DNA from: Stappia sp. MMSF_3263
GTDB lineage: Bacteria > Pseudomonadota > Alphaproteobacteria > Rhizobiales > Stappiaceae
DNA: 64,000 nt
NCBI RefSeq assembly: GCF_030733745.1
Contig: NZ_JASHIK010000014.1
Location: 62,001-126,000, forward strand
Direction: 5' to 3'
Part shown: positions 1 through 64,000 of the stretch, one piece after another
Layout of the letters: each line of letters opens with the position of its first letter
Numbering within the stretch: the stretch's first letter is position 1
Notes under the pieces: model-generated
The model's database searches: none
Told to the model about the DNA's origin: nothing
Seen by the model: only the letters and a program-made list of their open reading frames with translations
Program-made: the position numbers and the translations under genes

Positions 1-1684
1 CGCAAGCAGCCTCGTAGAGGCTCCGTCGCTCGGCGTTCTCGGTCTGCGCATCCGCGTCGCGGGCCAGCAACCGATCAAGGAACGCCAGGTGGCTGCCGGA
101 TGCCTTCCTTCGGTCGGAAAGATCTTCATAGAAGGCATGAAGCTCCGGCATCCAGTCGTGGAATGGCACACCGACGGCCGGCGGGTCGACAGTTTCCTCT
201 TCCTGCGAGACAGGAACCGCGCCGGGAAGCACGACAAGCGTATCGCCCTGACCTGAAACAGATTGATCAAGCCGCTCGCTGATCTCGTCGTTCAGAGTGC
301 CGAGCAAATCACCGAGCCTGCGCGATGCAGCCGAACAGTACTTCTTCACACTTCGATGTTCAGTCCTTATATTCAGATCATCAACGGAGTTGATAAGTTT
401 CTCGATTTCATTCCTGACACGAACAGTGTTTGTTCTTTTTGCCTCGGCGCCGATTAGCTGAAGCATGCGCAGGGAACTGTAGGGCGAATGACCGTTCCCG
501 CTCTGGATAGAGATAGCCGCGACAAGCTCGTCCTCGGTCAACTCGATCTTGCGCTTCACGACGACTTCCGTGATTTTTTCGAGTTGTGTCTCATACCGGT
601 AGCCCAATCCATAGCGACTCAAATCCGGGAAGTCGGCCGGGTCGAAGGAGACCGGCCCCGGAGCCGCAGCCGGATCAAGGCCGAATGCATACCCTTGGCT
701 CAATCTCAAGAACATGAAAGTACGAATACAATCCATGAGAAGATGCCCGCGTTCCGACGCGGAGATGTCGAGGATCCGGAGCGTTTCTGGATCTTCCTTG
801 ATGAAGGCATCCAGATGGTGATCGTAGGCCTTGTGCTTGCGCAAGATTTCCCAGAAACACGCCAGGCGCGGGCCTGATACCTTAAGCAGCGACTGCCATT
901 TGCGCTCCTCGAACTCGGCATCCGCACGAACCTGCCGGAGAATGCTGTGCCGATCCGGGTCCTCGCCGAGATGGCGAGCCAATGACCTTACCAGCTCCGG
1001 CAGCCCGTCTCTCTCGTGCTTACCCTTGTTCGGCGCCGCATCGAGATCGAGATAGAGAGCTGCCAGTTGCTCGAGATGGCGGGCCTCGCCCATGACCGGC
1101 GCAAGATCGAGAACACGGGCAAGGTGACCGGCAAGATCCCAGAAATGGTTGCTTATGGAACCTGTTCCCGCGACCCCCTTCAACGACCTGGCCAGGATGG
1201 CGATCTGCGCCTCGCCAAATATCCAGCTCGTTTCCTTACAGGAGAAATTCAAGATACGGCGCAGATCACTGTTGAATATTTCCAGTATTTTCGGGTCTCT
1301 ACCGAAGTTATTTTCAAAAACTTCAGCAAAATCTGGATCACCAATGATGTGACGACAGTTTTGGAGAAACTTGAAACGACGGGCCAGTTCGGTCGCCAGT
1401 TGCGTCCCTTCGGCTTGCGAAAGAGCCCGCAGTTCGTCGCGCAGGATCTTTTCCTCACTCCCGCGCAAGTAATCCGTGTCTCCGTCACGGAACCGCCTGT
1501 GCACGCGCTGATCGAACAGACGATGAAAGGGCGCGATGGATTGCCGCGCAAGAGCGTCGAAATCCGTCCTGTCGGGCGGCACGGTCACATCCCATTCATC
1601 GAGGCTGGCGATCTTTCGTTCGGCCCCGAAATTGGCCTTGATGACATTGCCAGCAGCGGCCTTGAAAATATCGAGGAATGACAT
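1..1684 (-). CDS. Large unknown protein, 3' end beyond the window
   Basis: Reading leftwards from the ATG at 1684-1682, the frame stays open for 561 codons to the window edge, so the gene is incomplete. A GGAGA box lies 7 nt before the ATG. The product begins MSFLDIFKAAAGNV and looks soluble and mostly helical, rich in Leu, Glu, Arg and Asp. I see no signal peptide, membrane segment, Walker motif or obvious catalytic motif in the visible part. GC is somewhat lower than in the flanking metabolic genes, and several AT-rich codons occur around residues 120-150. I do not recognise the family. Large DUF4132/DUF5724-type proteins are one possibility, but I cannot show it. No partner gene is visible because the operon would continue to the left. 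Confidence 0.75.
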   Translation of the reverse strand, partial: MSFLDIFKAAAGNVIKANFGAERKIASLDEWDVTVPPDRTDFDALARQSIAPFHRLFDQRVHRRFRDGDTDYLRGSEEKILRDELRALSQAEGTQLATELARRFKFLQNCRHIIGDPDFAEVFENNFGRDPKILEIFNSDLRRILNFSCKETSWIFGEAQIAILARSLKGVAGTGSISNHFWDLAGHLARVLDLAPVMGEARHLEQLAALYLDLDAAPNKGKHERDGLPELVRSLARHLGEDPDRHSILRQVRADAEFEERKWQSLLKVSGPRLACFWEILRKHKAYDHHLDAFIKEDPETLRILDISASERGHLLMDCIRTFMFLRLSQGYAFGLDPAAAPGPVSFDPADFPDLSRYGLGYRYETQLEKITEVVVKRKIELTEDELVAAISIQSGNGHSPYSSLRMLQLIGAEAKRTNTVRVRNEIEKLINSVDDLNIRTEHRSVKKYCSAASRRLGDLLGTLNDEISERLDQSVSGQGDTLVVLPGAVPVSQEEETVDPPAVGVPFHDWMPELHAFYEDLSDRRKASGSHLAFLDRLLARDADAQTENAERRSLYEAAC

Positions 1685-2030
1685 GCTGATCTCCGGCAAT
1701 GAAAGCAAGACGGGAGCGTGGTGACGCTCTGTATGTGCGTGAGCAGGACAACTTCATGGCTGTCGGCTTCATGACGACCCGTCGGATGTCCTGCCGCCGT
1801 GCGAAGGCGCCCCCCTCCTGCAAGCGCTACAGGAGCGAGCGGCGGGCAAAAGAGCCTGGAAAACTTAAAACTGTCGTTCGGGCGTCGAAACTGCCGATTG
1901 AACAACTGAACCCGCCGCATCCCAACTCAATCTGGAGTCTACCCGGGCCCGTGTTACCGTCTTCCGGTTAAACTTTGGTTGGCCCGGTTCCACAAAAGCT
2001 CCGCAATGTCGGGGAGCTGCCTTCCGCAGT
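1685..2030. other. Intergenic region upstream of the unknown gene
   Basis: These 346 bases separate the stop of the MFS gene from the start of the unknown gene, both on the minus strand. The part around 1860-1980 is AT-richer than its surroundings and is the likely promoter region for the unknown gene. I see no convincing small gene, RNA or terminator. Confidence 0.4.
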
Positions 2031-3239
2031 TCAACCGTCCTCCCGCTCCGCGAAAAGCCCGACAAGCAGGGCGGCGGCGACAAGCAGGGCTGCGGCGGCC
2101 ATCGAGGGCCAGTAAAAACTGCCCGTGGCATCGGCGATCAGCCCGGCCAGCGTCGGGCCGACCATCTGGCCGAGACCGAAACACGCCGTCATCAGCGCCA
2201 GCACCTTGCGCGGATCGCCGCCGGACAGCCGCCGCGCCTCGATCAGGCCCAGCGAGGTGATGCCCATGAAGGTGCCGCCAAGCAGCACGGCGGCAAGGCC
2301 GAGCCCGGCCATGCCGGTGAAGGTGACGCTCGCGGCGACGCCGACCGCCTCGAGCGCGCAGGCCAGGGCGAACGCCCTGGCGCCGCCGATCCGTGCAGAA
2401 ACGCGGCTCCACAGCCAGACCGAGATCGCCGCCGAAAGACCCACCGCCGCCCAGGCCGGCGCCTCGAACGGGGCGAGCCGCTCGGAGGCGCGCAGGATGC
2501 TGGTCAGGAAGGTCGCCGTCACCACATAGCCGATGCCGAACAGGGCATAGGCGATGGCAAGGCGCACCAGCGCCGGCGACAGGCCGGCGCGGCGCGGCAC
2601 AGTGCTTGCGACAGGGCTTGCGACAGGGTTTGCGGCAGCGGAGGCAGCGCCCGCCCCTGCACGCGTGCCGCTCGGACGCACGAGAATGGCGGCCCCGGTG
2701 CAGAGCAAGGCAGAGACAATTCCGCAGGCAAGCCACAGCCCCTGCCATCCCGCGCCCTCGCCGGCGAGCCAGCCGACGGTGAGGGCGGAGAGGGCGATGC
2801 CAATGCCGACACCGGAAAAATGCAGGCTGGCAAGCCCGCCCCGCCCGGCCCGCGCAAGGCGCTCCAGCACCAGGGTGGAGGAAAAGACCAGCACGCCGGC
2901 GCTGGCGATGCCGCCGGCGAACCGCACCAGCGCCAACCAGGCGAGACCACCGTCGATGGCCATCGCGGCGGACGTCGCGGCGCTCGCGGCAAGCGCGGCA
3001 AGGAAACCCATAGCCAGCCGCGATGGCGGCAGGGCGGCAGCGCCCAGCGCGCCGGCCAGATAGCCGAGGAAATTGGCCGAGGCGATCAGCCCGCCCTGGG
3101 AGGCGCTCAAGGGGATCGCCTCGCTCATGAAGGGCAGCACCGGGGTCAGGGCGAAACGGCCGATCCCCATGGCGGCGGCAAGCGCCAGCAACCCGCCCAG
3201 CGCCAACGCCAGCGGCCGCTCGGTGGCGGGCGCACTCAT
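2031..3239 (-). CDS. YbfB/YjiJ-type MFS transporter
   Basis: This is a 402-residue inner-membrane protein of about twelve hydrophobic helices with Gly/Ala-rich segments. It matches the Major Facilitator Superfamily in length and pattern, and the N-terminal GIGRFALTPVLPFM segment is typical of the YbfB/YjiJ subgroup (putative drug or metabolite exporters). A cytoplasmic loop around residues 185-215 is rich in Ala, Ser and Val. I chose the ATG at 3239 because a GGGGAG box lies 6 nt upstream. An in-frame ATG at 3341 would add a Pro/Thr/Asp-rich tail with no membrane character. It stands alone, and its substrate cannot be told from sequence. Confidence 0.85.
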   Translation of the reverse strand: MSAPATERPLALALGGLLALAAAMGIGRFALTPVLPFMSEAIPLSASQGGLIASANFLGYLAGALGAAALPPSRLAMGFLAALAASAATSAAMAIDGGLAWLALVRFAGGIASAGVLVFSSTLVLERLARAGRGGLASLHFSGVGIGIALSALTVGWLAGEGAGWQGLWLACGIVSALLCTGAAILVRPSGTRAGAGAASAAANPVASPVASTVPRRAGLSPALVRLAIAYALFGIGYVVTATFLTSILRASERLAPFEAPAWAAVGLSAAISVWLWSRVSARIGGARAFALACALEAVGVAASVTFTGMAGLGLAAVLLGGTFMGITSLGLIEARRLSGGDPRKVLALMTACFGLGQMVGPTLAGLIADATGSFYWPSMAAAALLVAAALLVGLFAEREDG

Positions 3240-3567
3240 GTCGGCTCCCCGCGCCGTCCGGCGGATGGTGCCCGTCGCCGTATCAGGCGCGGCGTCAGGA
3301 ACAGTGTCGGGCAGCAGCGCGTCACGCAAGGTGGCGGGCATGTTCGGGCGGAGAAATCCGGCATCGGCGGGCAGGTCCTTGCCGGCAGGGCGGAGGGTAT
3401 CCGCTCCGGGCCGGCCGCAACAGGCGGGCGGGGTGTTGGAGCGAGCTTAGCGCGGCGGAGCAAGGCGCGGGAGGGCAAAAACGACAGGCCGCGCGACAAA
3501 GACGTGACCGGCCGGTAACCCGGACCGCGTCCCGGTCAGAGCTCCGGCCGCCACCACAGCGCCCCCC
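3240..3567. other. Intergenic region between MFS and ScfR-like genes
   Basis: About 330 GC-rich bases lie between two minus-strand genes. Codon-like reading continues upstream of the MFS start, but no Shine-Dalgarno sequence supports an extended protein. I see no RNA gene, repeat or strong terminator. Confidence 0.35.
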
Positions 3568-4980
3568 TCAGCGGATCTCGTAGGGGATCAGCCGGCGGTC
3601 GTTGCTGTCGATGGAGATTGCCCGGTTGAGCGGCGGCACCGAGCGCTGCGGGCAGGTCAGCCGCTCGCAAATGCGGCAGGAGACCCCGATCGGCTCGAAG
3701 GCGGCCTCCCGCGCAAGGTCGAGATCGTCGCAATAGACGATGTCGCGGGCATGGGCGATCTCGGTGCCGAGCGCGATGGCATAGTGCAGCACCGGGCCGC
3801 TATAGCCGCCGGTTTTCTTGATCACATGAGCGGCAAGCGAGATGTAGCGCGAACCGTCCGGCGTTTCGGCAAGCTGGCGAATGATGGTGCCGTGGCTCTC
3901 GAAGGCCCGATGCACGTTCCACAAGGGACAGGCGGCGCCGAAGCGGGCGAATTGCAGCTTGGTCGCCGAGTGGCGCTTGGTGATGTTGCCGGCCCGGTCG
4001 ACCCGGGCGAAGAAGAAGGGAATGCCCTTCAGCCGGGGCCGTTGCAGGGTGGAGAGCCGGTGCGCCACCTGTTCCAGGCTGGCGCCGAAGCGGTCGGCGA
4101 TCAGGTCGAGATCGTGGCGGGTCTCCTGGGCAGTGTGCAGGAACGGCCTGTATGGCAGGACCAGCGCCCCGGCAAAGGCATTGGCAAGGCCGATGCGGGC
4201 GACCTGCGCCCCGTCGGCGGACTGGAAGCGGGCCCTTGCAAGCACCGCGTCGGCGATGTCACTCGCCTCCATCAAGGCGACATGGTGGGCGAGCTGGAAG
4301 ACGATGGTCGATTCCGGCAGGGCCTCGTTCAGCGCCAACCGCCGGGTGGCGGGATCGTAGCGGCGGATGACGCCCTCGCCGGCCTCGCCGCGCCGCCGCT
4401 CCACGGTGATGCCGTGGCGCTCCTCCAGGTGCTGGGCGAGATCGCGGGCGAACAGCCTTCCGGTTCGCGACAGCCGCGCCGACAGTTCCTCCGCAGCCAG
4501 GTCGAGATCATGGACGTAGTTGTTCTCGAAATGGAAGAAGTCGCGGACCTCCTCGTAAGGGGTCGGCCGCGCCAGCCCCTCGTCCCGCACCAGCCGGTCG
4601 TCGAACCGGGCAAGCTGTTCGCCCATCTGCCGGTAGGCCTGGTGCAGGCGCACCAGGGCATGGGCGAAGTCCGGCGCGTTCTGGCTGACCATCTTGAAAT
4701 CCTGGAGGCCCGGCCGCGATCCGGCGAAGACCGGGTCGGCGAAAACCTCCTGCAACGCGGCGATCAGCCGGTCGTTGTCGTCCACCGACAGGGAAGCAAG
4801 GTCGAGGCCGAAATGCTCGCCGAGCGACAGCAGTACGGGGGCGGAGACCGGCCGCTGGTTGTTCTCCAGCTGGTTGACATAGCTGGTCGACAGGCCGAGC
4901 CGCTCGGCGAAATCGCGTTGCGTCAGTTGCGCGTTCTCGCGCAAACTGCGGATCTGGCGTCCGAGAAACAGCTTCTTCAT
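3568..4980 (-). CDS. ScfR/PrpR-type XRE regulator of propionyl-CoA metabolism
   Basis: This 470-residue protein has an N-terminal XRE helix-turn-helix (about residues 8-62, LTQRDFAERLGLSTSYVNQLE). A central ImmA/IrrE-like region follows, and the C-terminal domain contains a Cys cluster (CRICERLTC, about residues 434-445). This architecture is that of the short-chain fatty acyl regulators (ScfR, PrpR, RamB), which sense acyl-CoA or propionate status. The ATG at 4980 is chosen because the HTH starts at once. An upstream in-frame ATG at 5145 would run through the operator region. It diverges from bioY-pccB-pccA-mutase, and TTTGCAAA boxes lie between the two, so it very likely controls that operon and itself. 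The direction of control is not visible. Confidence 0.88.
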   Translation of the reverse strand: MKKLFLGRQIRSLRENAQLTQRDFAERLGLSTSYVNQLENNQRPVSAPVLLSLGEHFGLDLASLSVDDNDRLIAALQEVFADPVFAGSRPGLQDFKMVSQNAPDFAHALVRLHQAYRQMGEQLARFDDRLVRDEGLARPTPYEEVRDFFHFENNYVHDLDLAAEELSARLSRTGRLFARDLAQHLEERHGITVERRRGEAGEGVIRRYDPATRRLALNEALPESTIVFQLAHHVALMEASDIADAVLARARFQSADGAQVARIGLANAFAGALVLPYRPFLHTAQETRHDLDLIADRFGASLEQVAHRLSTLQRPRLKGIPFFFARVDRAGNITKRHSATKLQFARFGAACPLWNVHRAFESHGTIIRQLAETPDGSRYISLAAHVIKKTGGYSGPVLHYAIALGTEIAHARDIVYCDDLDLAREAAFEPIGVSCRICERLTCPQRSVPPLNRAISIDSNDRRLIPYEIR

Positions 4981-5010
4981 CGAGGGTCCGCTTCCGGTGT
5001 TGCAGCCAAG

Positions 5011-5040
5011 TTTGCAAATTCGCAAAAACAGATTTGCAAA
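5011..5040. promoter_or_regulatory. Paired TTTGCAAA operator boxes (ScfR/RamB type)
   Basis: Perfect palindromes TTTGCAAA lie at 5011-5018 and 5033-5040, with their centres 22 bp apart (two helical turns). A degenerate TTCGCAAA sits between them at 5019-5026. TTTGCAAA is the core known for RamB/PrpR-family regulators. The boxes lie in the divergent region between the regulator gene and bioY, where they could serve both promoters. Confidence 0.75.
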
Positions 5041-5165
5041 TAGATTAAATTCGCTTTGCGGCTTTTTCAACACTCCCGTGACGGCGGGAAAAGGAGTAGC
5101 GAACAGGCTGGCATTGCAGCGCAGCATGAATTGCTGGCGAAACAAGACGAGCAGGAGGACCCGCC

Positions 5166-5726
5166 ATGTCGAGCACGACCACCGTATCCACCCCCGCCCG
5201 CCTGGCGCGCGGTCTTGCGCTTGCCTTCGCCGGCTCGCTGCTGCTGACGGTCTCGGCCAAGGTCAGCGTGCCCTTCTACCCGGTGCCGATGACGCTGCAG
5301 ACGCTGGCGCTGCTGGTGCTCGGCTTCACGCTCGGCCCGCGCCTCGGCGCGCTGTCGGTCATCGCGTATCTGGCGCAAGGCGCGGCCGGCCTGCCTGTCT
5401 TCGCCGACACGCCGGCCAAGGGCATCGGCCTTGCCTACATGATGGGCCCGACCGGCGGCTACCTTCTCGGCTTCATCGCCTCGGCCTGGCTTGCCGGCAT
5501 CTTCGCCGCGCGCGGCTGGACCCGCACGCTGTGGCGCGCCCTGTCCGCCTCGCTTCTCGCCCAGGCCGTCGTCTTCGTCCCCGGCCTGATCTGGCTCGGC
5601 GCGCTCATCGGCTTCGACAAGCCGATCCTTGCCCTGGGGCTTTATCCCTTCATCATTGGCGGTATCGTGAAGTCGGCGCTCGCAGCGGCAATTGCCGTTG
5701 CGCTGGTGCGCCACCGCGCCCGCTGA
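5166..5726 (+). CDS. bioY: Biotin transporter substrate-binding subunit BioY
   Basis: This 186-residue membrane protein with about six helices matches the BioY family. It has the N-terminal ...TVSAKVSVPFYPVPMTLQT motif region and the GPTGGYLLGF segment typical of the S component of biotin ECF transporters. A strong AGGAGGA box lies 7 nt before the ATG. It is the first gene of the operon whose next genes encode a biotin-dependent carboxylase, separated by only 42 bp, so its role is probably to supply the cofactor when propionyl-CoA carboxylase is made. No bioM/bioN ATPase or T component is present here. BioY can work alone or with a shared energising module. Confidence 0.93.
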   Translation: MSSTTTVSTPARLARGLALAFAGSLLLTVSAKVSVPFYPVPMTLQTLALLVLGFTLGPRLGALSVIAYLAQGAAGLPVFADTPAKGIGLAYMMGPTGGYLLGFIASAWLAGIFAARGWTRTLWRALSASLLAQAVVFVPGLIWLGALIGFDKPILALGLYPFIIGGIVKSALAAAIAVALVRHRAR

Positions 5727-5768
5727 TCGCGACACGACAAAACGCCACCAGAGCCCGAAAGGCCGGCC

Positions 5769-7301
5769 ATGCAGGAAATTTTGCAGGAACTGGAAAACCG
5801 CCGCGCCGCCGCGCGCCTGGCCGGCGGCACCCGCCGCATCGAGGCGCAGCATGCCAAAGGCAAGCTGACGGCGCGCGAGCGCATCGATGTCTTCCTCGAT
5901 GAAGGTTCGTTCGAGGAATACGACATGTTCGTTACCCACCGCTGCGTGGATTTCGGCATGCAGGACACCTCGATGCCGGGCGACGGCGTCATCACCGGCT
6001 GGGGCACGGTGAACGGGCGCATGGTCTATGTGTTCTCGCAGGACTTCACCGTGTTCGGCGGCTCGCTGTCCGAGACCCATGCCCAGAAGATCTGCAAGAT
6101 CATGGACATGGCGATGAAGAACGGCGCCCCCGTGATCGGCCTCAACGACAGCGGCGGCGCCCGCATCCAGGAAGGCGTCGCCTCGCTGGCCGGCTATGCC
6201 GACGTCTTCCAGCGCAACATCATGGCCTCGGGCGTGGTGCCGCAGATCTCGATGATCATGGGCCCCTGCGCGGGCGGCGCGGTCTATTCGCCGGCGATGA
6301 CCGACTTCATCTTCATGGTCCGCGACACGTCCTACATGTTCGTCACCGGACCGGACGTGGTGAAGACGGTGACCAACGAGGTGGTGACGGCCGAGGAACT
6401 TGGTGGCGCCAAGACCCATACCGGCAAGTCCTCGGTCGCGGACGGGGCCTTCGACAATGACGTGGAAGCGCTGATCGCGCTGCGCCGCTTCATCGACTTC
6501 CTGCCGGCCAACAACCGCGAGAAGCCCCCCGTTCGGCCGTTCTTCGACGACCCGGCCCGCGTCGACAACTCGCTCGACACGCTGATCCCGGACAATCCGA
6601 ACAAGCCCTACGACATGAAGGAGCTGATCGTGAAGGTCGCCGACGAGGGCGACTTCTTCGAGATCCAGGAAGCCTATGCGGGCAACATCGTCACCGGCTT
6701 CATCCGCATCGAGGGACAGACGGTGGGCGTCGTCGCCAACCAGCCGATGGTGCTGGCGGGCGTGCTCGACATCAATTCCTCGCGCAAGGCCGCGCGCTTC
6801 GTGCGCTTCTGCGACTGTTTCAACATCCCGATCCTGACCTTCGTCGACGTTCCCGGCTTCCTGCCCGGCACGACGCAGGAATATGGCGGCGTCATCAAGC
6901 ACGGCGCCAAGCTGCTCTTCGCCTATGGCGAGGCAACCGTGCCCAAGGTCACCGTCATCACCCGCAAGGCCTATGGCGGCGCCTATGACGTGATGTCGTC
7001 GAAGCACATTCGCGGCGACATCAACTATGCCTGGCCAACGGCCGAGATCGCGGTGATGGGCGCCAAGGGCGCGACCGAGATTCTCTACCGCTCGGAGTTG
7101 GGCGACCCGGAAAAGATCGCGGCCCGCACGAAGGAATACGAGGACCGCTTCGCCAACCCGTTCGTGGCGGCGGAAAAGGGCTTCATCGATGACGTGATCA
7201 TGCCGCATTCGACCCGGCGGCGGGTCGCGCGGGCACTGGCGACGCTGCGCAACAAGCAGCTCTCCAACCCCTGGAAGAAGCACGACAACATTCCGCTGTG
7301 A
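5769..7301 (+). CDS. pccB: Propionyl-CoA carboxylase beta subunit (carboxyltransferase)
   Basis: This 510-residue protein is the normal length for PccB. It transfers carboxyl from carboxybiotin to propionyl-CoA, giving (S)-methylmalonyl-CoA in the cytoplasm. Crotonase-fold carboxyltransferase motifs are present: [11 protein letters not shown] and [16 protein letters not shown] in the N-terminal half, and [10 protein letters not shown] and [15 protein letters not shown] in the C-terminal half. The very high similarity to the PCC type, with the KHDNIPL ending, favours PCC over acetyl- or methylcrotonyl-CoA carboxylases. It lies 42 bp after bioY and 20 bp before pccA, so the three are probably one transcript under the ScfR-like regulator. 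Confidence 0.95.
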
Positions 7302-7321
7302 TGCCGGACAGGACAGAGAAA

Positions 7322-9352
7322 ATGATCAAGAAAATCCTGATCGCCAATCGCGGCGAGATCGCCTGCCGGGTCATCAAGACCGCGAAGAAGATGGGCATCA
7401 AGACGGTCGCGGTCTATTCCGACGCCGACCGCGATGCGCTGCATGTGAAGATGGCCGACGAGGCGATCCATATCGGTCCGCCGCCAGCGAACCAGTCCTA
7501 TATCGTCATCGACAGGATCATGGACGCGATCCGCGCCTCCGGCGCCGATGCGGTGCATCCGGGCTACGGCTTCCTCTCCGAGCGCGCCGAGTTCGCCGAG
7601 CGGCTGGCCAAGGAGGGCGTCGCCTTCATCGGGCCGCCGGCCTCGGCGATCGAGGCGATGGGCGACAAGATCACCTCGAAGAAGCTGGCCGCCGAGGCCG
7701 GCGTTTCCACCGTGCCGGGCTATATGGGCCTGATCGCCGATGCCGACGAGGCGGTGAAGATCGCGGCGGAAGTCGGCTACCCGGTGATGATCAAGGCCTC
7801 CGCCGGGGGCGGCGGCAAGGGCATGCGCATCGCGTGGAACGAGGCGGAGACGCGCGAGGGTTTCCAGTCCTCCAAGAACGAGGCGGCCAATTCCTTCGGC
7901 GACGACCGCATCTTCATCGAGAAGTTCGTCACCCAGCCGCGCCATATCGAGATCCAGGTGCTGGCCGACAGCCACGGCAACGCGATCTATCTCGGCGAGC
8001 GCGAATGCTCGATCCAGCGCCGCAACCAGAAGGTCATCGAGGAGGCACCCTCGCCCTTCCTCGACGAGGCGACCCGCAAGGCCATGGGCGAGCAGGCGGT
8101 GGCGCTGTCCAAGGCCGTCAACTACGCCTCCGCCGGCACGGTCGAGTTCATCGTCGACGGGGAGCGCAACTTCTACTTCCTGGAAATGAACACCCGCCTG
8201 CAGGTGGAGCATCCGGTGACCGAGCTGATCACCGGCATCGACCTCGTCGAGCAGATGATCCGCGTCGCCGCCGGCGAGACGCTGTCGATCACGCAGGACG
8301 ATGTGAAGCTGAACGGCTGGGCTATGGAAAGCCGGCTCTATGCCGAGGACCCCTATCGCAACTTCCTGCCCTCGATCGGCCGCCTCACCCGCTACCGGCC
8401 GCCGCAGGAGGGGACGAATGCCGAGGGGATCGTGGTGCGCAACGACACCGGCGTCTTCGAGGGCGGCGAGATCTCGATGTTCTACGACCCGATGATCGCC
8501 AAGCTGTGCACCTGGGCGCCGAAGCGCATCGAGGCCATCGACGCGATGGCCGACGCGCTCGACCGGTTCGAGGTGGAAGGCATCGGCCACAATCTGCCGT
8601 TCCTTTCCGCCGTGATGGACCACCCGCGCTTCCGCAGCGGCGCCATCACCACCGCCTTCATCGCCGAGGAATATCCGGACGGCTTTGCCGGCGTTGCGCC
8701 GGACGGCGCGGATCTGGAAGCGCTTGTCGCGGTGGCGGCCGCCTGCACCCATTTCTCCGAGACACGTGCGACCCATATATCGGGGGCGATGGACAATCAC
8801 CGCCGTGTCGTCAGCCCGGACTGGACCGTGCTTGTCGACAAGGCCGAATATCCGGTGAGCGTCGAGCGCCGGGACGAGGACAGCTATGTCGTCGGCCCGC
8901 GCGAAGCGGAGGGAGGCCTCGCGCTTTCCGGCCGGCTTGAAGTGTCGCTCGGCGGCTGGCGGCCGGGCGCGGCCTTGATCGAGGCAACCGTCGACGGGCG
9001 GCCTGTGGCGATCAAGATCGAGCGCACCAACAAGGGCTACCGCATGCGCCGCCGGGGCGCCGACGTGACGCTGTCCTGCCTGACCCCGCGCCAGGCGATG
9101 GCCGCGCGGCTGATGCCGGAGAAGATCCCGGCCGACACCTCGAAGATGCTGCTCTGCCCGATGCCGGGCCTGGTCGTGTCCATCGCGGTGGAGGAAGGCC
9201 AGCAGGTGGAAGCGGGCCAGACGCTCGCCACCGTCGAGGCGATGAAGATGGAGAACGTGCTGAAGGCCGAGCGCAAGGGCGTGGTCAGGACCATCGCCGC
9301 CAAGCCGGGCGACAGCCTCGCCGTCGACGAGATCATCATGGAATTCGAATAG
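7322..9352 (+). CDS. pccA: Propionyl-CoA carboxylase alpha subunit (biotin carboxylase + BCCP)
   Basis: This 676-residue protein starts [17 protein letters not shown], the standard N-terminus of biotin carboxylases. An ATG 24 bp upstream is less likely. Order of domains: biotin carboxylase N-domain, ATP-grasp with the glycine-rich [13 protein letters not shown] loop, the C-domain with [16 protein letters not shown], a PCC-specific linker, and a C-terminal biotinyl domain. The biotin lysine is K642 in AMKMEN. It carboxylates biotin with ATP and bicarbonate and partners PccB. Its neighbour BioY would import the biotin. The next gene, mutase, follows after 11 bp. Confidence 0.95.
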
Positions 9353-9363
9353 GGAGCGGGATC

Positions 9364-11511
<2,148 letters not shown>

Positions 11512-11536
11512 GGGCGTAACGGCGGGAGAGCGCTTG

Positions 11537-12350
11537 CCTCCCGCTCCGTGTCATCCCCGGCTTGACCGGGGATCCATTGGCAATCCCGGCAGGCGTGATG
11601 CTCCCGCCGGTTAAGTGCGGCACGTGCGGGGCCGGGCGCCGTGCTCCTGTCGCCCCCGCTCTGGAAACGAATGGGCCCCCGGTCAAGCCGGGGGTGACGG
11701 CCGAGAGGGAGCGGCGACAGAGAGTCGGGTCCAGGCCGCACAGGTGACATCCGAGGGTGGGTGGCGGACCGGAATCGACCAGCACTCCCGCGCGCTCCTT
11801 CAGCGCCACCGGCGACACGCCAGCCCATGCCTCCCGCTCCGTGTAATCCCCGGCTTGACCGGGGATCCATTGGCAACCCCGGCAGGCGTGATGCTCCCGC
11901 CGGTTAAGTGCGGCACGTGCGGGGCCGGGCGCCGCGCTCCTGTCGCCCCCGCTCTGGAAACGAATGGGCCCCCGGTCAAGCCGGGGGTGACGGCCGAGAG
12001 GGAGCGGCGACAGAGAGCCGGGTCCAGGCCGCACAGGTGACATCCGAGGGTGGGCTGCGGACCGGAATCGGCCAGCACTCCCGCGCGCTCCTTCAGCGCC
12101 ACCGGCGACACGCCAGCCCATGCCTCCCGCTCCGTGTCATCCCCGGCTTGACCGAGGATCCATTGGCAACCCCGGCAGGCGTGATGCTCCCGCCGGTTAA
12201 GTGCGGCACGTGCGGGGCCGGGCGCCGCGCTCCTGTCGCCCCGCTCTGGAAACGAATGCCCCCCGGTCAAGCCGGGGGTGACGGCCGAGTAGGAGGTGGC
12301 GACAGAGAGCCGGGTCCAGGCCGCACAGGTGACATCCGAGGGTGGGTGGC
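11537..12350. repeat. Tandem array of a 293-bp unit, 2.8 copies
   Basis: The sequence starting CCTCCCGCTCCGTG recurs at 11537, 11830 and 12123, an exact period of 293 bp. The third copy stops near 12350. Copies differ by only a few bases. Each contains the inverted pair CCCCGGCTTGACCGGGG and, about 110 bp later, CCCCCGGTCAAGCCGGGGG. Words of this kind are common in intergenic regions of alphaproteobacteria. Reading frames cross the array only because the period is not disrupted by stops. They have no supported start and no known product. Confidence 0.9.
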
Positions 12351-12369
12351 GGTTGAGACCCCCCCCTGC

Positions 12370-13080
12370 CTACCCCGCCTCCGCGAACCGAACCTCGCCC
12401 GCGTTGAGAAAACACGTCTTGCCGAAGACGCGAAGATCGAGCGGGTTCGGCAGGCGGATGTCGGAAAGGTCCGGCAGCGGCTTTTTCGCCGGGTCGTAGC
12501 TCCGGTCGATCTGCGAGACGAAGGCGAGGATCGCCCCCGAGCGCCGGGCAAAGGCCGAGAGGTCCCGCATCTGCGTCTGGAGATCGGGCGTGTCGCGGCG
12601 CTGGTCGAGGATCTGAAGATAGTCGATGACCGCCAGCGTGCCGGGTGCACACCCCTCCAGCCGCTCGACGATGCGGGCCGAACAGATCCCGTCGGAGCAG
12701 TCGAGCGCAAGCAGGTTCTTCAGCGCGCCCTGTGCGCCGAGCTGCTCGAGCCGGGCCTCCACCTCGCGTTCCACATATTCCAACGTGAAGACGCAGGCGC
12801 GATGTCCCGCCTTCATGGCCTCGACCCCGAGTTCCAGCGCCAGCAGGGTCTTGCCCTCGCCGGGCCGGGCACCGACCAGCAGCATGTCGCCAGGCGAAAG
12901 GCGGGGATAAAGCCGCGCAGCCGGCGAGCGTTCGCAGGCGCGCCGCGCCAGCAGGCTCCAGCTGCGAAAGCCCTCGCGCAAGGCGATCCGGTCGAGCGCC
13001 GCGTGAAGGGGAAGAGCGTCCCGCCTGGAGAGAAGCCGGGCCTCGCGCTTCAAACGATAGAGAGGGGCGGACAGATGCAT
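12370..13080 (-). CDS. DnaB-like RecA-fold ATPase without N-terminal domain
   Basis: This 236-residue protein matches the short 'DNA helicase' family common in Hyphomicrobiales. An N-terminal segment of about 50 residues (LKREARLLSRR..IPL-type helix) is followed by the RecA-like core of DnaB. Walker A is GARPGEGKT at 70-78 and Walker B is LAVIDYLQIL at 149-158, with a VSQIDR sensor segment afterwards. The primase-binding N-terminal domain of replicative DnaB is absent, so this is probably not the replicative helicase. Its role is unknown. The ATG at 13080 follows an AGGAGG box by 8 nt. An ATG 18 bp upstream overlaps that box. Confidence 0.8.
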   Translation of the reverse strand: MHLSAPLYRLKREARLLSRRDALPLHAALDRIALREGFRSWSLLARRACERSPAARLYPRLSPGDMLLVGARPGEGKTLLALELGVEAMKAGHRACVFTLEYVEREVEARLEQLGAQGALKNLLALDCSDGICSARIVERLEGCAPGTLAVIDYLQILDQRRDTPDLQTQMRDLSAFARRSGAILAFVSQIDRSYDPAKKPLPDLSDIRLPNPLDLRVFGKTCFLNAGEVRFAEAG

Positions 13081-13280
13081 GTCGAAACCTCCTGCCACGA
13101 GCCGATCGCGCAGTCCCTCCTTGTGCCGTCACTCGTACAGTCGGTTGACATGTGAATTCGCGCGCCCTGCATGCATGATGCTTCCCCGGATGGAGGGAGG
13201 AGGCGCGGGCCGCGCCAGAGTTGCAGTCTAGCGCAAGCGGGCCTGCATCCGGAAGCGCCCCCGTCGTCTTCCCCCGGAGA

Positions 13281-13322
13281 ACGCGAAAGGCGCGCGCCGC
13301 TGTCGCGGCCCGCGCCCTTTTC
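13281..13322 (-). terminator. Probable terminator after the LuxR gene
   Basis: On the minus strand AAAGG-GCGCG pairs with CGCGC-CCTTT around a GC-rich inner hairpin. It lies just past the end of the LuxR-type gene. There is no long T tract, so support is moderate. Confidence 0.4.
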
Positions 13323-13354
13323 GTTCTCCTTGGCAGCCCTGCTGACGGCGCGAC

Positions 13355-14056
13355 CTAAAGCCGGATCTGGCCGTAGCGCAGCGCCTCGACCACCGTATGG
13401 GTCTTGTTCGAGGCATTGAGCTTGGCGCTGGCGTTCTGCAGATGCGCGTGCACCGTGCGCTGCGAGATCTCCAGCAGGCCGGCAATGTCGCTCGCCGTCT
13501 TGCCCAGCGCGGTCAGCTCCAGCACCCGGCGCTCGCGCGCCGACAGGTCGCCCGGGCGCTGCACCGACAGCACGCCAAGCTCGATCAGCCGGCGGAAGGC
13601 GGTGTTGCAGATCAGCTCCAGATTGGACAGATCCACCGAGCTCGCCTCCAGATGCGCGCCGCCGCCAAGCACCAGGGCCTGGAAGGGGTGCGTCTCGGTC
13701 ACCGGAGCAACGACGACGCGGGTGTCGGCGCCCAGCGAGGCAAAGAGCTCGGAGTGGCCGATATCGCCCGCCGTGACATCCCACAGGAACGCCCGGTTGC
13801 GCATCAGGCCCAGCATCAAGGCGCTGTCTTCGACGTCGATCTCGGCGCGCTCGATCCCGCCGGCGCGGTCGTCCGCCCAGCGGAAGCGATGCACGAGACC
13901 GTTGATCGGCCGGTTCGGCATCGGCAGGCCGGTGACGAGAATATGTGTCGCGCCCAGTCGCCTGAGCTGTGCCTCGACAATGTCGAGTACGTGCTTGCTC
14001 GTCTGTGCATCGGCTATCGCCGAAGCCTTAGACTGCATCTCCATCGGGTCGGCCAT
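13355..14056 (-). CDS. LuxR-family transcriptional regulator
   Basis: This 233-residue protein has a C-terminal LuxR/FixJ helix-turn-helix at about residues 171-233 (LSARERRVLELTALGKTASDIA...ISQRTVHAHL). The N-terminal 165 residues have the size and layout of an autoinducer-binding-like or GAF-like sensor domain. I do not see the full set of aromatic residues that define acyl-homoserine-lactone binding, and no luxI synthase is nearby, so it may be a solo regulator or respond to another ligand. An AGGCAGGA box precedes the ATG at 14056. It is monocistronic, with a long upstream region. Confidence 0.8.
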   Translation of the reverse strand: MADPMEMQSKASAIADAQTSKHVLDIVEAQLRRLGATHILVTGLPMPNRPINGLVHRFRWADDRAGGIERAEIDVEDSALMLGLMRNRAFLWDVTAGDIGHSELFASLGADTRVVVAPVTETHPFQALVLGGGAHLEASSVDLSNLELICNTAFRRLIELGVLSVQRPGDLSARERRVLELTALGKTASDIAGLLEISQRTVHAHLQNASAKLNASNKTHTVVEALRYGQIRL

Positions 14057-14719
14057 CTGTCCTGCCTTTCGTCCTGCCCGGCACCCAACCTCGGTCGGCT
14101 CGCCATCTTCGGTTGTCGTATCGTCCGCAACTTTCGCGATACCCGGGATGCCATTGGCGAAACCGGCCGAAACCGGCTTTCACGATCATGCAAAAACCCG
14201 GATGCGCTCCTCCGTACGCGGTGCCCCCACCCCTGTTGAAAACCGTTAGGTCGCGCGCTTCAGTGATGCACCGACCCACCGTTCTACCTTTGCCGGCCGT
14301 ACGGTTTTGCTCACCAATCGTTCGAATTCCGCCGATTCAGGCGAGCGCCGCAAAGCTGTCCCCCCGCAATCTCACCACGGAAGGCATGACTTCTGCAACC
14401 CTCTGTTACCAATAGTTTTTACTGCAACGAAACAAAATGGGGGACAGAACGCGAATTCAGTGCCGTCCAGACGTTTCTTCAGTCGCTGCGCGACACAACG
14501 AAAGGACAATCCGCCTAAATCTTAGGTTGTCCTTGATTGGCATTATAGTCACGGTTCCAATTGACAGTAGAAATGATTCACAGCGCGTGCCCCGCGCCTT
14601 TCCGGGATTTGCCTCGCGGGCTTTCTCCCCCGTCGCAGGAATGCTATTGCGCTCAACGCAAGGTGCCGCGCCCGGCTGTTCGGCGCGGCTGTTCGGCCGC
14701 CAAGGGACCCAGAGACAAG
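14057..14719. other. 660-bp non-coding stretch between LuxR and lipoprotein genes
   Basis: This divergent region is AT-richer than its neighbours between about 14380 and 14580 and must hold promoters for both flanking genes. No start codon in it has a good ribosome site with a credible product. I see no tRNA-like, repeat or terminator structure. Confidence 0.35.
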
Positions 14720-15307
14720 ATGACAGTGCACGCCCGCCGCCTCCCCGCCCTGTTTGTCGCCGCCATGGTCGCCGCGTCCTGCTCGCCGACCGTCGATGGC
14801 GGCCCGGTGGCCGCGGTGCGCACCTCCAACGTGACCCTGGTGCAGATCACCGAGACCGGCGCCGGCGGGCTGACCGACGACACGCCCTACTCCGAAAAGG
14901 CCGTCGTGGCGGCGCTTCCCGGCTTCACCGCCGAGGGCTTCCAGGCGGCGACCGAGGACAGGACGGAATGGGCGATCGGCGCCTTCAATTCCGACGGCTT
15001 CCAGGTGCTGCATGTCTACAAGGGGGACAAGGGCCGCATCCGCGAGGTGCACGGCGTCACCCATCACCTGCAGGGACCCAATGGCGAGCGAATCGGCATG
15101 ACCTTCGCCGAGGTCGGCACGGCGCGCGGCGATTGCCGCGTCGGCCGCAACCTGTGGCGCGGCATGGCCATCTGCAAGGCACGTGGCAGCGAGCGGGTGA
15201 CGCTGGTCTACGCGGTCTCGCAGTATCAGGGTCCGTTCGACCGCCTGCCGCCGGACGACCAGCTGCGCAAGGCCTCCATCCAGCGGATCATCTGGAAGGC
15301 CTCCTGA
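14720..15307 (+). CDS. DUF1131 (YfeY-like) outer-envelope lipoprotein
   Basis: The 195-residue precursor has a short N-terminal signal ending in the lipobox VAAS-C, with Cys at about residue 21, so it should be lipidated. The mature part matches the pattern of DUF1131, the family of E. coli YfeY (an RpoE-regulated lipoprotein of unknown function). Matching segments are ITETGAGGLTDDTPYSEKA early, GMTFAEV..GDC in the middle, and DRLPPDDQLR..QRIIW at the end. The ATG at 14720 is preferred because the signal peptide starts there. An upstream in-frame ATG at 14561 lacks signal character. It is transcribed alone, and the function is not known. Confidence 0.75.
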   Translation: MTVHARRLPALFVAAMVAASCSPTVDGGPVAAVRTSNVTLVQITETGAGGLTDDTPYSEKAVVAALPGFTAEGFQAATEDRTEWAIGAFNSDGFQVLHVYKGDKGRIREVHGVTHHLQGPNGERIGMTFAEVGTARGDCRVGRNLWRGMAICKARGSERVTLVYAVSQYQGPFDRLPPDDQLRKASIQRIIWKAS

Positions 15308-15405
15308 CGCCGCCCCTTACACCCGCCTGAGCCGGCAACACCGTCCCGTTTCGGGACGCGGGCGCCGGCATGCCCTTTGCGTTCCCCTCCTGATCGGGAG
15401 AGTGG

Positions 15406-16848
15406 ATGGGCATGAAACGGGACTGGCAAACGTCGAAACTGATCCTGCCGGCCGCACCCCGGCTGACACGCCGGGCGCTTTTCGGCGGTCTGGCCAGTGG
15501 CGGCCTGGCGCTTGCCGGTCTCGTTTCCTCGCCGCTCGGACGTCGTCCGGCAAGCGCCGCCGTACGCGTCGCCGACCTGCGCGGCACGATAGACGCGGCC
15601 GAGTTCGGCATCCGTCCGGGCGCTGCCGACGACCAGAGCGCCCTGATGCAGCAGGCGATCGACGCGGCGGCAAGCCGCGGACGCGCCCTGTTCCTGCCGG
15701 GCGGACGCTACACGGTCGCCAATCTCCGACTGCCGTCGGGCCCAAGGCTCGTCGGCCTGCCGGGGCAGACGCGCTTCGACTATCAGGGCGGCGGCCATCT
15801 GGTCTTCGCCGAGGGCGCCAAGTCGGTCGGCATGGAAGGCATCCATTTCGACGGCGACAACAAGCTGCTCGGCGAGTACACCCCCGCACTCCTGCATTTC
15901 GCCGATGTCGACGACCTCCTGATCGAGGGCTGTGCCATTTCGGGCAGTTCCAAGACGGGGCTGGCGCTCGACCGCTGCGCCGGCCGGGTCACCGGCAACA
16001 TCATGTCCGGCGCGCGCGGCGCGGGCCTGCGCTCCATCGAGGCGCGCGGCCTGTCGATCACCGACAATCACGTTCGTGACTGCGCCAATGCCGGCATTCT
16101 CGTCTATCGCTGGTCGGAGGGCGAGGACGGCACCATCGTCACCGGTAACCGGGTCGAACGGATTGCCGCGCGAGACGGCGGCACGGGTCAGAACGGCAAC
16201 GGCATCAACATCTTCCGCGCCCATGGCGTGGTCGTGCGCGGCAACCGCATCGCCGATTGCGCATTCTCGGCCATTCGCTCCAACTCCGGCTCCAACATCG
16301 TCATCGAAGGCAATTCCTGCCTGCGTTCCGGCGAGACGGCGATCTACTCGGAGTTCGCCTTCCAGGGCGCCGTGATCGCCGGCAACCTCGTCGACGGCGG
16401 CGCCATCGGCATCTCGATCGCCAATTTCCTCGATGGCGGGCGGCTGGCGACCTGTTCCGGAAACGTGGTGCGCAACATCGTCGACACCGGCCCCTACCCG
16501 GCCGAGGTGCAAGGTTTCGGCATCGGCATCGCGGTAGAGGCCGACACGGCGCTGACCGGAAACGTGGTGGAAAAGGCCGCGCGCATCGGGCTGCACATGG
16601 GCTGGGGCCCCTATCTGCGCGATGTCGCGGCGACCTCCAACGTCATTCGCGACTGTCCGATCGGCACCGCCGTGACGGTTGTCGAGGGGGCGGGGCCGGC
16701 GTTGATTTCGGGCAATCTCTATTCCGGCGCGACGCGCGGCGCCATTGTCGGCCACCGCTGGAAGGAGGCAACGACCGGCGACCTGACGAAACAGGGCGCC
16801 GCCGAGGCCTTCTCCCATCTCGCCATTCAGGGAAACATGGTGCGGTAG
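15406..16848 (+). CDS. Tat-exported beta-helix repeat protein (TIGR03808 type)
   Basis: This 480-residue protein has a twin-arginine signal (RLTRRALFGG, Arg22-Arg23, then a hydrophobic stretch and an ASA-A cleavage-like site near residue 49). The mature part is a right-handed parallel beta-helix. An early pectate-lyase-like segment (DAAEFGIRPGAADDQ) is followed by many short turns rich in Gly-Asn-x-I/V (TGNRV, RGNRI, EGNSC, AGNLV). The combination is that of the TIGR03808 family, common in rhizobial relatives. It is probably folded before export and acts on, or binds, a polysaccharide, but no catalytic residues are proven. GGAGA precedes the ATG by 6 nt. Confidence 0.85.
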   Translation: MGMKRDWQTSKLILPAAPRLTRRALFGGLASGGLALAGLVSSPLGRRPASAAVRVADLRGTIDAAEFGIRPGAADDQSALMQQAIDAAASRGRALFLPGGRYTVANLRLPSGPRLVGLPGQTRFDYQGGGHLVFAEGAKSVGMEGIHFDGDNKLLGEYTPALLHFADVDDLLIEGCAISGSSKTGLALDRCAGRVTGNIMSGARGAGLRSIEARGLSITDNHVRDCANAGILVYRWSEGEDGTIVTGNRVERIAARDGGTGQNGNGINIFRAHGVVVRGNRIADCAFSAIRSNSGSNIVIEGNSCLRSGETAIYSEFAFQGAVIAGNLVDGGAIGISIANFLDGGRLATCSGNVVRNIVDTGPYPAEVQGFGIGIAVEADTALTGNVVEKAARIGLHMGWGPYLRDVAATSNVIRDCPIGTAVTVVEGAGPALISGNLYSGATRGAIVGHRWKEATTGDLTKQGAAEAFSHLAIQGNMVR

Positions 16849-16863
16849 GGGGAGGCCGCAGCC

Positions 16864-17892
16864 TCAGCCGGCAACGCTCCGCAAGGGCGCGAAGGCGTCC
16901 GAAACGGCCCGGATGTCGCCGACATGGCGGCCCGTCCAGTTGGTCAGGCGCGGCGCCAGCCAGGGTGCGAGGCCGGCGGTCTCGTCCTCGTCCTTGTCGA
17001 TCAGCGCATCAATGACAGCCGCCATCATGGTTTCGGCCGCACGGGTCGCCCCGTCCTCGCATTTCAGCGCGATGCCGATGCCCTTTTCCGGGATCGAGCA
17101 GGTGAAGACGCCCTCGGCCCCGGTCTTGACGAAGACGCGCCCCCGGAAGGTCCGCATCACCTCGGTGCAGAAGCGCTCGCTGCCGGCGACCATGAAGGCG
17201 TTGTCGACACAGGCATTGTAGAGGCGTTCAACCGCCTCGGCCCGCAGCGGGGAAAGCCCCTCGCCGGTGCCAAGCCGGGCAAAGGCCAGGGCTGCCGCCT
17301 CCAGCGGCATCGCATAGGTGGGGATCGAACACCCGTCGGTGCCGCGCGCCATGTCCTTCAGCGAAACGCCGGCGATTTCCTCGATGGCGGCGCGCACCTC
17401 GATCTGCACCGGATGGTCGGGCTCGACATAGCCGCGCGTCGGCGCGCCAAGGGTCCGGGCAAGGCCGAGAAAACCGGCATGCTTGCCCGAGCAATTGTTG
17501 TGCAGCGGGCACGGGGTCGCGTCGGCCCGGTGGATGGCGGCGACATCCTGCATGCGCGAGGGCCACTGGTTGCCGCATTCCAGCGCGTCTTCCTCCAGCC
17601 CCGCCTTCAGCAGCATCACCCGCGCGGCGTTGACATGCACTTCCTCGCCATTGTGCGAGGCGCAGGCAAGCGCCAGCTCGGCCGGCTCGAGATCGAGCGC
17701 GTCGGCGGCGCCGGATTCAACCAGCGGCAGCGCCTGCAGGGCCTTGACCGCCGAGCGCGGAAAAACCGGACGGGCGGTGTCGCCAAGGCCCGCGACCTTG
17801 CGGCCCGCAGCATCGACAATGGCGATGGCGCCGCGATGGCGGCTTTCGACCGCGTCGCCGCGCAGCACCTCGACCAGAACCGGATTGTCCAT
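16864..17892 (-). CDS. L-asparaginase, ReAV/ReAII-like (rhizobial type)
   Basis: This 342-residue cytoplasmic enzyme of the asparaginase II (rhizobial) family hydrolyses asparagine to aspartate and ammonia. It has the SxxK pair Ser47-Lys50 (FPRSAVKA), the CASHNGEEVHV motif, and the residues that bind zinc in the Rhizobium etli enzymes: Cys134 and Lys137 (NNCSGKHAGF) and Cys188 (TDGCSIPTYA). The positions agree with the family almost exactly. The ATG at 17892 has AGGAG 7 nt upstream, and a TTG six bases earlier is less likely. The gene begins 2 bp after the stop of the aminotransferase gene, so the two are co-transcribed. Confidence 0.88.
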   Translation of the reverse strand: MDNPVLVEVLRGDAVESRHRGAIAIVDAAGRKVAGLGDTARPVFPRSAVKALQALPLVESGAADALDLEPAELALACASHNGEEVHVNAARVMLLKAGLEEDALECGNQWPSRMQDVAAIHRADATPCPLHNNCSGKHAGFLGLARTLGAPTRGYVEPDHPVQIEVRAAIEEIAGVSLKDMARGTDGCSIPTYAMPLEAAALAFARLGTGEGLSPLRAEAVERLYNACVDNAFMVAGSERFCTEVMRTFRGRVFVKTGAEGVFTCSIPEKGIGIALKCEDGATRAAETMMAAVIDALIDKDEDETAGLAPWLAPRLTNWTGRHVGDIRAVSDAFAPLRSVAG

Positions 17893-17894
17893 GG

Positions 17895-19112
17895 TCAAGC
17901 TCCTTCCGCCACGGCCTGGAGGGCGGGCCGGCGGGCGGCGATGAAAGCGGCGAGCCGCTCCAGCGCGCCGTCAAGCACCTCGTCCTTCTTGCAGAAACAG
18001 AAGCGGACGAAATTGGTCGGTGCGTCGGCGACATAGAAGGCGGAGACCGGAACGGCAGCAACGCCCGCCTCCTCGACAAGCTGCCGGCAGATGTCGGCAT
18101 CGGTGCCCTCGAGCCCCAGCGCGGAGACGTCGCAGGTGAGGAAATAGGTGCCCTCGCAAGGCAGCACGCCGAAGCCCAGCGCCGCGAGCCCGCCGGCGAA
18201 GCGATCGCGCTTGGCCTGCATCTCGTCGCGCAGGCCGGCGAAATAACCGTCGTCCTTGCCGAGCCCGTAGGCGACCGCCTTCTGCAGGTTCGGCGGGGTG
18301 GTGAAGGTGACGAACTGGTGCGCCTTCGCGATCGGGTCGAGCAGGTTCGGCGCCGCCGTGACATAGCCGACCTTCCAGCCGGTCAGCGAGAAGGTCTTGC
18401 CGGCCGAACCGATGCGCACGGCGCGCTCGCGCATGCCCGGGAACGCGATCAGCGGCATGTGCCGGCGGCCGTCGAACAGCAGGTGCTCGTAGACCTCGTC
18501 GCAGATCGCATAGACGCCGTGCTCGTTGCACAGCCGCGCGATCGCCGCCAGTTCCTCTTCCTGGAACACCTTGCCGGCCGGGTTCATCGGGTTGTTGATG
18601 AGGATCGCCTTGGTGTTCTCGGTAAAGGCATCGGCAAGCGCATGAAGGTCGAGGCGCCACTGCGGCGGCGTCACGCGCAGGCGCACCGGAATGCCGCCGG
18701 CGCGCTTCACCAGCGGCAGGTAGCAGTCGTAGAGCGGCTCGATAAGGATCACCTCGTCGCCCGGCTCGAGCAGCGCCAGCAGCACATCGGCGAGCGCTTC
18801 CGTCGCTCCCGACGTGACCATCACTTCGCTCTGCCAGTCGACGTCCAGGTCGTAGAAGCGCTTGGCCGAGGCGGCCACCGCCTGGCGCAGTTCCGGCAGG
18901 CCGAGCATCGGCGGATACTGGTTCGGACCCGCCATCAGCGCGTCGGCCGCCACCTGGCGCACGTCGGCGGGGCCGTCCACATCGGGAAAGCCCTGGCCGA
19001 GATTGATCGCCCCGCGGGCGATGGCCAGCCGCGACATGGTCTCGAAGATCGTGGTCGGAAGACCGGTGAAAACGGGATTGGTCGGCTTCATGATCTTCGT
19101 GCGTCCCCACAT
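17895..19112 (-). CDS. PLP-dependent aminotransferase, class I/II
   Basis: This protein of about 405 residues has fold-type I aminotransferase motifs: NLGQGFPDVDGP near the N-terminus, NNPMNPAGKVF, CDEVYEHLLFDG, and the PLP lysine at about residue 239 in SAGKTFSLTGWKVGY. The pattern resembles N-succinyldiaminopimelate or kynurenine/methionine aminotransferases, and the exact substrate cannot be fixed. GGAG lies 7 nt before a GTG at 19115 and 10 nt before the ATG at 19112. The asparaginase gene directly downstream suggests joint use of asparagine- or aspartate-derived nitrogen. Confidence 0.85.
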   Translation of the reverse strand: MWGRTKIMKPTNPVFTGLPTTIFETMSRLAIARGAINLGQGFPDVDGPADVRQVAADALMAGPNQYPPMLGLPELRQAVAASAKRFYDLDVDWQSEVMVTSGATEALADVLLALLEPGDEVILIEPLYDCYLPLVKRAGGIPVRLRVTPPQWRLDLHALADAFTENTKAILINNPMNPAGKVFQEEELAAIARLCNEHGVYAICDEVYEHLLFDGRRHMPLIAFPGMRERAVRIGSAGKTFSLTGWKVGYVTAAPNLLDPIAKAHQFVTFTTPPNLQKAVAYGLGKDDGYFAGLRDEMQAKRDRFAGGLAALGFGVLPCEGTYFLTCDVSALGLEGTDADICRQLVEEAGVAAVPVSAFYVADAPTNFVRFCFCKKDEVLDGALERLAAFIAARRPALQAVAEGA

Positions 19113-19171
19113 CACGGCAATTCTCCGGCCTTAGTATCCATTCCCTGACGCTGCGTCGAGTGCGTAAGCAG

Positions 19172-19210
19172 GCGGGCCGTCCCGAACATCACTTGTCCGG
19201 AACGGCCCGC
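19172..19210 (-). terminator. Inverted repeat after homospermidine synthase
   Basis: GCGGGCCGT-C-CCG pairs with CGG-A-ACGGCCCGC with one mismatch, forming a stem of about 13 bp just past the hss stop. No T tract follows on the minus strand, so it may stabilise the 3' end rather than terminate by itself. Confidence 0.5.
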
Positions 19211-19238
19211 ATCGATCAATCCGCGTCAAAGTGTCGTG

Positions 19239-20762
19239 TCACCGCACCAGGATGTTGCGGAACTGCCAGGGATCGCTCTCGTCGAGATCCTCGGCGAAGA
19301 AGCCCGGCCGCCCGTCAAGCGGCGTCCAGTCGGTGTAGTAGCCCTTGACCGGACCGAGATAGGGGCGCTGCACCTCGAGGCAGCGGCGATAGTCCATCTC
19401 GTCGGCCTCGACGATGCCTTCGCGCGGGTTCTCGAGAGCCCAGACCATGCCGGCCAGCACGGCCGAGGTCACCTGCAGGCCGGTCGCGTTCTGGTAGGGC
19501 GCGATCTCCCGGGTTTCCTCGATGGAAAGCTGCGAGCCGAACCAGTAGGCGTTCTTCTCGTGGCCGTAGAGCAGCACGCCAAGCTCGTCGATGCCGTCGA
19601 TGATCTCGTCTTCGGCGAGCACGTGCAGCGTTTCCTGCATCTTGCCGGCCGCGCCGAACAGTTCGTGCAGCGACAGCACCGCGTCGTTGGCCGGGTGGTA
19701 GGCATAGTGGCAGGTCGGCCGGTAGACGACCTTGCCGTCCTCCTTCACCGTGAAATAGTCGGCGATGGAAATCGACTCGTTGTGGGTGACGAGGAAGCCG
19801 TACTGGGCGCCCGGCGTCGGGCACCAGGTGCGCACACGCGTGTTGGCGCCCGGCTGCTCCAGGTAGATCGCCGCCTTGCAGCCCTTCTTGTGCTTGCGGG
19901 CGTTCTTCGGCATCCACTTCTCGTGCGTGCCCCAGCCGAGCTCGGACGGCTGGAAGCCTTCGGAGAGGAAGCCCTCGACCGACCAGGTGTTCCAGAAGGC
20001 GCCCATCGGCTTCGGCTTCCTGGCACGCTGGGTGTCGCGCTCGGCGATGTGGACGCCCTTGACGCCGACCTTCTTCATCAGCTTGGCCCAGCCCTTGCGG
20101 CTGTTCGGCTCCTCGAACTTCGTGCCGGTGTCGCGGGCAATGTCGACCAGCCCCTGCTTGACGAACCAGGAGACCATGCCGGGATTGGCGCCGCAGCAGG
20201 AGACCGCCGTCGTGCCGCCGGGGTTCTTCTTCTTCTCCCGGCGCACGGTCTCGCGCAGCGCGTAGTTGGTGCGCGAGGCGTTGTCCGCGTTCTCGTCGAA
20301 ATAGAAGCCGAGCCACGGCTCGACGACCGTGTCGATGTAAAGCACGCCCAGTTCGCGGCAGAGCTTCATCAGGTCCAGCGAGGACGTGTCGACGGAAAGG
20401 TTCACGCAGAAGCCCTGCCCCTCCCCCTCGGTCAGCAGCGGGGACAGCACCTGGCGGTAGTTCTCCGGCGTGATCGCGACCTTCTCGAACCTGTAGCCGC
20501 GATCATCGACCAGCTTGCGGTCGGTATCGACCGGGTCGATGACGGTGACGCGGGAGGCATCGAAGCGGAAATGCCGCTCGATCAGGGGCAGCGTGCCCTT
20601 GCCGATAGAGCCGAAGCCGATCATCACGATGGGGCCGGAGATCGTGCCGTGCACGGGCCAGGACTTGGCGGCGGCGGCAGGCGCCGGGGCGGCGGCCGGC
20701 TTCGCGGCAGCCTTGGCCCTCGTGGTCTTCCTGCGTGCCGCCGGTGTCTTCGCTTCGGTCAT
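19239..20762 (-). CDS. hss: Homospermidine synthase
   Basis: This 507-residue enzyme condenses two putrescines to sym-homospermidine, the main polyamine in many alphaproteobacteria. The Rossmann motif GPIVMIGFGSIGKGTLP is followed by the family segments VVEPWLGFYFDE, AVSCCGANPGMVSWFVKQ and HNESISIADYF. The first 35 residues form an Ala/Lys/Pro-rich tail (AKAAAKPAAAPAPAAAAK) absent from most homologues, which start close to the Rossmann strand. The ATG at 20762 has AAGGA 9 nt upstream, and an ATG at 20795 has poorer support. The decarboxylase that makes putrescine lies 134 bp upstream in the same direction. Confidence 0.95.
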   Translation of the reverse strand: MTEAKTPAARRKTTRAKAAAKPAAAPAPAAAAKSWPVHGTISGPIVMIGFGSIGKGTLPLIERHFRFDASRVTVIDPVDTDRKLVDDRGYRFEKVAITPENYRQVLSPLLTEGEGQGFCVNLSVDTSSLDLMKLCRELGVLYIDTVVEPWLGFYFDENADNASRTNYALRETVRREKKKNPGGTTAVSCCGANPGMVSWFVKQGLVDIARDTGTKFEEPNSRKGWAKLMKKVGVKGVHIAERDTQRARKPKPMGAFWNTWSVEGFLSEGFQPSELGWGTHEKWMPKNARKHKKGCKAAIYLEQPGANTRVRTWCPTPGAQYGFLVTHNESISIADYFTVKEDGKVVYRPTCHYAYHPANDAVLSLHELFGAAGKMQETLHVLAEDEIIDGIDELGVLLYGHEKNAYWFGSQLSIEETREIAPYQNATGLQVTSAVLAGMVWALENPREGIVEADEMDYRRCLEVQRPYLGPVKGYYTDWTPLDGRPGFFAEDLDESDPWQFRNILVR

Positions 20763-20896
20763 GGCGGATGTCCTTCTGTCTGGAAAGGTCTGCATGGGCG
20801 TGCTGAATGACAGGCGCCACGCGGGAGCATAACGCCGGGCGGCCGCTTTCGCGACCGGCCGGCCCGGAACTATCTATGGGTGATCAAGGATGACCG

Positions 20897-22030
20897 TCAG
20901 ATGACGTAGGAGCGCAGCGGCTCGAACCCGTTGAAGGCGACCGCCGAATAGGTGGTCGTGTAGGCGCCGCAGGCCTCGATCAGCACCTTGTCGCCGATCG
21001 ACAGGCTGACGGGCAGCTCGTAGGGAGCCTTCTCGTAGAGCACGTCGACGCTGTCGCAGGTCGGGCCGGCGAGCACGCAAGGGGTCTTGCGGTCGTCGTC
21101 CTTGTCCGTGCGGATCGGATAGCGGATCGCCTCGTCCATGGTCTCGGCCAGGCCGTTGAACTTGCCGATATCGAGGTAGACCCAGCGGATCTCGTCCTCG
21201 GCATCCGACTTCTTCGAGATCAGGACGACTTCCGCCTCGATCATGCCGGCATCGCCGACCATGCCGCGACCCGGCTCGATGATGGTCTGCGGAATGCGGT
21301 TGCCGAAATGCTTGGACAGGCCGCGCAGGATCGCCTCGCCGTAGCGCGGCACGCCCGGAACGTCCTTGAGGTAGCGCGCCGGAAAGCCGCCGCCGAGGTT
21401 GACCATCGACAGGTTGATGCCGCGCTCGGCCATCTCGCGGAAGATCCACGCGGCCGAGGCCAGCGCCACGTCCCAGGCCTCGACATTGGCCTGCTGCGAG
21501 CCGACATGGAACGACACGCCATGGGCGACAAGGCCAAGGCGATGGCCGTGCTCGAGCACGCGCGGCGCCATCTCGGGGGCGCAGCCGAACTTGCGCGACA
21601 GCGGCCAGTCGGCGCCCGCGCCATCGCACAGGATGCGGCAGAATATCTGGGCGCCCGGCGCGGCGCGGCCGACCTTCTCGACCTCCGCCTCGCAGTCGAC
21701 CGCGAACAGGCGAACGCCGAGCTCGAAGGCCCGCGCGATGTCGCGCTCCTTCTTGATCGTGTTGCCGAAGGAAATGCGCTCCGGGCCTGCGCCGGCGGCC
21801 AGCGCCATCTCGACTTCGGCCACGGAGGCGCAGTCGAAGGAGGAGCCGAGGCGGGCAAGCAGGGCCAGCACTTCGGGAGCCGGGTTGGCCTTCACCGCGT
21901 AGAAGACACGCGTGTCCGGCAGCGCCCGCTCGAAGGCGAGATAATTGTCCTGGACGATGTCCAGATCGACGACAACGCAAGGCCCGTCGCCTCGTCGCTG
22001 GCGGAGAAAGTTCTTGATGCGCTCCGTCAT
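20897..22030 (-). CDS. Type III PLP ornithine/lysine decarboxylase
   Basis: This 377-residue enzyme of the alanine-racemase-fold (group IV) decarboxylases makes putrescine from ornithine and perhaps cadaverine from lysine. The PLP lysine is Lys47 in FYAVKANP. Other motifs are the HVGSQ strand, the GGGFPARY loop, the EPGRGMVGDAG phosphate-binding segment, and the catalytic-type Cys in GPTCDSVD. The ATG at 22030 gives the standard N-terminus (MTERIKNFL). Upstream in-frame codons fall in a conserved RNA-like leader instead. Next to hss, it completes the ornithine-to-homospermidine route. Confidence 0.9.
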   Translation of the reverse strand: MTERIKNFLRQRRGDGPCVVVDLDIVQDNYLAFERALPDTRVFYAVKANPAPEVLALLARLGSSFDCASVAEVEMALAAGAGPERISFGNTIKKERDIARAFELGVRLFAVDCEAEVEKVGRAAPGAQIFCRILCDGAGADWPLSRKFGCAPEMAPRVLEHGHRLGLVAHGVSFHVGSQQANVEAWDVALASAAWIFREMAERGINLSMVNLGGGFPARYLKDVPGVPRYGEAILRGLSKHFGNRIPQTIIEPGRGMVGDAGMIEAEVVLISKKSDAEDEIRWVYLDIGKFNGLAETMDEAIRYPIRTDKDDDRKTPCVLAGPTCDSVDVLYEKAPYELPVSLSIGDKVLIEACGAYTTTYSAVAFNGFEPLRSYVI

Positions 22031-22239
22031 GGCAGTCACCCGTTTTCCGAATTCCGGTCGCAAGCTTGCAGATGCGGTAACGCGTCCCACCCGCTTTGGA
22101 GACGGGAGAATGCGGACTGCATATGCAACGGTCGGGCATCGGATTCCCGTCGAATACGGGTAATCGCTCGCCGTTCCGCGATTGCTGCCTTGGATTGGAT
22201 CGGGGACCCCGAACCGCACGGCCGGCAATGATGTAACAA

Positions 22240-22420
22240 GTGCCTCTTCAGTGACCCCGGGACTTGGAAACCCGGCAGAGACCAAAAAAGCCCTCTTACG
22301 TCGTTGCTTTAAGCCGTCCGTTTTGCCGCTCTATTCCGGACTAGTCCGGGCCCTATTGAGCGGCTGCCACCTTACGGTTGGACGACCACGGGCACGTGCG
22401 AATTTGGGCAAGCGACATAT
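22240..22420 (-). ncRNA. Structured 5' leader of the decarboxylase, speF-type candidate
   Basis: Read on the minus strand, upstream of the decarboxylase, this region folds into several compact elements. First is a CCAACC-GTAA-GGTGG hairpin (22381-22367) with a GNRA tetraloop. Next is a GCCGCTC/GAGCGGC stem (22364-22358 with 22331-22325) enclosing the palindrome CCGGA-CTAG-TCCGG. After that comes a GGGC-TTTTTT run near 22292. Rfam describes a speF leader RNA upstream of ornithine decarboxylase genes in alphaproteobacteria. Position and character fit, but I could not run a covariance search. Confidence 0.6.
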
Positions 22421-22567
22421 GAATCAAGCCGCCATCATAATCAAGAGAAAATTCGCGTTCCGGAGCGCATTTTTTGCGCCTTGATGCGCGCGCCCCGTCC
22501 CGCCCCCGCAAGTTCGGCCGATTGCGGCCATCCTCACGGAGCGATGATCGTATTTTCGTGAGGAAAA

Positions 22568-22600
22568 CCAGATGGCGGGACGAAGGGTCCCGCCATCTGG
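22568..22600 (-). terminator. Rho-independent terminator of the EF-hand gene
   Basis: On the minus strand CCAGATGGCGGGAC pairs perfectly with GTCCCGCCATCTGG across a short loop, followed directly by TTTTCC. It lies 40 bp past the EF-hand stop. Confidence 0.88.
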
Positions 22601-22640
22601 TGTGTCGTCGGCAGCGAGGCCAGTGCGGGGAAGCCGCGCC

Positions 22641-23564
22641 TCAGTTGCTGTCGTTTCCGCGCGGCCCCTCGCCGCGACCTTCACCGCGCTCGCCGCGATT
22701 CTTCTGGCCGTGCCAGCGCTTGCCGTGATGACCGCCCATGCCACGGCGCGGACGATCCTCGATGGACAGGGCGCCGTCCTTGTTGCGGTCCATGCGGGCG
22801 ACGAGGCCGGTCAGCGGGCGCATCGCCTCCTCCTTCGTCACGGCGAGATCGCCGTCACGGTCGAAACGCTGGAAACCGCGCACCATGCGCGTGTCGGCCC
22901 GTTCGGCCCAGATCGTGCCGAACTCCTCAAGCGTCAGAGCCTTGTCGCCATCGGTGTCGGCGGCCGCGAAGGCAGCAGCGCGGCCCTGGCGAACCTCGTC
23001 GGCGGTGACGTTGCCGTCGCCATCGGCATCGAAGCGCTCCATCATCCGGGCGTGGCCCCGGCGACCGCCGCGACGCTTGTCGTCATCGTCGTCTGCGCGT
23101 TCCATCCGCTCGAGCATACGCTCGGCGCGGCGGTTGTACTCGGCCTCGGTGACCTTGCCATCGCCGTCTCGGTCGAGGCGCTGGAACCCGCGCACCCGGC
23201 GCTCGGAAAACTCGCTCACATAGGCGACCTTGAATTCCTCGAGCGTCACGCTGCCATTGCCGTCGGCATCGGCGGAGGTGAACATGGCGTCCGCCTTGGC
23301 GTCGATCTCTTCCTGGGTCACCTTGCCGTCACGGTCGGTGTCGAAGCGCTCCATGAACATGCGCACCATCTGGCCGCGGCGCCCGTGATGGCCGCCGCGC
23401 TTGCCGGCATGCTTGCCCCAGTGGCCGCCGTGAGACGCCTGGTGCCAGCCGTGCTTGCCGCCGCCTTCTCCGCGACCGCCACGATCGGCGAAGGCCGGCA
23501 TTGCGGTGGTGCCGACAAGCGTCGCGGCAAGGGCGGCAAGGGCAATCTTCTTCAACGTGGTCAT
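22641..23564 (-). CDS. Exported protein with seven EF-hand loops
   Basis: This 307-residue protein has a Sec signal (about residues 1-26, cleavage AFA-D). A Gly/His/Lys-rich linker with many His residues (30-65) follows. Seven canonical DxDxDG-type calcium loops start at about residues 75, 99, 131, 179, 203, 235 and 259. Loop 5 is weakened (DTDGDKALTLEE) and loop 6 is altered (DRDGDLAVTKEE). A basic/acidic patch (150-172) divides the helices in two groups. It probably binds Ca2+ in the periplasm, and the His-rich part could bind Zn, Ni or Cu. It diverges from a two-component system 200 bp away that may control it. GGAGA precedes the ATG at 23564. Confidence 0.85.
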   Translation of the reverse strand: MTTLKKIALAALAATLVGTTAMPAFADRGGRGEGGGKHGWHQASHGGHWGKHAGKRGGHHGRRGQMVRMFMERFDTDRDGKVTQEEIDAKADAMFTSADADGNGSVTLEEFKVAYVSEFSERRVRGFQRLDRDGDGKVTEAEYNRRAERMLERMERADDDDDKRRGGRRGHARMMERFDADGDGNVTADEVRQGRAAAFAAADTDGDKALTLEEFGTIWAERADTRMVRGFQRFDRDGDLAVTKEEAMRPLTGLVARMDRNKDGALSIEDRPRRGMGGHHGKRWHGQKNRGERGEGRGEGPRGNDSN

Positions 23565-23766
23565 CGCCAGGTCTCCTCTTGGGTTCGAATGCGATGACAC
23601 CGAAATAGGGACCGCTTGTCGCAGAACTATGCCGGCCGGGGGGTGTTTGTGTCGCAAGCTGTGGCGGGCTCGCGGCCTGTTACACCTCGATACAATTGGC
23701 GTTTCCGCTTCGCCCGCGCGAGCGATAAGACAGGATGAAGCTGACTGTAAGGACCGGGCGGAACCC

Positions 23767-24495
23767 ATGAGCGAGAACGGGCCACACATTCTTGTCGTCG
23801 ACGATCACCGCGACATTCGCGAATCGCTGGCGCGCTACCTGCGCAAGAACGGGCTGCGCTCCTCCGTCGCCGACAGCGCCGCGCAGGCGCGCAAGTTCCT
23901 CAAGGCGGCGGCCGTCGATCTCATCGTCCTCGACATCATGATGCCGGGCGAGGACGGGCTGTCGCTCTGCCGCTCGCTGGTGGAAAGCGGCACCGTGCCG
24001 GTGATCCTGCTCACCGCCATGGCCGAGGATACCGACCGCATCGTCGGCCTGGAGATCGGCGCCGACGACTATGTCACCAAGCCCTTCAATCCGCGCGAGC
24101 TGCTGGCGCGCATCCGCGCCGTGCTGCGCCGCTCCTCGCAGGTGCCAAGGGACCGCGATCCGGTGGAGGCGGAAACCCTCGGCTTCGCCGGATGGTGGCT
24201 CGACGTGCCCAAGCGCCTGCTCACCGGAGCCGACGGCATCGCCGTTCCCCTGTCGACCGGCGAGTTCCAGCTGCTCATCGCCTTTCTCAAGCGGCCGCGC
24301 ATGGTCCTGTCGCGCGACCAGCTTCTCGATCTCACGTCGGGACGCAGTCCCGGCGTCTTCGACCGCTCCATCGACAACCAGGTCAGCCGGCTGCGGCGGA
24401 AGATCGAACCCGATCCCAAGTCCCCCGAGCTCATCAAGACGGTCTGGGGCGGCGGCTATACCTTCACCGCCGAGGTTGAGGAGCGCGCCGAATGA
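23767..24495 (+). CDS. OmpR-family response regulator
   Basis: This 242-residue regulator has a receiver domain (residues 7-120) with phospho-acceptor Asp56 (VLDIMMPGED), acidic pair Asp12-Asp13, Thr in LLTAM and Lys in VTKPF. The C-terminal winged helix (about 150-238) ends in TVWGGGYTF. The start MSENGPHILVVDD is preferred over an upstream in-frame ATG at 23455, which would read through the promoter region. The kinase gene overlaps its stop by 4 bp (ATGA), so the two form one transcript. It diverges from the EF-hand gene, its most likely target. Confidence 0.93.
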   Translation: MSENGPHILVVDDHRDIRESLARYLRKNGLRSSVADSAAQARKFLKAAAVDLIVLDIMMPGEDGLSLCRSLVESGTVPVILLTAMAEDTDRIVGLEIGADDYVTKPFNPRELLARIRAVLRRSSQVPRDRDPVEAETLGFAGWWLDVPKRLLTGADGIAVPLSTGEFQLLIAFLKRPRMVLSRDQLLDLTSGRSPGVFDRSIDNQVSRLRRKIEPDPKSPELIKTVWGGGYTFTAEVEERAE

Positions 24496-25931
24496 AGCGC
24501 TTCCGTCCCTGGCCGCAATCGCTCGCCGGCCAGCTCATCGCGCTGCTGCTGATCGCGCTCGTGGTCGCGCAGGTGCTGACCCTGTGGCTCTTCGCCGGCG
24601 AGCGCCGGGTGGCGCTGGTCGAACTTGCCCGCAACACCATCGTGTCGCGCACCGTCTCGCTGGTGCGTCTGGTCGAAGACGCGACCGAGACCCAGCGCCC
24701 GGAGATGCTGCGCGCCATATCGAGCCGCTTCCTTTGGTTCTGGATCGACGAAACGCCGGCCCTTGGCAACACCGGCAAGGGCAAGACCGACAGGCGCATC
24801 GCCGGCATGCTGGCGGAGGAACTGGGGGCGGAGCGCGACATTCGCGTCGACGTCTCCCATCGCCCGCCGGTGCGCGAGGCCCCCTCGCGGCGGCGCATCG
24901 ATGTCGGCGAGCGCGACGGCGATGACGACGGACGGGCAGAGGACGACCGGCGGCGTGGCCGGGACCGCTGGCGCGATGCGCCGGTGTCGCTGACCCTGTC
25001 CGTGGGCCTTGCCGATGGCCGCTGGCTGAACGGATCGAGCCGCTTTCGCGTGCCGCGCAACACGCTGCTGCCGGTGCTTGTCGCGGTCGCGCTGATGGCG
25101 GCGGCGATCATCGCCATCATCGCGCTGACCGTGCGGCGCCTGACGCGCCCCTTGCGCGAGCTGGCCGCGGCAGCCGACCGGCTCGGCCGGGGCGAGGATG
25201 TCGAGGCGCTGGCCGAGACCGGCCCCTTAGAGGTGCGCGGCACCATCCATGCCTTCAATGTCATGCAGGACCGCCTCACCCGCTTCGTGCGCGATCGCAC
25301 CCGCATGCTCGGCGCGATCAGCCACGATCTCAGGACACCGATCACCTCGCTGAGGATCCGGGCCGAATTCATCGACGACGAGGAAAACCGCGAGAAGGTG
25401 ATCGAGACGCTCGACGAGATGCAGGGCATGGTCGAGGCAACGCTCGCCTTCGCCCGTGACGAGGCCTCCCGGGAGGACGCCGCGCGGACCGATCTGGGCG
25501 GTTTCATCGACGCCATCGCCGAGGATTATCGCGACATGGGCCGGCCGGTTGCCTTCGACCCGCCCGCCGGGCGCATCGTCGTGTCATGCCGCCCGCTCAG
25601 CCTGAAGCGGGCGCTGCGCAACCTGATCGACAACGCGGTGCGCTATGGCGGGGAGGCCGAGCTCTCGCTCCATGCCGGCGCCGGTTCTGTGCGCATTGCC
25701 GTTGCCGACCGTGGCCCGGGCATTCCCGAAGACCGGCTCAACGATGTGTTCGAGCCGTTCGTGCGGATCGAGGAATCGCGGTCCGAGGAAACCGGCGGCA
25801 TCGGCCTTGGCCTGTCGATCGCCCGGTCCATCGTCCATGCCCATGGCGGTACGCTGGAACTCGTCAACCGGCCGCAAGGCGGGCTGGAGGCGCGAATCAT
25901 GCTTCCCGCCGACCGTCCGACGCGGGCCTGA
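24492..25931 (+). CDS. Membrane sensor histidine kinase
   Basis: This 479-residue kinase is partner of the preceding regulator. Transmembrane helices lie at about residues 12-36 and 191-213, enclosing a periplasmic domain of about 155 residues. A HAMP domain (214-266) follows, then HisKA with His278 in AISHDLRTP, and HATPase with the N box (LIDNAVRYGG), G1 (DRGPGIP) and G2 (GGIGLGLSIA). The periplasmic part has an exceptional run of alternating Asp and Arg (residues 138-162), which could bind a cation or a charged peptide. With an EF-hand protein divergently encoded, a divalent metal signal is plausible but unproven. Confidence 0.92.
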   Translation: MKRFRPWPQSLAGQLIALLLIALVVAQVLTLWLFAGERRVALVELARNTIVSRTVSLVRLVEDATETQRPEMLRAISSRFLWFWIDETPALGNTGKGKTDRRIAGMLAEELGAERDIRVDVSHRPPVREAPSRRRIDVGERDGDDDGRAEDDRRRGRDRWRDAPVSLTLSVGLADGRWLNGSSRFRVPRNTLLPVLVAVALMAAAIIAIIALTVRRLTRPLRELAAAADRLGRGEDVEALAETGPLEVRGTIHAFNVMQDRLTRFVRDRTRMLGAISHDLRTPITSLRIRAEFIDDEENREKVIETLDEMQGMVEATLAFARDEASREDAARTDLGGFIDAIAEDYRDMGRPVAFDPPAGRIVVSCRPLSLKRALRNLIDNAVRYGGEAELSLHAGAGSVRIAVADRGPGIPEDRLNDVFEPFVRIEESRSEETGGIGLGLSIARSIVHAHGGTLELVNRPQGGLEARIMLPADRPTRA

Positions 25932-25974
25932 TCCCCTCGCGCCCGGTTCCGGGACATCGCTCTCAAGCAAGATC

Positions 25975-25997
25975 GAGCTGCCGCTAGGGCAGCTCGC
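25975..25997 (+). terminator. Hairpin after the two-component operon
   Basis: GAGCTGCC pairs perfectly with GGCAGCTC over a 5-nt loop, 45 bp after the kinase stop, followed by GCATGCTTTT. A probable weak terminator. Confidence 0.6.
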
Positions 25998-26191
25998 ATG
26001 CTTTTCCAATGGAAAACCCGGAAAAAACCGGCTCACGTCCGCAATGACGTTGCCTTCCTCAGGGTCCGATCCCCATCATTAGAAATCGGCAAGGTTTTCC
26101 ATGTTACATCTGCCGATACGTCAAGGATAGAACCCTCGACCGGCTCCGGGGAGGAGTGTTTTCGACTGAGTGAAAACAGGAGACACAGGAG

Positions 26192-26584
26192 GTGGTCACC
26201 CTGTCGTCAAGAAACCGGTACATGTCGGCATCCGCAACACAGCGGGAGCGACGCAGGACGCCACGGGCGCAAGGGTCCATACCCGTCATGGTGGTGACCA
26301 TGCGCGGCCCGATGCCCGCGAAGCTGAAGGATCTGAGCCTCACGGGCTGTCGCATCCTGTGCTCCGACCTGCCGAAATTCGCACTCAGCGTGCGTATCTC
26401 GGTCACCGCCTACGGGCTGGAGCTGCGGGCGGAGCAGCGCTGGCGGCGCGGCGAGGAGAGCGGCTGGCGGTTCATCTACAACGATCCCGAGCAGGAGCGG
26501 CTCAAGGACATCATCTTCAACGAGATTTCCAAACGCCAGAACGCCGAGACGATCGAACAGCCCTATCGGCCCGGAGGCCGATAG
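26192..26584 (+). CDS. Small PilZ-domain-like protein
   Basis: The product (120-130 residues) carries the two c-di-GMP-binding motifs of PilZ domains: an Arg-rich RERRRTPR (RxxxR type) near the N-terminus and DLSLTG (D/NxSxxG) about 35 residues later. A beta-rich body with a Trp-rich strand follows. It is a single-domain effector, probably binding c-di-GMP and acting on motility or exopolysaccharide targets elsewhere. The start is uncertain: AGGAGGT at 26187-26193 is too close to the GTG at 26192 and best spaced for a rare CTG at 26201. The ATG at 26222 has no clear ribosome site. Confidence 0.7.
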   Translation: MVTLSSRNRYMSASATQRERRRTPRAQGSIPVMVVTMRGPMPAKLKDLSLTGCRILCSDLPKFALSVRISVTAYGLELRAEQRWRRGEESGWRFIYNDPEQERLKDIIFNEISKRQNAETIEQPYRPGGR

Positions 26585-26621
26585 GAGGGTCGCTCGTGCC
26601 GGACGCGGTCCGCCGGCCGGT

Positions 26622-28796
26622 TCAGGCGCCGGCCAGCGCCTTCGCCTCGAGCCGGCGGGCATGCAGGACCGGCTCGGTATAGCCGGACGGCTGCTCGCGC
26701 CCCTTGAACACCAGGTCGCAAGCGGCCTTGAAGGCGACCGAGGCGTCGAAATCCGCAGCCATCGGCGTGTAGAGCGGGTCGCCGGCATTCTGCCCGTCGA
26801 CCACCCCCGCCATGCGCTTCATCGTCTCCATCACCTGGGCGTCCGTGCAGACGCCGTGGCGCAGCCAGTTGGCGATGTGCTGGGAGGAAATCCGCAGCGT
26901 CGCCCGGTCCTCCATCAGGCCGACATCGTTGATGTCCGGCACCTTGGAGCAACCGACCCCCTGGTCGACCCAGCGCACCACATAGCCCAGGATCCCTTGC
27001 GCGTTGTTGTCGAGCTCGGCCTGGATTTCCTGCGCCGACCAGTTCGGCCGCTCGGCCACCGGGATCGACAGGATATCATCGAGGCTGGCGCGGCCGCGTG
27101 CCTTCAGTTCCTGCTGGCGGGCGGCGACGTCGACGACATGGTAGTGCAGCGCGTGCAGCGTCGCCGCCGTCGGCGAAGGCACCCAGGCGGTCGTCGCGCC
27201 GGCCTTCGGATGGCCGATCTTCTGCTCCAGCATCGCCTGCATCAGGTCCGGCATCGCCCACATGCCCTTGCCGATCTGGGCATGGCCCGGCAGGCCGCAT
27301 TCCAGGCCGACGTCGACATTCCAGTTCTCGTAGGCGGCGATCCAGGGGGCCTGTTTCATGTCGCCCTTGCGGATCATCGGGCCGGCTTCCATCGAGGTGT
27401 GCATCTCGTCGCCGGTACGGTCGAGGAAGCCGGTGTTGATGAAGCACACGCGGGACGCTGCCGCGCGAATGCACTCCTTGAGGTTGACGGTGGTGCGCCG
27501 CTCCTCGTCCATGATGCCCATCTTCAGCGTGTCGGGCGCAAGGCCCAGCGCCTGCTCGATACGGCCGAACATCTTGTTGGCGAAGGCGACTTCCTCGGGA
27601 CCGTGCATCTTCGGCTTGACGATGTAGAGCGAGCCGGCGCGCGAATTCATCCGCTTTCCGCCGCCCGCCGGGCCGCCCGTGCCGATGTCGTGCATGGCGA
27701 TCAGCGCCGTCATCATGCCGTCGAGAATGCCTTCGGGCACCTCGTTGCCGTCGCGGTCGAGGATGGCCGGGTTGGTCATCAGGTGACCGACATTGCGCAC
27801 CAGCATCAGCGAGCGGCCGTGCAGACGCAGCACACCGCCGGCCGGCGTCCGGTATTCCCGGTCGCCTTCCATACGCCGCACCATGGTGCGCCCGCCCTTG
27901 TCGAAGCTCGCCGTGAGGTCGCCCTTGAGCAGCCCGAGCCAATTGCGATAGGCAACGACCTTGTCTTCGGCATCGACAGCCGCGACGGAGTCCTCGCAAT
28001 CCATGATGGTGGAAACGGCGGATTCCAGCACGATATCGGCGATGCCGGCCGGGTCCTCGCGGCCGATCGCATGGGCCCGATCGATCGACACCTCGATATG
28101 CATGCCGTTCTTCACGAAGAGCACCGCATCGGGGGCGCTCGCCTCGCCGCGATAACCGGCGAACTGGGCCGGGTCGGCCAGCGTCAGCGACACACCGCCC
28201 TGGCCCGCGACAACCAGCCGGCCGCCCTCGACCGAAAGCCCCGTGACCGAGGCCCAGTCGCCGGAAAGCGGCACCCGGTCGTTCATCAGTCGCCGCGCAT
28301 GGGCAACGACCTCGGCGCCGCGCGCCGGATCGTAGCCGCCGCCACCCGGCCGGCTGCCCATCGCATCCGTGCCGTAGAGCGCGTCATAGAGCGAGCCCCA
28401 GCGCGCGTTGGCCGCGTTCAGCGCATAGCGGGCATTGGTGATCGGCACGACGAGCTGCGGGCCCGAGATCGAGGCGATCTCCGGATCGACATCGGCCGTC
28501 GTCACGGCGAAGGCGCCGCCCTCCTCGACCAGGTAGCCGATCTCCTTCAGGAACGCCTTGTAGGCGGGCAGGTCGACCGGGCCGGGATGGGCCTGGTGCC
28601 AGGCATCGATCTTCGCCTGCAGCGCATTACGCTTTTCCAGCAGCGCGCGGTTTTCCGGGGCAAGATCGTGGACGATGCCGGACAGCCCCTGCCAGAAGGC
28701 ATCGGCCGAGACCCCGGTGCCCGGCAACGCCTCCTGCTCGACGAAATCCCGCAGTTCCCTGGCGACCTTCAGGCCGGCAATCTCGATACGCTCCAT
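26622..28796 (-). CDS. glcB: Malate synthase G
   Basis: This 724-residue protein is the typical length of the G isoform. It condenses glyoxylate with acetyl-CoA to malate in the glyoxylate and glycolate pathways. Family segments include [15 protein letters not shown] (with the catalytic acid region), [27 protein letters not shown] and the C-terminal WLRHGV and [17 protein letters not shown]. The start at 28796 is supported by AAGGAGCG 8 nt upstream and by the conserved [12 protein letters not shown] start. No isocitrate lyase is adjacent. Growth on short-chain acids could link it to the propionyl-CoA operon in the same window. Confidence 0.96.
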
Positions 28797-28991
28797 GGCG
28801 TCAGCGCTCCTTCGTTCCATCCTTGAGGGAAAACGGCGGGCATGGCGCCACCGGCTTTCCGAAATCTGCCGCGAAACCGGCCGGATCGTCATGGAGATCA
28901 CGACCGGATCGGCTTCGCCCCATCAAAGCGAAGCCCCTCCACCCGGTCAATCTGTCACAAATCGAAAAGACTTGATCCGCTCCGGACATAA

Positions 28992-29891
28992 TCAGCGAAG
29001 ATCCGAGGACATGATCTCCACCAGCGCCTGCGCCACGTATCGCAGGGCCGTGTCGCCGTCGCGGCGAGCGTGCCAGGCAAGATGCAGCACGAAGCCCGGC
29101 ACCGGCACGGGAGGCGCGAAGGTCACAAGGCCGCTCGCCGAAGGAACGCAGAGCGAGGGCAGCATGGCGATCAGGTCGGAGCCGGCAAGCAGTTCGGGCA
29201 CCATCTGGAAGGTCGGCACGACCACGCCGACGCGCCGACACAGGCCCTGTCCGGCAAGCACCGTGTCGAGCGGGCCGCGCGTGTCGCCCCGGCCGGACAC
29301 CAGCACATGCGGGTGGGCGAGCCACGTTTCCAGCCTGAAATCGCGCGCCGCCGGATGATCGGCCCGCATCGCCACCACGTAGTGCTCGCTCACCAGTTCC
29401 GTGCGCACCAGATCGTCTTCCGCCGGCGGGAAAACCGACAGCGCCAGGTCGCTCGTGCCGGCGACAAGCCCGGTGCGCGCCGCGTCCGCCCCCTGCCAGG
29501 GCTGCAGCACGAGATCGATGCCCGGTGCCGCAGCGCCCAGCCGCTCGAGCAGTGGCCGCATCACCAGAACCGCCGGATAGTCGGCCATGCTGATCTTCAG
29601 TGTCTGGCGGATCTTCTCAAGCGGCACCGGCGCCGGGTCGACCATTTCGGCGACGCCGGCAAGCAGGGTCTTGAGCGGTGCCCGCAAGGCTTCCGCCCTG
29701 TCGGTGCGGCGCATCATGCCGCGCCCGCGCTCCAGCAACTCGTCGCCGAACAGACCTCGGCACCGTTGCAAAGCGGCGGAAACCGCCGGCTGCGTCAGGC
29801 CCAGCCGTTCGGCGGCGCGGCTTACATGGGCCTCGTCGAGCAGCGCGTCGAGGACCACCAGGAGGTTGAGATCGATGCTTCTCAAATTCAT
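28992..29891 (-). CDS. LysR-family regulator of the divergent quinone reductase
   Basis: This 299-residue protein has a LysR N-terminal winged helix (IDLNLLVVLDALLDEAHVSRAAERLGLTQPAVS, about residues 5-60). An effector domain of two alpha/beta lobes follows (90-295). It diverges from an NAD(P)H oxidoreductase gene across 85 bp that contain a LysR-type inverted repeat. By the usual rule it controls that gene and itself. The inducer is unknown, and quinones or electrophiles would suit the target. Confidence 0.9.
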   Translation of the reverse strand: MNLRSIDLNLLVVLDALLDEAHVSRAAERLGLTQPAVSAALQRCRGLFGDELLERGRGMMRRTDRAEALRAPLKTLLAGVAEMVDPAPVPLEKIRQTLKISMADYPAVLVMRPLLERLGAAAPGIDLVLQPWQGADAARTGLVAGTSDLALSVFPPAEDDLVRTELVSEHYVVAMRADHPAARDFRLETWLAHPHVLVSGRGDTRGPLDTVLAGQGLCRRVGVVVPTFQMVPELLAGSDLIAMLPSLCVPSASGLVTFAPPVPVPGFVLHLAWHARRDGDTALRYVAQALVEIMSSDLR

Positions 29892-29915
29892 AGGATTAAT
29901 AATAAACTATATTTG

Positions 29916-29931
29916 TTATCGATTGGGATAA
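29916..29931. promoter_or_regulatory. LysR-type operator TTATC-N6-GATAA
   Basis: A perfect inverted repeat TTATC/GATAA with 6-bp spacing fits the T-N11-A rule for LysR-family binding. It sits in the AT-rich divergent region between the regulator and the oxidoreductase. Confidence 0.6.
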
Positions 29932-29976
29932 TTTCTACAGTCCTCGCATCTTCCCTTCATCGCAATGGAGACGAAG

Positions 29977-30549
29977 ATGACCCAGACACTGATCCTGCTC
30001 TTCCACCCGGACCTTTCGCGTTCGCGCGCCAATGCCGCGCTGGCACGGGTGGCGGCACGCCTGCCGGGCACCGAGGTGGTCGACATGCAGGCCCGGTTCC
30101 CCGACGGGCTCGACATGGCCCGCGACGCAGAAGCCGAGGCCGCCCGGCTGATCGCCGCCGAGAGGCTCGTCCTGCAGTTCCCTCTCCACTGGTACGCGCC
30201 GCCGCCGCTCCTGCAATCCTGGCAGGCAGCCGTTCTCACCCGCATGATGTATCTGCTGTCGGACACGGAAGGGGCCCGACTTGCCGGCAAGCCGTTCAGG
30301 CTCGCCGTCACAACCGGTGGCACAGCCGATGCCTATCGCAACGGCGGCCGCAACCTGTTCCCGATCACCGAGATCCTGGCGCCGCTGCGCGCCACCGCCA
30401 ACCGCTGCGGCCTGACCTGGTCGCGCCCCTTCGTACTGCACGACGCCGACGGCCTCTCGGAGGGGCAGCTGGAGGCTGCCGCGCGGAACTACGCGGCGGA
30501 CCTCACTGCCTGGCAGGCTGAATCCCTCCCCGTATCCGCGGAGGCCTGA
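29977..30549 (+). CDS. Flavodoxin-fold NAD(P)H:quinone oxidoreductase
   Basis: This 190-residue protein of the Flavodoxin_2 family (MdaB/KefF/NQO-like) probably reduces quinones or other electrophiles by two electrons with bound FMN or FAD. Signs are the N-terminal LILLFHPDLSRSRAN strand-loop, the VLQFPLHWYAPPPLLQSW segment that contacts the flavin, and the GKPFRLAVTTGGTADAY strand. The ATG at 29977 is chosen because GGAG lies 6 nt upstream, and the ATG at 29965 includes that box. It starts an operon with the next membrane gene (3 bp gap) under the LysR regulator. Confidence 0.85.
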   Translation: MTQTLILLFHPDLSRSRANAALARVAARLPGTEVVDMQARFPDGLDMARDAEAEAARLIAAERLVLQFPLHWYAPPPLLQSWQAAVLTRMMYLLSDTEGARLAGKPFRLAVTTGGTADAYRNGGRNLFPITEILAPLRATANRCGLTWSRPFVLHDADGLSEGQLEAAARNYAADLTAWQAESLPVSAEA

Positions 30550-30552
30550 ACC

Positions 30553-30969
30553 ATGACCGGCGCCACCCATGACACCCTGACGGATCTCGGGCGGGGCACG
30601 CCCGTCTGGTTCTCCCTGTCCGGCCGGCTGCTGCCAGTCTGGATCCTCGCCCAGTTCCTCACCGCCGGCCTTGCCCTGTTCGGCGAAACCGGAACATGGA
30701 ACCTGCACGCCGGCCTCGGCGCGGGACTGGCCCTTCCGGTCCTTTGTCTCGCGGGCGGCGCGATCGCCGTGCCGCGGCTGCGCGGCTTCGGATGGTGGGC
30801 CGGACTTGCCGCCCTGCTCTACCTGCTGCAGGTCGCCCTCGCCGCCGGCGATGCCTCCCGCTCCCTCGCCTTCCATCCCGTCAACGGCGCTCTGCTTCTG
30901 ACCGCCAGTCTGGTGCTCCTCGCCAAGATCGAACGCCGGCTTGCGCGGTCCCGCAAGACGAAGGCCTGA
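30553..30969 (+). CDS. Small four-helix membrane protein (DUF6220-like)
   Basis: This 138-residue protein has four hydrophobic segments at about residues 26-44, 50-72, 80-97 and 104-124. Conserved-looking His and Asn residues occur in NLHAGLGAG and FHPVNGALLL. The pattern recalls DUF6220 proteins. It starts 3 bp after the quinone-reductase gene, so it is probably translationally coupled and works at the membrane with that enzyme. Quinone handling or ion transport is possible, but nothing in the sequence settles this. Confidence 0.65.
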   Translation: MTGATHDTLTDLGRGTPVWFSLSGRLLPVWILAQFLTAGLALFGETGTWNLHAGLGAGLALPVLCLAGGAIAVPRLRGFGWWAGLAALLYLLQVALAAGDASRSLAFHPVNGALLLTASLVLLAKIERRLARSRKTKA

Positions 30970-31219
30970 CCCGTCGGGCCGGGTCCGTCCGGCGCCCTGC
31001 CCCTTCGCCAGCCCTGCGCCACGCGCAATCCCCTTGCGCGCGGGCACGGCTTGCATCCGATTGCACTATTGGTCATACGATAGGAACAGCCATTCCCGTC
31101 GATGAACCGGCGCTCCAGACGCGCCGCGAACCGAGACCCCCAGCAAGACCGGACAGCGACCAGAACCGGCACCCGGCCGCCGGAGACCGTCCTCGCCCGG
31201 CAGGTGAACCGACCGTCCC

Positions 31220-32149
31220 ATGTCGCAACCAGGCTCCACCCTCGCCGCACGGTTCTACGCCCGGCCGATCCTGTTGCTGGTGCTGACCACCCTGTTCTGG
31301 GCGGGCAACACCATCGCCGGCCGGCTCGCCATCGGGGAAGTGTCGCCACTGGCCGTCGTGTTCCTGCGCTGGGTCTTCGTCTCGGCGCTGATGGTGGCGC
31401 TCTACGGCCGCCAGGTCAGGGCCGAATGGCCGATGCTGAGGAAGCACCTGCCGATGATGGCGCTGATGGGCACCATCGGACTGACTGCCTTCAACGCGCT
31501 CTTCTACATCGCCGCTCACACCACCACGGCGCTCAACATGGGCATCCTGCAGGGCTCCATGCCGATGTTCGTGCTGCTCGGCGCCTTGATCATCCTGCGC
31601 ACCCCGATCCGGCCCTTGCAGGCGCTCGGCGTGCTGGTCACCATGACCGGCGTCGTCTTCATCGCCAGCCAGGGCGATTTCGCCCGCCTGGCGGAGCTAA
31701 AGGTCAATCCCGGCGACGGGCTGATGATCGCCGCCTGCATCCTCTACTCGCTCTACGCGGTGCTGTTGCGCAACCGGCCGGCGGTTTCCGGCATGGTCTT
31801 CTTCACCGTGCTCTCGGTGATCGCGGCGATCGTCTCCGTGCCCGTCTTCGCCTTCGAATTCATCCAGGGCACCGTGCAATGGCCGACCCCGAAGGGCTGG
31901 CTGGTCGTCGCCTATATCTCGATCTTCCCCTCGTTCCTGTCGCAGATCTTCTTCATGCGCGGCGTCGAGCTGATCGGCCCCGGCCGGGCCGGCGTCTTCA
32001 TCAACCTGGTGCCGATCTTTTCCTCGTTGCTGGCCGTCATGCTGCTCGGCGAGCCTTTCCATCTCTATCACGCGCTCGCGCTCGCGCTGGTTCTGGTCGG
32101 CATCGCGCTGTCCGAGCGCAAGTCGCGCACCGCGGCGCCCGTTAGCTGA
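31220..32149 (+). CDS. EamA/DMT-family transporter
   Basis: This 309-residue inner-membrane protein has about ten helices made of two tandem EamA repeats. The first starts TTLFWAGNTIAGRLA and the second around ILYSLYAVLLR, ending with AVMLLGEPFHLYH. The family exports amino acids or other metabolites. The substrate is unknown. It stands alone on the plus strand with a 250-bp upstream region in which I see no clear operator. Confidence 0.88.
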   Translation: MSQPGSTLAARFYARPILLLVLTTLFWAGNTIAGRLAIGEVSPLAVVFLRWVFVSALMVALYGRQVRAEWPMLRKHLPMMALMGTIGLTAFNALFYIAAHTTTALNMGILQGSMPMFVLLGALIILRTPIRPLQALGVLVTMTGVVFIASQGDFARLAELKVNPGDGLMIAACILYSLYAVLLRNRPAVSGMVFFTVLSVIAAIVSVPVFAFEFIQGTVQWPTPKGWLVVAYISIFPSFLSQIFFMRGVELIGPGRAGVFINLVPIFSSLLAVMLLGEPFHLYHALALALVLVGIALSERKSRTAAPVS

Positions 32150-32259
32150 GGCGCAGCAACGCGCCTCGTTCCGCCAACACCACGTAATCAACACCGAATA
32201 TCGGCGAAGTGCCGCAAGGCCGTCGCGCATTTGCCGAAATGTGGCAAGATAGACAGGTC

Positions 32260-34803
32260 ATGCAAGCGCCCCTGTTCATCGCCGCGATCGCCGGCCTGCT
32301 CGTCGTCATCTCCCTGATCCAGCCGCTCGCGCGGCGGCTCAAGGTCACGTCCTCCGTGCTGCTCGCCCTTGTCGGCATCGGCATCGGCGTGCTCGCCTCG
32401 TGGCTGCTCTACACGCCGCGCACCGATGCCTTCAACGACATCGCCGCGGTGTTCGTGAACCTGCCGCTGAACTCGCAGGGCATTCTCCACCTGTTCCTGC
32501 CGGTGCTCCTGTTCCAGACGACGTTGACCCTCGACATCCGCCGCATGGCCGACGATGCCGGCGTCATCTTCGTCATGGCGGTGGTCGCGGTGCTGGTCGC
32601 CACCGCCTTTATCGGGCTGGCGCTGCAGCCCTTCGCCGGCGTGTCGCTGATCGCCTGCCTTCTGCTCGGCGCGATCGTCGCCACCACCGACCCGGTCGCC
32701 GTCGTCGCCATCTTCCGCGACATCGGCGCGCCCGCCCGTCTCGGCCGCCTGGTCGAAGGTGAAAGCCTGCTCAACGACGCCGCCGCCATCGCCCTTTTCG
32801 TCATCCTGCTGGATGCGCTGACCGGCGGCGAGGCGCCGACGCTGACCGGCGGCGTCGAGCTGTTCCTGTGGAGTTTTTCCGGCGGAATGGCGCTCGGCTA
32901 TCTCGGGGGCCAGGCGATGGTCCGCCTGCTGCCCCTGGTGCGCGACTTCCGCCTCGCCCAGGTGACGCTGTCCGTCGCCATGCCCTATCTCGTCTATATC
33001 GTGGCGGAGAATTTCGTCGATGTCTCCGGCGTCGTCGCGGTGGTCGCCGCCGGCATTCTGATCAATCTCGCCGGCCCCTCCCGCGTCACGCCGGACGGCT
33101 GGACCTATCTCAACGACGTCTGGGAGCAGATCGCTTTCTGGGCATCGTCGCTGATCTTCATGCTCGCCTCGATCCTGATCCCCAAGCTCCTTGTGGATGT
33201 CGGTTGGGCGGATCTCGGCCTGCTTGCCATCGTCGTGGCGGCCGCGCTGGTCGCCCGCGCCGTGGTGTTGTTCGGCGCGCTGCCCCTGATGAGCCTCTTA
33301 CGCCTGTCGCAGCCGGTCAGTACCCCGTTCAAGACCGTCATCCTGTGGGGTGGCATGCGCGGCGCGATCACCCTGACGCTGGCGCTCGGCGTCACCGAGA
33401 ACGCCGCGATCGACCCGCAGGTGCAGCGCTTCGTCGCCGTGCTTGCCACCGGGTTCGTGCTGTTCACGCTGCTTGTCTACGGCACCACCTTGAAGCCGCT
33501 GATCAAGGTCTTCGGGCTCGACAGGCTGACGCCGCTCGACAACGCGATGCGCTCGCAGGTGCTGGCGCTGGCGCTGGCCAAGGTGCGCGAGGGCGTCGCC
33601 CGGGTGGCGGCGAACTACAACATCGCCCCGGCGGCGGCGGAGGAGACCGACCGGCGCTACCGGGACCGGCAGACGATCGCCTCAGGCGCCGCAAGCGCCT
33701 CGCAGGAAATCCTCGACCGGGACCGGGTCACGGTCGGCCTCGTCTCGATCTCCAACCGCGAGCGCGAGATCGTGCTGCGTCATCTTCGCGAGCGCACCGC
33801 CTCGATCCACACCGCCGAGGACCTTTTGGCCAAGATCGGCCGCATCGGCGACCAGGCCCGAGCCGGCGGACGGCTCGAATACAACCGCGCGGCACGCGAA
33901 TCGCTCGCCTTTCCGCGCACCATGCGGCTGGCCCAATGGTGCCAGCGTCACCTCAAATACGAGGGCTGGCTCGCCCGCCTGCTGGCCGACCGCTACGAGA
34001 TGCTGCTGCTGAGCCGCATCGTCATCGACGAGTTGATCGCCTTCACAGACGACAAGATCGAGCCGCTGCTCGGCGCCCGCGTGGCCGAGATCCTCACCGA
34101 GATCCTGCTGCTGCGGCGCGAATCCACCACCACGGCGCTGGAAGCGCTGCGCCTGCAATATCCCGACTATGCCGACAGTCTCGACCAGCGGTTCCTGCTG
34201 AAGGCTGCGCTGCGGCTCGAGGAGGATGCGTACCGGGCGCTGCAGGCACAGAACCTGATCGGCTCCGAGCTCTATTCGAACCTTGCCCAGGAAGTTCATG
34301 CCGGCCGCGACGAGGCGGACCAGCGCCCGCATCTCGACATGGGCATGCGCACCGAGGAACTGACCGCCCAGCTGCCCCTGTTCCGCGACCTGCCCGAGGA
34401 CCGGATCCGCGCCATCGCGCGGCTGATGCGGCCGCGTTTCGCCGTGCCCGGCGACAGCCTCATCCGCAAGGGCGAACGCGGCGACACCGCCTATTTCATC
34501 TCCTCGGGTGCTGTCGAGGTCTCCACAGAAACCATGCGCATCCGGCTTGGCCGTGGCGACGTGTTCGGCGAGATCGCGCTGGTCACCGGCGAACCGCGCA
34601 CGGCGGATGTGCGGGCGCTCGGCTATTGCAACCTGCTCGTCCTGTCGCGGTCGGAGTTCAGGAGCCTGATGGACAAGGACCCGGCGCTGGAGGCTCATAT
34701 CGCGGAGGTCGCGCACGCGCGCCAGCGCATGAATGCCGAGGCCGAACCGGAACGCGACGCGCCAACCGGCCGGCTGGCAGGCACCGGACAGGAGCACGGC
34801 TGA
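32260..34803 (+). CDS. CPA1 Na+/H+ antiporter with C-terminal cyclic-nucleotide domain
   Basis: This protein of about 847 residues has an N-terminal part (1-410) with about twelve membrane helices of the CPA1/NhaP type. It includes ATTDPVAVVAIFRDIG and EGESLLNDAAAIALF, which hold the ion-binding Asp and the fold's conserved acid/Asn residues. A long cytoplasmic helical region of about 270 residues follows. The last 130 residues form a cNMP-binding domain (LPLFRDLPEDRIRA, GDSLIRKGERGDTAYFISSG, DVFGEIALVTGEPRTADV). It should exchange Na+ or K+ for protons and respond to a cyclic nucleotide. The ATG at 32260 begins just before the first helix. GTG at 32209 and ATG at 32239 are alternatives. Confidence 0.9.
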   Translation: MQAPLFIAAIAGLLVVISLIQPLARRLKVTSSVLLALVGIGIGVLASWLLYTPRTDAFNDIAAVFVNLPLNSQGILHLFLPVLLFQTTLTLDIRRMADDAGVIFVMAVVAVLVATAFIGLALQPFAGVSLIACLLLGAIVATTDPVAVVAIFRDIGAPARLGRLVEGESLLNDAAAIALFVILLDALTGGEAPTLTGGVELFLWSFSGGMALGYLGGQAMVRLLPLVRDFRLAQVTLSVAMPYLVYIVAENFVDVSGVVAVVAAGILINLAGPSRVTPDGWTYLNDVWEQIAFWASSLIFMLASILIPKLLVDVGWADLGLLAIVVAAALVARAVVLFGALPLMSLLRLSQPVSTPFKTVILWGGMRGAITLTLALGVTENAAIDPQVQRFVAVLATGFVLFTLLVYGTTLKPLIKVFGLDRLTPLDNAMRSQVLALALAKVREGVARVAANYNIAPAAAEETDRRYRDRQTIASGAASASQEILDRDRVTVGLVSISNREREIVLRHLRERTASIHTAEDLLAKIGRIGDQARAGGRLEYNRAARESLAFPRTMRLAQWCQRHLKYEGWLARLLADRYEMLLLSRIVIDELIAFTDDKIEPLLGARVAEILTEILLLRRESTTTALEALRLQYPDYADSLDQRFLLKAALRLEEDAYRALQAQNLIGSELYSNLAQEVHAGRDEADQRPHLDMGMRTEELTAQLPLFRDLPEDRIRAIARLMRPRFAVPGDSLIRKGERGDTAYFISSGAVEVSTETMRIRLGRGDVFGEIALVTGEPRTADVRALGYCNLLVLSRSEFRSLMDKDPALEAHIAEVAHARQRMNAEAEPERDAPTGRLAGTGQEHG

Positions 34804-34860
34804 CGGGCCTTGCCCGGCACCTTGCGCCAAGCCGCGTTGCCCCCCAAGGAGGCAACCGCC

Positions 34861-36369
34861 CTACCGTTCGGAGATCGGTCCCTCACCCGCCGGCGCGTCG
34901 CCGCGCGCCCCCGCCGGCGCCCTGCCCTGTCCGTTCCAGGACTGCAGCCGCCGGTAAAGGGTCGAGGGGCTGACCTTCAGCGCCTGGGCGGCACGCGGGA
35001 TGTTGCCGCCGCAGAGCGAGATCGCACTCTCGATCGCCTCGCGGATCACCGTGTCGAGGGGCCGGATGCGCAGGCCCGCCTCGCTGCGCATGGCCGCGTC
35101 GGTGCCGGCCTGCGCATCGGCCGGCATTCCCGCCACTGCAATGCCCGCAGAAGCTGCCGCCGGAACCGGCGACGGCGACGGGATATCGGCCTGGCCCTGC
35201 GGTTGCGCCGGCAGCATTCCCGCCTCCATCAGCTCCGCGTCGTTGAGCACCACAGCGCGGCGGATGGCGTTCTGGAGCTGACGGATGTTGCCTGGCCACG
35301 CGCAGGCTGCCAGCGCGCGCTCGCAATCGGTCGTGAAATCGCGGAACCGCTTGCCGTCCTCCTCGGCGAACTGACGCAGGAAATGGCGGGCGATCAGCAC
35401 CGCGTCGCCGCCGCGCGCGCGCAGCGGCGGCAATTCGATCGGCATTACATGCAGCCGGTAATAGAGATCCTCGCGGAAGCGGCCGGCGGCGACCTCCGCT
35501 TCCGGATCTCGATTGGTGGCGCACACGATGCGCACGTCGACGGGCCGCATGTGATCCTCGCCAACCCGGCGCACCGCCTTTTCCTGCAGGACGCGCAGCA
35601 TCCGGGTCTGGAGGTCGGGGTCCATCTCGCAGACCTCGTCGAGAAACAGCGTGCCGCCATCGGCGGACAGCATCGCGCCCTTGCGCTCGCTCACAGCGCC
35701 GGTGAAGGCGCCACGGGCGTGACCGAAGATCTCGCTTTCCTGCATGCCGCGCGGGATCGCGGCGCAGTTGATGGAAACGAGCGGCCCCGCCGCCCGCTTG
35801 CTCAACGCATGGATCGCATGGGCGCAAAGCTCCTTGCCCGTGCCGCTCTCGCCGGAGATGAAGACGGTGGCGCTGGTGGGAGCGGCGCTGCAGATCAGGC
35901 GATAGACGGCCTGCATCGCCGGCGAACGGCCAATCATGCCCTCGAAGCCGTCCGCGCCGATCTCGCCGCCCAGTTCCTCCAGCCGGCTGGCCAGTTGCAG
36001 CCGGTCGAGCGCGTTGCGCACCGTCACCCGCAGCCGGTCGGCGGTGAAGGGCTTCATGACAAAGTCGAAAGCCCCCTCGCGCATCGCCTCGACCGCGATG
36101 TTGACGGATGCCTTGCCGGTGATCAGCACGACCTCGCAGGGCGTACCCCGCGCCTTGATTCGCTTGAGCAGGTCGAGACCGTTGCCGTCCGGCAGGTTCA
36201 CATCGAGCACCACCACGCCAGGCGCATGCGCCGCCACGTGCTCCATCGCCTCCGCGCCGGTCGCGACAACATGGACCTCGAGGCCCTGCGGTACGAGATA
36301 GGCCCTGTAGGTCTCGGCAAGCGCGCGCGCGTCCTCGACCAGCAGGACACTGGGCTTATTCCCGGTCAT
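34861..36369 (-). CDS. LuxO-like sigma-54-dependent response regulator
   Basis: This 502-residue regulator has a receiver (4-120; Asp56 in VVVLDVNLPDG). The AAA+ sigma-54 activator domain (140-375) has Walker A GESGTGKE at 173-180 and GAFTGA at 220-225. A Pro/Ala-rich linker follows, then a C-terminal Fis helix-turn-helix (about 450-490, GGNIPRAAQALKVSPSTLYRRL). The receiver start LVEDARALAETYRAYL resembles LuxO of the Vibrio quorum circuit more than NtrC or DctD. No kinase or phosphotransfer protein is next to it. The ATG at 36369 has a poorly spaced AAGGGG, and a TTG at 36381 is an alternative. It precedes the SARP/YcaO locus and could affect it. Confidence 0.85.
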   Translation of the reverse strand: MTGNKPSVLLVEDARALAETYRAYLVPQGLEVHVVATGAEAMEHVAAHAPGVVVLDVNLPDGNGLDLLKRIKARGTPCEVVLITGKASVNIAVEAMREGAFDFVMKPFTADRLRVTVRNALDRLQLASRLEELGGEIGADGFEGMIGRSPAMQAVYRLICSAAPTSATVFISGESGTGKELCAHAIHALSKRAAGPLVSINCAAIPRGMQESEIFGHARGAFTGAVSERKGAMLSADGGTLFLDEVCEMDPDLQTRMLRVLQEKAVRRVGEDHMRPVDVRIVCATNRDPEAEVAAGRFREDLYYRLHVMPIELPPLRARGGDAVLIARHFLRQFAEEDGKRFRDFTTDCERALAACAWPGNIRQLQNAIRRAVVLNDAELMEAGMLPAQPQGQADIPSPSPVPAAASAGIAVAGMPADAQAGTDAAMRSEAGLRIRPLDTVIREAIESAISLCGGNIPRAAQALKVSPSTLYRRLQSWNGQGRAPAGARGDAPAGEGPISER

Positions 36370-36721
36370 GCGTGCCAGCAACCACCCCTTCTGGCGCGCC
36401 GCTCAGGTCTGGCCTTCGCCAGCACCGGGGCAACGCGATCACGGCCGGTGGCAGGTCTCCAGCACCCGGCCCTGGCGGCTCCGACATCCAGCGGTCAGCA
36501 ACGGTGCGCAGGCCTTTCCACACGCACCCCGACATCGCAGCCGGACGCCAGATTACGGCATCCGGTGCCGGCGTAAAACCGGAAGATGCGCCCCTCCTCC
36601 CCAACCTTCGGACAGGCGATGCGGCCAGGCAAAAACTTCCGTTGAGTTATTTTCAAGGATTCCGGCGTCCGAAAGCCCTGATCTAGTACTTTCCCGCAGC
36701 GCCCCGCGGCTCCCACCTGCT

Positions 36722-36805
36722 CCGGATATCGTGAATTGTATTTAGGTTGTATTTTCGAATTTATACAAATATCCGGTTGACGCTTTGCCCGGTCAATCTT
36801 CTAAT
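36722..36805 (+). promoter_or_regulatory. Promoter with SARP-type direct repeats upstream of the small RiPP-like gene
   Basis: Two heptamers TTGTATT lie at 36736-36742 and 36747-36753, on an exact 11-bp pitch. Eight bp after the second is the -10-like TATACA (36762-36767). The inverted pair CCGGATAT (36722) and ATATCCGG (36769) brackets them. Established work on SARP activators places their 11-bp-pitch heptamers 8 bp before the -10. A second, sigma-70-like pair follows: TTGACG (36777) and TCTAAT (36800) with a 17-bp spacer. Confidence 0.6.
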
Positions 36806-36973
36806 TCACATGCTGGGAATCTTTTCGTTCACAGCTTTTGGGCGCCAAACACTGCCACTCGCCGTCGAGGCCGGTGGGTGGCGGGCAGTGCGGATTACAT
36901 GACGGGACTCCGGCGAGAGACCGGAGGATGTTCATGCGGCGTGCCTTCTTCTCAAACCGTTACGGGGCAAAAT

Positions 36974-37342
36974 ATGACTGACGAACTGGCAAAGATCGAC
37001 ATCCACGATCACAAGGCACTGGGACAGCTTGTGGCCGACTACGCCACGGGCGCGAAACCCTGGCCAGAGACGCTTGCCGCACTGAAGAGCGAACTGGCGG
37101 GAATTGCCACCGTCCCAGATCACCTCAAGGCGCTGCAGGTGATCCAGCCTTCGGAAGAGGTCCTGCTGCTGAGGTTGCCGCCGCGTCGCATGATCGAGCA
37201 GTCGCTGGAAAACTACTCGACCGGCGACGGGGCCACCGGTCCCTATCCGCTGCCCGGCTTCTACGAGGATGGCGATACGCTTTCCAACAGCGACTTTCTT
37301 CTCCACAGGGTTGCCGACTATACGATCGCCGTGTGCACCTGA
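36974..37342 (+). CDS. Small protein resembling a RiPP precursor (NHLP-like leader)
   Basis: This 122-residue acidic protein (MTDELAKIDIHDHK...) is without signal peptide. Residues 32-70 run WPETLAALKSELAGI...LKALQVIQPSEEVLLLRLPP. This has the shape of the nitrile-hydratase-like leader family: helix, then a V-x-V strand, acidic turn and hydrophobic strand ending LPP. The last 50 residues (from RRMIEQ) are different in character: Gly/Ser/Thr/Tyr-rich with one Cys at position 121, and ending IAVCT. It faces a SARP regulator and a YcaO enzyme, hence the precursor hypothesis. No Gly-Gly cleavage site is seen. Alternatively it is an unrelated small regulatory protein. The ATG is preceded by GGGGC. 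Confidence 0.5.
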   Translation: MTDELAKIDIHDHKALGQLVADYATGAKPWPETLAALKSELAGIATVPDHLKALQVIQPSEEVLLLRLPPRRMIEQSLENYSTGDGATGPYPLPGFYEDGDTLSNSDFLLHRVADYTIAVCT

Positions 37343-37354
37343 AACGACGGCTTG

Positions 37355-37380
37355 CCGGCGGGCCCTTGGCCTGCCGGTCT
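37355..37380. terminator. Bidirectional terminator between convergent genes
   Basis: CCGGCGGGCC pairs with GGCCTGCCGG (10 bp, one G-T pair) across a CTT loop, followed by TCTTTC on the plus strand. It fills the 39-bp gap between the small RiPP-like gene and the SARP gene, which end facing each other. Confidence 0.75.
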
Positions 37381-37381
37381 T

Positions 37382-39490
37382 TCAGTGCGGCGTGTCCGGC
37401 GGTGGCGCCAGGTCATCCGGAAGGGGGATGCCGGCCAGGGAAAGCCCGTGACGCACGTCGTTCCAGGTGCGTTGCGAACTGATCGGAAAGCAGTTTCCGA
37501 TCCAGCGGCCGATCTGCGCGTCATCCGGCTTGTCCGGCAGGATCCAGCGCTCGACGATGCGCTGCTTGAGATGTTCGGCCTGGGCCCGCGCCTCGTCGAC
37601 CTCGCCAGTCAGGGCCAGCGCGGTCACATACCAGGCCTCCACCCCCAGATAGCCGTCGCTCAGATAGCGGAACGCGGAAATCGACGCCCGGTGGTCGCCG
37701 CAAAGGCACATGATCCCGACGAAATAGCTCCAGTGCAGCGGCGAGGTCAGCAGGCCGCTGTCGCGGTGGCGATAGGCAATCCCGGCCGCCTCCTCCCGGT
37801 AGCCGTAATAGGCCAGTCCGTGCGCCGCCGACAGGGCCGTCCAGGGATCGTTGGAATTCAGCTCGAGCGCTTGCCGGTGCTGCGCCTCCGCCTGCTCGAA
37901 GCGCCGTTGCAGGGCCAGCGTCCAGGCGGAGCACAGATAGGCGCGCGAATCGAACGGATCCAGCGTCAGCGCGCTGCGCGCCAGCCCGGCCGAGCGCTCC
38001 AGCATTTCGGGGGTCTGCACCTGGCCGGGAAAGACGATGTGGCGCGAGTTGATGATCTGGGCCAGGCTTGAATAGGCCGGGCCGAAACGCGGGTTGTCCT
38101 CGATCAGCCCCGACAGGATCTCCTCAGCGCGGTGCGTGTTCTCGATCTTCCATGTGTAGTGCAGCCGCTGGCCCATCAGCAGGCGGTCATACTGGTCGAG
38201 CGAGGCATCGGGCATCCGCGACATGTTGGCGAGGCGCTCGGCGGAAATGTTGACGTTCATCGCCAGCGCGATCTCCGCCACCAGGAGCGACTGGCGCGAG
38301 AACAGTTCGGAGATGCCGACATCCGAATTGCGCCCCCAGACATAGGCGTTGGTGCGCGAGTTCTTCACCGTCACCGAGTAGGACACGGCGTGCTGCGAGC
38401 GCATGGCACTGATCGAGACGCGGTAGATCGGCGCCGCCGACCGCGACAGTTCCTCGGTCATGTCGTCGGCCACGGACCATTCCCGGAACCGGACGAGGCG
38501 CGAGATCAGGTCGTGGCGGAACACCTTGGCAAGGCGCACGTCGTCGTCGGCCTCGGTGATCTGCAGGATCTGGTCGACCACGATCACCGGGTTCACGGGC
38601 TGGACGGCCGGCTCCGCCTTCGCCTCGCCACGCGCATCGCCTGCGGCCCGCGCCTTTGCCGCCGGGTCGGCCATCCCGTCGGCAACACGGGTCTGCTCGC
38701 GTTTCAGCCACTCGGAGAAATTGCCGAGCTTGATGTCGACGATGAGCGACTGGGTCTCGCTCGAGGGCTGGGTGTCGAACTCCTCCTCCAGAATGTTCCA
38801 CAGGTCCTCGTAGGCCCTGAGCGCGGCGGTGAAATCCCCGCTCACCGCCCGCGAGGTCATGAAGGCACGGCAGGCGGGTTCGTGCGTCGGGTCGAGGTTG
38901 AGCAACGCCAGCGCCGCTTCCTCCATCGACTGCCAGTCGCCGGCGCCAAGCCGAATCATCGGCTCGAGAACGCCGCGCAGCTGGTCGTGGAGCTGTTGCC
39001 GGCGCACCCGAAGCCAGGCGGTGAACGGCTCGGCCAGCATCTCGCCGCCCTCGAACAGGCGCTCGGACAGTCGCTTCTCGCTCAGCAAGCGCCGGGCGAC
39101 GGTGGCGCCGGGCGCCAGCAACGCCTCCACATCCGTTTCCACGCGGGAAAGGTCGAGGCTGATATTGATCTTGTCGCTGTCCAGCCCGTCGAAGCCGGCA
39201 GCCTCCAGGTTGCGGCGCAAGATCAACAAGGTCTGGCGCAGGGAGGAGCGGGCGTGATGTTCGGAACTGTCTTCCCAGAAGAGGTTCGCCGCCATCTCGC
39301 GCGACAGGCGGCCATCGCCCGTCAGGCACAGCCGGGCAAGCAGGCCTTCCGCCTTGCGCGAACGGAACGAAACCGGCCGGTCGCCGACCTCGAAGCGGGG
39401 GACTCCGAGAATCGAGGCGTGCAGGCGCGCCCGCGAGGCGGGGCCGGCCGGCCCGGAGCCGAACCTGTCCTGGTTCCCGATATCGTCCAC
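37382..39490 (-). CDS. SARP-type (BTAD) transcriptional activator with TPR region
   Basis: This 702-residue protein has an OmpR-like winged helix at about residues 27-98 (FRSRKAEGLLARLCL, ANLFWEDSSEHHARSSLRQTL). A bacterial transcriptional activator domain follows at about 118-245 (YEDLWNILEEEFDTQPSSETQSL). A central TolB/adenylate-cyclase-associated-like region (300-420) and TPR-like helices (440-650) complete it. SARPs of this layout govern secondary-metabolite genes in actinomycetes and occur in Proteobacteria. Its start is the GTG at 39490, with a weak GGGGC box. It lies between the RiPP-like gene and YcaO, and heptamer repeats suited to it sit before the former. Confidence 0.82.
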   Translation of the reverse strand: MDDIGNQDRFGSGPAGPASRARLHASILGVPRFEVGDRPVSFRSRKAEGLLARLCLTGDGRLSREMAANLFWEDSSEHHARSSLRQTLLILRRNLEAAGFDGLDSDKINISLDLSRVETDVEALLAPGATVARRLLSEKRLSERLFEGGEMLAEPFTAWLRVRRQQLHDQLRGVLEPMIRLGAGDWQSMEEAALALLNLDPTHEPACRAFMTSRAVSGDFTAALRAYEDLWNILEEEFDTQPSSETQSLIVDIKLGNFSEWLKREQTRVADGMADPAAKARAAGDARGEAKAEPAVQPVNPVIVVDQILQITEADDDVRLAKVFRHDLISRLVRFREWSVADDMTEELSRSAAPIYRVSISAMRSQHAVSYSVTVKNSRTNAYVWGRNSDVGISELFSRQSLLVAEIALAMNVNISAERLANMSRMPDASLDQYDRLLMGQRLHYTWKIENTHRAEEILSGLIEDNPRFGPAYSSLAQIINSRHIVFPGQVQTPEMLERSAGLARSALTLDPFDSRAYLCSAWTLALQRRFEQAEAQHRQALELNSNDPWTALSAAHGLAYYGYREEAAGIAYRHRDSGLLTSPLHWSYFVGIMCLCGDHRASISAFRYLSDGYLGVEAWYVTALALTGEVDEARAQAEHLKQRIVERWILPDKPDDAQIGRWIGNCFPISSQRTWNDVRHGLSLAGIPLPDDLAPPPDTPH

Positions 39491-39584
39491 TTTGCCCCAA
39501 CCCCCTTGCGCATCAAGACCTTAGCAGGTCAGTCCCTCTTGCCCCAGAAGAAAAGATTTGCGTATCAAAGGGTTTGTACAAAAA

Positions 39585-40925
39585 TCAGTAGAGAGGCGGG
39601 AGTGCCCTCCCGTCCCGGACCGTATCATGCGCGGCGCACTGGCGCGCGAGCCTTGCTGTGATGATACGACCCGGATCGGGTTGCAACCCCGGAACAAATA
39701 CCCGTGTCACGTTTACTCCCAGATTGGCACGGGTGAGATCAATTAACAGTACGGTGAACCCCGCATGCAGCAGGGCTGCGAGCGGGTCCGCACCTGCGTC
39801 TGCCCGGTCTCCCGCGTGCACCGCGTCCACTGTTTCGGCGGCGATACCGGCCGGTTGCAGGATCGGCCAGTCATGCCGCACCTGTTCGCGCCTTGCCAGA
39901 TGGATCCGGTCCATGTCGTTGAGCGCGGCCTCCCCGGCCTCCGCGCGCTTGGCATCGACCAGCCTGTCGGCAAGTTCGATCTGCATCAGTTCCTGCAAGG
40001 CCGCGGACAGGGCTCTTGCCCGCGTGGCCCGCGCCGCGAAGCCGTAGGCAAAGCCGCCACCGGAGGCATCCACCGAGAGGGCCGCGGCCACGGGAATGCC
40101 GATGTCGGTGGTCAGGTCCAGAAACCATGTTCGTCGCTGCGTGCGGCCACGGCGCCAGTCCGCCAGGCATCCCGAGATCGCGGCTTCGGCCAGCGCCTCC
40201 TGCGCAAAGCCGCGCGCGCGCCGGCCACCGCGCCACCACAGCGCGACCGCATCCCGCTCGATCCACTCGAACAACGCATGCCGGCGCGCCGACGCCGCGT
40301 CGCGGCCGGCGGCAACGCCCAGCCCGGGCGCGAAAGGGACGGCGCTCGCCGGACCGCTGTCGCGACGTCGCCAGACAAGGCTTGCGGGCAGCCTCACATC
40401 GATGTCGCGGGCAAGGTCGCGGGCAACCGCTTCCCCATCCGGCGCCGGATCCGCCCCGTCGGCCGGCGCCTCCCCGACCAGTCCGGCGAGCAGTGCCGCC
40501 GGCAACGCGGGTTCCGCGCCGTTCGCGCTCCGGGCCCGTGTCTCGTCCTCGCATTCGAACTGGCTGGCGAATTCGGCCGCTTCCGCCACGCAGGCTCGGA
40601 ACGCGGCCAGCCGCGTTTCGCCCATGCCGGAAACGGACCCGCGCGCCGGCGCCAGCGCGCCAAAGGCGGACGCGGTCGCCTGGGCGCCAAAACAGTAAAG
40701 ACCAGGCGCATCCGGCACCGGCAGCTCGAACAGCCGGTCGAGCCGGGCGGCGACGGACAACAGCGCAGCAAGATCGGGATCGCCCACGGGCACTCCGCCC
40801 GCCCCCTCGCCCAGATAGGCAAGGAAGGCCCGCACCCGCTCGTCGCAGTCTGCCGACAGCCCGCCGGAGGCAACCGCATCGCCTGCCAGTTGCAAGGTCC
40901 GTCGCGTCTCCTCGCGCATCCGCAT
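39585..40925 (-). CDS. Stand-alone YcaO-family enzyme
   Basis: This 446-residue protein has YcaO features in order: SGMGETRLAAFRACVAEAAE (99-118); GRDAASARRHALFEWIERDA (207-225), which holds the ExxER type ATP/Mg motif; LTTDIGIPVAAALS (271-284); ALQELMQIE (309-317), matching QExxQ; and VNVTRVFVPGLQP (405-417). YcaO enzymes use ATP to activate backbone amides, giving azolines, thioamides or amidines, or act on ribosomal S12 when paired with RimO. The end reads LPPLY rather than the PxPxP tail of azoline-forming members. No E1-like, TfuA or dehydrogenase partner is visible. It lies upstream of the SARP gene on the same strand with a 94-bp gap. Confidence 0.8.
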   Translation of the reverse strand: MRMREETRRTLQLAGDAVASGGLSADCDERVRAFLAYLGEGAGGVPVGDPDLAALLSVAARLDRLFELPVPDAPGLYCFGAQATASAFGALAPARGSVSGMGETRLAAFRACVAEAAEFASQFECEDETRARSANGAEPALPAALLAGLVGEAPADGADPAPDGEAVARDLARDIDVRLPASLVWRRRDSGPASAVPFAPGLGVAAGRDAASARRHALFEWIERDAVALWWRGGRRARGFAQEALAEAAISGCLADWRRGRTQRRTWFLDLTTDIGIPVAAALSVDASGGGFAYGFAARATRARALSAALQELMQIELADRLVDAKRAEAGEAALNDMDRIHLARREQVRHDWPILQPAGIAAETVDAVHAGDRADAGADPLAALLHAGFTVLLIDLTRANLGVNVTRVFVPGLQPDPGRIITARLARQCAAHDTVRDGRALPPLY

Positions 40926-41371
40926 CCTTCCCCCGAGCGGCTCCCCGCCCGTTCCCCGTTCCGCCGCGACACTGCCGCGCCCCCGGCAATAACGCCCTGC
41001 TCAAAAGATGAGCGGAAAAATCACGGACAGATAACGCTAGCTGGTGTTGTATCGGAAAATCAAATGGATGGGGGGACACGGCAGGCTTGCCAGGTACGAG
41101 ATTGCGTGCCGGGAGCATGACGGAGCCGGTTTGACCTCCCCCAGTTGACGCGCGGATGTCCGACGGACGATCCGTACCGGTTTCCCGGCGTGAATGCGGT
41201 TCACGCCGCGCGCACGGGGTGCGCGGCAGGCGTTTCAGGAGTGCCCTCGCGGCACCTTTTCGAACGGCATCGCCGTATCGAACCGGAGGTTCGCCCCTCC
41301 GGACAGGTGATGCGAGACACATGCGGACAATCCAGGCTTGTTTTCAGGCTTCGGATCGCACGTGACCCAAC

Positions 41372-41406
41372 TGGGCCGGGTCCATAACCCGATCCGGCCC
41401 ATTTTT
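41372..41406 (+). terminator. Plus-strand Rho-independent terminator 1
   Basis: TGGGCCGG pairs with CCGGCCCA, with an inner GGGT/ACCC pair, followed by TTTTT at 41402-41406. Both flanking genes are on the minus strand, so this must end a plus-strand transcript that starts in the 40.93-41.37 kb region, where I find no convincing coding sequence. Confidence 0.7.
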
Positions 41407-41585
41407 CGGCGACCGCTTCGCCGGACGCGTGGTTGGGGCCTCGGGACGGCTTGCGACAGTCTTCGGCCGATCGCCGCATTCGCGATCGCGCCCAACGGTT
41501 TTTCGGCGCCTGAGCGTCAAAATCATAGGCCTGGCGGCAGCAGGAAATTCATACAGGCATAGTCCAGAGGGTTTCACGAAGAATG

Positions 41586-41622
41586 CCGCCCATTCGCGCC
41601 TGCACGCGGATGGGCGGTTTTT
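41586..41622 (+). terminator. Plus-strand Rho-independent terminator 2
   Basis: CCGCCCAT-T-CGCG pairs with CGCG-G-ATGGGCGG, then TTTTTC. It is strong and oriented only for the plus strand. The transcript it ends would lie between terminator 1 and here, about 150-215 nt, the size of a small RNA. No coding region with a ribosome site fits. Confidence 0.8.
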
Positions 41623-41773
41623 CTTTGCCCGTGACCCGGCTCCCGCGCCCGAAGACAAAGAAAGGCCGGAGCCTTGCCGGCACCGGCCTTGAGTTGGCAG
41701 GCATGGTGCAGTCCCGGATGTGCCTCCGGGCTTTCCGCCGGAGCAGCGTCAGGCCGCAGACCGGGGAAACGGA

Positions 41774-43138
41774 TCAGGCCTTCTTGCGTCGTTCCTGCCC
41801 GCAGGTGCGGATCTCGGCGAAGAAGTCCCGCACCTGTTCGGAAATCTGCGAGGACTGGCTGCGCAACGACCCCGACACCTGGAGGAAGTCCTGGGCTGCG
41901 TGCTCGGTCTTCTCGATGGCGTCGTTGACGCCGCCGACATTGCGGGTCAGCGTCAGCGTGCCTTGCGCCGCGTGCTGGACGTTCATGGAAATCTCGCGCG
42001 TCGCCGCACCCTGCTCCTCGACCGCAGCCGCGATGGCAGCCGTCAGCGTGTCGATCTCGCCGACCGTCGAGGCGATGGAGCCGATCGTGTCCACCGCGCG
42101 GGTGGTCGCCCCCTGGACCTCGGCAATCTGCTTGGCGATGTCCTCTGTCGCCTTCGACGTCTGGCTGGCGAGTTGCTTCACCTCCTGAGCGACGATCGCG
42201 AAGCCGCGGCCGGCATCGCCCGCGCGGGCCGCCTCGATGGTCGCGTTCAGCGCCAGGAGGTTGGTCTGCTCGGCAATCGCCTGGATCAGGCCGATCACGT
42301 CGCCAATCTTCTGGGCGTTGGTGGACAGCTGGCCGACTTCCCTCGAAACGCTTTCGGTGACCACGTTGGCCCGGCGCGCCACGTCCGAGGCGCCGGTGAT
42401 CTGCCGGCCGATCTCCTCGATCGAGGAGGACAGCTCCTCCGCCGCCGAGGCAACCGTCTGGACGCTGACCGAGGTCTGCTCCGATGCCGCCGAGGCGGAG
42501 ACCGCCTCCTGGGAGGCGGCGCTTGCCACCGACGACAGGGTGCCGGCCTGCGACTGCATCTTGTCGGCCGTCGTGTCGACCGTCTGCAACGACACCTCGA
42601 CCTTCGTCTTGAAGCGATCGATGGCATCGCTCAGGCCACGCGTTTGCGCCTCCTGGGCTTCCATCAGGATCTGCTGGTAGGTGGAGATGGCAAAGTCGAG
42701 ATCCAGCAGCACCGCCTTGTTCAGCGCCTGGACGGCCGCCGTCGCCTTGGCCGGCGACAGCCGATAGCGGCGAATGACAACCTCGACCAACTCGTTGAGG
42801 ACGTACTGATAGCCGGCGATATACCAGCGCGGCTCCAGGCCGATCCGGCTGTGGGCGCGGCCGATGCGGTCGATGCTGCTGACATACTCATCGTCGAACT
42901 TGGCGGCGAACAGGCGCTGCCAGTGCTTTTTCTGCGCCGATTCCAGAGATGCCTGACGATCGCCGAGCAGGGCCTTCAGCGTCGGCTGGTGGGCCAGATG
43001 CACGTAGAACCGCGACAGGATGCGATCCAGCTCAGGCTCAACGATCTTCCACAGCGCGCGCAACTGCACCCGGGCTTCGTCCTCGATCCTGGCAAACGCC
43101 AGCCGTTCCATCGTGTGTGCTGAATCCATGCCCGACAT
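41774..43138 (-). CDS. Globin-coupled chemoreceptor (HemAT type)
   Basis: This 454-residue cytoplasmic methyl-accepting protein has an N-terminal sensor-globin domain (about 10-165) with proximal heme His96 in [21 protein letters not shown] methyl-accepting signalling coiled coil follows, with the conserved hairpin tip around [23 protein letters not shown]. No transmembrane helix is present, consistent with HemAT-like oxygen sensors. It should bind O2 through heme and steer CheA. The ATG at 43138 has GAGG 9 nt upstream. ATGs at 43147 and 43129 are alternatives. It is transcribed alone. Confidence 0.92.
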
Positions 43139-43450
43139 CGGTGCCATCCTCGTTACATGACGCTGCGTCGACGCTGGATGGAGTCGGTTTCCAAAGTACT
43201 AATGAAAATAATTCTTTTAATAAAGGCATGATTCTACAGTTTAGCAAAGCCAAATATTAGAGAGCCGATATAATAAGTAATTTATACTAGACTGGATCGC
43301 AGGGCAGGAGATCGCGCCTGCGGATTTTTGCCCCTGCGCCTGCCCTCGCCTGGCAGGAGCGCCTGAGCCTCAAAAGAAATGATTTTTTGCAGGGAGACAT
43401 CATCGGCCGTGCGCAGGCGCCGACATGCCAGGCCGGCCTGATCGGCGGGC
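43139..43450. other. AT-rich promoter region of the chemoreceptor
   Basis: About 310 bp between the chemoreceptor start and tRNA-Gln. The 43190-43290 part is strongly AT-rich, with several TATAAT-like words, and probably holds the chemoreceptor promoter. I see no gene in it. Confidence 0.45.
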
Positions 43451-43525
43451 TGGCTGGGGCGGCAGGATTCGAACCTGCGAATGGCGGCACCAAAAGCCGC
43501 TGCCTTACCACTTGGCGACGCCCCA
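43451..43525 (-). tRNA. tRNA-Gln (anticodon TTG)
   Basis: On the minus strand the acceptor stem is TGGGGCG/CGCCCCA. The D-arm is CCAAGTGGTAAGG, the anticodon stem GCGGC/GCCGC with loop TTTTGGT gives TTG, and the T-arm holds GGTTCGAATC. Discriminator G and an encoded CCA follow (43451-43453). Confidence 0.95.
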
Positions 43526-43801
43526 ATTTGCTGGCGGCCTGTATAGCGAGCGCGCCCGCGCCGCGCAAGCGGGGCGTTGGCCCTTCAGCATGCTTGTTTC
43601 AACAGGCGGACCGTGGGTGCAGGCACAATCCGGCCTTGGCGACAAGCTCATCCACAGGCACGTGAAAATGCGATGCAACGACAGGGTTGCGGAGCCCCCA
43701 TCCGGGTGATATGAACCCGCCACGCCATCGACGAGCGCCGGACACCCGACCCGGTCAAACGCTCGTCGCCCACCGTCTCGCGGTGTTTCGGCGCATGGAT
43801 T

Positions 43802-43878
43802 CGGAGTGTAGCGCAGCCTGGTAGCGCACCTCGTTCGGGACGAGGGGGTCGCAGGTTCAAATCCTGCCACTCCGACCA
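43802..43878 (+). tRNA. tRNA-Pro (anticodon CGG)
   Basis: The acceptor stem is CGGAGTG/CACTCCG. The D-arm contains AGCCTGGTAGCGC, the anticodon stem CCTCG/CGAGG with loop TTCGGGA gives CGG, the T-arm contains GGTTCAAATC, and ACCA is encoded at the 3' end. A stretch of foreign-looking DNA starts directly after it. Confidence 0.96.
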
Positions 43879-44330
43879 AACAAATTCAGATACTTAGATG
43901 AGTTGCGCTTCCCTGTCACAGGGCTAGCCCGACAGTTATCCCGACAAATACGCCCTGAAACGCATATCCCCAGCCCCTACCCGTCCGCCCTCGGGCCGCG
44001 CGCCACGATCCGTAGCGCGTCGTCGGCAAGGGGCCACTGCAACCGCAAGGCCCCCTCAGCCGGTGCGGCGATTACTCGACGACCTGGGGCGTCACGGCAC
44101 CATGACGCCGGAGGAAGAAGCCACGCAGCTCGCGCGCATCAACGACGGCGCATGGAGCAAAGTCGGGTTCGGAACGAGCTCCGTGTCTCTAAGTGACCGA
44201 CAGCAATGCAGCTTGAACATCCGCCACTCGCATTTTGGCTGCATTGTCACTCAATGCAATTTATTATAGATTAAAGATAATTGTCGTGGTATTTTTTCAA
44301 ATATTTATATATATAATTGAGGAGGTTGCG
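43879..44330. other. Junction region after tRNA-Pro
   Basis: 450 bp from the tRNA-Pro 3' end to the DUF4403-like gene. It contains the gene remnant above and then a drop to AT-rich sequence from about 44200, which supplies the promoter of the next gene. No integrase gene and no clear copy of the tRNA 3' end is seen. Confidence 0.4.
43977..44100 (-). pseudogene. 3'-end gene remnant (paralogous to 46096-46167)
   Basis: On the minus strand a frame ends ...LQWPLADDALRIVARGPRADG-stop at 43977. Nothing upstream gives a start or a full domain. The same coding signature, LRIVARG[A/P]R[A/E]DG, recurs at 46096-46167 on the same strand. Both look like C-terminal leftovers of one gene family. An SOS-response-associated peptidase is only a guess. 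The DNA core shared is 19 bp (43999-44017 and 46136-46154, one mismatch). Confidence 0.4.
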
Positions 44331-46070
44331 ATGAGCAGGTTTTCTTCAATATGCTTACTGGCCACTCTCTTTTTGACTGGATGCGACAACTGGGACGCCA
44401 AAGCGCCACCCGAGACGCAGGCCAACGAACCAAGTATTTCAATTCCGGCCTCCTATGCGCATGTACCGCTCTCCATCAAGACATCGATGATCGAAGAGGC
44501 TGTGCTTCAACGCGCATCTGTCGGCCCCATCTTCAACGGGCGAACAGATGAAATCAGCGCTGATATCGGCGCCGAAGAAGACATTCCGGCAGTGATCGAA
44601 AAAGTGATTGTCACACCGTACAAAGCCGCCGGTTGCGCAGTTAAACAGGTGACATCCAGTTGTCCGAAATCAATTGAAAAGCGCATCAAGGAGCGTTGTT
44701 TCAGGAACTTCAGGATTTGGGACTGTTTCCGGACAATCACGGAAACCGTCTATGTTCCATGTGTCCGCGATGTCCAGCAGTGTTGGCCCGAGATCAAGGA
44801 AGTAATCGAGTCACACGTAGTCGTTCCCGCCACGATCAAGGACTGCCTGCTACCAACGTCCGTCTGGTTTAACTATGCAGGTTGGCTTCGTCAGTTCGAC
44901 GTCGAGGCTCATGGCCGGGACCTGACTGTGTCCGGCGTCGTCGATACGACCGTATCTGTCGACATCAAGCAGGGCGTGCTTAGTGCTTCAATGAAGGTGA
45001 AGGGAGCGCTGAAGTGTGACATCAAACTCGGACTTGATATGACTGTCAGAACAACAGTGCAGGGAGATGCTTCAGTCGACATCGAGATCACACGGTTTAA
45101 TCTGGATACGAAGCATCTTTGCATCCCCGGCGCGGTTCAACTCACAGATTTGACTCTGTTGAATACAAACTTGTTTCTCCACAAGGAACTCTTGAAGGAA
45201 GTATTAAAGAAGCCATTTCTAAAAATTTTGAACCAGCAACTAGACAAGCAAATTGCTGACGACCTGAAATTTGCAGACCGTCTCCAGAAGATTGCCAATA
45301 GCATCAGCAAACCCATCGATCTGAAGAACGATGCATGGCTTCGCATCAATCCAGAGAAATTGTTGGCGAGTCAGTTCTCAGGTACCGGTTCCGGCCAATC
45401 CAACGTCCTTACTCTGGATGTGGCCGTTGAAGCCAGCCCGCGGATTGTGATTGGCTCACGGCCACCAGACGCACCCACGGGAGTGCCTCTGGCCTTCGCG
45501 GTACAGGACGATTTGCCAAAGGGGGTCGTTTTGTCGGCAAGCGCGAGTGTGCCACTAGCCCCAGTACGGGAAAAGCTGGCGAAGGAACTGTCCTCCTTTG
45601 TCGAAACTGAGTACCCGGATCAGCCTTATATGATCGCCGATGTTGGCCTCTACCAGAGCTCCGACAAATTCGTCATCTCCCTCTCCGTGGCCGAGCGTGA
45701 CGGAGGTGAAGTTGTCGGTACGCTATATGCTTGGGCAACTCCCCATCTAGATACCGATACCCGAACGATAGGGTTACGCGATGTTGGTTTCGATGTGGAT
45801 TCAGAGCGCGTGATCGCAAAGCTCGCCAACTGGCTGCTTTCTTCCCGTATCGAAAGCAAGATCGAAGAGAAGGCCGTCTGGGCTTACGGTGGGGAGCTAA
45901 AGCGACTGCAGGAGGACCTGGTCAGTTTCGAGGATGACAGTTCTTCCGGTATCTTCAGAGGAGCCGTCGACGAGATTGAGCCGATGTCGATCTGGATTGG
46001 CGGGGGCGCCATTAACGTGCTCGCTAAGGCAACAGGAAAAGGCTCGTTCGAGTTCAGACCGAATCTGTGA
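44331..46070 (+). CDS. DUF4403-like lipoprotein
   Basis: This 579-residue precursor has a lipoprotein signal (MSRFSSICLLATLFLTGC, Cys18). The mature protein is beta-rich with repeats of alternating hydrophobic residues, starting with SISIPASYAHVPLS. This suits the lipid-binding-barrel-like DUF4403 family, though the match is by pattern only. A Cys-rich insertion (about residues 95-165, eight Cys, several in pairs) is unusual and may form disulfides in the periplasm. GAGGAGG precedes the ATG by 5 nt. GC and codon use are clearly lower than in the flanking genes. With its place next to tRNA-Pro and an IS fragment, this suggests horizontal gain. Confidence 0.65.
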   Translation: MSRFSSICLLATLFLTGCDNWDAKAPPETQANEPSISIPASYAHVPLSIKTSMIEEAVLQRASVGPIFNGRTDEISADIGAEEDIPAVIEKVIVTPYKAAGCAVKQVTSSCPKSIEKRIKERCFRNFRIWDCFRTITETVYVPCVRDVQQCWPEIKEVIESHVVVPATIKDCLLPTSVWFNYAGWLRQFDVEAHGRDLTVSGVVDTTVSVDIKQGVLSASMKVKGALKCDIKLGLDMTVRTTVQGDASVDIEITRFNLDTKHLCIPGAVQLTDLTLLNTNLFLHKELLKEVLKKPFLKILNQQLDKQIADDLKFADRLQKIANSISKPIDLKNDAWLRINPEKLLASQFSGTGSGQSNVLTLDVAVEASPRIVIGSRPPDAPTGVPLAFAVQDDLPKGVVLSASASVPLAPVREKLAKELSSFVETEYPDQPYMIADVGLYQSSDKFVISLSVAERDGGEVVGTLYAWATPHLDTDTRTIGLRDVGFDVDSERVIAKLANWLLSSRIESKIEEKAVWAYGGELKRLQEDLVSFEDDSSSGIFRGAVDEIEPMSIWIGGGAINVLAKATGKGSFEFRPNL

Positions 46071-46095
46071 TGTCCAGCGGAACGTAGTTCTTAGC

Positions 46096-46167
46096 TTACT
46101 CGGCCAACGGTTCCTTGCCGTCTTCGCGCGCGCCCCGCGCCACGATCCGCAGCGACCCATTGGCCTG
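46096..46167 (-). pseudogene. 3'-end gene remnant cut by the IS element
   Basis: The minus-strand frame ends ...NGSLRIVARGAREDGKEPLAE-stop at 46096. Upstream it is broken at about 46168 by the left end of the IS3-like element. It is homologous to the remnant at 43977. Confidence 0.45.
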
Positions 46168-46221
46168 CTGCCGGTTTCGTGGACACTGAGATAAGGTGTT
46201 TTACGGAACCGGAGAGTTGGA

Positions 46222-46512
46222 ATGCAGAGAAGGAAGTTCAGCCGCGAGCTCAAGCTTGAGGCGGTGAGGCTGGTGAAGGATCGAGGCGTTTCGGTGGCCT
46301 AGGCTGCCCGCGGCCTTGATGTCCACGAGAACGTGCTGCGCAAATGGGTGCGCGAGCTATCGGGTGATCCGCAGCATGCGTTTCCCGGCCATGGGCAGAT
46401 GAAGCCGGAACAGCAGGAGATTGACCGGCTGCGCAAGGAAGTCGCGAAGCTGAAGGCGGAGCGTGACATCCAAAAAAAGGCCGCAGCCTTCTTCGCGAGG
46501 GAAGCGATATGA
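46222..46512 (+). pseudogene. IS3 orfA with an internal stop
   Basis: This 96-codon frame starts MQRRKFSRELKLEAVRLVKD and has the helix-turn-helix and leucine-zipper-like parts of IS3 OrfA (DVHENVLRKWVREL, EQQEIDRLRKEV). Codon 27 (46300-46302) is TAG where homologues commonly have Gln (GVSVAQAAR). The gene is therefore dead unless suppressed. Its TGA overlaps the ATG of orfB. Confidence 0.85.
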
Positions 46513-46692
46513 GGTTCGCTTTCATCGCGAAGCACCGGACCGTCTGGCCGGTGGCATGGCTGTGCGATGCGCTGGATGTCTCCCGCTCGGGCTTCCATAC
46601 CTGGCTCAACCGACGCCCAAGCGCCCGCTCCCGGCGCGACGAGGTCCTGGTGACTGCGATCTATCGGAGCTTCAAGAGCACCGACCGGAGCC
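46509..46692 (+). pseudogene. IS3 orfB, N-terminal fragment
   Basis: The frame starts MRFAFIAKHRTVWPVAWLCD and follows IS3 OrfB for about 61 codons up to AIYRSFKSTDRS. There the expected DR-x-YG-x-RR segment is replaced by unrelated sequence. The integrase core is absent. Confidence 0.85.
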
Positions 46693-46896
46693 GACGACAT
46701 ACAGCCCGCCGTCGCGAGTGCAGCGCATGTAAGCGTCGCGACCATCGCGCGGCGCGGCACTGTTGTCCGCCGCAACGACCGGGAGCTTGCCGTGGAGTTC
46801 AGTTCCGAAGCAGAATCCCGCGCCGCCTAGGGCGCGCCGTCGCTCCATCGCGCGCGGCAGGCCGGAAACGTCCGATGCGGGCGATTTGCATGGCAT
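46693..46896 (-). pseudogene. Possible gene remnant abutting the IS breakpoint
   Basis: On the minus strand a frame with protein-like content (MERRRALGGAGFCFGTEL..., RDGRDAYMRCTRDGGLYVV) runs into the truncated IS end. It may be the 5' part of a gene lost when the IS was cut. No family is recognised, and composition alone does not prove that it was coding. Confidence 0.3.
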
Positions 46897-46990
46897 GAAC
46901 GTATCGGTCTCGCGGTACGGCCGGGCCGTCGCCGTTGGCGTTGCCTCGGCGCCCCCTGCCCCGGATGATGACCTGACAGGGCTGCGCCCC

Positions 46991-47320
46991 TCACACCGCC
47001 CCGCGCGGGCCGGCAATGATGACGGCGGCGCCGGCAAGGCAGAGGGTTGCGCCGATCAGGTCCCACCGATCGGGACGCAGGCCCTCGAAGAGCCACAGCC
47101 AGCCGAGCGAAGCCGCGATATAGACACCGCCATAGGCGGCGAAGGTGCGCCCGGCGGCCGGGCTGTCGACCAGGGCAAGCAGCACCGCGAAGAAGACCAG
47201 CGAGAGCGTGCCGGGCACCAGCCACAGAGGCGACTTGTCCGCCCGCAGCCAGGCCCAGAAGGCGTAGCAACCGGCGATCTCGGCCAGCGCTGCCGCAATG
47301 TAGAGGATGATGGTCTGCAT
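46991..47320 (-). CDS. YnfA-family (UPF0060) membrane protein
   Basis: This 109-residue inner-membrane protein has four helices. It starts [22 protein letters not shown] and ends with the [17 protein letters not shown] helix, as in YnfA. The [17 protein letters not shown] segment is diagnostic. The family is related to small multidrug-resistance transporters, and its substrates are not established here. AAGGAA lies 8 nt before the ATG. Confidence 0.93.
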
Positions 47321-47483
47321 GCCGGTTCCTTTTTGCGTCGCTCCCGTTTAGGGCATCCCATCGCCGTTCGATCAAGCATGGCAGCAGCCGGTTCCCACTT
47401 CTGTTTCCCGACGGAGCGGGAAACATGGACGGGCAATGCGCCGATGTGCTGAGATCCGAACGCGGACCGAACAAGGAAACACG

Positions 47484-47993
47484 ATGCAAAGACCGGGAAT
47501 GGCACTCGCCGCGCTGGCGCTCACAATAGCCGCGGCCAACGCGCAGACAGGCAGCACCGCGAGCGCGGAATGGGAGATCCACGGCGGGCCGCACCAGACC
47601 GAGACCCTGATCACGATGGGAGTGCTACGGAGCAAGCCCGAAAGCGGCGAGCGCACGATATTCGCCATGGCCTGTATCATGGACACGCTAAGTTTGTGGA
47701 TCGGGCGCGACAGGATTTTCAACGCAGATGCCGCCGAAGTGACGTACCGGATCGACGGGGGACCGCCTCACTCCGTGTCCATGCCCGCCCGTGAAAACAA
47801 GCGTACTTTCGAGCTCCCGGATGCCGACACAGCCAAGCCCTTCCTGGATCAGATTGTCGGGGGCCAGACGCTTGACGTGGTCATGCGCGACAAGGACACC
47901 GTCCTCATCGAGGCATCGTTCGACATCTCGCGCATGAGAGAGGCCTACGACATCGTCGTCCAACCCTGCGGCAAGCAAGACGTTCAACCCTGA
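47484..47993 (+). CDS. Small exported protein (VasI-like)
   Basis: The 169-residue precursor has a Sec signal (MQRPGMALAALALTIAAANA, cleavage after ANA). The mature part resembles VasI-like periplasmic proteins, with a beta-strand segment giving VTYRIDGGPPHS, an aromatic/Phe strand NKRTFELPDA, and a final helix with VVQPCG. Two Cys (in MACIMD and QPCG) could pair. It has no secretion system beside it, so a type VI link is not implied. The start at 47484 is favoured over the ATG at 47436 because the signal peptide begins there. Confidence 0.6.
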   Translation: MQRPGMALAALALTIAAANAQTGSTASAEWEIHGGPHQTETLITMGVLRSKPESGERTIFAMACIMDTLSLWIGRDRIFNADAAEVTYRIDGGPPHSVSMPARENKRTFELPDADTAKPFLDQIVGGQTLDVVMRDKDTVLIEASFDISRMREAYDIVVQPCGKQDVQP

Positions 47994-48029
47994 CACATTC
48001 GAAAGCGCGAGCTCGGCCAGCGCGAGCTC

Positions 48030-48480
48030 GCCGCCGCTCTGGCAGCCAATGGGCCCCGGCTCTGCGCTTGCGCTTGGCCGGGGTGGGTTCGGAGGTGTGG
48101 GCCACTTTCACGTCATTCCGGACGGCCTGCGGCGCAGCCGCATGGCCAGATCCGGAATCCAGCGCATAAGCCGCGCCGAAGGCGCGCAACCTGTTTCTTG
48201 ATCGGAAGCGCGGGCTACGCCCGCAACAGATATCTGGATGCCGGATCACGCGATGACGCTGCCGCGTCCCGCGGTCCGGCATGACGGGTATGAAGGTAAC
48301 TCCTGCGCTCCGCCCTCACCTCGCGTCTTCCCGGACGAGGCCGAAGGCCGAAGATCCTGTATCGGGAGGCACGGTGGGTGCGGGTTTGGCCCGGAGCGCG
48401 CCTCATAGGCCCTCGGCTCTCCGGTCCCGGGTCGCGCTTGCACTTGCCCGGGATGGCGAAACGAGAAGCCACAAGACAAA
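48030..48480. repeat. Mosaic intergenic repeats
   Basis: The 600-bp gap between the VasI-like gene and the M20 gene is filled with short palindromic words such as CATTCCGGAC...GATCCGGAATCC, GCCTGCGGCGCAGCCGCATGG and CCGGCATGACG. They are of the dispersed kind found between genes in this group. Reading frames across it are by-products of high GC. Confidence 0.6.
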
Positions 48481-48602
48481 ACCGGCGCAGGGGCGGTGGC
48501 CGCTACGCCGGTGGATCGCGGGGTGCCGCAGAATGAGAGAGTGGCCGAGCTCCTTCCGATCCGGAAGGGGTTTCGGCAACTCCAGCTTCAGGACGGCCGC
48601 CG

Positions 48603-49733
48603 TTACTTCAGCCGCAGCATCAGCCCGGCGATGAGCTTTGCCCGCTCGGTCAGGCTGGCGATCTCGATATGCTCGTTGAGCGTATGCAGGCCGGCGCCGC
48701 GCACGCCGATCGAGTCCAGCGTCGGAATGCCGAGCGCGCCGGTGAAGTTGCCATCCGAGCCGCCGCCGGCGCTGCAATGGGTGAGGTCGAAGCCGATCTC
48801 CCCGGCAATGCCGCGGGCCGTCTCGTAGACCGCGAGCGTGCCTTCGTCCGGCTCCCAGACCGGCCGCGTCACGCCGCGCGTCACCTCGATGACGACGTCG
48901 TTCTCCTCGCCGCTGAGCGCCAGCATGCGCTTGACGCCCTCGTCGAGGTCGTGCTGGCGCTTGGCCATGGACAGCACTTCCGCGTCGCAGAAGGACGAGA
49001 CGCAGTTGACCCACTGGCCGGCATGGATGACGCCGACGGAGAAGGTGCAGTCCTCGGTGGTCATCGCCTCGATCTCGAGGATCTTGCGCGCCATGGCGGC
49101 AATCGCCGAGCGGCCGTCCTTCAGCGCCCAGCCGGCATGGCTGGGGCGGCCCGAGGTGCGGATGTTGAAGCGGGCAATGGCAAAGCGCCCGGTGACGGCG
49201 GAGCCGTCGTGATGGGCCGGCTCGGGCACCAGCACGATCTTGTTCTTGCGCGCCTCCATCTCGATCAGTTCGCGCGTCGAGGGGGTGCCGACCTCCTCGT
49301 CGGGCGTGAACAGCACGGTGACAGGCAGCGGCGTCTCGATGCCGGCCAGCGTCAGTTGGCGCAGCACCTCGACCGTGACGTAGTTGCCGCCCTTCATGTC
49401 CTGGATGCCGGGTCCGTAGCAAAGCCCGTTCTCGACGCGCCAGGGGTTCTTTTCCAGCGTGCCAACGGGATGCACCGTGTCGAGATGACCGGAAACGAGG
49501 ATGCCCGGCTTGCCGAAATCCCTGTGCGGCATGCGCGCGCGCAACGAGCCGCCAAAGCCCATGCGCCCGGGGATGCGCTCGATCTCGGCGCCGATGGCGG
49601 CGAGATCGTAGGCGGCGAGATCCATCATCCGGTCGACGGCGGCCGCATCGAAGGTCGGGCTCTCGCACTCGACCCAGGGTTTCAGCCCGGCAAGCATCGT
49701 ATCGGTGTCAAAGGGCAGATCGAGATAGCTCAT
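48603..49733 (-). CDS. M20-family carboxypeptidase (CPG2-like)
   Basis: This 376-residue metallohydrolase has the zinc-binding His-Asp pair in SGHLDTVHPVG, the bridging GIQDMKGG Asp, the catalytic/metal acids in TPDEEVGTPSTR, and a C-terminal HTLNEHIEI His. The dimerisation lid domain lies between (about 180-290). The pattern fits the glutamate carboxypeptidase/peptidase T-like branch of M20, releasing a C-terminal residue from a small peptide or N-acyl amino acid. It is the last gene of the peptide-transport operon. Confidence 0.88.
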   Translation of the reverse strand: MSYLDLPFDTDTMLAGLKPWVECESPTFDAAAVDRMMDLAAYDLAAIGAEIERIPGRMGFGGSLRARMPHRDFGKPGILVSGHLDTVHPVGTLEKNPWRVENGLCYGPGIQDMKGGNYVTVEVLRQLTLAGIETPLPVTVLFTPDEEVGTPSTRELIEMEARKNKIVLVPEPAHHDGSAVTGRFAIARFNIRTSGRPSHAGWALKDGRSAIAAMARKILEIEAMTTEDCTFSVGVIHAGQWVNCVSSFCDAEVLSMAKRQHDLDEGVKRMLALSGEENDVVIEVTRGVTRPVWEPDEGTLAVYETARGIAGEIGFDLTHCSAGGGSDGNFTGALGIPTLDSIGVRGAGLHTLNEHIEIASLTERAKLIAGLMLRLK

Positions 49734-49775
49734 GGGGAGATTCCTGAAAGGTGTTTCACGAAATTCGGGGAGGCA

Positions 49776-50939
49776 TCAAAAGGAAAGACGCTTCTCGGCA
49801 ATGCGCGCCATGATGCTGGCGCCCACCGGCAGCATGTCGTCGTCGAGCAGGAAACCGGGATTGTGGACCGGCACGTCGCCCTTGTGGCCGAGCGTGCAAT
49901 AGGCGCCGGGGACCACCTTGAGCATGTCGGCGAAGTCCTCGCTGCCGGTCACCAGTTCCTCCGTCACGGTCGCCTTTTCAAGGCCGACAATGTCGCCGGC
50001 CGCCTCGCGGTAAGCCTCGGCGAGATCGGCATCGTTCATCAGCACATCGAAGATCGGGCGCAGGTCGGGAACGATCTCGACCTCGTAGGACTGGGCAAGG
50101 CCGGCGCACAGCTTGCCGACACGGTCGTGGATGAGGTCGCGGACCTCGTCGGAGAAATAGCGGATCGTGCCGGAAATCACCGCCTTGTCCGGAACGACAT
50201 TATAGGCCGAACCGGAATGGACCTGGGTCACGGAGAGGACCGCCGGCTCGGTCGCCGGAACGTTGCGGCTGATAACGGTCTGCAGGTTCTGCACCAGCGC
50301 GGTGGCGATGACGATCGGGTCGCGCGCATGGTGCGGCATCGCCCCGTGGCTGCCGACGCCGTTGATGGTGATGTCGAAGAAGGTGGCCCCCGCCATCGCC
50401 GCGCCCGGCTTGACGCCGAAGGTCTCCGGCGGAGCAAGCGGGTTGTTGTGCATGCCGTAGATCTCGTCGCAGGGGAACTTCTCGAACAGCCCCTCCTCCA
50501 GCATGGCGCGGGCACCGCCCAGCCCCTCCTCCGCCGGCTGGAAGATCAGCACGACACGGCCGGCGAAGTCGCGCGTCTCGGCAAGGTAGCGCGCCGCGCC
50601 GAGCAGCATCGTGGTGTGGCTGTCATGGCCGCAGCCGTGGAAGGCGCCCGGGTTCTTCGAGGCGTAGGGCAGGTTGGTCAGCTCGTCCATCGGCAGTGCG
50701 TCCATGTCGGCGCGCAGGCCGACGGAGCGCGATCCCTCCCGCTTGCCCTTGACGATGCCGACGACGCCGGTCTTGCCGATGCCTGTATGGACCTCGTCGA
50801 CACCCCATTTGCGCAGCAGTTCGGCAACGATGCCGGACGTGCGTACCTCCTCGAATCCGATCTCCGGGTTCTCGTGGAAGTCGCGGCGGATGTCGGTCAG
50901 TTCGCTGGCGTAGGCGGCGATCTTCGGCAGGACGGGCAT
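49776..50939 (-). CDS. M20D amidohydrolase (N-acyl-amino-acid/hippurate hydrolase type)
   Basis: This 387-residue enzyme starts with RRDFHENPEIGFEE, the standard M20D N-terminus. Metal-ligand motifs are RADMDALP, GCGHDSHTTMLLG (Cys-His-Asp-His), QPAEEGLGGARAM and the C-terminal HNPGFLLDDDMLP His. It hydrolyses N-acyl amino acids, hippurate or similar amides. It sits between the transporter ATPase (34-bp gap) and the second M20 gene (42-bp gap), so imported substrates could be cut in sequence by both. Confidence 0.9.
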   Translation of the reverse strand: MPVLPKIAAYASELTDIRRDFHENPEIGFEEVRTSGIVAELLRKWGVDEVHTGIGKTGVVGIVKGKREGSRSVGLRADMDALPMDELTNLPYASKNPGAFHGCGHDSHTTMLLGAARYLAETRDFAGRVVLIFQPAEEGLGGARAMLEEGLFEKFPCDEIYGMHNNPLAPPETFGVKPGAAMAGATFFDITINGVGSHGAMPHHARDPIVIATALVQNLQTVISRNVPATEPAVLSVTQVHSGSAYNVVPDKAVISGTIRYFSDEVRDLIHDRVGKLCAGLAQSYEVEIVPDLRPIFDVLMNDADLAEAYREAAGDIVGLEKATVTEELVTGSEDFADMLKVVPGAYCTLGHKGDVPVHNPGFLLDDDMLPVGASIMARIAEKRLSF

Positions 50940-50973
50940 GGGTTTTCTCCAGATGCGAAAAGGGGTGACAGGG

Positions 50974-52641
50974 TCACGCGGTCGTCAGTTCTCGGAAATT
51001 GGCGAAGTCCCAGGACCGGCCGGGAGCCGCCTCGATGAGAGCGCGGGTATAGGCGTGCCGGGGGCTGGCAAGGACGGCGGCGGCGGCATCGTGCTCGACG
51101 ACGCGGCCATGCTGCATCACCACCACCTCGTCGCAGATCTGCGCGGCGACGCGCAGGTCGTGGGTGATGAACAGGATGGCGATGCCGAGCTTTTCCTGCA
51201 GCTCGTCGAGGAGCTGCAGCACCTGCGCCTGCACGGAGACGTCGAGCGCGGAGACCGCCTCGTCGGCAACCAGCACGTCCGGCTCCATGGCGATGGCCCG
51301 GGCAATGGCGATGCGCTGGCGCTGGCCGCCGGAAAACTGGTGCGGGTAGCGGTCCAGCGCATCGTCGGGCAAGCCCACCAGGGCCAGCAGCTCGGCCGCC
51401 CGCTTCAGCGCCGCCTGCTTGTCGGTGCCGCTGTTGAGCGGCCCCTCGATCAGGCTGCGGCCGATGGTCCAGCGCGGATTGAGCGAGCGGAACGGGTCCT
51501 GGAAGACGATCTGCACATGCTTGCGGTGCGGCCTGAGTTCGCGCCGGGACAGGCGCGCGATGTCGATGCCGGCCACCTGCACATCGCCCCCGGTCGGGTC
51601 GATCAGCCGCATGATGCAGCGGGCGACAGTGGATTTTCCCGAGCCGCTCTCGCCGACGATGCCGAGCGTGCGGCCGCGCGGAATCTCGAAGCTGACCTCG
51701 CTTGCCGCCCGTGTCGGCTCGCGCCGGGAAAAGACGCCGTGCCCGCCATAGACCTTCTCCAGAGCGGTGACGGTCAGCACCGCCCCGCCCTCGGGCTCGG
51801 GGCGCGCGGCGCGCGGCGTCAGGCTGGGCACCGAGCGAAGCAGGTCGCGGGTATAGTCCTCGCGCGGTTCACGCAGCAGCTTTTCCACCGGCGCGTGTTC
51901 GACGATCCGCCCGAGCTTCATCACATGCACGGTGTCGGCGATTTCCGCCACCACGCCCATGTCATGGGTGATGAACAGAACCGCCGTGCCGTGCTTTTCC
52001 TGCATCTCGGAAATGAGGCTGAGGATCTGCTGCTGGGTGGTGACGTCGAGCGCGGTCGTCGGCTCGTCGGCGATCAGGAGCTGCGGTTCCAGGATCAGCG
52101 CCATGGCGATCATGATGCGCTGGCGCTGGCCGCCGGAGAGCTGGTGCGGATAGGAGCGGTAGATGCGCTCGACATCCGGCAGGTGGACCTGCTCCATGAT
52201 GTCGAGAACGCGGGCCCTCTTCTCGCGTGCCGGCAGCTTGGCGTGGGTGTCGAGCACTTCCTCGATCTGGTCGCCGACCCGCATCACCGGGTTGAGCGCG
52301 GTCATCGGCTCCTGGAAGATCATCGAGATCTTGCTGGCGCGCAGGTCGCGCATGGCGTTGGGGCCGAGCTCCAGCAGGTTGCGCCCCTCCAGCGCGATGC
52401 GCCCGCCGGTCACCTCCAGCGCGCCTTTCGGCAAGAGCCCCATGACGGACAGCGAGGTCACCGACTTGCCGGAGCCGCTTTCGCCGACAAGGCATACCGT
52501 CTCGCCCTGGCGGATGGTCAGCGAGATGCTGTCGAGAACGGGATCGGCGCTCGCATTGCCGGCAAGACGGACGCTCAGGTCGGTGATTTCCAGGACACTG
52601 GCTACGTCGTCGAATGTGCGGGACTTGAATTTCATGGTCAT
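50974..52641 (-). CDS. Peptide ABC transporter ATPase, DppD-DppF fusion
   Basis: This 555-residue protein has two complete nucleotide-binding domains. Domain 1 (about 10-265) has Walker A GESGSGKS, signature LSGGQRQRI and Walker B LLIADEP. Domain 2 (about 290-550) has GESGSGKS, FSGGQRQRI and VLVADEA. Each resembles DppD and DppF in order, with the oligopeptide-specific tails. The ATG at 52641 overlaps the stop of the permease gene by 4 bp. An ATG at 52635 has a better-spaced GGGAGGG. It powers the adjacent permeases. Confidence 0.93.
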   Translation of the reverse strand: MTMKFKSRTFDDVASVLEITDLSVRLAGNASADPVLDSISLTIRQGETVCLVGESGSGKSVTSLSVMGLLPKGALEVTGGRIALEGRNLLELGPNAMRDLRASKISMIFQEPMTALNPVMRVGDQIEEVLDTHAKLPAREKRARVLDIMEQVHLPDVERIYRSYPHQLSGGQRQRIMIAMALILEPQLLIADEPTTALDVTTQQQILSLISEMQEKHGTAVLFITHDMGVVAEIADTVHVMKLGRIVEHAPVEKLLREPREDYTRDLLRSVPSLTPRAARPEPEGGAVLTVTALEKVYGGHGVFSRREPTRAASEVSFEIPRGRTLGIVGESGSGKSTVARCIMRLIDPTGGDVQVAGIDIARLSRRELRPHRKHVQIVFQDPFRSLNPRWTIGRSLIEGPLNSGTDKQAALKRAAELLALVGLPDDALDRYPHQFSGGQRQRIAIARAIAMEPDVLVADEAVSALDVSVQAQVLQLLDELQEKLGIAILFITHDLRVAAQICDEVVVMQHGRVVEHDAAAAVLASPRHAYTRALIEAAPGRSWDFANFRELTTA

Positions 52642-53522
52642 CCCTCCCGCTTCTTCAGGCGCGGATCGAGCAGGTCGCGGGCCGTGTCGCCGAGCAGGTT
52701 GATCGACAGGATGCACAGCGACAACAGAAGTCCGGGCCAGAAGATCAGCGACGGCTTGAGCTGGAAGTAGACCCGGCCCTCGGCCATGATGTTGCCCCAG
52801 GTCGGGATCTCGGTGGAAACGCCGGCGCCGAGGAAGGACAGGATCGCCTCCGTCAGGATCGCCGAGGCGCAGATATAGGTGCCCTGCACCGTGAGCGGCG
52901 CCAGCGTGTTGGGCATCAGGTGCTGCCACAGGATCTTGGGCATGGAGGAACCGAGCGCGATCGCGGCCTCCACATAGGGTTCCTCGCGCGCCGACAGCAC
53001 GACCGAGCGCACCAGCCGCACCACGCGCGGGATCTCGGGGATCGTGATCGCCGCCATCACCGACCAGATGCTCGGGCCGTTGAGCGCGACAAGCGCGATG
53101 GCGAGCAGGATCGAGGGGATCGCCATCAGGCTGTCCATGATCCGCATGATGATCGCGTCGGCCATACGGAAGAAGCCGGAGACAAGGCCGATGACGAGAC
53201 CGATCAGAACGCTGACCACCGCCGCGCCGATGCCGATGAAGAGCGACACCTGGCCGCCGGTGACGACGCGCGAGAGCACGTCGCGGCCATAGGCATCTGT
53301 GCCCAGCGGATACATCTCGCTCGGCCCCTTGAGGCGCTGCACCGCGTCCATCGTCATCGGATCGTGCGGCACGATGAGCTGTGCGAGCAGCGCGGCGACG
53401 ACGATCACCGCCAGCACGATGGCGGCGAGCATCGGGCCGGTGCCGAGCCGCCAGTTGGCGGGCAGCGCGAGCGCGCCGAAGAGCCATTGCAGGCGGGAAG
53501 CCGGTTGCGTGTCAGAGCGCAT
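52638..53522 (-). CDS. Peptide ABC transporter permease, DppC type
   Basis: This 294-residue permease has about six helices. The N-terminal cytoplasmic segment ends near a first helix, and the EAA loop region reads EEPYVEAAIALGSSMPKILWQHLMPN. The PLGTDAYGRDVLSRV motif is typical of DppC/OppC. The ATG at 53522 has GGAGG 8 nt upstream. An ATG at 53546 is alternative. It pairs with DppB to form the channel. Confidence 0.93.
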   Translation of the reverse strand: MRSDTQPASRLQWLFGALALPANWRLGTGPMLAAIVLAVIVVAALLAQLIVPHDPMTMDAVQRLKGPSEMYPLGTDAYGRDVLSRVVTGGQVSLFIGIGAAVVSVLIGLVIGLVSGFFRMADAIIMRIMDSLMAIPSILLAIALVALNGPSIWSVMAAITIPEIPRVVRLVRSVVLSAREEPYVEAAIALGSSMPKILWQHLMPNTLAPLTVQGTYICASAILTEAILSFLGAGVSTEIPTWGNIMAEGRVYFQLKPSLIFWPGLLLSLCILSINLLGDTARDLLDPRLKKREG

Positions 53523-53579
53523 GGGCGGCCCTCCGGCGGGCGGCACGGAGACCGGGTCGGATCGGATACGGGCTGGTCA

Positions 53580-54521
53580 TCAGTAGCGGATCCTCGGGTC
53601 GAACAGCGTGTAGGACAGGTCGATGAGCAGGTTGATGAAGACGTAGAGGCCGCTGGTCAGCAGGATCATGCCCTGGATGACGGGGTAGTCGCGGGCCAGG
53701 ATCGCGTCGACGGTCAACCGCCCGATGCCGGGAATGTTGAAGACGCTCTCGGTGACGACGACGCCGCCGATCAGCAGCGCGAAGCCGGTGCCGATGATGG
53801 TCAGGATCGGCACCGCCGCGTTGCGCAGCGCATGGCGGAAGAGGACGATCTTCTCCTTCACGCCCTTGGCCCGGGCGGTGCGGATGTAGTCCTCGCCGAG
53901 CACTTCAAGCATCGAGGCACGGGTCATGCGGGCGATCAGCGCCACGTAGATCGTCGCCAGCGTCAGGCAGGGCAGGATGGCGCGGGCAAGGAACTTGCCG
54001 AAATCCTGCGAGGGCGCCGTATAGCCCTGCACCGGCAGCCAGCGCAGCTCGATGGAGAAGACCTGGATGAACATGTAGCCGATGACGAAGACCGGGATCG
54101 AGAAACCGAGCACGGAAAAGCTCATCACCGCGTAATCGGCCCAAGTGCGGTGCCGCCAGGCGGCGAGCACGCCCATCGGCACGGCGATCAGCACCGACAA
54201 GACGATGGTCATCACCGCGATGTTGACCGTCGGCCAGATGCGCTGGCCGATCATCTGGGTCACCGGCGTGTTGGAGATCAGCGAGGTGCCCAGCTCTCCC
54301 TTCATCAACAGCCCGACCCAGGTCAGGAACTGCACATGCAGCGGATCGGAGAGACCGAGCGACTGGCGGATCCGCTCGAGCTGGGCGGGCGTCGCCATGT
54401 CGCCGGCGATGATGGCGGCCGGGTCGCCGGGCGTCAGCCGCAGCAGCAGGAAGACGAAGACGGCGACGATGATCATCACCGGAATGACGGCGAGAACTCG
54501 CCTGAGGATATAGCCTAGCAT
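53580..54521 (-). CDS. Peptide ABC transporter permease, DppB type
   Basis: This 313-residue permease starts MLGYILRRVLAVIPVMI, as is usual for DppB/OppB. It has six helices and the EAA loop region (EDYIRTARAKGVKEKIVLFRHALRNA), and it ends DPRIRY. It probably transports di- or oligopeptides or a related small molecule with DppC. It lies 57 bp before dppC and 248 bp after the binding-protein gene. Confidence 0.94.
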   Translation of the reverse strand: MLGYILRRVLAVIPVMIIVAVFVFLLLRLTPGDPAAIIAGDMATPAQLERIRQSLGLSDPLHVQFLTWVGLLMKGELGTSLISNTPVTQMIGQRIWPTVNIAVMTIVLSVLIAVPMGVLAAWRHRTWADYAVMSFSVLGFSIPVFVIGYMFIQVFSIELRWLPVQGYTAPSQDFGKFLARAILPCLTLATIYVALIARMTRASMLEVLGEDYIRTARAKGVKEKIVLFRHALRNAAVPILTIIGTGFALLIGGVVVTESVFNIPGIGRLTVDAILARDYPVIQGMILLTSGLYVFINLLIDLSYTLFDPRIRY

Positions 54522-54722
54522 CGGATCGCGCTGTCCTTTGAGGCGTTGCGGGCCGTGCGGGAGCCGATGTCCCGCCTGGAATCCCGTGCCCCGGTTGAGA
54601 TCTGTGCTCGGTGTCGCGCGCGCCTGTCGGGCGGCGGACGCACTGTCCGGCGGGCACGCGGCACCGGCCGGCGAACCCGCCGGTGCCGCAAGGGCGCGTC
54701 GCGCCCCGCCCTTTCATCCGGG

Positions 54723-54757
54723 CATGTCCCGTCCGGCGCGAAACCGGACGGAACATG
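54723..54757 (-). terminator. Intra-operon hairpin after the binding-protein gene
   Basis: CATG-T-CCCGTCCGG pairs with CCGGACGG-A-ACATG over a CGCGAAA loop, a stem of about 14 bp just past the binding-protein stop and before the permeases. No T tract is present. Such hairpins often trim or stabilise mRNA so that the binding protein is made in excess. Confidence 0.6.
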
Positions 54758-54769
54758 TCATGGCGCGTT

Positions 54770-56410
54770 TCAGTCGGCCTTCTCGACGTTCCAGAAGACC
54801 GGAACCGGCGAGCCGAGCATGCCCGTCAGCTTGTTGCTGCGCGCCTGCGGCGAGGCATACTGGCCAAGCGGAATGTAGAGCACGTTGTCGAGCGTGTGCT
54901 TCTGGATCCGCGAGGCCACTTCCTTCTGCTTCTCCGGCGTGTCGGCGGCGATGAATTCGGCCTTCAGGGCCTCCATCGTCTCGTCCGTCGGCCAGCCGAA
55001 CCACGCCGCGTCGCCGCGGCCGTTGAGCATCGGGCTGATCAGGGGCGAGTTGATCTCCGGCACCAGCCAGTTGGTGAAGAAGATGTTCCAGCCGCCCTCG
55101 GAGGGCTTCGCCTGGCTGGCGCGACGCGTCACCAGCGTCTGCCAGTCCATCGGCTGCATGTCGACGTTGAAGCCGGCATTGCGCATGGCCTGGGCGGCCA
55201 CCACCGGCTGCGCGGTCAGGCTGACCACGTCCGTCGGCTGCATCAGGACGATCGGGGTTCCGTCATAGCCCGATTCCGCCAGCAGCTTCTTGGCGCCCTC
55301 GACGTCGCCGCCCGAGATCAGCGTCTCGGCGCCGGTCTCGTCCGCGAGCGGCGTCCCGCAGCCGAAGATCGCGCCGCAGACCGTGTAGTAGTCCGGATTG
55401 CCGATCAGCGTACCGAGCACGTCGGCCTGGCTGAGCGCCATCTGCGCGGCCTGGCGGACCTTCTTGTTGTCGAAGGGCGGGTGCTTGAAGTTCATCCGGC
55501 CGATGGTCTGGTAGCCGAGATCGTCGCGGGTCTCGACCGTCACGTCCTCGCTGGAGGCGAGGATCGGCAGAAGGTCGATCTGCACCTGCTCGATATAGTC
55601 GATCTCGCCCGACATGATCGCGTTGATCGCGGTCTGGGCGTCCGGCATGGTCACCCACTTGACCTCGTCGACCTTGACCACCTTGCCGCCGGCCATCCAG
55701 CTCGCCGGCTCGTCACGCGGGACATAGTCCTCGTTCTTGCGATAGGTGACCGAAACGCCCGGCTGGTACTCTTCCTCGACGAAGATGAAGGGTCCCGATC
55801 CGGTGTAGTCGGTGACCGCCTGGTCGGCGGAACCGCTGGCAACGCGCTCGGGCATGATGAAGGGCGGCAGGGCAGACTGCTTGCCAACCGTGTCGAGGAG
55901 CGCCGGGAACGGGCTCTTCAGCGTCCAGGCGAAGGTCTTGTCGTCCTTGGCCTCGAGGCTCTCGGTGATGTCGAAGATCAGCTGGCCGCCGGAATCGCGC
56001 TTGCCCCAGCGCTTCAGCGAGGCGATAGCATCGGCGGAGGTGACCGGCGCGCCGTCATGGAACTTGAGGCCGTCGCGCAGGGTGAAGGTATAGACGAGAC
56101 CGTCGTCGGAAACGGTCCAGTCCGCCATCTGCGGCTGCGGCTTGAAGTTCTCGTCCACGGCGACGAGCACGTCATAGATCATGTAGGCGTGATTGCGCGA
56201 GATATGCGCGGTGGTGATGATCGGGTCGAGGACGCGCAGGCCCGAATGCATCACGGCGGTGATCGTCTTGCCCTCGGCCACGGCCGGCGAGACCATGCCG
56301 GTGCCCGCGAGCAGCGCGGCGGCGAGCATGCCGGCAACCGCGGTGCGGGCCCGGCCCGACCACGACCGGGTGGTCCTGGTGTCGTGTCGAATGTCTTCAA
56401 GATGCAGCAT
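54770..56410 (-). CDS. ABC transporter substrate-binding protein, SBP_bac_5
   Basis: This 546-residue periplasmic protein has a long N-region with two Arg followed by a hydrophobic stretch and cleavage near AVA-E (about residue 45). Family segments include LRDGLKFHDGAPVTSADAI, MNFKHPPFDNKKVRQA and the C-terminal half with NIFFTNWLVPEIN. The family binds di- and oligopeptides, glutathione, nickel complexes and others. AAGGGAAG precedes the ATG. It is the second gene of the operon, after the M81 gene. Confidence 0.92.
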   Translation of the reverse strand: MLHLEDIRHDTRTTRSWSGRARTAVAGMLAAALLAGTGMVSPAVAEGKTITAVMHSGLRVLDPIITTAHISRNHAYMIYDVLVAVDENFKPQPQMADWTVSDDGLVYTFTLRDGLKFHDGAPVTSADAIASLKRWGKRDSGGQLIFDITESLEAKDDKTFAWTLKSPFPALLDTVGKQSALPPFIMPERVASGSADQAVTDYTGSGPFIFVEEEYQPGVSVTYRKNEDYVPRDEPASWMAGGKVVKVDEVKWVTMPDAQTAINAIMSGEIDYIEQVQIDLLPILASSEDVTVETRDDLGYQTIGRMNFKHPPFDNKKVRQAAQMALSQADVLGTLIGNPDYYTVCGAIFGCGTPLADETGAETLISGGDVEGAKKLLAESGYDGTPIVLMQPTDVVSLTAQPVVAAQAMRNAGFNVDMQPMDWQTLVTRRASQAKPSEGGWNIFFTNWLVPEINSPLISPMLNGRGDAAWFGWPTDETMEALKAEFIAADTPEKQKEVASRIQKHTLDNVLYIPLGQYASPQARSNKLTGMLGSPVPVFWNVEKAD

Positions 56411-56512
56411 CGTGCTTCCCTTTCTGGTTAAGGCAGTCGTTTCTTTTCGTTCTTGGCCGGATCGTTGCCCGGCTTTCAGCGCACGTTTGCAGGATGCCCG
56501 CTGCCTCGCAGG

Positions 56513-58072
56513 TCAGCCCTCCAGGACGTGCAGTTCGGACGGCTTTGCCGGCGCGCCCGCCGGATCGCCGAAAACGGGGCCGCCGGGCGACAGGCGCATG
56601 CCCGGCCGCAGCCGCGTCCAGGCAAGGCTTGCCGGATCGAGCGGCATCGGGCCGGGCGCGGTGCACACCAGCACCGTCTCGGCGATTGGGTCGAAATCGG
56701 CGCGGAAATGCACCGAACTCTTGTTGACGAGGATCGCCATTTCCGTCGGCTCGATGCCGACGAAGCGATACATGGCAAGGTCCGCCATCTGCGCCTTGTG
56801 GCTGGCAACGGCGATCCTGACGCCGTCGATGGCAAGGCAGGCGGAAGGGCCCACATTCATGCGCGTGCCGCCATAGTAGGGGCCGGTCGCGTGCAGGTCG
56901 CCGTTCGACAGCGCCTCGACCCGGAAGGTTCCCTCGAACGGCGCGTCGCCGGGCACGTTCGACTGTCCGCCGAGCGAGATCCCGATCATGGCGCCCTCGC
57001 CGGCGTCGTGGGCTGCACGGGCGGCGGCCGGGTCGACCATCAGCCCGAGCGCGGCGTTGCTGGCGCCGGCGCGCAGCAGCGCGCGCAGCATGCCGGTCGT
57101 GTTGGAATCGCCGCCGGCGCCCGGGTTGTCCTGGGTGTCCGCGATGACGACGGGCCGGGTCGCGGCGGTGGCGATGCGCATCGCCTCGGCAACGCCCTCG
57201 TCGGGTTCGAAGGCGCGCCCGGCAAAGGCGCTCTCGCTGTCCATGATCCGCGCCACCAACCGGTCGGCGGCGGCATCGGCGGCCGCCTGCGTTTCCCCGT
57301 AAGCAAGCACGCTCTGGCCGCATTCGGCGATATCGGCGGCCGGAAAGCCCATCCAGTAGGAAAGGCTCGCGACCTCGTCGCCCTCCATCGCGCCAAGTTC
57401 GGCATAAAGGCTCCTGGCCGGCTCGATGAAGGTGCACTGCCAGGGGATCGGAATGAGGAAGGGCAACTGGCGGAAGGCTTTTTCGAAAGGCCGCCCCCGC
57501 GCCATGATCCGGTCGAGCCCCTCGGCCGCGCGCCGGCCGGTTTCGGCCATGTCGACATGGGGATAGGTTCGGAAGGCAACGAGGAAATCGGCCTGCGAGA
57601 CCATCTGCCGCGTCGTGTTTCCATGCAGGTCGAGGCTGACGGCGATCGGTACGCGCGGACCGACCACGGAACGCACCCGGGCGATCAACTCGCCCTCGCC
57701 GTCTTCCAGATGCTCGGCCACCATCGCCCCGTGCAGGTCGAGGCAGACGCCGTCGAGCGGCGCGGCGCGGTGGGCGGCGGCGATTCCCTCGACGATCTCG
57801 CCGGCGATCCGCTCATAGGCATCGCGCGTCACATGGGCTGAAGGGATCGCGCCCGTCCACAGGACCGGGACCATGTCCCAGCCGGCCTTGCGGGCATGCG
57901 CGACGGCGCCCGAGATGCCGAGATTGACGTCGCCGCAGCGCTCCAGGATTTCCGGCCCTCGCGAGATCGGCAGATAGCCGCCGCCCTGCTCGAAATGCGC
58001 CATGGTCGCGAGCGAGGGAGCGAATGTATTGGTTTCGTGGAGAAAACCGGCAAGCGCGACGCGGCTGGTCAT
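56513..58072 (-). CDS. M81-family metallopeptidase (MlrC/microcystinase C-like)
   Basis: This 519-residue protein begins RVALAGFLHETNTFAPS, the hallmark of the M81 family. It has the zinc-site candidates LDLHGAMVAEHLED and SLDLHGNTT and the ADTQDNPGAGGDSNTTG segment, with the C-terminal MlrC domain after it. MlrC cleaves a linear tetrapeptide in microcystin breakdown, and environmental relatives cut other small peptides. It is the first gene of the operon with the peptide transporter and two M20 hydrolases, and faces an IclR regulator. There are no mlrA, mlrB or mlrD neighbours. Confidence 0.9.
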   Translation of the reverse strand: MTSRVALAGFLHETNTFAPSLATMAHFEQGGGYLPISRGPEILERCGDVNLGISGAVAHARKAGWDMVPVLWTGAIPSAHVTRDAYERIAGEIVEGIAAAHRAAPLDGVCLDLHGAMVAEHLEDGEGELIARVRSVVGPRVPIAVSLDLHGNTTRQMVSQADFLVAFRTYPHVDMAETGRRAAEGLDRIMARGRPFEKAFRQLPFLIPIPWQCTFIEPARSLYAELGAMEGDEVASLSYWMGFPAADIAECGQSVLAYGETQAAADAAADRLVARIMDSESAFAGRAFEPDEGVAEAMRIATAATRPVVIADTQDNPGAGGDSNTTGMLRALLRAGASNAALGLMVDPAAARAAHDAGEGAMIGISLGGQSNVPGDAPFEGTFRVEALSNGDLHATGPYYGGTRMNVGPSACLAIDGVRIAVASHKAQMADLAMYRFVGIEPTEMAILVNKSSVHFRADFDPIAETVLVCTAPGPMPLDPASLAWTRLRPGMRLSPGGPVFGDPAGAPAKPSELHVLEG

Positions 58073-58190
58073 GACCGGATCCCCGCGCCAAGCGGCGCCG
58101 GCGCGCGGTCGATACTCGCAAACCGTGTCGCCGGCCAGCCCGGCTTGCGGGAGGATGCAACTCTACGAATGACCAATGCCGACCCCTCGT

Positions 58191-58216
58191 GTATTATATT
58201 GCAATACATTCGTATT
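58191..58216. promoter_or_regulatory. Repeated GTATT/AATAC operator boxes
   Basis: In the AT-rich divergent region between the M81 gene and the IclR gene, GTATT (58191-58195), AATAC (58203-58207) and GTATT (58212-58216) make two overlapping inverted repeats, with spacings of 7 and 4 bp. They probably bind the IclR-type regulator. Confidence 0.55.
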
Positions 58217-58345
58217 ATTATTTACGATAAGGTTCAGCGAGACGGCGAGTCAATGCCGTTTAATGAGCATGTGCAGAGCTGGGGAATGCGAATGACAGGT
58301 TGGTGGCCGCGGGCCAGGCCGGATGCCGGCACGCCGGAGGAGCAG

Positions 58346-59101
58346 ATGAGCGATCCCCTATTCGTCCGCTCGGTTGCCCGCGCCATGCAGGTGCTGTCGG
58401 CCTTCCACCAGGCCGACGCGCCGATGACGCTGACCGAGATCGCGGCGGCCGGCGACATGGACAAGAGCGCTGCCCAGCGCTTCGTCCACACCCTGCGCAA
58501 GCTGGGCTATATCGAGCGCGACGCGACGGATCGCGGCTTCGTGCCGGGCCTGCGCCTGCTCGACCATTCGCTCGACTACCTGCGCCTCAATCCACTGGTC
58601 GAACGGGCAACGCCGGTGCTGCAGGAATTGCGGCGTCACGTGCACGAACGTGTCGATCTCAGCCTGTTCGACGACCTGCGGGTAGTTTACGCGGCGCGCA
58701 ACCAGAGCAAGCGGGAGACCTTCTTCGCGGCACTTATCGGGCACGCGGTGCCGACATTTTGTGCAAGCGGGGGACGGGCCATCCTGGCGCTTCTCGCCGA
58801 TGCGGAGGTGGACGGCATTCTCGCCCGTTCCGAGCTCAGGCCGATCACCATGCGCACCATCACCGACCCGCAGGCGATCCGGGACAAGGTGCGCGAGGCG
58901 CGCGAGGTCGGCTATGCCTGCGCGCTGGAGGAGGTGGTTCCCGGCGAAATCGCCCTTGGCGTTGCCATCACCGGGCCGGACGGGCGACCGGTCGCCGCGA
59001 TCCACGTTGCCGGCTCGCTGTCGGAATGGCAGCCGGAGGAATTCTGCCAGAAGTTCGCGCCGATCGCCCAGTCGACCGCGCGCGCGCTCAGCCGGGCGTA
59101 A
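58346..59101 (+). CDS. IclR-family regulator of the peptide operon
   Basis: This 251-residue protein has an N-terminal winged helix (about 5-65: SVARAMQVLSAFH, LTEIAAAGDMDKSAAQRFVHTL). The IclR effector domain (80-250) includes HAVPTFCASGGRAILA and GYACALEEVVPGEIALGVAI. GGAGGAGC lies 5 nt before the ATG at 58346. Other in-frame starts upstream would pass through the operator region. It is divergent from the M81-ABC-M20 operon and most likely represses or activates it in response to a degradation product. Confidence 0.9.
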   Translation: MSDPLFVRSVARAMQVLSAFHQADAPMTLTEIAAAGDMDKSAAQRFVHTLRKLGYIERDATDRGFVPGLRLLDHSLDYLRLNPLVERATPVLQELRRHVHERVDLSLFDDLRVVYAARNQSKRETFFAALIGHAVPTFCASGGRAILALLADAEVDGILARSELRPITMRTITDPQAIRDKVREAREVGYACALEEVVPGEIALGVAITGPDGRPVAAIHVAGSLSEWQPEEFCQKFAPIAQSTARALSRA

Positions 59102-59189
59102 GCGACCGAAGACGCATTGCCAGCCGGGCTGCCCCGCACTCAGTCCGCCACCCTGGGGACCCGGTCAGTTCCCTGCCCTCACCCCGTCC

Positions 59190-59375
59190 TCAGGCCGTCA
59201 CCCCCGCCGGAGCGCAGCGCAGAGCGGGGGGCCATTCGTTCCCGGAGCGGAGACGACAGGATCGCTGCGGCCGCATGGCGTTCCTGCCGCCACTGGAGGG
59301 AGCTGTCACGCCAGCCGGGGTTGCCAATGGGTCCCCGTCAAGCCGGGGATGATCTCCAAGAGGGTGGCAAGCACC
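59190..59375. repeat. Dispersed intergenic repeat between IclR and RND genes
   Basis: The region contains the words GTTGCCAATGGGTCCCCGTCAAGCC-GGGGATGA and GCCATTCGTTCCCGGAGCGG, which resemble parts of the 293-bp tandem unit at 11.5-12.3 kb on either strand. It is non-coding. Confidence 0.65.
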
Positions 59376-59387
59376 CGTCACCCCCGC

Positions 59388-62300
59388 CTATTCCGCCGGC
59401 TGGGCGCTTGCGCCGCCGCCCGCACGCCGCTTCGCGCGATCCCGGGAGAACAGCGTGTAGGCGGTCGGCACGACGAACAGCGTCAGCACCGTGCCGAAGC
59501 TCATGCCCCCGACAATGACCCAGCCGATCGCCTGCCGGCTCTCGCCGCCCGCTCCGCCGGCCAGCGCCAGCGGTACCGCGCCGAAGACCATCGCGCCGGT
59601 GGTCATCAGGATCGGGCGCAGGCGCAGCGCCGCCGCCTCGATCACCGCCTCGCGCCGACCCTGCCCCGCCTCCTGCAGCTGGTTGGCGAACTGGACGATG
59701 AGGATGCCGTGCTTGGTGATCAGGCCGATCAGCGTCACCAGCCCGATCTGGCTGTAGATGTTGAGCGTCCCGCCCGTGTAGTGCATCGCGGCCAGCGCGC
59801 CGAGCATCGACAGCGGCACCGTCAACATGATGATGAAGGGATCGACGAAGCTCTCGAACTGGGCGGAAAGCACCAGGTAGATGAAACCCAGCGCCAGCAC
59901 GAAGATGAAGGCAAGGCTCGATCCCGTCTGGCGGAACTCGCGCGACACCCCGCCATAGTCGGTGCGGGCGCTCGAGGGCAGCACCTGCGCCGCCGTCGCC
60001 TCCAGGTAGTCGAGCGCCTCGCCGAGCGAATAGCCCGGCGCCAGGTTGCCGGAGATCTTGGCGGCGCGCAGCTGGTTGAAGCGGTTCAGCTCCTTCGGCG
60101 ACACGCTCTCGCGCACGCTGATCAGGTTGGACAGCTGCACCATCGCGCCGTTCTGGCCGCGCACGTAGATGTCCTGCAGGTCGCCCGGCGTGCGGCGGTC
60201 GGACGGATCGACCTGGACGATCACGTCATACTGCTCGCCGTTCATGTTGAAGCGGGTGACCTTGCGCCCGCCGAGCAGCGTCTCCATCGTCCGCCCGACG
60301 GTCAGCACTCCCGCGCCCACGTCGGCGACACGGTCGCGGTCGAGCTCGACCTCGATCTGCGGCTTGTTGAGGCTGAGATCGCTGTTGATGTTGACGAGAT
60401 TGGGGTTCTCGGAGATCGCGTCGAGGAAGGAATTGACCATCTCGTCGAGCCGCTCGTAGGGCTCGGAGGTGAGGATCATGAATTCGATGGGTCGCGAGCG
60501 CGGGCTGACGCCGAACGAGCCGGGATTGTTGACCGAGGCGCGCAGGCCGGCGACGCGGCGGATTTGCGGCTGCAGCTGCGCGCCGATCTCGATCTGGCTG
60601 CGCGTGCGGGTCTCCCAGGGCGCCAGCTGCGAGAAGGAGGTGATGTCGTTGACCTCCGGCGAGCCGGCGATGACGAAGAAGGAATTCACCTCCGGCACCG
60701 CACCGATGATCTGCTCGACCTGCAGCCCGTAGCGGCTGGTGAAGTCGATGGTCGCCCCTTCGGGCGCCGAACCGGTCAGGAACAGCACACCGCGATCCTC
60801 GAGCGGGGCCAGTTCCGACTTCAGCGTCGTCAGCAGCATCCAGGAGGCGCCCGCGACCGCAAAGACCAGCAGGACCACCAGCCAGCGCACCTTGAGCGAC
60901 AGCACCAGAAGCCGCCGATAGGCCTCGTTGACCGCGTCGAGACCGCGCTCCAGCGTGGCGGAGATGCGGCCCGGCTTCTCGTGTTCGCGCAGCAGCTTGG
61001 CGCACATCATGGGCGAGAGCGTCAGCGCCACCAGGCCGGACATCAGCACCGCGGCGGCGAGCGTCAGGGCAAACTCGGTGAACAGCTTGCCCGTCCGCCC
61101 GGCCGCGAAGGCGACCGGCGCGTAGACGGCGGCAAGCGTCAGGGTCATCGCGACGACCGCGCCGGAGATCTCCTGAATGCCGGTGATCGCGGCGCGCACC
61201 GGCTTCATGCCCTTTTCGATGTGCCGATGGATGTTCTCCAGCACGACGATGGCATCGTCGACGACGAGGCCGATGGCCAGCACCATGGCCAGCAGCGTCA
61301 GCGTGTTGATGGAAAAGCCGAGCGCGTAGATCACCGTGCAGGCGCCGACCAGCGAGACCGGGATGGTGACCAGCGGGATCAGGGTGGCGCGCAGCGAACG
61401 CAGGAAGAAGAAGATCACCAGAACGACAAGAACCACCGCCTCCGCGATGGTCATGAACACCGCCTCGATCGAACGGTCGATGAAGATCGACTTGTCATAG
61501 GCGATATCGGCGTTCATGCCGGCCGGCAGGTCGCGGCGAATGTCGGGCATCGCCTCGTTCATCGCCCGCGACACGTCGAGCGGATTGGCGGTCGCCTGCT
61601 TGACCACGCCCAGGATGACCGCATTGTCGCCCTTGTAGCGTGTCGTGCGGCGCTCGTCCTCCGGCCCCACCGCCACCCGCGCGACGTCGCCAAGGCGGAC
61701 GGAAAAGCCGTTCGCGTCCTTGACAACGATCCGGCGGAACTGCTCGCTGGTGGTCAGCCCGGTGCGCGAAAGCACCGTGAATTCGCGGTCGAAACTCTCG
61801 ATCCGCCCGGAGGGCACCTCGACATTCTGCTGGCGCAGGGCAAGCTCGACATCCTGCACGGTCAGTTCGTAAGCGGCGAGCCGGGTACGGTCGATCCACA
61901 CCCGCATCGCGTAGCGGCGCTCGCCGAAGATGCGCACCTCGGCAACGCCCGGCAGGTTCTGCAACCGGTCCTTGATGTAGCGGTCGGCGTAGTCGGACAC
62001 CTCGATGGGGCTGTTGCGGTCGCTGGTGAGCGCGATGAAGATGATCGACTGTGCATCGGCCTCGACCTTGGAGACGACCGGTTCCGAGACCTCGTCGGGC
62101 AGGCGGCCGCGCACGCGGCTGACCCGGTCGCGCACGTCGTTGGCGGCCTCGTCCGGATCGACGGACAGCAGGAAGCGCACGGTGATGCGGCTCGACTCCG
62201 GCCGCGAGCGGCTTTCCAGGATCTCGACGCCGCCAATGCCGGCAATCGATCCCTCGAGCACCTGGGTGACCTGGGATTCGATGATCTGCGCGCTGGCGCC

Positions 62301-62456
62301 GGGATAGTCGGTGCGCACGGAGACGACCGGCGGGTCGATGTTGGGATATTCCCGCAAGGACAGCCGCGAGAAGGAGACCAGCCCGAGCAGCACGATCATC
62401 AGGCTGACGACGGAGGCGAAGACCGGCTTGCGAACGAAGAATTCGAGCAGGCCCAT
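59388..62456 (-). CDS. RND efflux pump inner-membrane transporter
   Basis: This 1022-residue protein is the normal length for HAE1/HME-type RND pumps. There are twelve membrane helices in two halves, with the proton-relay Asp pair in AIGLVVDDAIVVLENI (TM4) and a KHGILIVQFAN segment in TM10. It starts MGLLEFFVRKPVFASVVSLMI. The close coupling to an MFP adaptor and the sequence style of the MexF/MdtB-like group suggest drug or solvent efflux. No outer-membrane factor or regulator is in the window. It starts 1 bp after the adaptor gene ends. Confidence 0.95.
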   Translation of the reverse strand: MGLLEFFVRKPVFASVVSLMIVLLGLVSFSRLSLREYPNIDPPVVSVRTDYPGASAQIIESQVTQVLEGSIAGIGGVEILESRSRPESSRITVRFLLSVDPDEAANDVRDRVSRVRGRLPDEVSEPVVSKVEADAQSIIFIALTSDRNSPIEVSDYADRYIKDRLQNLPGVAEVRIFGERRYAMRVWIDRTRLAAYELTVQDVELALRQQNVEVPSGRIESFDREFTVLSRTGLTTSEQFRRIVVKDANGFSVRLGDVARVAVGPEDERRTTRYKGDNAVILGVVKQATANPLDVSRAMNEAMPDIRRDLPAGMNADIAYDKSIFIDRSIEAVFMTIAEAVVLVVLVIFFFLRSLRATLIPLVTIPVSLVGACTVIYALGFSINTLTLLAMVLAIGLVVDDAIVVLENIHRHIEKGMKPVRAAITGIQEISGAVVAMTLTLAAVYAPVAFAAGRTGKLFTEFALTLAAAVLMSGLVALTLSPMMCAKLLREHEKPGRISATLERGLDAVNEAYRRLLVLSLKVRWLVVLLVFAVAGASWMLLTTLKSELAPLEDRGVLFLTGSAPEGATIDFTSRYGLQVEQIIGAVPEVNSFFVIAGSPEVNDITSFSQLAPWETRTRSQIEIGAQLQPQIRRVAGLRASVNNPGSFGVSPRSRPIEFMILTSEPYERLDEMVNSFLDAISENPNLVNINSDLSLNKPQIEVELDRDRVADVGAGVLTVGRTMETLLGGRKVTRFNMNGEQYDVIVQVDPSDRRTPGDLQDIYVRGQNGAMVQLSNLISVRESVSPKELNRFNQLRAAKISGNLAPGYSLGEALDYLEATAAQVLPSSARTDYGGVSREFRQTGSSLAFIFVLALGFIYLVLSAQFESFVDPFIIMLTVPLSMLGALAAMHYTGGTLNIYSQIGLVTLIGLITKHGILIVQFANQLQEAGQGRREAVIEAAALRLRPILMTTGAMVFGAVPLALAGGAGGESRQAIGWVIVGGMSFGTVLTLFVVPTAYTLFSRDRAKRRAGGGASAQPAE

Positions 62457-62457
62457 G

Positions 62458-63579
62458 TCAGGAACCCTTCGGTCCGTCGACGACGTCGACCGTGGCGCCA
62501 TCACGCAACAACAGCTGCCCGGCGGTGACCACCACCGCCTCGCGCTTCAGACCGCCGGTGATCTCCACATCGCCGGGACGGCGCAGGCCGATCTCGACCG
62601 GCGTCTTGACGGCGCGCCCCTCCTCGACCCGGTAGACGTAGAGCCGCCCGCCATCCTGGAAGATCGCCGCCTCGGGCACCAGCAGCGCCTCGGGCCGCTC
62701 CTCGATGACGATGCGGATGCGGGCGAACAGCCCCGGCGACAGGCGGCCGTCCGGGTTCGACACCTCGGCGCGCAGGCGGATGGCACGCCCGGAAACGTCG
62801 ACGATCGGATCGATGGCGGTGATCGTGCCGGGAATTTCCTCGCCGGGGCGCGCATCGACGGAGACCTGCACCGACAGCCCCTTGCCGAGCTTTGCCAGAT
62901 AGGTTTCCGACACCCGGAACTCGACCTTCAGCGGGTCTGTGCTGGCCAGCTCCACGATCCGGTCTCCGGGGCTGAGATAGGCGCCGGCGCTGATCGTGCG
63001 GAAGCCGACCGTGCCGGCGAAAGGCGCCTCGATCGAGGTCTTGGCCAGGCGCGCCTCGGCCAGCGACAGGTTGGCCTGCGCGGCGATGCGGGCCTGGGCC
63101 GTCTCGTCGCGGGCACGCAGCGTGCCGCTGCCCTGTTCGGCGAGCTTGCGGGCGCGTTCGAAATTGGCCTCGGCGAGCGAGACTTCGGAACGGGCCTTGT
63201 CGAGCTCCGCCTTGAGGATTTCCGCATCCAGCTCGACCAGCACGTCGCCGGCCTCGACCCGCTGCCCCTCGGTGAAGGCGAGGCGCGCGACGCGACCGGC
63301 GATCTCCGGCGAGATGACCACCGACTCGTTGGCGACCAGCGTGCCGAAGGCACGGATGTCCTCGACGATGTCATGGACGTTGACCGGCGCCGTCTCGACG
63401 GCGACCGCAGGCCGACGCTTTTCGGCGCCCGCCCCGCGCGCGGCTTCCGTCGAGGCGGAGGCCGGCAGCAGCGAGGCGATCGAGACGGGTCCCTCGGACT
63501 GGCTCAGATAGGCGACGCCTCCGGCCAGGACGAGTGCAAGGCCGGCAGTGCCGAGAGCAGGCAAATTCCACAAACGCAT
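62458..63579 (-). CDS. Membrane-fusion adaptor of the RND pump
   Basis: This 373-residue periplasmic adaptor has an N-terminal membrane anchor (about residues 8-25), a lipoyl-like half motif VSPEIAGRVARLAFTEGQRVEAGDVLVELD, and a coiled-coil hairpin (about 120-180). The second lipoyl half (IEAPFAGTVGFRTISAGAYLSPGD), a beta barrel and a membrane-proximal domain ending DGATVDVVDG follow. It links the RND pump to an outer-membrane channel. The ATG at 63579 begins the anchor. An earlier ATG at 63714 has no such character. Confidence 0.93.
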   Translation of the reverse strand: MRLWNLPALGTAGLALVLAGGVAYLSQSEGPVSIASLLPASASTEAARGAGAEKRRPAVAVETAPVNVHDIVEDIRAFGTLVANESVVISPEIAGRVARLAFTEGQRVEAGDVLVELDAEILKAELDKARSEVSLAEANFERARKLAEQGSGTLRARDETAQARIAAQANLSLAEARLAKTSIEAPFAGTVGFRTISAGAYLSPGDRIVELASTDPLKVEFRVSETYLAKLGKGLSVQVSVDARPGEEIPGTITAIDPIVDVSGRAIRLRAEVSNPDGRLSPGLFARIRIVIEERPEALLVPEAAIFQDGGRLYVYRVEEGRAVKTPVEIGLRRPGDVEITGGLKREAVVVTAGQLLLRDGATVDVVDGPKGS

Positions 63580-63779
63580 TGTCGGACAACCTCGGCGCCG
63601 GCCGGCCGCGGTTCGCGGCTGGGCCTGTTCAGCGGCTTGCCGCCTGGCGCTCCTCGTCCCGGTGCGCTGTCTGCGTCCGGACGGTTGCCGCGCATGCGTG
63701 AAACCACGCAGCAAGAATAGATAGCAGCGTCAGTACTGACAAGGTGAAACACCGTGCAGCGAAAGCCCGGCGTTTCGCG

Positions 63780-64000
63780 CTACGGCTTGTAGAAGACAAG
63801 GCCCGCGCCGGCCGCGATCAGCGTGAAACCGGCGAAATGGGTCCAGCGCAATTCCTCGCCCAGATAGGCAACGGAGAAGACGGCGAAGACACCGAGGGTG
63901 ATCACTTCCTGGATCGTCTTCAGCTCGGCGGCGGAAAACACCCCGTGGCCGATGCGGTTGGCCGGCACCTGCAGCAGATACTCGAAGAAGGCGATGCCCC
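63780..64000 (-). CDS. DUF486 (DMT-like) membrane protein, 5' end beyond the window
   Basis: The frame is open from the window edge to TAG at 63780, giving the last 73 residues. They match DUF486 (COG3169): FFEYLLQVPANRIGHG, FSAAELKTIQEVITLGVF and the final helix FTLIAAGAGLVFYKP. Full members are about 115 residues with four helices, so about 40 N-terminal residues lie outside. The function is unknown. Confidence 0.9.
   Translation of the reverse strand, partial: GIAFFEYLLQVPANRIGHGVFSAAELKTIQEVITLGVFAVFSVAYLGEELRWTHFAGFTLIAAGAGLVFYKP

Follow-up and report, generated by a model that had tools for sequence, protein, structure and literature searches.

Gene content of the locus

The analysed window is a 64,000-nucleotide stretch of the Stappia sp. 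MMSF_3263 genome (assembly of 5.0 Mb in 50 contigs). Of nine relatives of the locus that carry a name, seven are Stappia strains. The first-pass annotation had grouped four genes into one candidate natural-product unit, and all four reading frames exist at the positions it gave. The genes and predicted features are as follows:

34861..36381, minus strand: sigma-54 response regulator, LuxO-like (best NCBIfam model LuxO)
36777..36805, plus strand: promoter predicted for the small gene, sigma-70-like (TTGACG, 17 bp, TCTAAT)
36974..37342, plus strand: small protein, 122 aa, putative substrate whose N-terminal part is folded and whose C-terminal tail is fixed
37307..37339, plus strand: codons of the tail RVADYTIAVCT (residues 112–122), with Cys121 penultimate
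37382..39490, minus strand: SARP regulator with BTAD domain and TPR repeats (Pfam), 702 aa
39585..40925, minus strand: stand-alone YcaO (Pfam PF02624), 446 aa
41017..41062, minus strand: conserved 46-bp block upstream of YcaO (6 Stappia loci)
41020..41037, plus strand: predicted SARP-type operator ATCACGG-ACAG-ATAACGC, some 95 bp ahead of the start codon of YcaO

YcaO and SARP are codirectional on the minus strand with YcaO upstream, while the small gene and the SARP gene are convergent and 39 bp apart. The SARP was recognized by its BTAD domain (PF03704, 47.4 bits, cut-off 22.1) along with TPR repeats, and the YcaO by PF02624 (128.8 bits, cut-off 25.7). The small protein matches no Pfam or NCBIfam family; since homologues with 48–72% identity occur in 12 relatives (the G077 match left out), it is no chance frame.

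The LuxO-like regulator scored 551 bits against the NCBIfam LuxO model, below the model cut-off of 800. Among 17 Stappia-type loci its gene was absent from five that carry the small gene and YcaO and present in five that lack both, and its HMM gave no match in loci L090–L108. Of the proposed four-gene unit, three genes, those for the 122-aa protein, the BTAD/TPR SARP and YcaO, form one unit, with the LuxO-like gene outside it.

A genome search found no YcaO other than that of the window. This would suit a housekeeping enzyme of the RimO-linked ribosomal S12 type, a possibility raised alongside the original proposal; however, its NCBIfam matches (E ≤ 1) included no S12-accessory model, its PDB matches (E ≤ 0.01) included no chain of E. 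coli YcaO, and the gene is missing from five of 14 Stappia genomes and tied to the small protein. The best NCBIfam model was instead the azoline-forming SagD (103.7 bits, under that model's own cut-off of 219.25), and LynD, TruD and MusD were the only PDB matches at E ≤ 0.01. Orthology to the S12 factor is thus extremely improbable. Residues E115, E118, E220, E223, R224, E312 and Q315, which we take to be of the ATP-site type, were conserved in 28–30 of 29–30 sequences. On a midpoint-rooted tree the YcaOs of the module separated from other Stappiaceae YcaOs, with those of L105 and L106 the most distant on the module side.

The kinship with SagD, LynD, TruD and MusD, the kind of YcaO shared with LAP/TOMM systems, speaks for a classical azole antibiotic pathway, with the genes for its E1-like and dehydrogenase partners located elsewhere. 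Neighbours were scanned with Pfam over all called genes between 23.8 and 50.9 kb except 26288–26584 (98 aa), plus the ORF at 44235–46070, together 17 of the 42 called genes of the window and one ORF. As had been claimed at the outset, no E1/ThiF-like protein, TfuA or McbC-type dehydrogenase was present among these neighbours. No further family common to 22 relatives' neighbourhoods emerged from the 40 largest clusters, and the small protein offers a single conserved Cys in a fixed tail rather than a variable, heterocycle-rich core. Unlike LAP/TOMM systems, the module thus has no E1-like partner or FMN dehydrogenase among these scanned neighbours, and we regard a classical azole pathway as quite unlikely.

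Co-occurrence and gene order in relatives

In the family sample (87 genomes, own included), a YcaO of some kind was found in 59 genomes and a close one (E ≤ 1.7e-37) in 14. The small protein occurred in the same 14, 13 identified by search and one, a diverged copy in G042, by clustering. Its profile matched 25 of 397 genomes in the order sample, 3 of 385 in the class sample (own included) and 6 of 398 in the phylum sample, all six of the latter already found in the earlier surveys.

Surroundings were examined in 34 genomes (the window, L046–L058, L067 and L090–L108). The SARP gene adjoined the small gene in 32 of them, L105 and L106 being the exceptions, and the two genes were convergent in 32/32. 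YcaO was likewise located within the locus in 32 genomes. In L067 the locus itself lacks YcaO, and the genome has just a distant one; in L093 the local YcaO had decayed and an intact one, 47% identical to that of L094, lay elsewhere. L105 and L106 carried distant YcaOs 4–6 kb away. Among the 40 largest clusters, no further family of at least 90 aa was common to more than three of the 22 non-Stappia-type loci, frames overlapping the module aside.

Within 14 Stappia genomes, SARP was present in all, whereas the small gene and YcaO were both present in nine and both missing from five. The five genomes without the pair fell in two places of an antiporter-gene tree, where one joining node had a support of 0.78; if these are losses, the pair was therefore lost at least twice. 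Because they are present or absent jointly, and because SARP and the peroxidase described below can each stay without them, the small protein and YcaO behave as a pair. The first-pass annotation had named independent scatter of the two genes as a sign against a system; their shared 14 of 87 genomes, joint absence and conserved order point the other way.

The usual fourth gene in relatives encodes an animal-type haem peroxidase and normally sits immediately before the small gene, on the same strand. A peroxidase match was obtained in 28 of the 34 genomes, including a remnant in L048, a gene in two frames in L101 and a divergent gene about 7 kb from the small gene in L058. PF03098 scored above its cut-off in L055 and L057 and below it in L051. 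Residues H130, D131, R228 and H330, which presumably include the distal and proximal His, were conserved in 25 of 25 sequences scoring over 200 bits. The peroxidase is absent from the window locus and from five close relatives, and its presence in Stappia follows another pattern than that of the small gene and YcaO: in L179 it survives though both of these are missing. The peroxidase is dispensable. The composition first suggested for the locus is thus kept for SARP, YcaO and the small protein, while the LuxO-like regulator drops out and the fourth place is usually taken by a haem peroxidase.

Candidate operator of the SARP

The 46-bp block upstream of YcaO is nearly identical in six relatives and contains two heptads 11 bp apart, with a 4-bp spacer. 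The available text of PMC5930380 describes the classical SARP site as a heptamer and a four-nucleotide spacer, 11 bp in all, and the candidate operator has this geometry of heptameric direct repeats. The pattern TMACG-N6-TMACG has a single match in the 64-kb window (28.3 bits, versus 11.7 for the next best site). It occurred in 17 of 17 Stappia-type loci, the set in which the motif was found, ahead of YcaO or, in loci without YcaO, ahead of SARP.

Zones upstream of peroxidase or YcaO in 22 further loci, 21.5 kb in total, contained 25 sites (15 loci), compared with 14 sites in the other 368 kb; 16 other spacings gave 0–3 sites each in the same zones. Six of these 22 loci had been inspected during the motif search, and 10 of the other 16 have a zone site. 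As controls, 30 nitrile-hydratase loci (105 kb) yielded no site, and 15 loci with the other Stappiaceae YcaO type (55 kb) yielded one; a SARP fragment lies at the border of L023, one of these 15. A stricter form of the operator had six matches in the own genome, three of them CtrA-like, and the reversed stricter pattern had none there and 0–3 in 13 other genomes. The small gene of the window's clade has no SARP site; a putative sigma-70-like promoter is conserved instead, with both hexamers identical in 6/6 aligned peroxidase-less Stappia loci. The earlier suggestion that SARP controls YcaO thus gains evidence in the form of a predicted operator with SARP geometry, located upstream of YcaO and recurring in relatives.

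Compared with Streptomyces SARPs such as PimR, as described in the available part of PMC5930380, the regulator shares the BTAD domain, heptamers, 4-bp spacer and 11-bp period, but it is alphaproteobacterial, its heptad is ATCACGC/ATAACGC and its predicted target is a YcaO/peroxidase unit.

A site upstream of YcaO-SARP itself raises the possibility of an autoregulatory circuit, in which the modified tail would be a peptide signal matured by YcaO (and the peroxidase) and read by the TPR part of SARP. SARP is indeed the best-conserved long protein of the unit (72–79% identity in close relatives versus 54–55% for YcaO), and the tail is kept across the order. Five Stappia genomes nevertheless retain SARP and the operator in the absence of the small gene and YcaO, and no protease or exporter family was common to the neighbourhoods among the 40 largest clusters. 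A signalling circuit therefore appears rather unlikely. Because those five genomes keep SARP without the pair, the regulator has some other role or signal.

The small-protein tail and its proposed modification

The 28 aligned small proteins all end in R-[VIL]-x-D-Y-x-[IVF]-x-x-C-x. Only eight residues are invariant (G17, P31, L68, Y97, R112, D115, Y116 and C121, P0001 numbering), whereas the final residue varies among T, S, R, A, G, K, V and M. A fixed penultimate Cys fits what is expected of a modification site and of a docking tail alike. L096 carries two small genes in tandem.

A relation to NHLP leaders was considered. None of the 28 small proteins matched the leader model TIGR03793 at E ≤ 10. 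Profile comparison with HHalign gave 66% probability over residues 44–84, with a score of 30.3; 20 shuffled controls scored at most 12.9, the reversed control 16.1, and the SARP, YcaO and peroxidase profiles 9.5–18.4. Nitrile hydratase alpha reached a score of 19.5 (2%). Comparison with the local 90-aa NHLP-like family gave 0.2%, and with the joint profile 1.8%. The sequence link to NHLP leaders is therefore weak and partly contradicted.

This 90-aa family belongs to a second YcaO type, adjoining all 16 other Stappiaceae YcaO loci examined (L016–L031). Its members match TIGR03793 in 15 of 17 aligned cases, by E-value only (best E 2.6e-5), and end in ...ELGKAALGNCFYEDLPE or variants, with an invariant Cys. 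At L180 and L181 the family occurs together with a distant SARP carrying the operator. A YcaO paired with a small protein that bears a fixed, Cys-containing tail looks like a theme of the Stappiaceae.

Taken as a whole, the locus is best explained as a SARP-regulated, YcaO-dependent module that would modify one fixed peptide tail, a reading to which we assign a probability of roughly one half; its chemistry is what we infer from sequence. It is supported by the gene set and order, the invariant tail, the operators upstream of YcaO-SARP and mostly also of peroxidase-small, and joint presence and absence. The tandem small genes in L096, the kept YcaO and peroxidase residues and the second YcaO type add to this support. 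Counted against it are the invariant tail, which would suit docking no less than a substrate role, the weak NHLP link, the exceptions L067, L093, L105 and L106, and the dispensable peroxidase. The SARP genes without small gene and YcaO in five Stappia genomes and the missing SARP site at the clade's small gene also weigh against it, as does the fact that neither an RRE partner nor an E1 was found.

The tail could alternatively serve docking alone, with the small protein as an adaptor or subunit that binds YcaO, the peroxidase or SARP while the real substrate is encoded elsewhere in the genome. An invariant tail lacking core diversity would be expected of such a protein, as would a small gene directly adjoining the peroxidase gene in most relatives and a stand-alone YcaO whose scanned neighbours include no E1-like protein. 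On the other hand, the small gene and YcaO are jointly absent from five of 14 Stappia genomes while SARP stays, and the peroxidase stays in one of these genomes; the tandem genes of L096 and the Cys-tailed proteins of the second YcaO type suit a substrate better. An adaptor role is hence possible but doubtful.

Under the preferred reading of a modified tail, SARP would bind the paired heptads and activate YcaO-SARP and, in most relatives, peroxidase-small too. The folded N-terminal part of the small protein would be the docking domain, and YcaO with ATP would activate an amide of the tail backbone, most probably at the penultimate Cys, which would close onto the preceding carbonyl to give a thiazoline (−18 Da). 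The peroxidase, where kept, may oxidise the product, converting the thiazoline to a thiazole or acting on the invariant Tyr; in the window's clade, where it is missing, the unoxidised form would be expected as the end product. Thioamidation, Tyr chemistry or a pure docking role may apply instead. Because the tail hardly varies, the product would be one conserved molecule or protein-bound group rather than a diversified antibiotic. The small protein may be the precursor of a peptide, and a natural product may result. Only tentatively do we go further and propose a new class of YcaO system, in which the stand-alone YcaO, usually with the peroxidase, builds one modification, conserved order-wide, on the C-terminus of the small folded protein (a thiazoline or thiazole at the penultimate Cys, maybe coupled to the invariant Tyr). 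That protein would then carry a cofactor or signal derived from the peptide, in a circuit autoregulated by SARP.

Known systems resemble the module in part. Bottromycin-type YcaOs are stand-alone enzymes without an E1-like partner and have a Cys close to where the modified stretch ends; the module is likened to them by description, and its gene neighbourhood differs. TfuA-YcaO thioamidation likewise involves YcaO action on a peptide backbone amide, but no TfuA lies among the module's scanned neighbours. According to the available text of PMC12455567, the YcaO MprC is known to act on structured NHLPs. The MprE/MprC system described there resembles the module in the action of YcaO (as proposed here) on a small protein whose N-terminal part is folded, in a Cys in the C-terminal part and in the weak leader-profile similarity. 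NHLP cores are hypervariable according to the available part of PMC4603692, in contrast to the invariant tail here, and the module neighbourhood has no flavin dehydrogenase but SARP and a haem peroxidase. The main text of the NHLP/TOMM surveys PMC2887384 and PMC4603692, in the form available, mentions neither peroxidase nor Stappia or Labrenzia. Searches of the literature, with coverage of few subscription journals, returned no paper combining YcaO with 'heme peroxidase' and no genuine paper combining YcaO with BTAD.

YcaO enzymes have been described mainly in antibiotic pathways, and few other targets are recognized, such as ribosomal S12 and McrA. The module occurs in marine and soil alphaproteobacteria. 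An alphaproteobacterial SARP now gains a concrete candidate operator and target. If the tail is the substrate, the module would extend the uses of YcaO chemistry, and a haem peroxidase may take the place of a flavin dehydrogenase as oxidant.

Genes and repeats around the module in the window

Upstream of the small gene, the repeat TTGTATTT occurs twice, 11 bp apart (window 36736-36757); this pair was not conserved among relatives. Beyond the YcaO gene lie:

41774-43147, adjoining YcaO, chemotaxis transducer whose sensor domain is of the protoglobin type
44235-46070, DUF4403 protein, within a lower-GC stretch

Several Stappia loci likewise have such a transducer close to the module. The GC content at 44001-46000 was 0.525 versus about 0.63-0.71 in the surroundings.

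The second YcaO type

Within the family, YcaOs of a second type were recorded with a ~90-aa protein resembling NHLPs in loci L016-L031, L180 and L181. This protein, bearing an invariant Cys tail, adjoins the YcaO in all 16 loci L016-L031, and L181 is a further locus pairing the second YcaO type with a ~90-aa NHLP-like, Cys-tailed protein.

Other states of the module

Stappia genomes L175-L178 retain only the SARP and its predicted operator, the SARP being located at:

6750-8927
6864-9020
7025-9202
7045-9234

Loci L105 and L106 carry the peroxidase-small protein pair without SARP, a distant YcaO 4-6 kb from this pair, and a common gene whose product starts with MQPRFPRPVI. Their arrangement is a divergent form of the module.
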